IMG/VR virus record: IMGVR_UViG_3300009034_000199
Location: 1-24,740 of that record
Reading direction: 5' to 3' (one strand)
Length of the DNA: 24,740 nucleotides
Origin: a virus
The notes beneath the pieces were generated by a model, which saw only the letters and a list, made by a program, of their open reading frames with translations, did no database searches and had not been told where the DNA came from. The translations under genes were made by a program, and so were the position numbers. The number at the start of each line of letters is the position of its first letter. Position 1 is the first letter of the stretch. Below, piece after piece: positions 1-24,740 of the stretch.

Positions 1-235
1 CACCTTTCTTCTCCGTTTCTTCCTGCTCCAAAGCTCCAAGTAAATCTGCACATTCCCAAGGGAATAACAAAATACTTATCTCTTTTGGTTCTTCATCAAT
101 AACTGTTCCGAATTTCCAAAGCCTGTAATGTGTCTTTCCTGCCTTAATCTTATCACCAATCTCGGTGACAGTAAAGTCGTAAATACCATCAGGGATATTT
201 TCTCTACCCCTTGTATCCATCTTTTCTTTTGTCAT
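1..235 (-). CDS. Partial phage protein, possibly ssDNA-binding (DUF669-like)
   Basis: The 3' end is cut by the left edge; 78 codons are visible. The ATG at 235 overlaps the TAA of the gene upstream (TAATG) and has an AAGGAGGT ribosome site. The visible part reads like a small beta-rich domain: IPDGIYDFTVTEIGDKIKAG, then HYRLWKFGTV, then EISILLFPWECADLL. That layout (a 'dose' strand, a charged turn, then a barrel-like strand) recalls DUF669/single-strand-binding proteins that accompany phage recombinase ATPases. The RecA-like ATPase two genes upstream supports this role. The family is inferred from pattern and context only, and another small replication or recombination factor is equally possible. 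Confidence 0.45.
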   Translation of the reverse strand, partial: MTKEKMDTRGRENIPDGIYDFTVTEIGDKIKAGKTHYRLWKFGTVIDEEPKEISILLFPWECADLLGALEQEETEKKG

Positions 236-633
236 TACTTCTTACCTCCTTCCTTTATTTTTTCTTTTCCATTGATCAAAAAATTATGGTATATTCTATC
301 CTCATTTAACATTGATTGTAATTCGGCATTAGGAAAATCATTTCTTTCTCTTACACGATATTTGGTTAATTCTATACAGTATTTTCTCCATGCTTCAATA
401 TAACCTATGATACACCATAAATAAGTTTGATTTTCTGGAGATATATCTTTATGATTTTCAAGGGACATTTTATATATTCCCGCATCCCTGAGGAGAATAT
501 TTGCAACATCTACCAATCGTCCCAAATTTTTCCTCACCGCATTAGTTTCAAATAACCCTTCCGCTTCTTTGTCTAATCTTAAAAGCTTTCTAACTTGTTC
601 TTTAATTTCTCTGTCTAATTCTTTCTCCTTCAT
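235..633 (-). CDS. Hypothetical helical protein, 132 aa
   Basis: The family is not recognised. The ATG at 633 overlaps the stop of the ATPase gene (ATGA), and its own stop overlaps the next start, so the three genes are translationally coupled. The protein is highly charged and predominantly helical in appearance, opening with KEKELDREIKEQVRKLLRLD. A central hydrophobic stretch, YLWCIIGYIEAWRKYCIEL (about residues 72-90), reads like a buried helix rather than a membrane span. The C terminus is Lys/Gly-rich. Sandwiched between an ATPase and a probable ssDNA-binding protein, it is likely part of the same recombination or replication module, perhaps as an accessory subunit. That role is inferred from position. 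Confidence 0.7.
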   Translation of the reverse strand: MKEKELDREIKEQVRKLLRLDKEAEGLFETNAVRKNLGRLVDVANILLRDAGIYKMSLENHKDISPENQTYLWCIIGYIEAWRKYCIELTKYRVRERNDFPNAELQSMLNEDRIYHNFLINGKEKIKEGGKK

Positions 634-1652
634 TTCTTCTTTCCTCCTTTAGATTTTTTTTCTAACTTCTTTTTTAGTTTATCATATCCTACCTGCAAAT
701 CCTTGAGACTCATATTTTCAATTTCAGTTTTGGATGAAGTACCAAAGGACATTTCCAATAGGAATATTCGCTTCCTCTTATCTTCATCTGTTCTGGTAGA
801 ATAATCTTTATCAAGAGCATCATGCATAAGTTCAAGGATAATGGTTTTTTGTTTATACATATTCTCTTTTGAAAAATCCTGCTTATGCATAGATTCTGAA
901 CTTCTGGAAGTATCAATTGCTTTATGTTTGCCACCTAAATTCAAACATTCTACATGGGGGAGGAAGTCCTTAAAATCAGGTCTATCGAATTTCTTTCCTT
1001 GAATAGTATCCGACCTATCTTTAAGAACCCAACAACGTTGAATTATTTCAGAACCTATATTAGAAGTCTTCTTTACCTTTTCCATTTCAAGCAACAAGTC
1101 AGGTTCAAATCCAGTTTCACTTTCCACCTTCATCTTCGTTCCTGTCTTTTGTAATTCTTTTTCCCCTTCTTCGTTTTCTTCATAGCCAAAATCCCAACCG
1201 GCTCTTCCACACATTATAATATGTACATTGGAATTAACAAATAAATCAGAGAATACTCTCCATTCCTTTTTCAGAGTCATCCAATGATGTAATTTAATTC
1301 TTTTAAGATTATGTTTCTTTAGATAGGAATCCATTAGCTCATTCCAGAAATGAGTGATGGAATCTATAATTAAAATAGAATGATGTTTCTCTGCTTCCCT
1401 AACCGCATCAACCAAATCCATAAAAGCCCTTGTCTTTGATACATCCAAAGGAACTTTACATTTCTTAAATTTTGGAATTAAAAAATCACTTCCCTTTTCA
1501 GTATCAAGATATGCAACTGGTTTTTTAAGTTTGGCATACCTATAAAGACCAACTGCCATCTTGCCAGCTGTGAAAGATTTTCCTGAACCTTCAAAACCTC
1601 TGATGCCTACTTTTAAAAAACAGGCTTCATTTTTTGCCTTTTTGAATAACAT
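630..1652 (-). CDS. RecA-like P-loop ATPase, phage recombination (AAA_24/Sak4-type)
   Basis: Phage nucleotide-binding protein of about 340 aa. Walker A is GFEGSGKS (residues 19-26) after a hydrophobic strand. Walker B is HSILIIDSITHFW (about 91-103), where LIID supplies the acidic residue. Between them, VAYLDTEKGSDFL (47-58) matches the 'D-T-E-x-G' strand seen in RecA/Sak4-like phage ATPases. A sensor-like VHIIMCGRAGWDF follows near residue 150. The C-terminal third is charged and ends in a Lys/Gly-rich tail. In this family such proteins promote ssDNA annealing or strand exchange together with a phage SSB, and the partial gene two positions downstream could be that partner. The start has a GGAGG site 8 nt upstream. 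P-loop ATPase is certain; Sak4-type is likely. Confidence 0.85.
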   Translation of the reverse strand: MLFKKAKNEACFLKVGIRGFEGSGKSFTAGKMAVGLYRYAKLKKPVAYLDTEKGSDFLIPKFKKCKVPLDVSKTRAFMDLVDAVREAEKHHSILIIDSITHFWNELMDSYLKKHNLKRIKLHHWMTLKKEWRVFSDLFVNSNVHIIMCGRAGWDFGYEENEEGEKELQKTGTKMKVESETGFEPDLLLEMEKVKKTSNIGSEIIQRCWVLKDRSDTIQGKKFDRPDFKDFLPHVECLNLGGKHKAIDTSRSSESMHKQDFSKENMYKQKTIILELMHDALDKDYSTRTDEDKRKRIFLLEMSFGTSSKTEIENMSLKDLQVGYDKLKKKLEKKSKGGKKK

Positions 1653-1654
1653 AA

Positions 1655-1837
1655 TTAATCCTCCTTGTCTTCTACACTATCAATTTCAGCCGACATAAAC
1701 CATCTCATATATCTTTCTTTATATTCATCTAATTGGAAAGCTCCTTGATGGTCTTGATGTGTAATTGAAATGTTATGCTTCTTGCATACTTTTTCTATCT
1801 CTTCTAAAAATTTCTTGGCTCTTTCTTCTTTAGTCAT
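1655..1837 (-). CDS. Small hypothetical protein, 60 aa
   Basis: Not recognised. The ATG at 1837 follows an AAAGGAGGAAAT ribosome site, and the stop is 2 nt before the ATPase start. The sequence is charged and helical (KEERAKKFLEEIEKVCKKHN) and then has a His-rich turn (ISITHQDHQGAF), an arrangement seen in many tiny phage proteins that sit beside replication genes. An imperfect 18-bp hairpin lies directly upstream of its ribosome site (1861-1916). No membrane segment. Confidence 0.65.
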   Translation of the reverse strand: MTKEERAKKFLEEIEKVCKKHNISITHQDHQGAFQLDEYKERYMRWFMSAEIDSVEDKED

Positions 1838-1860
1838 TTTAATTTCCTCCTTTATTTTAG

Positions 1861-1916
1861 ACTGGCTTGGCAGGTAGGAATAAGTGCAGACAAAAAGACC
1901 TATCCCGCCAACCAGT
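1861..1916 (-). promoter_or_regulatory. Intergenic hairpin before the 1837 gene
   Basis: The arms at 1861-1878 and 1899-1916 pair over about 17 positions with one bulge and one or two mismatches. On the transcribed strand the stem opens ACTGGTTGGC and closes GCCAAGCCAGT, with a 20-nt loop. No U-tract follows, so this is not a terminator. It lies between the stop of the 2196 gene and the ribosome site of the 1837 gene, where it could act as an RNA processing or translation-control element. Confidence 0.5.
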
Positions 1917-1926
1917 TTTCAATGAA

Positions 1927-2196
1927 CTATTTTACTATAAATTCAACTCCTGGAAATATTAATTGATATTCTCTTTTTGTTATCTGCCCTGTGATTGCCC
2001 GTAAACATTCATCACAAAGTTGATGCTGAAGTGCAACTCTCATTCCTGTATCAAATTTATTCTTTTTTCGTAATTTATCAGTAAGCACTTTTGTTCTTAT
2101 TTTTCGAGCCAAAAGTTTAAATATAGTTTGTTTATCTCTGTTTTCTAATCCAAAAAGTATAGCCTCGTTTGTGCTTTTAAATATCGGTATTTTCAT
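1927..2196 (-). CDS. Hypothetical protein, 89 aa
   Basis: Not recognised. The ATG at 2196 follows AAAGGAAGTAATTAAA. The basic first half (LARKIRTKVLTDKLRKKNKF) precedes a QHQLCDECLRAITG segment. One CxxC pair (residues 60 and 63) is too little for a zinc site on its own, although a dimer could share metal. The C terminus reads as beta strand (YQLIFPGVEFIVK). Its position between small early-type genes suggests an accessory role in DNA metabolism or host takeover. No signal peptide or membrane span. Confidence 0.65.
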   Translation of the reverse strand: MKIPIFKSTNEAILFGLENRDKQTIFKLLARKIRTKVLTDKLRKKNKFDTGMRVALQHQLCDECLRAITGQITKREYQLIFPGVEFIVK

Positions 2197-2274
2197 TTTA
2201 ATTACTTCCTTTAATTATACCTATATAATAGGGGTAGAACTACCCTGACTGCCCTTTTGGCTTGATTAAATCCC

Positions 2275-2307
2275 ATTCTTGAGGTATTATACCCTGAAAT
2301 CAAGAAT
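2275..2307 (-). promoter_or_regulatory. Hairpin in the 2197-2317 intergenic gap
   Basis: An 8-bp perfect stem (ATTCTTGA at 2275-2282 with TCAAGAAT at 2300-2307) encloses a second short stem (GGTAT/ATACC, 2283-2293). A further small inverted repeat, GGGTAG/CTACCC, lies at 2232-2245 in the same 120-nt gap. There is no U-tract and no credible promoter. It may be RNA structure in the leader of the 2196 gene. Confidence 0.4.
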
Positions 2308-2317
2308 TTTATGATTC

Positions 2318-2503
2318 TCATAACCATTTCTCTTTCCATTCCCGTAACTTTCCCGCATTAATAAAATCCAACAAACCCTCACACATCCCATCCTTTACCA
2401 TTTCCCATTTTTCCATAATATAACTCGGGGATTTATCCAAGATTCCATTTCCATTTTCCATTAAGATTGCGAAGACTAAGGCTTTTGTAAGTTCTTCATC
2501 CAT
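2318..2503 (-). CDS. Small acidic hypothetical protein, 61 aa
   Basis: Not recognised. The ATG at 2503 is preceded by AGAAGGAGATAATTGA, which also carries the end of the 44-aa gene upstream. The protein is helical: TKALVFAILMENGNG, then SYIMEKWEMVKDGMCEGLLD, then a terminal LREWKEKWL. No domain or metal site is evident. It looks like a soluble four-helix mini-protein of the kind common in phage early regions. Confidence 0.6.
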   Translation of the reverse strand: MDEELTKALVFAILMENGNGILDKSPSYIMEKWEMVKDGMCEGLLDFINAGKLREWKEKWL

Positions 2504-2507
2504 TCAA

Positions 2508-2642
2508 TTATCTCCTTCTTATATTTATAATATTTATCATATATCCAAAATAACTTAACCATGCCATTGCTTTTTCATCTGTTTCAAATTTTTTCGTATA
2601 AGAAATATTATCATTTTTATTTATATATATAACTATTATCAT
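2508..2642 (-). CDS. Very small hypothetical protein, 44 aa
   Basis: An ORF of 45 codons with ATG at 2642, a good AAGGGGG ribosome site 8 nt upstream, and a TAA at 2508 that lies within the ribosome site region of the next gene. The protein starts MIIVIYINKNDN (beta strand), followed by KKFETDEKAMAWLSYFGYMI, a strand-then-helix pattern seen in many phage micro-proteins. Tight coupling to the next gene supports it being real despite its size. Function unknown. Confidence 0.55.
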   Translation of the reverse strand: MIIVIYINKNDNISYTKKFETDEKAMAWLSYFGYMINIINIRRR

Positions 2643-2680
2643 TTTAATTCCCCCTTAGTAATTCCTACCCACCCAGCCAA

Positions 2681-3052
2681 TTATAATATTTTATCTTTCT
2701 TTATTTGATTACACTCATTACAAGCTGTTATAGCATTTTGCATTGTATTCTTCCCACCTTTTGAAAGTGGTATTATATGGTCAAGTTCTAATTTCGCCCC
2801 ATCATCTTTTATATTTCGACCACAATATTGGCAAGTAAAATTATCACGTTTAAACATCTGTAATCTTCTCCATTTTGTTATTGAAATTCCTTTTCCTTTA
2901 TTCCAAGGTATATGTCCTTTTATAAAACCTAAATTTTTATTTTTAATAGATTTTGAAATATTTTTTCTATGATTCAATGTTAATCTACGCCCTTTAAGTT
3001 TTTCGGAAACTTTTATTTTTGCTTTCTTTGTCTGCTTACTTCCTTTAATCAC
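2681..3052 (-). CDS. HNH endonuclease with NUMOD3-like N terminus
   Basis: A free-standing homing-type nuclease of 123 aa. The N-terminal 50 residues hold basic repeats (KVSEKLKGRRLTLNHRKNIS, then IPWNKGKG) typical of NUMOD3 DNA-binding modules. The C-terminal HNH domain has a zinc knuckle CxxC at 74/77, a LDHIIPLSKGG core with catalytic His92, an Asn at about 102-106, and a second CNEC pair at 111/114 followed by NQIKKD. It starts at GTG (3052) with AAGGAGG upstream. No split gene is visible beside it, so it is probably a mobile free-standing nuclease inserted among early genes rather than an intron passenger. A strong hairpin lies just upstream (3064-3099). Confidence 0.9.
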   Translation of the reverse strand: MIKGSKQTKKAKIKVSEKLKGRRLTLNHRKNISKSIKNKNLGFIKGHIPWNKGKGISITKWRRLQMFKRDNFTCQYCGRNIKDDGAKLELDHIIPLSKGGKNTMQNAITACNECNQIKKDKIL

Positions 3053-3063
3053 TTTTCCTCCTT

Positions 3064-3105
3064 ATTCTGGGATAGGCTGGCTACAACCTACCCCAGAATG
3101 TAGCC
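3064..3105 (-). promoter_or_regulatory. Mutually exclusive hairpins before the HNH gene
   Basis: A 13-bp stem pairs 3064-3076 with 3087-3099 (one G-U wobble, 10-nt loop). The loop segment GGCTACA (3079-3085) can instead pair with TGTAGCC (3099-3105). The two stems overlap and the linkers are too short for a simple pseudoknot, so only one can form fully at a time. The structure sits directly before the AAGGAGG ribosome site of the nuclease gene and could gate its translation. Confidence 0.5.
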
Positions 3106-3127
3106 ATCATAGGTAGGGATGTTGCTG

Positions 3128-3373
3128 TTAACTTATCGGATCACTTTCTTTCCAATTCTTTATTAACCCAATGTCGAATGCTCTTGTTTCATAATGAATT
3201 GGCTTTCCTTTTAATCCCTTTTGTTTATTGTTATAATTTTCTATTGCCTTATGTGTAGGCAATTCTTTAACTTCCATCCAAGTTTCTCTTTCAATTTCAA
3301 TAAATAAATGGTCTTTACCTGTGTCATCAATACACTTGGCTTTTCTTACTCTGTGTTTTTTCATTTTAGTCAC
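3128..3373 (-). CDS. Hypothetical protein, 81 aa
   Basis: Not recognised. The ATG at 3373 overlaps the end of the upstream gene. The protein opens with a basic stretch (KMKKHRVRKAKCIDDTGKDH), then a strand LFIEIERETWMEVKELP, a Lys/Asn-rich middle and a final LIKNWKESDPIS. It reads as a small alpha/beta protein with no metal site or membrane span. A leader with extensive secondary structure lies before the upstream partner gene. Confidence 0.6.
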   Translation of the reverse strand: MTKMKKHRVRKAKCIDDTGKDHLFIEIERETWMEVKELPTHKAIENYNNKQKGLKGKPIHYETRAFDIGLIKNWKESDPIS

Positions 3374-3567
3374 CTCCCTTCAAATCTTTTCACTACTGTC
3401 TCGAAATTTCTTATCATATTAGATTCGGTTTCAACATAATACTTGCCTTTCGAAAGAATAATCACCACATAGTCATTGGTCTTTTTTAGCTTGTCAAATT
3501 CCTTTACTGCTTCTTCTTTTGTTTCAAACTTTGCAAATTCAATTACATTCTGTTTCATTTCAATCAC
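3370..3567 (-). CDS. Hypothetical protein, 65 aa
   Basis: Not recognised. The ribosome site GGAAGGGAGGTGATTGAA is strong, and the ATG at 3567 could be replaced by the internal ATG three codons later. The fold looks like beta-alpha-beta-beta: VIEFAKFETKEEAVKEFDKL, then DYVVIILSKGKYYVETES. This resembles the many tiny phage proteins with a single ferredoxin-like half. It overlaps the next gene by 4 nt (ATGA). A 13-bp hairpin precedes its ribosome site by about 14 nt. Confidence 0.65.
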   Translation of the reverse strand: MIEMKQNVIEFAKFETKEEAVKEFDKLKKTNDYVVIILSKGKYYVETESNMIRNFETVVKRFEGR

Positions 3568-3576
3568 CTCCCTTCC

Positions 3577-3777
3577 TTAATATAATACAGGACAAGAGAC
3601 CCAGATATGGACTCCCTTCCGTTTGGGTATTTGAAATCTCTTGCCCTGTTGCAAAAATTGGAAATAAGGAAGGCAGGTACTCAGGAGCGGACACAGGGGA
3701 GTTTGGAAACTCCTGAAGTGTTTTAAACCTTTTCCCTGCCTGTTAATTTTTAATTTCATTTTATTATGTCCGCTTTT
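3577..3777 (-). other. Gene-free structured leader, about 200 nt
   Basis: I accept no gene here: the one ATG-initiated frame (3759-3577) lacks a ribosome site and is low-complexity. The stretch is rich in pairings on the transcribed strand. These are AGCGGACA/TGTCCGCT (3686-3693 with 3767-3774), GGCAGG/CCTGCC (3672-3677 with 3735-3740, crossing the first), the palindrome GGAGTTTGGAAACTCC (3698-3713), and the 13-bp hairpin 3587-3649. It looks like a structured 5' leader or an unrecognised small RNA. Confidence 0.5.
3587..3649 (-). promoter_or_regulatory. 13-bp hairpin before the 3567 gene
   Basis: Positions 3587-3599 pair with 3637-3649 over 13 bp, with one G-U wobble on the transcribed strand (ACAGGGCAAGAGA with TCTCTTGTCCTGT). 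A 4-bp inner stem (CCCA/TGGG) lies inside the 37-nt loop. No U-tract follows. The stem ends close to the ribosome site of the 65-aa gene. Confidence 0.55.
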
Positions 3778-4359
3778 TTATTTTACTAAATCGCATAAAC
3801 TTTTATCAACATTGAAACTACCAAATTTTCCTTTAATTGTAAAACTTTTTTTATTTATTTTCACTATTTCAACCAAATTAGTAACCATCCAATAAATTTT
3901 ATCACCTACTTTTATATTATTAGTAAGATAATCTCTTTTTGCTTGATGTCTTTTTTCGGCATCACCTTTTACTCTTACGCCATTAGTTATAGATTCAGCT
4001 TTTTCTCTTGCCTTTTCTGCCTCGTTTCTTAATTCCATCCCTTTATCATATCTGTCAATCAATTTTTTCCTAAATGGAATATGTCCAGGTTGAGTTAAAA
4101 AAGATGTGTCCCCTCTAAATTTATCAAACCCTGATTGTTTTTCATCTGCTATTTTTTCTAATCTTTGAGCTTTGTTTATCAATCTTTCTGCTTTTTTATC
4201 AACCCTTTCCTGTCTAAATTTTCTAATATCTTCCGTTGTTAACTCATGTTCAAGGCAAAATATACCTGCCCATTTAACATACTGAACTTGAGTCCCAATT
4301 TCAATTTTTTTTCCGCACATTTTACAACTGCTTTCATACTTGTTTGTTATTGTTCTCAT
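3778..4359 (-). CDS. DUF3560-like coiled-coil protein with N-terminal zinc finger
   Basis: 193 aa. The N terminus carries a treble-clef-like zinc site with C12, C15, C35 and H38 (SSCKMCGKKIEIGTQVQY, then GIFCLEHE), comparable to the small finger found in many phage and plasmid DNA proteins. Residues 50-135 are a long charged helix region, KKAERLINKAQRLEKIADEK followed by LTQPGHIPFRKKLIDRYDKG. This matches the layout of DUF3560, where an ERAERL...Q-P--GHHSE segment is diagnostic. The C-terminal 45 residues form a small beta domain (VGDKIYWMVTNLVEIVKI). DUF3560 proteins are plasmid- and phage-borne with unknown role. The ribosome site ACAGGAGGAAAA is part of a leader repeated before neighbouring genes. 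Confidence 0.65.
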   Translation of the reverse strand: MRTITNKYESSCKMCGKKIEIGTQVQYVKWAGIFCLEHELTTEDIRKFRQERVDKKAERLINKAQRLEKIADEKQSGFDKFRGDTSFLTQPGHIPFRKKLIDRYDKGMELRNEAEKAREKAESITNGVRVKGDAEKRHQAKRDYLTNNIKVGDKIYWMVTNLVEIVKINKKSFTIKGKFGSFNVDKSLCDLVK

Positions 4360-4383
4360 TTTTCCTCCTGTGTCTGCTTTTTC

Positions 4384-4554
4384 TTAATGCTTAACATTTC
4401 TTTTTTCTATCAATTCAAGATTCTTGGTATTGAACCAATATTTCTTAAAACCTTTCTCGGAACTTTCAATAAATGATTTGACAATAAGTGGACTGCATTT
4501 CCAATGCTTACAAGCTTCATTTAGTGACATTTTTTCTACTTTTAATTTTTTCAT
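4384..4554 (-). CDS. Small hypothetical protein, possible HTH, 56 aa
   Basis: 57 codons from ATG 4554 to TAA 4384. The ribosome site ACAGGAGAAG belongs to the repeated GCGG-CACAGGAG leader. MSLNEACKHWKCSPLIVKSF (residues 9-28) has helix-turn-helix character, with small and hydrophobic residues at the expected turn. A basic tail (EKRNVKH) follows. As the second gene after the 4888-4860 promoter it could be a regulator, but the family is not recognised. The next gene's ribosome site starts only a few bases after its stop. Confidence 0.6.
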   Translation of the reverse strand: MKKLKVEKMSLNEACKHWKCSPLIVKSFIESSEKGFKKYWFNTKNLELIEKRNVKH

Positions 4555-4628
4555 TTCTTCTCCTGTGCCCGCTTAAATTTTTAACTGCTTAATCCTGCCC
4601 CCTATTATAAGGAAGCAAGTTTAAAAAG

Positions 4629-4817
4629 TTATTTTAATAAATCACTGAGTTCTTCAAGTATTTTTTCTTCCGCATAAGTATGCTTTTCATAAGCACATCT
4701 TTGACAAGCAGTCAAATGAGATTTTGATGCCTCTAATCTGCAATGCTCGAGTTTGCCTTTGTGATACTCAATTGATGTTTTGATTTTTTGTGTCTGCATC
4801 CCGTGTCCGCTTTTCAT
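4629..4817 (-). CDS. Small Cys/His protein, first gene of the leftward operon, 62 aa
   Basis: I place the start at ATG 4817, which has an AGGAGG site 7 nt upstream and lies about 40 nt downstream of a consensus promoter. A longer frame reaching 4919 would begin inside the terminator stem and run through the promoter, so I reject it. The protein has C26, C38 and C41 with several His (SHLTACQRCAYEKHTYAEEK), suggesting a metal-binding knuckle between two helices. It ends in an acidic helix EEKILEELSDLLK. Function unknown. Being first after the promoter, it is likely expressed early. Confidence 0.7.
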   Translation of the reverse strand: MKSGHGMQTQKIKTSIEYHKGKLEHCRLEASKSHLTACQRCAYEKHTYAEEKILEELSDLLK

Positions 4818-4859
4818 TTCCCTACCTCCTGTATCCGCTATTATTTGCTTCCTGATAGT

Positions 4860-4888
4860 ATTATAACATGATAATTCCTGTTTGTCAA
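4860..4888 (-). promoter_or_regulatory. Consensus sigma70 promoter for the leftward early-type operon
   Basis: TTGACA (4888-4883) and TATAAT (4865-4860) are separated by exactly 17 bp on the minus strand: a perfect match to both hexamers at optimal spacing. It lies between the late terminator (4904-4930) and the 4817 gene. The only other promoter I find (23801-23773) shares CCTTGACA and ATGTTATAA with it. Confidence 0.92.
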
Positions 4889-4900
4889 GGGGGTGTGACA

Positions 4901-4930
4901 AAAAAATCCGAGGCATCACACCTCGGATTT
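4901..4930 (-). terminator. Rho-independent terminator of the late operon
   Basis: A perfect 10-bp stem (4904-4913 with 4921-4930) and a 7-nt loop are followed on the transcribed strand by a run of T that starts within the stem and ends at 4901. It sits 31 nt after the holin stop and directly before the next promoter, so it closes the long structural/lysis transcript. Confidence 0.95.
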
Positions 4931-4961
4931 AGTTAGCCAATTTATCGTCGAGATAGTATTT

Positions 4962-5216
4962 TTATCCGTTCTTGATTCCAGCTCTTATGGTACAAGCAAT
5001 GACTGCTTCAATTACTATCTTGACTAATTCTGCCGTTCCAATCGTACCACTTATCCATGCAATAACTCCACCGATAATGGCACTGATTGCAACAAAATAA
5101 GTCTTCTTGCCTCTTAACCCTTCCCTGATTGAATCAAACATTTTCTTGCCTCCTAACTTCTTTAAGATTTTATTGATAATAAAATTCAAAACAATTTTCT
5201 GCATCCATTTTTTCAT
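4962..5216 (-). CDS. Holin with two possible starts
   Basis: 84 aa from ATG 5216 (GGAGG 7 nt upstream, ATGA overlap with the endolysin stop). Two hydrophobic segments, about residues 41-60 (TYFVAISAIIGGVIAWISGT) and 64-80 (ELVKIVIEAVIACTIRAG), fit a small two-span holin that forms membrane lesions and releases the endolysin. A second ATG (5141, residue 26) carries its own AGGAGG 7 nt upstream and would give a 59-aa form lacking the strongly basic, amphipathic N-terminal 25 residues. Dual-start holins are known to make effector and inhibitor forms. Position after the endolysin and before the operon terminator supports the holin call. Confidence 0.8.
   Translation of the reverse strand: MKKWMQKIVLNFIINKILKKLGGKKMFDSIREGLRGKKTYFVAISAIIGGVIAWISGTIGTAELVKIVIEAVIACTIRAGIKNG
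5139..5154 (-). promoter_or_regulatory. Internal ribosome site and start in the holin gene
   Basis: AGGAGG (5154-5149) lies 7 nt before an in-frame ATG (5141-5139). It is as strong as the site of the full-length start, which suggests two holin forms of 84 and 59 aa. Confidence 0.6.
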
Positions 5217-5815
5217 GTCTCTACCTCCGCTCTAATAAATTCAAACAATTTTTCTGCAACCATAGATTGATTATTTTCATCATTCAAATATTTTTCATCT
5301 TCTTCGTTTGTTAGAAATCCTAATTCAACAAGTATAGCTGACATCTTTGTTTTCTTCAGCACCCTGAAAGTTCCGGATTTAGTATATCTATTTTTTGTAA
5401 ACTTTAACTGGTGTAAACACGCTTGGCAACCATGAGCCAAATCCTTTCCTTTCTTTGATTTACCATAATACCAAACTTCAAATCCCTTTATACTTTTATC
5501 AACCACCGCATTACAATGTATTGAAACAAAAATCTTTGCATTGGTTTGATTGGCTCTTTTACATCTTTCATCTAATGAAATAAATCTATCACCCCATCGT
5601 GTTAACATGTAACCAATACTATGTCTTGAAAGAAAGAAAGCAAGTCGATTAGTAATCTCAAGGCAAATATTCTTTTCCAGTGTTCCAGAAAATCCTTTAC
5701 ATCCAGGATCCTTCCCACCATGATCTGCATCCAGAATTATTTTAATTTCTGGCTTTTTAATTTTTCGGTATTCAATAAAAATATTCTTGAAAAATTTACC
5801 AAAATCAATTTTCAT
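5213..5815 (-). CDS. N-acetylmuramoyl-L-alanine amidase endolysin (Amidase_3)
   Basis: Zinc amidase that cuts the bond between muramic acid and the stem peptide in the host wall. I choose ATG 5815 (GAGG 6 nt upstream); a TTG four codons earlier overlaps that site. On the 200-aa form the zinc ligands are H32 in LDADHGGKDPG, E47 in TLEKNICLEI and H100 in VSIHCNA. The catalytic Glu165 is in AILVELGFLTN. The order and spacing are those of the AmiC/CwlM-type catalytic domain. The protein is only slightly longer than that domain: the first 25 residues are an extra basic stretch, there is no wall-binding domain, and there is no signal peptide, so release depends on the downstream holin. Confidence 0.93.
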   Translation of the reverse strand: MKIDFGKFFKNIFIEYRKIKKPEIKIILDADHGGKDPGCKGFSGTLEKNICLEITNRLAFFLSRHSIGYMLTRWGDRFISLDERCKRANQTNAKIFVSIHCNAVVDKSIKGFEVWYYGKSKKGKDLAHGCQACLHQLKFTKNRYTKSGTFRVLKKTKMSAILVELGFLTNEEDEKYLNDENNQSMVAEKLFEFIRAEVET

Positions 5816-5829
5816 ATCTAACCTCAAAA

Positions 5830-6042
5830 TTATTCTGGCTCAACATCAGTTACCACTGCTCTTATATCCAATCTTAAACTTACTTTCTTATTCTCTGGAA
5901 TAGTTAAGTCCCATGTCTTTGCATCAACTTCTAAAACTTCTTCGTCCACAAGAATTTTAATGTTTTGACCAGCGACTAAATTAAGACCTGTACTTACATT
6001 AATTACTTTTCTTTCCGGAATTATTTTTACTTCGAAAGCCAC
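5830..6042 (-). CDS. Small beta-rich virion-associated protein, 70 aa
   Basis: Not recognised. All-beta pattern: FEVKIIPERKVINVSTGLNL, IKILVDEEVLEVDAKTWDLT, KKVSLRLDIRAVVTD, with a VxVxx periodicity that suggests a single small barrel or Ig-like half. It lies between a receptor-type tail protein and the endolysin, 9 nt after the former, with an AGGAGG ribosome site. It may be a tail-tip accessory or trimerisation element. No membrane span. Confidence 0.6.
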   Translation of the reverse strand: MAFEVKIIPERKVINVSTGLNLVAGQNIKILVDEEVLEVDAKTWDLTIPENKKVSLRLDIRAVVTDVEPE

Positions 6043-6051
6043 GATTTCCTC

Positions 6052-6894
6052 CTATGGAAGCGGTTCAGTGATTGTATATAAAATTTTTACCCCTCCAAGT
6101 TTAACATCATCTGTCTCATCATTATTATTGATTAAACAAGATAATCTGTAAGAATATGTTGTATTATCTATTACTGGATTAGTTATTGTTGAATCAGCTT
6201 TAGTTCCCCATGCAGTTGCAATATTCTCGTCAAGACAATCCGCCATGTCGGATCCTGCTGTTCCTTGCATATCACATCTTTGCAGAAGTACAGATATAAC
6301 TCCCGTATTATCCTTTTGATAATAATACATCTGTACTTCGGTTACAGTGACTCCATTAGGTAAATGAACTTGGGTAGAATATAGTTGCGAAGCAAATCCA
6401 GCATCAACATTAGATAAAGAACCATCAGTTCCAATAACTCTATCAACATTTGCAGCGTAATCTACTCCCTCAAATGCATCTCCCGAAATTGATAAAGTTC
6501 TTGTAACAGCATGAGTAAATTTTATTTCCTTACCATTACCATCATTATCTATTTCAACAACATCTGCATTTGAACTTGCATGATCCTGTTCTGCCAAAAT
6601 TAAAGCCCCAGATGTCTGATTCCCCTGATTGGAGATAATAACTGGAGTTCCAGATGTATTTATTGCTCCAACTTCTAATACTGCATCAGTGGTTGCAAGC
6701 GAAACAATTTTTAAAGAACTTTTATCATTGACTTGGTAGATAGTTAATCCGTCAACTGCACTTGCAGGTGTTATGGTCTGGCCTCCGAGATCAGTCCGAA
6801 TCATCATCGCATCATTCTCACCAAGGGCATCCATTTGCTGATAAGTTAATAAACCTTTGTAAATAAATGTGGCAGTGAGATCAGTATATGCCAT
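6052..6894 (-). CDS. Probable receptor-binding or tail-tip protein, 280 aa
   Basis: A Ser/Thr/Asn-rich beta protein at the end of the tail module. Residues 1-30 (AYTDLTATFIYKGLLTYQQM) look like an attachment segment. Residues 35-125 contain short strands and a repeat-like array, and the C-terminal half (about 150-280) resembles a jelly-roll with YSTQVHLPNGVTVTEVQMYY and final strand VKLGGVKILYTITE. Genes directly upstream of the endolysin and after hub proteins often encode host-binding tip proteins. The family is not recognised, so the role comes from position and composition. The GGAGAG ribosome site is well placed before ATG 6894. Confidence 0.6.
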   Translation of the reverse strand: MAYTDLTATFIYKGLLTYQQMDALGENDAMMIRTDLGGQTITPASAVDGLTIYQVNDKSSLKIVSLATTDAVLEVGAINTSGTPVIISNQGNQTSGALILAEQDHASSNADVVEIDNDGNGKEIKFTHAVTRTLSISGDAFEGVDYAANVDRVIGTDGSLSNVDAGFASQLYSTQVHLPNGVTVTEVQMYYYQKDNTGVISVLLQRCDMQGTAGSDMADCLDENIATAWGTKADSTITNPVIDNTTYSYRLSCLINNNDETDDVKLGGVKILYTITEPLP

Positions 6895-6904
6895 AATTAC
6901 TCTC

Positions 6905-7255
6905 CTATTTTATCGTCTTGGTTTCACTATTTAAAAATTGAATCTGTATCCTTGCACATGCTTTGCATTTCATAGAAACTTCTTTGAATCCATGAGGACA
7001 TTCATTATATAATGGAATTTTTTCTTTTTTATGGCAACTTTTATAAATAAATTGATCCTTGACTTCAATAAATATCGGATTGATTTCACTATTGTATAAA
7101 TATTCCTCTTTATATTGACAGATTGCACAATAATCATCTATTTTTATTTTACCAAAAGAACATTTTTTTTGTTTACAAACTATAATTTTTCTCTTAACTT
7201 CTTCCTGTACTTCCTGCCCATTTATTTTAACTCCTTTACCGAACTTCATCCCCAT
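6905..7255 (-). CDS. Cys-rich metal-binding protein within the tail module, 116 aa
   Basis: Eight cysteines fall in two groups of four: C27, C32, C43, C46 and C74, C86, C97, C100, with CAIC and CKAC knuckles. This is the signature of two zinc-ribbon or iron-binding sites. The N terminus is basic (KFGKGVKINGQEVQEEVKRK). No tail family known to me has this pattern. It lies between the hub-like protein and the probable receptor-binding protein with short gaps, so it may be a folding or host-takeover factor hitchhiking in the tail operon, or a metal-stabilised tip subunit. The start is uncertain: ATG 7255 sits very close to GGAGG and ATG 7249 fits slightly better. Confidence 0.7.
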   Translation of the reverse strand: MGMKFGKGVKINGQEVQEEVKRKIIVCKQKKCSFGKIKIDDYCAICQYKEEYLYNSEINPIFIEVKDQFIYKSCHKKEKIPLYNECPHGFKEVSMKCKACARIQIQFLNSETKTIK

Positions 7256-7264
7256 AAACCCTCC

Positions 7265-8938
7265 TCAATTAAGATAATATAAAGGTTGTATTGAACTACC
7301 TGTTGTAGATAGATAACAAAATTGTTTATCCGAGTCCGTAGCTGAATCAAAATCAGAAGCTTGCGGAGAAATTCCATCACCTTCCTCTGCCGAACTACCG
7401 AGAAAACACCATTGTAGCCCTGTTGTCCCAACATTTGAAACAATCAAATTTATCACTTTCGGAGTGGATTCAAAATCTTTATCTACTTCTATAACTTCTA
7501 ATAATTTTTTAGAATAACTTGTTCTGGCATCAGTGAAGAAAATTTTATCAGCCAAGTTAGTTCTTATTGCATCAAGTCCTGTTTCAAATTCTATTTCAGT
7601 GGGAGGCAAACCATATTTATCGATTATCCTATCAGCAAGCCATTCTTGAGCTGCACGGTTCGGAGAGTACCAATAATAATCAGTCCAAGTAAAAGGATTC
7701 CTTAATCCATAGTCGGAAATTGAGGTAGCATTTGAATTAGAATAAATATCATCTGTAGTTTCGCTTGCATTAGACCAAGACCAACTCGCACTTCTTTTAC
7801 ACCTTACTGTAACCTTATTTATTATCTTGGCAGTATCCTCATCAGCATCCATTCCTAAAACCCATTTATCATCTGAAAATTCATGGAGTAAAGGAGTTAT
7901 ACCGAAAGATGGTTTGTAGGAAGAGAGGGAGATTCTCCCTTTCCTATCTGTATAAATCGAACCAAGAGAATGAATAATAATTTCCTCAACGGCCTGAGCA
8001 GCATTTTTATCATAAGGAATATAACCCGTTAAATCATTATCAATATCAGCTACAGCTTGAACAAAAGATAAATAATTTATATCGGTATTATCATCTGACT
8101 TTGTATGGTCAAAATCAAATACTGCTGCACTCCAAGCATCTTGCGTTTCCGAATCATAACCATAGCCAGTAAAAATAGACCATAGAATTTTAGCGAGATT
8201 AGTAGTTGTCCATTCAGGATGTTGAACTGCTGTAAAAGTAAATTCATCACCTATGATAAAAGGAGTGCCTCCTTCTGTAATGGTAAATTTTATTCCATGA
8301 GTTGCATCTGAAAATTCTGTTCCCATTGTTGCAGTCCCTATTGAACCAACTCCATCCTTCACTACATCAAAAGTCCCTGGCCCACCATTTGTTACATCAT
8401 CACAAGTTACTGTCCATCCATTTGAAACCGTAGCAAATGGCAGGGTAGCCACTTCTGACATTACTCCATTGCCTGTATTCCCAGCATTGGCAACCGGAAT
8501 TAAACCTGTAGGGAAAGTATTTAAATCTTCATCAACTAATCTTTGAGATATTTCTTGACAAAATATATAACATCGTTGTTCATCATAATCAAATTTAACA
8601 TCTTTGATTATCATTCTTGATTGTTCAAGATATCCAAGTCCGTAAAAACCCAAAGAGAATTTTATTTTTTTACCATGATATTTTATACCATAAAAAATAG
8701 AACCTGAATCCGAGGGAGTAAAAGTATCTTCTGTATTATCAAATACATATCTTGTATCACCACCAGATATTTTATCAGGAGCTCTTTCTTTTTCTTGGTT
8801 AAAAGTTGCTCCACCAATATAATAATCGGTAACGTCAGTCCAAGTACCAGCGGAAAGTTCCATCTCTATCTTATCTACTGGCTTAGAACCTTGCTCCTGT
8901 TCACTGAAATCTTTCCAATAATCATTTATTATCTGCAT
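7265..8938 (-). CDS. Tail hub / baseplate-type protein, 557 aa
   Basis: A large tail protein directly after the distal-tail genes. The N-terminal 130 residues match the start of many siphophage hub proteins: YYIGGATFNQEKERAPD, then KYHGKKIKFSLGFYGLGYLE, strands that contact the tail tube. Residues about 155-245 look like an inserted beta domain (GTFDVVKDGVGSIGTATMGT, then FIIGDEFTFTAV). Residues 290-420 contain the DLTGYIPYDKNAAQAVEEII region and an IYTDRKGRISLSSYKP strand typical of gp27-like hub domains. The C-terminal part has LADRIIDKYGLPPTEIEFET followed by strands, typical of the last hub domain. It probably forms the trimeric hub through which the tape measure passes. Confidence 0.7.
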   Translation of the reverse strand: MQIINDYWKDFSEQEQGSKPVDKIEMELSAGTWTDVTDYYIGGATFNQEKERAPDKISGGDTRYVFDNTEDTFTPSDSGSIFYGIKYHGKKIKFSLGFYGLGYLEQSRMIIKDVKFDYDEQRCYIFCQEISQRLVDEDLNTFPTGLIPVANAGNTGNGVMSEVATLPFATVSNGWTVTCDDVTNGGPGTFDVVKDGVGSIGTATMGTEFSDATHGIKFTITEGGTPFIIGDEFTFTAVQHPEWTTTNLAKILWSIFTGYGYDSETQDAWSAAVFDFDHTKSDDNTDINYLSFVQAVADIDNDLTGYIPYDKNAAQAVEEIIIHSLGSIYTDRKGRISLSSYKPSFGITPLLHEFSDDKWVLGMDADEDTAKIINKVTVRCKRSASWSWSNASETTDDIYSNSNATSISDYGLRNPFTWTDYYWYSPNRAAQEWLADRIIDKYGLPPTEIEFETGLDAIRTNLADKIFFTDARTSYSKKLLEVIEVDKDFESTPKVINLIVSNVGTTGLQWCFLGSSAEEGDGISPQASDFDSATDSDKQFCYLSTTGSSIQPLYYLN

Positions 8939-8942
8939 AATA

Positions 8943-9422
8943 TTATCCTGCTACGTTATATTTTACTACGATGTATAAAAGTTTTGCATCTCCAGACATA
9001 TCATCTGCACCGTCATCAGCATCTCTATGAATTTTTAGTACACATAAATCAGAAGGTGAGATTCCTGGGGTACTAAAAGTTAAAGTTCCCTTCCCAAGAT
9101 ATTCAGTTGTGCCTTGAACCGTATCAGTCAAAGATTCAGTTGTAGCAAGAGCAGTATCCCATTCTTCACCTTCCGCCTTTCCTTGCAAAAATACTTTCCA
9201 AACAACATCTCCTGAAGTTGCTGCTGCTTTCCAAAATATATCAATAGTTATGGTTCCCGAATCATAAAAATTATCCATCCAGAAAACCCAGTAAGCAAGT
9301 TCATCAGTTCCATCATCAAAAGCTAAATACTTATATGCTGGCGTAGCCGCTTCTGTTGTTAATGCGGGAGCATTTGATGGATGTGGGATATAAGAATTAG
9401 GATCCAAGATTATTGCTGGCAT
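8943..9422 (-). CDS. Jelly-roll virion protein, 159 aa
   Basis: A beta-sandwich protein. After a Pro-rich start it has YKYLAFDDGTDELAYWVFWM, then SGTITIDIFWKAAATSGDVV, then strands ending AKLLYIVVKYNVAG. This combination (aromatic-rich strand, W-K-A/S-x-T-S-G-x-V-W/K) is widespread in phage tail accessory proteins that may bind carbohydrate. It lies between the distal-tail and hub genes, and its ATG overlaps the upstream stop region with a GGAGG site. Exact role unknown: a tip decoration or sugar-binding subunit is the best guess. Confidence 0.6.
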   Translation of the reverse strand: MPAIILDPNSYIPHPSNAPALTTEAATPAYKYLAFDDGTDELAYWVFWMDNFYDSGTITIDIFWKAAATSGDVVWKVFLQGKAEGEEWDTALATTESLTDTVQGTTEYLGKGTLTFSTPGISPSDLCVLKIHRDADDGADDMSGDAKLLYIVVKYNVAG

Positions 9423-10085
9423 TTAAACCTCCGTGAATTCTAAAATATTCCCTCCAACTATATCAAGCTGTGGAGCAGGTGGAGTAAACATTACTTCAAA
9501 ACATCTATATACATAATTAGTTTCAGTTGCAATCTGATGTTCATATCTTGTTGCTAAATAAAATGGAACGTGCATATTATAGAATCTCATAATTTCTGCT
9601 TTTTGATTATTTCCCAGATATCTTGAAATATCTATGGTGATATTATATTTAGTTTTATATTGTTGGGAACGAAGTTTACCAGCTCGGTTTCTTCTGAAAG
9701 CTTCAAACAAATGTGCAGGTTCCATTCGAGGTAAAGTTATCGGTTGATTTTCTAAAATATAAGTATCGGTTACATCCGCCTTATTTATAAACATCCAAGA
9801 AGTAGCTGAGACATCTGTGCTTGCGGAAGTATTTACAATGAACGAGCTAACCTCCCGCCAAGGTTGCCAAGAAACTACAAATGGTCTCCATCGATAAAAA
9901 TATCTACCGTTGCCAGTTGCTGTTACGGTATCGGTTGAGGTTGCAAGATTATTATCTTCATGCAAAAGTGTAGCTCTGAAATCGAGGTAACCTTTACTGA
10001 CTTGAAGCCAATATTTTGTGGCTGAAGTTACATCTCCCCAGTCCAAAGTTATTGCATTATCATTTTTCAAAATTTCATTACTCAT
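9423..10085 (-). CDS. Distal tail-type protein with FN3-like N terminus, 220 aa
   Basis: Residues 8-88 read like a fibronectin type III domain: ITLDWGDVTSATKYWLQVSK, then GRYFYRWRPFVVSWQPWREV. Residues 100-220 contain ITLPRMEPAHLFEAFRRNRA, YNITIDISRYL, AEIMRFYNMHVPFYLATRYE and the closing beta segment. That layout is typical of siphophage distal tail proteins, which cap the tube under the hub. Directly after the tape measure is the usual place for this gene. FN3 domains are common add-ons in tail proteins and may help weak surface adhesion. Confidence 0.65.
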   Translation of the reverse strand: MSNEILKNDNAITLDWGDVTSATKYWLQVSKGYLDFRATLLHEDNNLATSTDTVTATGNGRYFYRWRPFVVSWQPWREVSSFIVNTSASTDVSATSWMFINKADVTDTYILENQPITLPRMEPAHLFEAFRRNRAGKLRSQQYKTKYNITIDISRYLGNNQKAEIMRFYNMHVPFYLATRYEHQIATETNYVYRCFEVMFTPPAPQLDIVGGNILEFTEV

Positions 10086-10087
10086 AA

Positions 10088-11719
10088 TTATTTCCCCGAA
10101 AACTGTTCTCCAGTCTTTCTTAAAAGTCTTTGCACTGGTTGATATATTTTATCTCTCACTAATCTATCCCACATAGTTTCATCCGAACCTATAAAAGTTC
10201 CAGTAAAGTGGTTTATGATTGTAATACCTCTTCCTCCACCTTGATTTCCAACTCTTCCAGGTGGAGTGAATCTTTCACCACCATGAGCCATGACTGGAAC
10301 AGGCCGACCAATGGGCCCGGGAACGGTTCCGCCATGTTGAAATCCAAGCAAACCCCCGACAAGACCAAGTACACCACCACCAGTAACAGCTCCAAGTGCA
10401 GCCCGTAATGCTTTTGCTAATCCAATTGTTCTTATAATTTCATCAGCTATACTTCTTAGGGCAACATCAACAATATAATCTCTAAACTTTCCCCAAGCGG
10501 AAGTCCAATCTGTAGTTCCTTCAACAAATAAATCCGTAATCTTACCTTGCATTTCTTCTATTTCAACCGCCTCTTGAACTCTTGCTTCTTTTTTATATTC
10601 CTGAAATGCCAAAAATATTGCCTTTTGTTTTACTTCATTATCCTGTACTGCAAGAAATTCTCGTTCCAAAGAAGCAAATGTTCCTTTTAAATCCAACTCA
10701 CCTAATTGCCTTCTAAAATTATATCTATCTTGAATTTCCTTTGCTTCAGCTTCACTCTCTTTTTCTCTTGCTTCTTCTTTTAATTTTTCAAGTTCTGCCA
10801 ATCGTTCCTTTTCTTTTTCACTCAATCCTTCTGTAAATTCTTCTTGTTCAGTTCTTGCATCTATAAATTCATTAACTGCTTCCCATTCCTTTTTAATTAG
10901 ATATGAAAGAAGTGCATCTCTCTCACCCAAAGATATATTGGCTTCATCTAAAAATTTCTTTGCTTTTTTAGCTGTTAGTGCAATTCTTTCAGTTTCTTTA
11001 TTAGTCCCAGTTAAAACTTTCATAAGTCTTGTAGCAACTCCAATAAGATTATTCAGCCCTGGGATTAAAGTTTCTCCTATGACTTCATACAGGTCTCCTA
11101 TTTGATTTTGAAATTGTTTCATTGGACCAATTCCAGATTTTGCTATTGCTTTTGCTGTTCCCCCAAATTGTTTATCTAAAGTCTCAAGTACCTCTACCAT
11201 CCCACGGGCATCGTATCTGGCTTGATCTATCACTACCCCATAAGTTTTTAAAACGGAAGTCTGCCCCAGTATAGCTCTGCCTGCATAATCGGCAGCAGCT
11301 CTGACATCTTTACCAGTAGCAGCCGCAAAATCAAGAATAATTGGAATTGATTTTTTTACTTCTTCCTTGGTAAGACCATAATTCAAAAGAAGTGCCTGTG
11401 CGGTAATTATCGCTTCATCACCATAAATTGTGGCTTGTTGTAAAGCACTTGCTTGGTCTTGTAAAACTTTTGAATTTTCTTTGGTATAATCATTCTGAAC
11501 TCGTAAGGCTGCATTTAATTTGGTAATTGCTTCTTCTTGAATTGCATAAAGTTGAATAGATTTTTGTATCTGTTTGTATATAACAGCAGCTGCCAAATAA
11601 CTTCCAAGTTTTCTAAATGCACCATCAAGTTGAGAGACACCCTTTGAGGCTTTCTTGGTTTCTCCTTCAACTTGTTTCCCGCCCTTGGCACGAAGCAGGA
11701 TTTCCATTACTGATGCCAT
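10088..11719 (-). CDS. Tape measure protein, 543 aa
   Basis: Sets tail length and passes through the tube into the host. The N-terminal 250 residues carry the characteristic helix with AIQEEAITKLNAALR, ATIYGDEAIITAQALLLNYG, and TGKDVRAAADYAGRAILGQT followed by GPMKQFQNQIGDLYEVIGET, motifs of the TP901/phage tail tape-measure family. A coiled-coil region spans about 270-400. A Gly-rich hydrophobic segment (ALGAVTGGGVLGLVGGLLGF) is followed by HGGTVPGPIGRPVPVMAHGG, the standard C-terminal signature. At about 1.5 angstrom per residue the tail would be roughly 80 nm. It starts 2 nt after the chaperone stop. Confidence 0.93.
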   Translation of the reverse strand: MASVMEILLRAKGGKQVEGETKKASKGVSQLDGAFRKLGSYLAAAVIYKQIQKSIQLYAIQEEAITKLNAALRVQNDYTKENSKVLQDQASALQQATIYGDEAIITAQALLLNYGLTKEEVKKSIPIILDFAAATGKDVRAAADYAGRAILGQTSVLKTYGVVIDQARYDARGMVEVLETLDKQFGGTAKAIAKSGIGPMKQFQNQIGDLYEVIGETLIPGLNNLIGVATRLMKVLTGTNKETERIALTAKKAKKFLDEANISLGERDALLSYLIKKEWEAVNEFIDARTEQEEFTEGLSEKEKERLAELEKLKEEAREKESEAEAKEIQDRYNFRRQLGELDLKGTFASLEREFLAVQDNEVKQKAIFLAFQEYKKEARVQEAVEIEEMQGKITDLFVEGTTDWTSAWGKFRDYIVDVALRSIADEIIRTIGLAKALRAALGAVTGGGVLGLVGGLLGFQHGGTVPGPIGRPVPVMAHGGERFTPPGRVGNQGGGRGITIINHFTGTFIGSDETMWDRLVRDKIYQPVQRLLRKTGEQFSGK

Positions 11720-11720
11720 T

Positions 11721-12143
11721 TTATTTCTCCTGGAAGATTGGAGACATCTTCATAATATTATTAATTAAAAATATTTTTATATCTGTAGTTAACAAATCAA
11801 ATGGAACTTCATCGTCTTTTAAATTCGAATCGGAATAAACTATTTTGGGATAGATAACGGTTTTATCAAACAACCGAGCACAAGCAGAATCCTTATTCAT
11901 GCTATAAAATTTTTCTTTAAATCTATCTGCAACTGCTCGACTTGCTTCCTCGATAGTCTGTCCACTCGCTCTTTCTTTTAAGGCTTCCCTCTTCATTTCT
12001 CTGGTAATCCAATCATTCGCAACTACAGGTTTAAGAATAAATTTTATTTTTTTATTCTTAAACCATCCACCCTGATTGAAATTGTAATACACAGTTTTAC
12101 TTTGTGATTCTAAACCTGCAATCAAATCTTCTCTTACTGACAT
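11721..12143 (-). CDS. Tail assembly chaperone-like protein, 140 aa
   Basis: Position (between the tail tube and the tape measure) and size fit a tail assembly chaperone, which keeps the tape measure soluble during assembly. Visible sequence: a beta N terminus (KTVYYNFNQGGWFKNKKIKF), a helical middle (REMKREALKERASGQTIEEA), and C-terminal LLTTDIKIFLINNIMKMSPI. I see no frameshift: the product ends cleanly 1 nt before the tape measure start, so the two-product (G/GT) arrangement of lambda is not evident. The family is not certain. It is preceded by a terminator-like hairpin (12164-12193) and a strong AAGGAGG site. Confidence 0.65.
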   Translation of the reverse strand: MSVREDLIAGLESQSKTVYYNFNQGGWFKNKKIKFILKPVVANDWITREMKREALKERASGQTIEEASRAVADRFKEKFYSMNKDSACARLFDKTVIYPKIVYSDSNLKDDEVPFDLLTTDIKIFLINNIMKMSPIFQEK

Positions 12144-12153
12144 TGTTTCCTCC

Positions 12154-12193
12154 TTAAAAAAATAGAGATAGCTTGTGTTACCAAACTATCTCT
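12154..12193 (-). terminator. Intra-operon terminator after the tail tube gene
   Basis: A 12-bp stem (12164-12175 with 12182-12193, one G-U pair) with a 6-nt loop is followed by A and seven T on the transcribed strand. It lies between the tail tube stop and the chaperone's ribosome site. Partial termination here would keep tube protein abundant relative to chaperone and tape measure. Confidence 0.85.
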
Positions 12194-12235
12194 AAAAGGC
12201 TCCTTAGATTCCCGCTCCATTTTTCAGAGACTTAA

Positions 12236-13651
12236 TTAATAAGTCGACGTATTGTTCTGAAGAATTGCTTTTACTGAATAAGTATCAGTCGAATCATATT
12301 TAATTTTCATATCAGCAGCAACTCTAATAACTCCACCGCCAGGAACATTAATCGGATATGTTAAAAATAAAACTTTTGGCAGGTGGAAAAATAAATCATA
12401 GTAATGATTACCAGAAATTTGTGCTCCATGAAAATACAATAAGTATTCTCTCGTAGCCCAACCTTGAAAATATGTACTGAAATCAGTTATCTGTTCTGGA
12501 ATAATAGTTTTGGATATTGTTCCAACTCTATAAGCATCACTCTCAATCTTATGAATTGTATTTGAGCTATTCAACGTCGGAGTAGCCACACATCCATTAG
12601 TCCACCCAAAATTCAAATCTGTTACTAAAGTAGAACCATAAAAAATTTCATAGGTAGTAGTGGCATCTGGAGCAGTATGCCAAGCTGAAACTGTTAAAGC
12701 GTCTGTTGTATTACTTATAATTCTTCTGCATTGATTTGCCCCTGTTCCGCCAGTAGTTAAAACTATATTTCCAATTTCTGCATTGGCAGTGAAGGCTCCT
12801 GTATCTACAAGAGTTGTCGTTGAACCTGCCCCACTGGCAGTCGCACCACTTTTCTTACCTATTCCAATGGTACAATCATCCCACATAAAAGGTTCGGTTG
12901 TAGGTAAACCTGACGCAACTGTATTTGCAAGTTCAACAGCAGATTTACCAAGCCATGAAGCAGTGGCAGTCATTATTTTTGCACCAGCACCTATTGCAAA
13001 ATTAAGATTATTAACAACACAACTTGTATATTGAATAGCAGGAGTTGTACCTGTTAAATCTCTATGTAATTCAAGAGTATAGGGTGGAAGTGAACAATGC
13101 TCAGGCCCCACCATAATTTCAAGAGTATCAGCAGCAGCACATGCAGGAGAAGTTACAACGGAAATTTTATTTGAAGTAGCAACCGTATCAGTTATAGTTA
13201 CCCATTGTCCAGCAGCAGCTCCCGTTTTAATATGACACCAACATCCATTGTATATATCATCTGCTGTAACTGAAGTTAAGACTATTTCTGTTCCACTTGT
13301 TGTTGCTTGGGCGGTATCAGAAAGGATAGCACGTCCAGCAGGTGGTTGAAAGACGTGTGTATAAGAGCCAGTATTATTAGTAGTCGCTGGAGAGCGCAAA
13401 GCACTTCTTAAAAGATAACCTATGCCAGCAGGATGAACTTCATGTACCGAATCCCCAGCAACAGTATTCAATCCTTCATATGAATCTGGTTCGTCTCGAC
13501 GAGCTCTTACGTCTGCTGAAATTAATTCTTCAATTGTCAAATTCAAAGTTTCAGAACTGAATGGTAAATATGCAGTTGCAGCAACCGGTGTTCCAAAAAT
13601 TACTTCCGGTGCAATTCCAAAATGAGCAAGCTTCCCTGTTGTTCCACCCAT
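12236..13651 (-). CDS. Major tail tube protein with two inserted domains, 471 aa
   Basis: The N terminus (GIAPEVIFGTPVAATAYLPF) and the following ISADVRARRDEPDSYEGL match phage tail tube proteins (Phage_tube_2-type), hexamers stacked to form the tail tube. The C terminus (VGTISKTIIPEQITDFSTYF and LPKVLFLTYPINVPGGGVIR) is the other half of the beta barrel. Two extra segments lie inside. One spans about 119-180. The other, about 272-339 (STTTLVDTGAFTANAEIGNI, then GANQCRRIISNTT, then PDATTTYEI), belongs to the same small domain type inserted in the capsid protein. The tube is therefore larger than usual and probably carries surface decorations. Very abundant product; a terminator follows. Confidence 0.88.
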   Translation of the reverse strand: MGGTTGKLAHFGIAPEVIFGTPVAATAYLPFSSETLNLTIEELISADVRARRDEPDSYEGLNTVAGDSVHEVHPAGIGYLLRSALRSPATTNNTGSYTHVFQPPAGRAILSDTAQATTSGTEIVLTSVTADDIYNGCWCHIKTGAAAGQWVTITDTVATSNKISVVTSPACAAADTLEIMVGPEHCSLPPYTLELHRDLTGTTPAIQYTSCVVNNLNFAIGAGAKIMTATASWLGKSAVELANTVASGLPTTEPFMWDDCTIGIGKKSGATASGAGSTTTLVDTGAFTANAEIGNIVLTTGGTGANQCRRIISNTTDALTVSAWHTAPDATTTYEIFYGSTLVTDLNFGWTNGCVATPTLNSSNTIHKIESDAYRVGTISKTIIPEQITDFSTYFQGWATREYLLYFHGAQISGNHYYDLFFHLPKVLFLTYPINVPGGGVIRVAADMKIKYDSTDTYSVKAILQNNTSTY

Positions 13652-13657
13652 GATATT

Positions 13658-13846
13658 TTATTCCTCCTCTTTTTCTTTTTTCTTTCTTTTCCTTTTATCT
13701 TCCTTAGTAACATAAGCATCTTTGACTAATCCTTGATATATTAATTGCTCAGCTAATTTATCGGGAACATCGAATCTATCATTCTTTTTAAAAACTCCAA
13801 TACCTACTAACTCACCTGCTTCTTCTCGTATCCATTCAACTCTCAT
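13658..13846 (-). CDS. Small head-tail protein with basic tail, 62 aa
   Basis: Not named with certainty. The first 40 residues (RVEWIREEAGELVGIGVFKK, then LAEQLIYQGLVKDAYV) look like a short strand plus two helices, similar to small proteins that often sit before a tail tube gene and have been called 'head-tail joining' or 'structural' in related phages. The last 20 residues are almost all Lys, Arg and Glu. GGAGGAAATT before ATG 13846 is a clear ribosome site. It is spaced only 6 nt from the tail tube gene. Confidence 0.6.
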   Translation of the reverse strand: MRVEWIREEAGELVGIGVFKKNDRFDVPDKLAEQLIYQGLVKDAYVTKEDKRKRKKKEKEEE

Positions 13847-13855
13847 AATTTCCTC

Positions 13856-14323
13856 CTATGTATAAGTCTCTTGTTCTTCAGTAACTAATCTTCCTTCCAT
13901 ATAATGACAAAGTACATCTCCAAACATTCTTGGTTCCATAATATCAACTTGAAAAGGTGAAGAAGTTAGAACTGTGTTATTCAAACTCGGATTCGCTCTG
14001 AACTTAGCCCTGATACTATCTATAATAACTTGAAATTTATACTCAGAGGTTGAAGTCCATGTAGCATGATCCTTGTAAGCAAAGAAACCTCTGATAATCC
14101 AAATTGGATGAGATTTATTTACTCTACTTGCTTCAGGTTCTTCTTCAATATTCGCCCTTGTAATAGCATATCCATGAATTATATTATTGGAATCTTTAAA
14201 ATAAGAAATATAATCTGCCCAATTTGTTGCAAGTTTATCATATTTATATACAGTATTGGAATCAACTCCAGTTGCTGATTTTAAGATTATCTCAATTTGT
14301 GCTATTACAGTTGCGTAACTCAT
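13856..14323 (-). CDS. Tail terminator / tail completion protein, 155 aa
   Basis: By position between the neck protein and the tube gene this is the tail terminator, a hexamer that caps the tube and joins it to the head. The sequence fits the alpha/beta pattern of gpU-like proteins: YATVIAQIEIILKSATGVDS, a central WIIRGFFAYKD strand, SEYKFQVIIDSIRAKFRANP, and final DVLCHYMEGRLVTEEQE. It starts by ATGA overlap with the neck gene. Homology is inferred from order and pattern; the sequence itself is diverged. Confidence 0.72.
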   Translation of the reverse strand: MSYATVIAQIEIILKSATGVDSNTVYKYDKLATNWADYISYFKDSNNIIHGYAITRANIEEEPEASRVNKSHPIWIIRGFFAYKDHATWTSTSEYKFQVIIDSIRAKFRANPSLNNTVLTSSPFQVDIMEPRMFGDVLCHYMEGRLVTEEQETYT

Positions 14324-14814
14324 TTACCCCATCTCTCAACGACTCTTTTTGCAGCTTTATCTAACATTTTCTGAACTTGCATTTTACCAGCATCAAAAGC
14401 TTTCTTAAACATAAAGTGAGGTCGGATACCTCTTTCCTTTATATTTCCTGCTATAACTTGAAGCATAGCATATAAATCCTTTCCCGATAATCCCATCTTC
14501 AGTCTAATCCAACCAGCAAGATTATCATAGTTCGGAGTATGTGCCGGTAATCCAGTTTCAATAAAACTTGAATAAGCTAAATTGGTTGCTACTATTCCTC
14601 GGATGTCCAAACCCCTTCCACGTATCTCACGGAATATCGAACCCCTTAAAGCTCCCGTATGAACTGGAGTTCCTCGGATAACTTGTCGCATTAAAAACGA
14701 AGTTGCTTCATCCAATGCTTTACCAAATTCTTCTCCAAAAATTGAAAGAGCTCTTTCTGGATCCTTTAGAAATAAACCTTGTAATTTTATTTCTGCTCCG
14801 AATTCAAGAGTCAT
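14320..14814 (-). CDS. Neck protein, HK97 gp10-like, 164 aa
   Basis: Head-tail connector of the HK97 gp10/minor neck family. TPVHTGALRGSIFREI (residues 50-65) is the family signature (P-V-x-T-G-x-L-R-x-S-I). VATNLAYSSFIETGLPAHTP follows, matching the N-x-x-Y-x-x-x-x-E-x-G motif. The N-terminal helix (ERALSIFGEEFGKALDEATS) and the long C-terminal helix are also usual. It forms part of the neck ring between connector and tail terminator, and its gene sits between those of both partners. Confidence 0.85.
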   Translation of the reverse strand: MTLEFGAEIKLQGLFLKDPERALSIFGEEFGKALDEATSFLMRQVIRGTPVHTGALRGSIFREIRGRGLDIRGIVATNLAYSSFIETGLPAHTPNYDNLAGWIRLKMGLSGKDLYAMLQVIAGNIKERGIRPHFMFKKAFDAGKMQVQKMLDKAAKRVVERWGK

Positions 14815-14815
14815 T

Positions 14816-15511
14816 CTACCTCTGCCATTCCAAATGTGTCAATCTATAAAGACCCAAAGCACCATAAATGGTATCAAATTCTTTTTGAGCAAATGCTGCA
14901 TCCAATTCTTTCGGGAACATAAAATCAAGATATAATTTCAATAAATCTTTTGACCGTGAAGCCCATATATCACTCTTGTCTCTGTACGCAACCGCATTGG
15001 CTCCGATAGTTGAATTAGATGTATTACCATATTTTCTTGCAATTGCTCCTGCACATAATGAAGAAGCTAAGTTACAAAATGCTCCGAAGTCTTTTTCGTA
15101 CACAGTAGAAGAAGAATCGTCTATTGTATGAGGAACAGTATAGTTAGCCCGGATAGTTCCAGAACTTGGAGTTGTTCTTAAAAATCTCAGATATTTTGCA
15201 CTTGCAGTTTCGTATATCATCCATTCTTCTCTGGGTATCATTGTTGGACTTTGATTACCCGTTGGATATTCCACATCTTGTATGTCCGAGAATCCATCTA
15301 CCCAAGATGCAAAATTACCTGTACTAAGTTCATAATCGTAACTTCCACTTGCAGAAACATCAGCCGTTTTTGTCAAAGGTCTATGCTTGGAATAAATTTC
15401 AAGAGCATCTTCTTGAATAAAAGAATTAATATCACCAGATGTAATATTAAGTTCAGCATCTTTAAGTATTCTATCAACAGCAGCATTAAAAGTCGTTATC
15501 GTTGTTGTCAT
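14816..15511 (-). CDS. Head-tail adaptor (gp6-like connector), 231 aa
   Basis: Connector that docks under the portal. It opens with TTITTFNAAVDRILKDAELN followed by SFIQEDALEIYSKHRPL, the helical start of adaptor proteins. SYDYELSTGNFASWVDGFSD and IQDVEYPTGNQSPTMIPREE resemble a widespread adaptor family with a beta insertion. Helices at 130-200 (CNLASSLCAGAIARKYGNTS, then DLLKLYLDFMFPKEL) complete the bundle. Its start overlaps the stop of the small membrane protein upstream (TAATG). Confidence 0.8.
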   Translation of the reverse strand: MTTTITTFNAAVDRILKDAELNITSGDINSFIQEDALEIYSKHRPLTKTADVSASGSYDYELSTGNFASWVDGFSDIQDVEYPTGNQSPTMIPREEWMIYETASAKYLRFLRTTPSSGTIRANYTVPHTIDDSSSTVYEKDFGAFCNLASSLCAGAIARKYGNTSNSTIGANAVAYRDKSDIWASRSKDLLKLYLDFMFPKELDAAFAQKEFDTIYGALGLYRLTHLEWQR

Positions 15512-15771
15512 TATTTTTTTCTTTGAGTTAAAATTCCACTCATAACTTTTCCATCTGGAACAGTATAATTAAAAGACCTTGCTTCAGGTGGAGTTACTCT
15601 AACATAAGATTTTTCTGCTTCTTCATCTATAACTATTATTCTATCTCCAGCTTTTAAATCAAATCTAAAATCAGTTGTAGTTCTTGTTCGTTTCTGAACT
15701 CCTGCATAAACTACTAAACCAATAATTAATAGAATTGAAATTACAAAATAAATCTCAAAAAATCTTTTCAT
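15511..15771 (-). CDS. Small membrane-anchored protein, 86 aa
   Basis: A single N-terminal transmembrane helix (residues 5-25, FEIYFVISILLIIGLVVYAG) is followed by a short basic segment and a beta domain: DFRFDLKAGDRIIVIDEEAE, then YVRVTPPEARSFNYTVPDG. The orientation and basic region favour a cytoplasmic N terminus with the domain in the periplasm. It lies in the membrane-protein cluster between head and neck genes, so it may be a spanin, a superinfection exclusion factor, or part of an unknown envelope complex. No family recognised. Confidence 0.65.
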   Translation of the reverse strand: MKRFFEIYFVISILLIIGLVVYAGVQKRTRTTTDFRFDLKAGDRIIVIDEEAEKSYVRVTPPEARSFNYTVPDGKVMSGILTQRKK

Positions 15772-15780
15772 TACATCCCC

Positions 15781-16023
15781 CTAATCTACTATTAATTTTA
15801 TTACTACTCCGATTATAGCTGCAAAAATTACAATACTACCAGTTATCAATTTATTCGATATATTCTTCAACCAACTTATGTCAGTTTTCAATCCATTATA
15901 TGTACTAATCGTTCTCTTGATTTCGGTTATATCCTTTCCTATATTATAAAGCGTAGTTTTGATTGTTGGGATATCCTCCAAAATCTTCCCTATCTGTTCT
16001 TCTACCAATTTTCTTTTTGTCAT
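15781..16023 (-). CDS. Coiled-coil with C-terminal TM, XhlA-like, 80 aa
   Basis: Residues 5-55 form a coiled coil (VEEQIGKILEDIPTIKTTLY, then KDITEIKRTISTYN). One transmembrane helix, about 59-78 (LITGSIVIFAAIIGVVIKLI), ends the protein. This topology matches the XhlA family, whose members work with a holin in lysis, though I cannot be sure of homology. The ATG overlaps the stop of the 47-aa membrane protein upstream (ATGA), so the two are coupled and probably act together. It lies far from the endolysin and holin genes at 4962-5815. Confidence 0.7.
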   Translation of the reverse strand: MTKRKLVEEQIGKILEDIPTIKTTLYNIGKDITEIKRTISTYNGLKTDISWLKNISNKLITGSIVIFAAIIGVVIKLIVD

Positions 16024-16163
16024 CCAAAAATCTCCTCTACAATTCTATCTGTTATTCTAATTACTATTTTAAAAATAAATTTACTTCCAACTCCGAGACC
16101 AAAACAAACAAGACAAGACAGACAAAACAAAAACCATTGTACTCCTGTGATATTATCGAGCAT
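16020..16163 (-). CDS. 47-aa single-span membrane protein
   Basis: A complete small gene: ATG 16163, TGA at 16020, with an AGGAGG site that lies inside the 3' end of the lipoprotein gene upstream (overlap 11 nt). The transmembrane segment is about residues 9-28 (QWFLFCLSCLVCFGLGVGSK), rich in Cys, with a basic/acidic amphipathic C terminus (IVIRITDRIVEEIFG). Translational coupling with the XhlA-like gene downstream (ATGA) suggests a holin-like or regulatory partner. No family recognised. Confidence 0.65.
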   Translation of the reverse strand: MLDNITGVQWFLFCLSCLVCFGLGVGSKFIFKIVIRITDRIVEEIFG

Positions 16164-16485
16164 GAAAATATAATCCTCCTAATTTTTTATCATGCCAAAG
16201 TTCATGTCCAAGATTTCCAAAATCGGGTAATGGATTTCCGTTAATATCATATTCGCCAGTATAAGTAGTATATATTGTATCTCCCACTCTTACCCCTTTA
16301 ATTCTTTTATTTAAATGTTTAAATTCTTCATTTAGTTTTTCTTTATCCATTACTATAATTGTAATAGGCTTATCTATTTCATATATCCTTGTAGCAATCG
16401 GAGCCGTTGTTGCACAACCATTCAATGCAATAAAAAATATTAGAGTTAATAATATTAGTGATAAGAGTATCAATAGTTTCTTCAT
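16153..16485 (-). CDS. Lipoprotein with HExxH motif, 110 aa
   Basis: A signal peptide of about 23 residues ends in the lipobox LNGC (Cys24), so the mature protein is lipid-anchored. The C terminus holds GHELWH (His94, Glu95, His98) with a third His at 108 (KKLGGLYFHAR). This is the zinc-peptidase signature HExxH, with a distant third ligand rather than the metzincin spacing. Between them are a strand and helix (ITIIVMDKEKLNEEFKHL) and YTGEYDINGNPLPDFGN. Small phage proteins with a G-H-E-x-x-H near the end occur in other phage genomes without assigned function. The ATG overlaps the previous stop (ATGA) and has GGAGC upstream. Confidence 0.75.
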   Translation of the reverse strand: MKKLLILLSLILLTLIFFIALNGCATTAPIATRIYEIDKPITIIVMDKEKLNEEFKHLNKRIKGVRVGDTIYTTYTGEYDINGNPLPDFGNLGHELWHDKKLGGLYFHAR

Positions 16486-16745
16486 TCTTGCTCCATAATC
16501 TCAATCAATTCCTTGAGAGTGATGTCGGGATTAAATTTTATAGCTATTTCAATATCTTCATAACAATAATCCATCTCTTTATATTTCCTTTCGAGTTGCT
16601 CCACTTTGGTTTTCAATTCTTTTATCTCGGCATCTTGAGATAATTCTTTAATAACATGTTTATCCCCATTTGTCGCACACCCTACAAGAAACAGTAAAAG
16701 AATTGGTAATATTTTTTTCATAAAATTAATCAGTGGAATATACAC
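16482..16745 (-). CDS. Small lipoprotein, 87 aa
   Basis: Lipobox LVGC (Cys23 from the GTG start at 16745). An ATG at 16721, 8 codons later, would give a more classical signal (KKILPILLLFLVGC) but lacks a ribosome site, whereas the GTG has AGGAG 10 nt upstream. The mature part is a charged coiled coil (VIKELSQDAEIKELKTKVEQ) ending in an acidic helix. Size and layout resemble outer-membrane spanins, but there is no matching inner-membrane spanin embedded or overlapping in another frame. It overlaps the 574-aa gene upstream and the HExxH lipoprotein downstream. Confidence 0.7.
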   Translation of the reverse strand: MYIPLINFMKKILPILLLFLVGCATNGDKHVIKELSQDAEIKELKTKVEQLERKYKEMDYCYEDIEIAIKFNPDITLKELIEIMEQE

Positions 16746-18450
16746 TAAAATTCATCTCCTCAATCAGTATATTGCCAGTTCCTGTCAAATCTTTGACATA
16801 GACCGAAAGCGTATCACCCTGGACAAGCGAAACACAACCACTCAAGGGGAAAGTTACAACCGTATCTTTAGTTACTGTAACTTTACTTCTTGTTCTACCT
16901 TCAGGAATCACTGCACCATTCTTAAATAAAGCAAACATAAAAGTTTCTGTAGAACCATCATCTGTTGCGGATATATTGATATTAACAAAAAATCTTTTCT
17001 CGGCTGTATAATTGTAAGTAAGTACGCCATTAGCAGCAGAGAACCAACTTATGCAACCAGTATTCACTGTCAATGTTCCATCTACAATGTAATATACATT
17101 TTGACTTGCAATCTGTGTAACATTGGTATTAGTTGAAATATAAGCTTCTGCAAGAGTTCCAGAGGATATGAGTACTACACCTTCAACTTGATTGCCATTA
17201 AAATCCACATTCTGATTAAAATTTACTTCTGTATTTATTTCTAAAGTTGGTGAATGTGAGATTAATTCAGCAAAGTTTCCAGTATTTGCATAGACAGTAG
17301 TTTCGCAAGTTAGAAAGCTACCAACATTCAATGTATCTGCAATGGCAACAGAAGAACTCATATCTACATGACCACCAGCGAAGACAGATATTCTGTTTTG
17401 ATTATTGGTTCTGATATAAAATGGATGATTAGAATTCGTTCCAACAAGTCCTAAAGAATCAGATGACAATAATTTAACTAAACAATTATTGGTAGTATCT
17501 AAAGCAAAAAATGTAGGGTCAGCTGCTTTTGTTACTGTTATATTATCCGTAGTTTTGAAAGTGCCTGTACTAAATCCGTCTGCCATTGAAGCGTGTTGGA
17601 AGGTAGAGATACCATTAACGTCTAAATTTTTGATAATAATTGTATTGGAAGCTATGGTTACATCTCTATTGGCAGCACAGGTAATAGCAGCTCCACCACT
17701 TGCTCGTATTGTGGTAGCACCACCACTTCTTACTGTTACACTATTAACAGAATTATCGCCTAACCAAAGATTATTACTTCCATCTAACCAAACCATTTGT
17801 TTTGACGCACCAGCTGCATTTTTAAATCTTATGTCAGTATTATTTGAAAAAACCCAACTACCTGAACTATACCCAGTTGCAAAAGAACCATGTTGGAGTG
17901 TTGACCTGTCTGCAACATCTAAAGCTCCCCCAATATTAGCCCAATTTACTACAGTCAAAGTTCCCACGTCAACACCGAAAGGCATAGTCCATCCTTGAGT
18001 TAGATAACTGTAAGTTGTAATTGCTATTCCGGTTTCATCTTTATCTCCAATAAGAACATACTTCCAATCATCATCACCTATTTTTATTGTATCAATATCA
18101 TTCTGTGCTATGGACAAACCTTGTAAAAGTCCTACTTCAAGTCTTATGACCTCATCACCAAAAAAGATTCGTGTCGCATCACCAACATTGTCTTTGTGGT
18201 AAATATAACGTCCTACATGAGCATCACTGGCAAAATAAGCAATGCCAGAACTATACACAACTTCTCCGAAAGTAGCCCCACCTGCACCGTAATAATTTGT
18301 GGCAAGGATATCATAAGCTCCCATATCCAAATTTTGTCTTGCTCCGGAATAAGGAACTTTTGTATTATCTCTTAAACTACCAATTCCTTGTCCTGAAACA
18401 ATAGTGGTAAAGCATAAAAATAAAATAAAAAATATTAATATTTTTTTCAT
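16726..18450 (-). CDS. Exported fibre-like protein with C1q-like C terminus, 574 aa
   Basis: A Sec signal peptide (KKILIFFILFLCFTTIVSG, cleavage near residue 20-22) begins an otherwise fibre-like protein, which is unusual for a tailed phage. The body is beta-rich with an internal duplication: STLQHGSFATGYSSG (183-197) and STFQHASMADGFSTG (282-296), each followed by a strand-rich unit of about 45 residues. The last 90 residues (KRFFVNINISATDDGSTETF, then GCVSLVQGDTLSVYVKDLT) match C1q/TNF-type jelly-rolls used as trimeric tips in head and tail fibres. The ribosome site AAGGAG before ATG 18450 is clear. Whether it goes into virions or to the host surface cannot be told here. Confidence 0.75.
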   Translation of the reverse strand: MKKILIFFILFLCFTTIVSGQGIGSLRDNTKVPYSGARQNLDMGAYDILATNYYGAGGATFGEVVYSSGIAYFASDAHVGRYIYHKDNVGDATRIFFGDEVIRLEVGLLQGLSIAQNDIDTIKIGDDDWKYVLIGDKDETGIAITTYSYLTQGWTMPFGVDVGTLTVVNWANIGGALDVADRSTLQHGSFATGYSSGSWVFSNNTDIRFKNAAGASKQMVWLDGSNNLWLGDNSVNSVTVRSGGATTIRASGGAAITCAANRDVTIASNTIIIKNLDVNGISTFQHASMADGFSTGTFKTTDNITVTKAADPTFFALDTTNNCLVKLLSSDSLGLVGTNSNHPFYIRTNNQNRISVFAGGHVDMSSSVAIADTLNVGSFLTCETTVYANTGNFAELISHSPTLEINTEVNFNQNVDFNGNQVEGVVLISSGTLAEAYISTNTNVTQIASQNVYYIVDGTLTVNTGCISWFSAANGVLTYNYTAEKRFFVNINISATDDGSTETFMFALFKNGAVIPEGRTRSKVTVTKDTVVTFPLSGCVSLVQGDTLSVYVKDLTGTGNILIEEMNFSVYSTD

Positions 18451-18463
18451 ATTTTACTCCTTG

Positions 18464-19111
18464 TTATTTATCCGTTTCTATCTTCCAATGAAAAGTAGCC
18501 CCTGCAACCAAATCCGTGACAGTGAAAGTTGTTGCAACTGCATAATCAAATTTCCCTCTTACCCACAATCCATCAGTGAGATAGTCAGCACCGCCTATCC
18601 TATTATTCTTTATAGTACAATAAGTTGAAGTATCCCCATTATTGAAATAATAGAAAAAATATCTTTTAACCTTATCGGTTACCGTGATAGTTTGGCTTGT
18701 TGCACTTGTTACCATTCCTGACGTACCACTTGAAATGAATATCGTTTGGTCTTCATAAACAGGGATGGGATAGTTCATGTAAATTGTTGGTCTCTGTAAT
18801 AATGCTTGATTACTTTCTATATTTGATAAAGTGGAAGCAGCGGTTGCATCGGGATAATCAGTTGGAAAATTAATAATATAAGAAGTTGGAAATCTCAATA
18901 ACTCTAATTGAGTTGCTGTCAAATAAAATGTAGCACCAGCACTCATAACTTTCAATGTTCCAGAGGTGGGATCATAAACTCCATTCCAAATATCTTCCAC
19001 TGCATAATCTCCAGTGGTAGTTGTTAGAGTTGAACCCACTGTATCCGTCCAAGCAAAGATACTTATTGGTAAACAAAAAAGAATTAAAAATAAAATTAAA
19101 AGTTTTTTCAT
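18464..19111 (-). CDS. Exported beta-rich protein, 215 aa
   Basis: A signal peptide (KKLLILFLILFCLPISIFA, cleavage after residue 20) precedes a Thr/Ser-rich beta protein. Visible segments: GDYAVEDIWNGVYDPTSGTL, a membrane-like turn, PTSYIINFPTDYPDATAAST, and a C-terminal strand region TFTVTDLVAGATFHWKIETD resembling a jelly-roll edge. The family is not recognised. It is adjacent to and apparently co-translated with the other exported fibre-like protein (13-nt gap), so the two may form one exported structure. The GGAGGAAG site before ATG 19111 is good. Confidence 0.7.
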   Translation of the reverse strand: MKKLLILFLILFCLPISIFAWTDTVGSTLTTTTGDYAVEDIWNGVYDPTSGTLKVMSAGATFYLTATQLELLRFPTSYIINFPTDYPDATAASTLSNIESNQALLQRPTIYMNYPIPVYEDQTIFISSGTSGMVTSATSQTITVTDKVKRYFFYYFNNGDTSTYCTIKNNRIGGADYLTDGLWVRGKFDYAVATTFTVTDLVAGATFHWKIETDK

Positions 19112-19124
19112 TATACTTCCTCCA

Positions 19125-19496
19125 TTACTTTGTTTCGATGTTTGCGCTAAATGTTATTTTTGGTGTTGAAGTTCCAGCAAGCGTATAAGCTATTCTTAAC
19201 CAGCCAGAAAAATCTACCTGTCTATGTCCACCAAATATTTTAGGTGGAGTACCTATATTGGCATTCGTTATCAAATCTTCTTGATAAACCGTTCTCCATT
19301 TGTAATTATCTATTGCGGGATCTACTGCGGAACATTGTAAAGAAACCTGAAGTGTGGGTGCTCCCGATTTGGCAGTTATATAAATTACCGTCATGGCATA
19401 CTCGGCAGTTCTGGCAGGAATAGCGGTTGAATATCCAGCTGCGGTAGCACCTCTATTGGACGAGGCAAGAACCTGATAATTATTAAAATACTTCAT
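19125..19496 (-). CDS. Small beta-sandwich virion protein, 123 aa
   Basis: No signal peptide. Strands throughout: NYQVLASSNRGATAAGYS, EYAMTVIYITAKSGAPTLQV, a WRTVYQEDLI turn, and YTLAGTSTPKITFSANIET at the end. The pattern (a small sandwich with a conserved Y-x-x-x-Y-I-T) is frequent in phage decoration proteins following the capsid gene. Its position in the capsid region before the exported proteins fits a decoration or head-fibre base. Not formally recognised. Confidence 0.6.
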   Translation of the reverse strand: MKYFNNYQVLASSNRGATAAGYSTAIPARTAEYAMTVIYITAKSGAPTLQVSLQCSAVDPAIDNYKWRTVYQEDLITNANIGTPPKIFGGHRQVDFSGWLRIAYTLAGTSTPKITFSANIETK

Positions 19497-19586
19497 AACT
19501 AATTCCTCCTGATTTATTATTCAGATATAAAATAATGACGGAAAGAAAGAATTTATGTTCTTCCTTCCAAAAAATATTCGGAGAAA

Positions 19587-19835
19587 TTATTTCTTTTTCT
19601 TTTTTTTCTTTTTCTTTTTCGGCTCTGGTTTCTTTTCTTCCTTCTCTTCTTTCTTTTCGGATTCTTTTTTGGAAGAAGGAACTATCGGCTCGGATTTAAC
19701 TATCTCATTCAAATCAACATCTTCCTCTACTTCAACATCCCACCCAGTAGCAGTCTTGGTTATCTTAATAGGTTCTATGTTTCTCGCTTCTACTTTTTTT
19801 AAATCTGATTCATTCTCAATCTTAAAAATTCTCAT
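19587..19835 (-). CDS. Small protein with poly-lysine tail, 82 aa
   Basis: I place the start at ATG 19835: the GGAGG site lies 5 nt upstream, and a TTG 4 codons earlier overlaps that site. The first 45 residues (RIFKIENESDLKKVEARNIE, then ITKTATGWDVEVEEDVDLNE) form a small alpha/beta unit resembling the N terminus of some capsid-associated small proteins. From about residue 50 on, the protein is a low-complexity EKKEEKEEKKPEPKK segment ending in ten lysines, encoded by A-rich DNA. It may bind DNA or an acidic virion surface. A terminator lies directly upstream. Confidence 0.65.
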   Translation of the reverse strand: MRIFKIENESDLKKVEARNIEPIKITKTATGWDVEVEEDVDLNEIVKSEPIVPSSKKESEKKEEKEEKKPEPKKKKKKKKKK

Positions 19836-19861
19836 GCTTTCCTCCAATTGGGTATCTTTTT

Positions 19862-19904
19862 AAAAAATATAGAGCAGGGGAGATTAATCCCCTGACTCTA
19901 TATT
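19862..19904 (-). terminator. Intra-operon terminator after the beta-helix gene
   Basis: A long stem (19866-19881 with 19888-19904, 16 bp with a single bulged base, 6-nt loop) is followed by a T-run on the transcribed strand. It lies 13 nt after the beta-helix stop and before the poly-lysine gene's ribosome site. Confidence 0.88.
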
Positions 19905-19916
19905 GGTATTCCCAAA

Positions 19917-20897
19917 TTATTGAATTGTTGCCAATCCACCAGCTGCTGAAGCTGTAGGAGCAGGCATATTCGCATACAGAATTCCTCTATCATTAGAATC
20001 CCAATCTGTTGCCGAAGTATCACCAGCCACTGCCATACAATCCTGTAAAACTATAATTCTGGTCTTAGAACTGATTGCCGGAATTTCAAAAACACTTCCA
20101 CCCGTATAAGCTTGGTTTACTGATGTGTACATGAATAGACATCTTTTAAATAAATTAAAAGCTCCAATACCTAATGCATCTTCAACCTGAACCAATACAT
20201 GGTTAGTTTCGTGTTCAATCCTTCTGGTGAAAATACAATCTTCAAATGTATTCTGAGAACTTTCGCCATCAAACCAAAGCTCGCTATTGGTTGCTGCTGA
20301 GCCCGCACTTGTTGATTGTGAACCAAGAACACAATTTACAAATCTACAAAAATGTGCTGCATCCAATTTTACACAAGTGGCTTGATCAACATCCATAGTA
20401 TCATTTCCTATGCCATTGAAATGAATATTCTCAAAATAGTTTCTATCACCTGTTACCTGAACACAAACTTTAGAAGTTGCATCCGCTACACCCTGATTAA
20501 TATAAAAATTTCTAAACGAACAACCAGAACCTGTTATATTAATAAGAGGATTTAATGCAGTTGCATCTGCGGTCTGAAATATTCTTGCTCTCTGATTCAT
20601 ATTCACCGGAGCACAAACTCCTACCATGTGTGTATAGCTTTTAGCCCAAGTTAACGTTGCTGATAAACTAATACCCGATGTTCCTGCCATGTAATAAAGA
20701 ACATCATTCCGCCCAGCTGTCAATAAAGCATAACCAGCCGGAAGTGTTGCTTTTGCTCTTGAAACACTTTTTCCATCATACGAATCACTACCATTTGTAG
20801 GGTCAACAAAAAATGATTTACCTTGTGTCATAAGAACGGACCCACCTGCTGGTAATGGAATTCCATAACTACTTACACCATTCGGAAATTCAAACAT
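19917..20897 (-). CDS. Right-handed beta-helix virion protein, 326 aa
   Basis: A pectate-lyase-like parallel beta-helix. The N-terminal cap (SFFVDPTNGSDSYDGKSVSR) and the subsequent ATLPAGYALLTAGRNDVLYY are typical of phage and cell-surface beta-helix proteins. Coils include INITGSGCSFRNFYINQGVA, YFENIHFNGIGNDTMD, CRFVNCVLGSQSTSA, NTFEDCIFTRRIE and NLFKRCLFMYTS, each ending in the F-x-N/D-C rung. The end (DRGILYANMPAPTASAAGGL) recurs in phage head-associated proteins. Placed right after the major capsid protein, it is probably a head spike or decoration. No catalytic residues are visible, so I do not call it a depolymerase. Confidence 0.8.
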   Translation of the reverse strand: MFEFPNGVSSYGIPLPAGGSVLMTQGKSFFVDPTNGSDSYDGKSVSRAKATLPAGYALLTAGRNDVLYYMAGTSGISLSATLTWAKSYTHMVGVCAPVNMNQRARIFQTADATALNPLINITGSGCSFRNFYINQGVADATSKVCVQVTGDRNYFENIHFNGIGNDTMDVDQATCVKLDAAHFCRFVNCVLGSQSTSAGSAATNSELWFDGESSQNTFEDCIFTRRIEHETNHVLVQVEDALGIGAFNLFKRCLFMYTSVNQAYTGGSVFEIPAISSKTRIIVLQDCMAVAGDTSATDWDSNDRGILYANMPAPTASAAGGLATIQ

Positions 20898-20990
20898 TTA
20901 CTTCCTCCTTTGGGTTATCCTCCGTCTTACACGGAGCATATGTCAAGAATTTAACTCGACTCTCTCCCAGTTTTTTTATTTAAAGATTCA

Positions 20991-21010
20991 GAGCGGTATT
21001 TCTACCGCCC
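20991..21010 (-). promoter_or_regulatory. GAAA-tetraloop hairpin after the capsid gene
   Basis: An 8-bp stem (20991-20998 with 21003-21010, one G-U pair) closes a GAAA tetraloop on the transcribed strand. It lies 15 nt after the capsid stop. A T-tract does not follow directly, so it is better seen as an mRNA 3'-end protector or weak attenuator than as a terminator. A small GC-rich hairpin (20920-20936) follows before the next gene. Confidence 0.6.
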
Positions 21011-21024
21011 TTATCTTTATTTAC

Positions 21025-23613
21025 TTATATAGATGTTGCAAAGTTTGCGTAAATCCCTCTATTGTCAATTATCTCTAAGCCATATTCATATCTCACTTTG
21101 TAACGAATTGTATCATTCGTAAATACCTGCCCAAGTGTCGGTTGATCCTGGACTACAAGAAGAGGAGTTCTTTGATTATCGACATAACCAATCTCAATCG
21201 TTTCACCATCAGCTTTATCAATCACTAAGAACCAATAATATTGGTAGGTTGAGCCCTTAATTGTCGGAGCGTAAATTGTAGTATATACTCCCTTATGAAC
21301 ATTATCCTCAGCCATGTTTGTCGGATTCTTGTCGGAATTTGTTATCGAACGAACTTTCGCTCTTGTCTTTAATCCATGAATTATGAACTTTCCATCCAGC
21401 CCCATTTCCTCATCGTCATTCGAAGCAGTCGAAATCTCATATTTCGTTGTAGCATCTGCCTGTGTGGTAATTGCAGCGAAAGTTAATTTGGTTGCGGTAT
21501 TACTTGCTATAAGAGACATCTGACCAGCTCCTGTTCCGTAAACCAACCGTACATATCGACCTGCCCACTCATTTACATCCCAGGATTTGGTCGAATCCGA
21601 TAAAGTTGTGGTTGAATAATCTCCATCAGCTGTTCCAGCATCTTCGGAAGCCCCTCTTTCTTTCTGCGCAGCTATACCATCAGAAGCATCTGTCAAATGA
21701 TCGTAGCTAAAAGCATTGGTCGAATAGTTGTTAAATATAGTTGAAAATACTGTCGAATTTGTTGGAGTATATGTACCATTCGCTAATAGCAAAGCCATCA
21801 CATCTCTTTCTAATGTTTTCCTTGCTGCTTTTACAACTTTGCTCGGAATCTTTTTAATGTAACCCAAATCATCATTCTTAATTGTTGCCCTCGAAACTGA
21901 CACGAGCCCACCCTTTGTTCCAGGTGTGTAGGTTGCTTCCTCATCATGTGGTTCAAAAAGGTCAGCATAAGCTCCCGCAGTTACAGTCGGTAGAGTTGAC
22001 CATCCACCCCACTTCACTCTCTCTTGCTGTTTGAAATTTGTAACTGGAACTTCTGTTACTATCGGAGCAAATATAAATGGTTTCACTTTGAACTCTTTCG
22101 TTATCCTTTTTGTCATTGAAGTATTCAGAATGTAAGAAAAATCGGCTGTGGTAATTGCTTCCTTCAAGCTACCCATCTTGGTTCTCTTACCAACCCTACC
22201 AGTAACATTCGGATCTTCGGGATGTACTGCTCGGTAAGCTTCCAGAATACTATTGAACCCACCGTGAACTGATTCCTTTAGCTTATCGGGTATTTTTGCT
22301 TGGTCATCTACCATTAAATCCATGGCAGCCTGAATTTTGTCAGCTTCATCAGAAATAACATCAATATCATCCTTCACATCACCCAGTCCATTTATCTCAC
22401 CGCTTTCAGAAAGTTTACCAAGAATCTCTTTCTCTTCCTTCATTACATTTTCAAGTTCCTTTGCTTCAAAAACTTTGTCTTGGAATCTTTTTGATATTTT
22501 ATCCTTAACTAACTGAGGTAACTTGCTTCCGGCAAGTTGTTCTTTTAGTGTGGCAGCACATTCTTTCTTTTGTGTATTCTCTTTCATTGTCTCAACATCT
22601 TTTTTCATTTTATCAATTTCAGTCATCTTTGCTCTCTCTTCCTCAAGTTTCTTTTTATCCGCTGCTTCTTTTACTTTCTTGTCTGCTTCCTCTTTCTCCT
22701 TCGCTTCCCTCGTTTTCTTTTGCTCTTCACTTTCTTTGGCAGCAGGATATTTATAAGCTTTCATCTTTGCTCTTAAATCCTTAAGTAACTTAACTGCCTC
22801 AGCTTTCTTGTCTCCCTCAACTGCTTTAATAATCTCATCTATCATTGCAGATGCAAAAGGAGCGATTGCTTCAGCGAGTTTCTCATCTTTCGGTGGAAAC
22901 TCTTCGCATTCAACTAATCCCTTGATTAGCTCAAACTTCTGCTCTTCTGTAATCTCATCAGGATTAATTCCCTCAATCAAACTTTCCTTGATTTGTTTTG
23001 CCCATTTGTACAACTCTTTTAAAAAATTCATCTCGTTTTCCTCCATATAAAATTTGCTTGCCAATAGTCTTTGAAATTTACCACCGGCAGCAGCATGACT
23101 TACAAGAGTAATTTCATCAATGCTCTTGATTTCATTAACTTTTATTACTTCTTTACCTTCCTCAAATCCTTTCTCTACATCTCCACCACCATCTATACTA
23201 AAACCAAGCAAGGCTTTCTTGCCATATTCCCAAGCCTCTTTCAATAAACTCATTAACCATTTTGCAGTATCAACGATATGAAATCTGGCAAGGATTCCTT
23301 CCTTGGTACGCCCATCCGCATCTTCAAAAGTTCCATAATGGATATTGTCATACCATCCGACAAGATTCTTTAATGTACCTTCAGGGAAAACTTTGCGGAC
23401 AGCTTCAGGCATATGATTCCAAATTTTACCCTTGAATTCATACGCATAAGCCTTAGCTTTCTCAAAAAGCGGTATTGCCTTTTTAAGAACTTCGGGAGGA
23501 TAGTATTTATTATTCAGACTTCTTCCAGCCTGAATTAATACTACATCCCATTCCTTTCCTTCTTTATCTTTTGATTCAATCAGATGTGATGGTGAGAAAA
23601 TTTTCTTTAACAA
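21025..23613 (-). CDS. Prohead protease-scaffold-major capsid fusion, 862 aa
   Basis: One gene encodes what is usually three. On the 862-aa form: residues 1-185 are a prohead-protease-like domain (GRSLNNKYYPPEVLKK; probable catalytic His112 in LARFHIVDT and Ser139 in LLGFSIDGGGD; then IDEITLVSHAAAGG). Residues 190-445 are a charged coiled coil (scaffold/delta-domain). Residues 450-862 are an HK97-fold capsid protein with AYRAVHPEDPNVTG, PVTNFKQQERVKWGGWSTLP, GGLVSVSRATIKNDD and IPSKVVKAARKTLERDV. A small domain is inserted at about 665-727 (YGTGAGQMSLIASNTATKL). I start it at TTG 23613, 7 nt after AAGGAG; the longer TTG at 23652 lies in a hairpin. An internal start at 23031 can give scaffold-capsid without protease. 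Confidence 0.85.
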   Translation of the reverse strand: MLKKIFSPSHLIESKDKEGKEWDVVLIQAGRSLNNKYYPPEVLKKAIPLFEKAKAYAYEFKGKIWNHMPEAVRKVFPEGTLKNLVGWYDNIHYGTFEDADGRTKEGILARFHIVDTAKWLMSLLKEAWEYGKKALLGFSIDGGGDVEKGFEEGKEVIKVNEIKSIDEITLVSHAAAGGKFQRLLASKFYMEENEMNFLKELYKWAKQIKESLIEGINPDEITEEQKFELIKGLVECEEFPPKDEKLAEAIAPFASAMIDEIIKAVEGDKKAEAVKLLKDLRAKMKAYKYPAAKESEEQKKTREAKEKEEADKKVKEAADKKKLEEERAKMTEIDKMKKDVETMKENTQKKECAATLKEQLAGSKLPQLVKDKISKRFQDKVFEAKELENVMKEEKEILGKLSESGEINGLGDVKDDIDVISDEADKIQAAMDLMVDDQAKIPDKLKESVHGGFNSILEAYRAVHPEDPNVTGRVGKRTKMGSLKEAITTADFSYILNTSMTKRITKEFKVKPFIFAPIVTEVPVTNFKQQERVKWGGWSTLPTVTAGAYADLFEPHDEEATYTPGTKGGLVSVSRATIKNDDLGYIKKIPSKVVKAARKTLERDVMALLLANGTYTPTNSTVFSTIFNNYSTNAFSYDHLTDASDGIAAQKERGASEDAGTADGDYSTTTLSDSTKSWDVNEWAGRYVRLVYGTGAGQMSLIASNTATKLTFAAITTQADATTKYEISTASNDDEEMGLDGKFIIHGLKTRAKVRSITNSDKNPTNMAEDNVHKGVYTTIYAPTIKGSTYQYYWFLVIDKADGETIEIGYVDNQRTPLLVVQDQPTLGQVFTNDTIRYKVRYEYGLEIIDNRGIYANFATSI
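23029..23044 (-). promoter_or_regulatory. Internal ribosome site and start at the scaffold boundary
   Basis: GGAGG (23044-23040) lies 8 nt before an in-frame ATG (23031-23029), exactly where the protease domain ends and the scaffold (MNFLKELYKWAKQIKESL) begins. A nested product would lack the protease, as for lambda C/Nu3 and Mu I/Z. Confidence 0.65.
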
Positions 23614-23634
23614 AAAAAGACTCCTTAAAAATAA

Positions 23635-23720
23635 AATTGATTTTGAAATCAATTCATTTCTAATCAGAGTCTTTGGCTACGTTGGGGTTTCTAATTTCAA
23701 ACCACTAATTTGGATTAGTG
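23635..23720 (-). promoter_or_regulatory. Structured 5' leader of the capsid gene
   Basis: Two perfect hairpins lie between the promoter and the ribosome site: CACTAAT/ATTAGTG (23703-23720, 4-nt loop) and AATTGATTT/AAATCAATT (23635-23654, 2-nt spacer). The second is followed by a T-rich stretch and sits 8 nt before the AAGGAG of the 23613 start. The leader has no ORF of its own. It could be an attenuator or an mRNA-stabilising structure. Confidence 0.5.
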
Positions 23721-23772
23721 TAAAACCTTTTGGCTAATTGACTTGTAGAATTGAATTTCAAGCTTACACTAT

Positions 23773-23801
23773 CTTATAACATATATATCAAAGTCTGTCA
23801 A
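23773..23801 (-). promoter_or_regulatory. Sigma70 promoter for the late structural operon
   Basis: TTGACA (23801-23796) and TATAAG (23778-23773) with 17-bp spacing on the minus strand. It lies in the 200-nt gap between the LigD-like gene and the capsid polyprotein, giving a leader of about 150 nt. The flanks (CCTTGACA, ATGTTATAA) match the second promoter at 4888-4860. Confidence 0.88.
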
Positions 23802-23817
23802 GGGTTTTCTTAAAATG

Positions 23818-24594
23818 CTATTTCTTATTTAGAATCAACTTGTCATTTTCCGTCAATATAAGATTATAGTTAGAATTTTTAAACTTTATTTCAACGGGAA
23901 GAGAAGTATCGGAAAAGTCAATAAATTCTGGCATTGCAGTTGAATCAAAATTATATAAATCTTCTTTTATTTTTTCACCTGGCAACTTACCTTTCGAGAA
24001 AATCCAGATAGGAGAATCTGGGGACTCCCTTCGCATTATATAATATCCCTTCAATAATTTTCCATTGAATTTGAAAGAAGAAAACAAATCAGTCTCTTCT
24101 ATTAATTCTACAGTTCCCGAATCCTTTATTTCAATGTAAGCCGGAATTCTTTCATTGGGATTACCGTAAGGCATTCCACCTTTATTTCCAGTGTAAAGAT
24201 TTTCCCATTGATCAATCCATGCCTTCTGTCCATCTTTGAACTTTGCAAAAGTGGGCTTTACGGTCAAAGCATTTTTATTCTCCCTCTGAACTACATAAAC
24301 ATTATCTGGATGAGATTCTATTACCGTAACAGGAGTAAGTCTGCTATCTTTTGCTGGCACGGAACCTTCCCATTCCATCCAATTCCTAAACGATTCACCA
24401 TTTGGAGTTTGTATATTTAAAGTCTTCTTCACTGCATTCGTTTCTTCCTGTTTAGTCGGGTCCCCATAAAACTTACCTGAAAAATTCCATCTATCTAAAA
24501 CATTCTTACCCGAATCAATCAATAATTCATATGCCGAATCTGATGCAGGTAAACCACGAACTACCTTTGCTCCCATCCACCAACGAAATCTCAA
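23818..24594 (-). CDS. 5'-truncated phage protein with LigD phosphoesterase-like C terminus
   Basis: About 258 codons are open. The only upstream start candidate (TTG 24594) has no ribosome site and lies in the junction with unrelated DNA, so the true 5' end is missing. Residues 15-45 (LPASDSAYELLIDSGKNVLD) are phage-like. The C-terminal part, about 165-215 (GTVELIEETDLFSSFKFNGK, then LLKGYYIMRRESPDSPIWIF, then SKGKLPG), resembles the second half of the LigD 3'-phosphoesterase domain (G-T-V-E-x-x-E...F-x-G-K-L-x-G-x-x-x-x-R...W-x-x-x-K). I cannot see the full set of metal-binding His, so activity is uncertain. It may be the tail end of a head-module protein (protease/packaging accessory) rather than a repair enzyme. 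Confidence 0.55.
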   Translation of the reverse strand: MRFRWWMGAKVVRGLPASDSAYELLIDSGKNVLDRWNFSGKFYGDPTKQEETNAVKKTLNIQTPNGESFRNWMEWEGSVPAKDSRLTPVTVIESHPDNVYVVQRENKNALTVKPTFAKFKDGQKAWIDQWENLYTGNKGGMPYGNPNERIPAYIEIKDSGTVELIEETDLFSSFKFNGKLLKGYYIMRRESPDSPIWIFSKGKLPGEKIKEDLYNFDSTAMPEFIDFSDTSLPVEIKFKNSNYNLILTENDKLILNKK

Positions 24595-24740
24595 TGCCGG
24601 GAAGCGTGATTAGATACGATTGGTTTAGGTACTGGATAATGATCGCTTTCTGGGAGTCAATTATCCGATACTGAGCACCAGTCTTGCGGCACCGTTGCTC
24701 AATGTCATCAGTCCTGGCTAGTTGTTCACAGGCAAGCTGG
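24527..24740 (-). pseudogene. Edge fragment of a bacterial DUF3786-like gene, broken at the phage junction
   Basis: From the right edge a frame runs for 70 codons before its stop at 24527. Its first 55 residues (LACEQLARTDDIEQRCRKTG, AQYRIIDSQKAIIIQYLNQS, YLITLPGIEISLVD) read like the start of DUF3786 domain proteins, which are common in Dehalococcoidia and some anaerobes. After about 24576 the reading continues into the phage gene's DNA in another frame and stops. Base composition is clearly higher in G+C than the rest of the window. Either the phage sits in (or replaced part of) this gene, or two unrelated sequences were joined in assembly. Confidence 0.5.

Follow-up and report, generated by a model that had tools for sequence, protein, structure and literature searches.

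Our evidence suggests that, in a group of uncultured tailed phages, part of the 'fibre' kit crosses the host membrane ahead of lysis, so that not all of it is built in the cytoplasm, where the virions of tailed phages are thought to be completed. The window, i.e., the whole stretch of DNA analyzed here, is a 24.7-kb uncultured virus record with its structural genes on the (-) strand. In this record and its relatives (ten contigs in total), a block consisting mostly of signal-peptide genes separates the capsid module from the neck genes. Sec export of the block proteins is strongly supported, and our confidence in this prediction is high. Inside the structural cluster, a conserved and exchangeable set of exported proteins of fibre, lectin and esterase types would represent either a new route of virion finishing or a counterpart of Cor/Llp exclusion that is directed at glycans.

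The first-pass annotation had singled out two Sec-exported, fibre-like proteins within the structural cluster. One is a 215-aa protein encoded by the core gene of the block (18464..19111, (-)), which has a conserved NFPTDYPD motif and a C-terminal beta-sandwich; its signal peptide (about 19052-19111, (-)) is MKKLLILFLILFCLPISIFA, followed by WTDT. The other is a 574-aa fibre-like protein (16726..18450, (-)), whose signal peptide (about 18391-18450, (-)) is MKKILIFFILFLCFTTIVSG, with QGIG following and the predicted cut between VSG and Q. Both N-termini have the textbook n/h/c layout, and the ATG starts of the two genes are preceded by GGAGG and AAGGAG, which are good ribosome-binding sites. 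Both open reading frames exist as described and their signal peptides were confirmed by layout, ribosome-binding sites and the block-wide enrichment given below, but the exported set is larger than a pair, as two lipoprotein-like ORFs follow directly. These are an 87-aa ORF (16482-16745, (-); likely start ATG 16721) with a lipobox LVGC, a probable coiled coil and a weak, below-cut-off similarity to the Lpp/OprI alanine zipper, and a 110-aa ORF (16153-16485, (-)) with a lipobox ALNGC. Neither was significantly similar to the PHROG Cor family (phrog_1119; E 0.24 and 0.72). Three small membrane ORFs then lead to the neck genes: a 47-aa single-span protein (16020..16163, (-)) with a homologue in contig G014; an 80-aa protein (15781..16023, (-)) with a C-terminal membrane segment, weakly holin/XhlA-like (best E 0.0096); and an 86-aa N-terminally anchored protein (15511..15771, (-)), the conserved block-closing gene in most relatives. 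The ectodomain of the last protein (15511-15771) is conserved and had no convincing match to a known family. The boundaries are formed by two proteins without signal peptides, a 123-aa protein (19125..19496, (-)) on the upstream side in relatives and a 231-aa probable neck protein (14816..15511, (-)) on the downstream side.

The 215-aa sequence alone retrieved four viral contigs, each of which is syntenic with the window. Further searches with alignments of TerL, the capsid protein and the 123-aa boundary gene extended the set to the ten contigs (the window, G001-G006, G010, G011 and G014), in which the block is covered in whole or in part; several are fragments, and the block of G004 is split over contig ends. 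Whole contigs were analyzed with our own gene caller and our own signal-peptide heuristic, which is distinct from SignalP. In every relative, signal-peptide genes occur between the 123-aa and 231-aa genes, two to five of them large (one in the distant G011). Related phages were also inspected for signal peptides on the same gene, a check that the first-pass annotation had proposed, and the heuristic caller found the signal peptide kept in 9/9 syntenic members of the 215-aa family. The cleavage context, [AS] before the cut and W[TI]D after it, is conserved in most of these members, and a signal peptide is retained throughout, while the middle of the protein may be absent or contain up to 600 aa of repeats.

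Among genes of at least 80 aa in the same contigs, the heuristic called 38 of 43 exported in the block versus 26 of 402 elsewhere (Fisher p about 3e-32), the latter count including some false calls (e.g., a 470-aa tail protein of G005) as well as some additional exported fibre genes of G006 and G011. Chance hydrophobic N-termini are ruled out by this contrast. Both the caller and inspection found n/h/c signal peptides with small residues at -3/-1. In addition, Gln is often the first residue after the predicted cut: the pattern [AGSC]Q occurs within residues 14-28 of 12 of the 36 large exported proteins, compared with 4.4 expected from their own mature regions.

An eleventh contig, L072, was found by a search with the motif D.LGNH.A.K.LNMN, which is common to the mature N-termini of exported proteins in G002, G004, G005 and G014, the remainders of these proteins being unrelated. 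The L072 capsid is of the HK97 type (PF05065), and its other head and neck genes have no or only short similarity. Between the capsid and neck genes, L072 carries block homologues with signal peptides retained: a 526-aa member of the 215-aa family (35%), a LamG protein and two proteins that align with G003, one of 228 aa (57% over 129 aa) and one of 141 aa (68%). Since an unrelated capsid is accompanied by block homologues at the same place, the block is an exchangeable module. That signal peptides are retained at nine or more diverged loci, and also on an unrelated phage backbone, strongly favors export over simple cytoplasmic assembly, and the departure from such assembly that had been suspected from the window is borne out in this respect. 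A methyltransferase-like gene without a signal peptide (PF13489; L072:7410-7913) is also located inside the exported block of L072. In another contig, L078, an NFPADYPD motif occurs in a protein without a signal peptide, beside a portal-like gene, so that a motif of this type is by itself no proof of export.

The domains that reside together in the block, tail-fibre repeats among them, are typical of fibres, lectins and depolymerases. A LamG/ConA-type lectin domain (PF13385) is present in six block proteins, in G001, G002, G003, G004, G010 and L072, all with signal peptides, and a further exported LamG (PF13385) protein of G011 is encoded outside the block. Right-handed beta-helices in G003 and G014, a NosD-type helix in G010 and a GDSL esterase in one block protein of G005 are likewise found in proteins with signal peptides. 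The G001 block also contains a 160-aa protein without a signal peptide (L002:11197-11679) that matches PF18022 (Ricin-type beta-trefoil lectin C-terminal domain; E=3e-6). Two extra signal-peptide gene clusters, including fibre-repeat proteins, were observed in G006 (L030-L032): the first occupies the tail-end fibre position, and the second lies upstream of TerL.

The 574-aa protein had no direct homologue in a whole-protein search of phages and viral contigs, no above-threshold match in Pfam, PHROG or NCBIfam, and nothing significant in a PDB sequence search; neither it nor the 215-aa protein matched a tail fibre family. One of its regions resembles the exported 891-aa beta-helix protein of G010 (36% over 73 aa), and its N-terminus is similar to that of an exported G004 protein. 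Its beta-rich C-terminal 140 aa (16726..17148, (-)) had been annotated as a C1q-like jelly-roll, a claim that we could not confirm: there was no family or PDB match, and the AF2 model of residues 435-574, with predicted beta strands, had a pLDDT of 44. Support for a C1q/cerebellin-like end comes from one distant relative only, the predicted protein at the same locus in G011 (L041), and is near the cut-off (PF00386 at E=1.5e-4, 1.3 bits under it; collagen X and cerebellin chains at E about 0.003). The C-terminus of the 215-aa protein (pLDDT 72) is a predicted beta-sandwich similar to many jelly-rolls, e.g., Bacillus Ena appendages, STIV A223, YomS and phage capsid/turret proteins, and no single fold match stood out among the jelly-rolls compared.

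From the computed signal peptides, synteny, module exchange and domain types, we infer co-expression, cleavage, location and a masking or trimming role for the exported proteins. In the reading that we tentatively prefer (probability about 0.45), this group of uncultured tailed phages would keep a swappable 'exported fibre/lectin' module between the capsid and neck genes. Module proteins would be read together with structural genes, pass the host inner membrane by Sec and then lose their signal peptides, and a few would become lipoproteins. The mature proteins would act on envelope or matrix glycans outside the cytoplasm, where, in late infection and at lysis, lectin, fibre or esterase domains may mask or trim the surface receptors used by the phage itself; alternatively, they may be released at lysis. 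The likely benefit would be less superinfection and fewer progeny lost on debris. A role at the host surface or after release (mask, adhesin or depolymerase) fits the predicted domains of the block, and the domain types point to a glycan as the probable target. In favor of glycan masking, the window has a separate candidate tail-end fibre of 280 aa without a signal peptide (6052..6894, (-)), in contrast to the exported block; it was assigned by position and conservation only and has no family match. Against it, the two large proteins of the window match no lectin or enzyme family, folded fibres would have to cross the outer membrane, if the host has one, and the head-neck region is the usual place of head fibre and decoration genes.

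The location of the block within the structural cluster, adjoining the head genes, would also suit virion fibres made via the periplasm, i.e., exported, cleaved, folded outside and joined to heads or tails at lysis. This main rival strikes us as somewhat unlikely, though several similarities point to it. The motif D.LGNH.A.K.LNMN is kept in front of a variable remainder (beta-helix, GDSL and others), which is the classical layout of fibres. A 679-aa protein of G006 matches the tail fiber family phrog_9942 (E=8e-8) and has a repeat in common with the tail fibre of Roseobacter phage CRP-1, a protein that lacks a signal peptide, although fibre-type repeats occur in secreted bacterial proteins too. 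The C-terminal region of the exported 891-aa protein of G010 resembles a tail-module protein without a signal peptide (29%, E=2e-5), and the 215-aa protein has a weak match to the GTA/phage head spike fibre NF048003 (17.8 bits, under the curated cut-off of 36). However, the LamG-only proteins, in which a signal peptide and a lectin take up most of the 231-269 aa and leave limited space for a domain that docks to the virion, have no docking part in common, the tail-end fibre candidate is encoded separately, and to our knowledge no tailed phage assembles fibres via export. On balance, we consider it doubtful that tailed phages export genuine virion fibres by Sec from an interchangeable cassette and complete the particles at lysis, outside the cytoplasm.

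Stand-alone lectins and long repeat proteins could instead serve as secreted adhesins or matrix/biofilm factors that aid spread by altering the aggregation of infected cells and debris, rather than by receptor masking. We found no specific evidence for this and judge it improbable. The Phage_integrase family had no match in eight contigs, possibly fragments, and lysogenic conversion was set aside on this basis; the phages are probably virulent, which would leave little time for biofilm effects. Least probable is that the hydrophobic N-termini are uncleaved anchors, virion-internal segments or pieces removed by a phage prohead protease, and not Sec signals. False signal-peptide calls on phage capsid proteins can arise in this way (PMC10367356), but the n/h/c layout, the lipoboxes, the conserved cleavage sites and Gln at +1 argue against such an origin here, and such N-termini are mostly absent from the neighboring capsid, neck and tail proteins.

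SD-like sites were found in 74-94% of genes, a frequency unusual for Bacteroidota, so that a typical Bacteroidota host is disfavored despite the excess of Gln at +1. The latter feature is the Bacteroidota 'Q-rule', a mark of secreted proteins (PMC5837995). Scans of genome contigs for a host with the capsid and TerL alignments returned nothing. TerL matches in phages were all below 60% identity, the top ones at 23-27% and from many hosts. Microcystis phage Mae-JY22, whose capsid is the closest among named relatives (30%, 72% of the query), has no such exported block. With regard to a moron with its own promoter, promoter-like sites were not in excess (25 versus 27.3 in shuffles).

The closest analogue in purpose may be Cor/Llp of phages T1 and T5, exported envelope proteins that block the receptor of their own phage and spare progeny from debris (PMC13164509). 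Cor/Llp act on protein receptors, whereas glycans are proposed for the block; they are single small lipoproteins, with Cor near the tail-fibre cluster, whereas the block is a multi-gene set of fibre and lectin types between the capsid and neck genes. The available text on Porphyromonas phages (proposed Nixviridae; PMC10367356) similarly reports phage genes with Sec signal peptides and Gln at +1, for which a change of the host surface was proposed. As given there, their function is not known and the phages insert into tRNA genes, and that text describes no conserved, exchangeable fibre/lectin block at the capsid-neck junction. Phage tail fibres, tailspikes and head spikes have fibre repeats and beta-helix, GDSL, C1q-like and LamG domains in common with the block, but are normally made without a signal peptide. 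Benler et al. (PMC6199706) regarded a lack of signal peptides as an argument for a phage origin. A literature phrase search on phage secretomes found nothing relevant.

The genes surrounding the block in the window include a tape measure gene, an Amidase_3 endolysin without a signal peptide and a neck protein matching phrog_5 (E=3e-11). The backbone marker is a major head protein of the fused capsid/protease type (21025..23652, (-); PHROG head maturation protease, E=1e-37). An ORF of 82-86 aa at 19587-19847 ends in a lysine run, PKKKKKKKKKK, derived from a homopolymer tract. In several relatives, a gene of ~1,200-1,640 aa is located upstream of the capsid gene (L022-L023 in G001), and the window ORF at 23818-24594 corresponds to the C-terminal part of this gene.

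Follow-up and report, generated by a model that had tools for sequence, protein, structure and literature searches.

In phages lambda and Mu, the head gene pairs C/Nu3 and I/Z each use an in-frame internal start to make a protease-free, co-terminal product. In both phages the nested product consists of scaffold alone, with the capsid protein encoded by a separate gene. The herpesvirus pair UL26/UL26.5 also yields a co-terminal nested scaffold with no capsid protein in the chain, and UL26.5 is made from an internal transcript, not from an internal ribosome site. In Gifsy-2, Effantin and co-workers reportedly described, in 2010, a tripartite capsid gene that encodes protease, central domain and capsid protein together. 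HK97 keeps its protease in a separate gene. Its gp5 is a scaffold, the delta domain, fused to the capsid protein, as stated in PMC10275583. For T4, PMC9026906 describes a second in-frame start in gene 21, where the essential product gp21s is made from Met45.

The window analyzed here is a 24,740-nt stretch of viral DNA, taken from an IMG/VR fragment whose record counts 24,741 bases. One gene on its minus strand (21025..23613, stop at 21025-21027) encodes a fusion that the first-pass annotation had read as protease, scaffold and capsid. This reading was right: the N-terminus has a fold like that of T4 gp21 and the herpesvirus assemblins, and the C-terminus belongs to Phage_capsid_4. The TTG at 23613-23611, preceded at 7 nt by AAGGAG (23626-23621; whole element 23611..23626; SD dG -8.7), appears a likelier start for the fusion than the listed start at 23652, and reading from it gives a protein of 862 aa (about 97 kDa). 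TTG would be a weak start codon for this protease-bearing form.

The C-terminus of the window protein matches PF25209 (Phage_capsid_4) at 93.5 bits against a cut-off of 27, identifying an HK97-fold capsid protein. The profiles NF045540 and NF045541, both named 'protease/major capsid protein fusion', give 130.4 and 123.7 bits, under their cut-offs of 475 and 525, and the best-matching stretch begins only at residue 267 or 312, in the scaffold and capsid part. The scaffold domain spans residues 208-498 (22159..23031, minus strand) and is rich in gp21-like L-x-E motifs, whose family-wide density is 3.12 per 100 aa in the scaffold versus 0.38 in the capsid core (about 8-fold). An L-x-E-type motif, with L, I, V, M or F allowed at its first residue, also lies where scaffold meets capsid in 100 of 115 clusters of homologous fusions, versus 108 of 1087 control windows. 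This definition is broader than the L/I-x-E after which T4 gp21 cuts, according to PMC9026906. In the window protein the junction motif is L-K-E|A (22156..22167, minus strand), and a predicted cut after E498 would leave a mature major capsid protein of 377 aa (about 42 kDa; 21028..22158, minus strand). In the window and in close relatives, the capsid protein also holds a small inserted domain (residues 671-744 of the window protein, P0001; about 21421-21642) that resembles a stretch at 12632-12850 on the minus strand, with 43% identity over 97 columns. The latter lies in a 471-aa structural protein, a minor tail protein by PHROG.

The protease domain (23053..23613, minus strand, limits approximate) was assigned from profile matches and predicted fold. 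In the window protein it has no match in Pfam, PF03420 (Peptidase_S77) included, and PF03420 matches 2 of 51 family members (best 3.6e-4), while the head maturation protease profile phrog_15531 matches 48 of the 51. The predicted structure (pLDDT 88.3) aligned best to T4 gp21 (5jbl; Z 10.4, 128 residues, rmsd 2.8), followed by herpesvirus proteases (VZV 1vzv at Z 7.3, and below). Foldseek returned no match in the PDB at E <= 0.001, and against viral models it matched capsid maturation proteases. Among the 51 sequences S137 is invariant and H65 is present in at least 90%; these correspond to S152 (23199-23197) and H80 (23415-23413) of P0001 and are the presumed catalytic pair. As modeled, the domain has the gp21/assemblin fold, and by this the window protease is of the T4 gp21 type (S77).

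The first-pass annotation had also claimed that a well-spaced GGAGG and ATG sit at the protease/scaffold border, and inspection bears this out. The reverse complement of 23029-23044 reads GGAGG-AAAACGAG-ATG, with the Shine-Dalgarno (SD) motif at 23040..23044, a spacer of 8 nt and the ATG at 23029..23031. The ATG is in frame with the fusion, at codon 208 of the 875-codon ORF listed from 23652, and lies 19 codons past the AGG motif that closes the protease domain. Starting here, a nested in-frame gene (21025..23031, minus strand), predicted from sequence comparison, would encode scaffold and capsid together as a 668-aa protein (about 75 kDa). That such a product would include the capsid protein, as had been suggested, follows from the reading frame.

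The window contains 17 copies of GGAGG-N5-9-ATG, all on the minus strand, where shuffles predict 3.45 and never exceed 9. As we read the list of ORFs, 14 of these copies coincide with a listed ORF start or fall at most 4 codons from one, two are 25-34 codons into short ORFs, and the capsid-gene site is the sole one deep within a long ORF. Because the motif is mostly found at ORF starts, the internal site resembles the normal gene-start signal of this phage, and it looks like that ordinary signal placed mid-gene. A separate case of paired starts was seen at 4962-5216 (minus strand), where a protein of 84 aa that contains a hydrophobic segment has in-frame ATGs at codons 1 and 26 (the second at 5141-5139), each with a well-spaced GGAGG. 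The gene adjoins an endolysin (Amidase_3, 5213-5827), and no family matched its product below E 0.01. Lambda S105/S107 is a dual-start holin, and by analogy the 84-aa protein is a possible one.

Homologues were retrieved with the protease domain alone, as a query of viral contigs with the full-length window protein gave no match. The set contains 198 records, with the window included and some contigs present more than once, and HMM searches of it identified 178 ORFs that fuse protease and capsid, 3 with protease only and 16 with capsid only. The fusions reduce to 149 unique boundaries and 116 clusters (<70% identity). In one of them (L012, ORF 3095-5929) the open frame continues far upstream of the fusion, through sequence that on visual inspection looks methyltransferase-like, so a fourth domain may be present in the full-length protein. 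No clean split-gene relative with a stop at the protease/scaffold border was found among the homologues inspected. Candidates that we rejected were L321, whose apparent split we read as a frameshift because its ClpP frame is shifted and a short tandem repeat is present; L110, L113 and the second capsid ORF of L098, which are without a gp21-type protease in the same frame; and Blf4, whose capsid gene is unfused.

If the internal site is used, the SD and ATG were expected to persist in diverged homologues, and fusions that had lost either one were to count against it. In boundary windows of 21 codons, set after the homologues had been viewed, an in-frame ATG with an SD pairing at -5 kcal/mol or below was present in 108 of 116 clusters, as compared with 190 of 3355 control windows from the same genes. 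The thresholds of -5, -7 and -9 kcal/mol were post hoc choices and all were computed; at -9 the counts were 55/116 and 11/3355. GTG takes the place of ATG in six clusters, and allowing either codon at -5 raised the count to 114/116, versus 461/3355 in controls. The misses were L053 and L153 (2/116), where SD pairing is only weak. Out-of-frame ATGs with an SD were rare at the boundary (3/116 and 1/116 in the two other frames). The first five distinct homologous genes, with the window included and L010 identical to L011, all have the internal start and write it in different codons. The site was kept in 45 of 47 clusters at 50% clustering and in 17 of 17 at 40%, and it persists among fusions whose linkers differ in length and residues. 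Judged by these comparisons, the gene has, at the protease/scaffold border, the conserved in-frame start and SD expected of a nested head gene of the lambda C/Nu3 kind.

Conservation of this kind bears on the idea that the site is a leftover, in which once-separate protease and scaffold-capsid genes were joined by loss of a stop and the old SD and ATG linger unused. Separate prohead proteases are common, and the site sits precisely at the domain border, as a leftover should. An unused site would decay, however, yet this one is kept in fusions that have diverged below 40-50% identity while the linker changes, GTG can replace the ATG, and codon choice is still under selection (see below). We therefore consider it very improbable that the site is a mere remnant, although gene fusion by stop loss may be how it arose.

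Selection for a functional internal start should be visible in codon choice, and we compared each gene with synonymous-codon shuffles of itself, which keep the protein (111 cases). An SD at -5 was found in 108 of the 111 real genes versus 61-79 in 100 shuffles; a separate run reached a maximum of 82, still below the observed value. At 1420 other in-frame ATGs, SDs were instead depleted (208 versus a shuffle mean of 238 and minimum of 213; at -7, 27 versus a mean of 65 and minimum of 50). Folding over 50 nt at the internal start was weaker than in shuffled sequences (-7.72 vs -9.89), whereas 300 other ATGs folded more strongly than shuffled (-12.81 vs -11.74). These comparisons indicate that codon choice at the internal site is under selection.

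The same data address a protein-level explanation, that an acidic linker or x-x-E cleavage site followed by a structural Met is what is conserved and that its GAG and GGA codons mimic an SD. The linker is indeed Glu-rich, a Gifsy-2-like clade of ClpP-type fusions conserves the amino acids that flank the Met, and the protein-preserving shuffles reach -5 in about 69 of 111 cases, so the residues account for part of the SD signal. They do not account for the observed 108, which lies above every shuffle in both runs, and Glu/Lys-rich scaffold windows, the best protein-level control, reach -5 in only 21 of 180. The residues beneath the motif also vary widely (QED, KE, GG, KEE, GD, TED and others), the motif falls in each of the three codon phases, one of them dominant, and the Met becomes a GTG-coded Val in six clusters. 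Given this, protein constraint as the whole explanation has very little probability in our estimation. Taken by itself, the window gene has an SD that is unexceptional for the protein it encodes (p about 0.36 in synonymous shuffles), and the single-gene test is weak, with 16 of 111 genes at 0.05. The strong evidence for an internal start is thus comparative and comes from the ensemble.

We also examined fusions that carry other protease types. Among S78/HK97-type fusions (68 ORFs, 47 clusters), an ATG with SD at -5 was present in 36 of 47 clusters, versus 45 of 499 control windows and 11 to 26 of 46 in shuffles. The remaining 11 of 47 fall below this threshold, four with essentially no SD and one without an ATG in the window; the weak or SD-less cases are L005, L213, L214, L311, L331, L340, L350, L357, L371 and L380, and the one with no ATG in the boundary window is L347. 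For ClpP-type fusions (107 ORFs, 19 clusters), the count was 18 of 19 clusters (L324 missing) versus 23 of 210 control windows and 4 to 14 in shuffles, in a post hoc window of 0-50 codons that was widened after inspection of the sequences from 0-25 codons, where 8 of 19 were positive. At -7 and -9 the ClpP-type counts show no excess over shuffles. By inspection, an internal SD and ATG are found in Gifsy-2, Fels-1, mEp213, F10, S1, VP882 and others; in Gifsy-2 the pair is in frame at the ClpP/scaffold border, at codon 221. Profile sampling of 369 genomes found NF045540 and NF045541 in 3 genomes each, too few alone.

In some ClpP-type fusions, the protease domain itself contains a conserved Met, in an ETWM motif, that also has a strong SD ahead of it (codon 186 in L201, codon 185 in L203 and L215, codon 176 in L200). 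This is probably a sequence accident, and it means that single sites prove nothing. Taking the three types together, we favor, with some reserve, a general rule: where a protease of the gp21 type, the HK97/S78 type or the unrelated ClpP fold is fused before a scaffold-capsid, selection would keep an internal ribosome site at the border. Gag/Gag-Pol-like stoichiometry would then be reached by nested initiation, and a large class of genes that carry only a protease or fusion annotation would also encode the main capsid product, which goes unannotated.

For the window, we hypothesize that one cistron very probably gives two nested co-terminal proteins, a minor 97-kDa protease-scaffold-capsid and a major 75-kDa scaffold-capsid. 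Ribosomes starting at the weak upstream TTG would make the 862-aa form, and those loading at the internal GGAGG/ATG would make the 668-aa form. Both would co-assemble via their scaffold and capsid domains, with the protease as a minority passenger in the procapsid. The protease would then cut at L-x-E sites and remove itself and the scaffold, leaving one type of mature capsid subunit. Co-assembly, a minority built-in protease and cleavage to one subunit are known in HK97, lambda and T4, and it is from these systems that we infer the same steps here; initiation in vivo and the ratio of the two forms are deduced as well.

The predicted ratio depends on the upstream start, which in 9 of 10 near kin (window included; the exception is L157) is a TTG, a GTG or an ATG lacking an SD. 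Across the family, the internal site outscores every upstream candidate in 89 of 116 clusters, where the upstream score is the best among several candidates over a longer stretch. The upstream site is better in 27 of 116, and the upstream candidate is an ATG with an SD in 69 of 116, which makes minority status of the protease form less firm family-wide. From these start signals, the protease form is likely to be minor in the near kin of the window and plausibly so across the whole family.

A different use of the start can be envisioned, in which it serves a minor product of another role and not the bulk of the shell. T4 gp21s offers a precedent in PMC9026906, and the upstream ATG is plausibly strong in those 69 clusters. 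The nested product here, however, holds the entire scaffold and capsid protein, and upstream starts in the near kin are weak. A table in the same source, PMC9026906, gives 72 copies of protease versus 930 of capsid protein for T4 proheads, such that a 1:1 ratio would be unusual. We thus regard a minor product as rather unlikely and favor scaffold-capsid as the major one.

A nested start explains how a single gene can serve both a protease expected to be scarce and the virion's most abundant protein. Another consequence is that the true capsid precursor in such phages begins at a point that no record marks: annotated fusion records have one CDS and none nested in 18 of 18. The unmarked start affects capsid proteomics, the expression of such capsids and annotation rules. 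A literature search, thin on subscription journals and so only weak as evidence of absence, found no paper describing an internal start in a protease-capsid fusion. Tripartite capsid genes and nested in-frame head genes are both known; their combination, absent from the papers that this search turned up, appears near-universal across three protease types.

Compared with described systems, the window shares with Gifsy-2 and with NF045540/NF045541 a single gene that joins protease, central domain and capsid, but its protease is of the T4 gp21 type, whereas theirs are ClpP or S78. With T4 gene 21 it has in common the protease fold, a predicted L/I-x-E cleavage logic and a second in-frame start; the T4 start, however, lies inside the protease gene itself, and scaffold and capsid are separate genes there. 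Herpesvirus UL26/UL26.5 is alike in its co-terminal nested scaffold and in a similar protease fold (VZV 1vzv). In contrast to lambda C/Nu3 and Mu I/Z, the nested product of the window would be scaffold and capsid together, and this predicted 668-aa protein would be the equivalent of the HK97 gp5 precursor with its delta domain.
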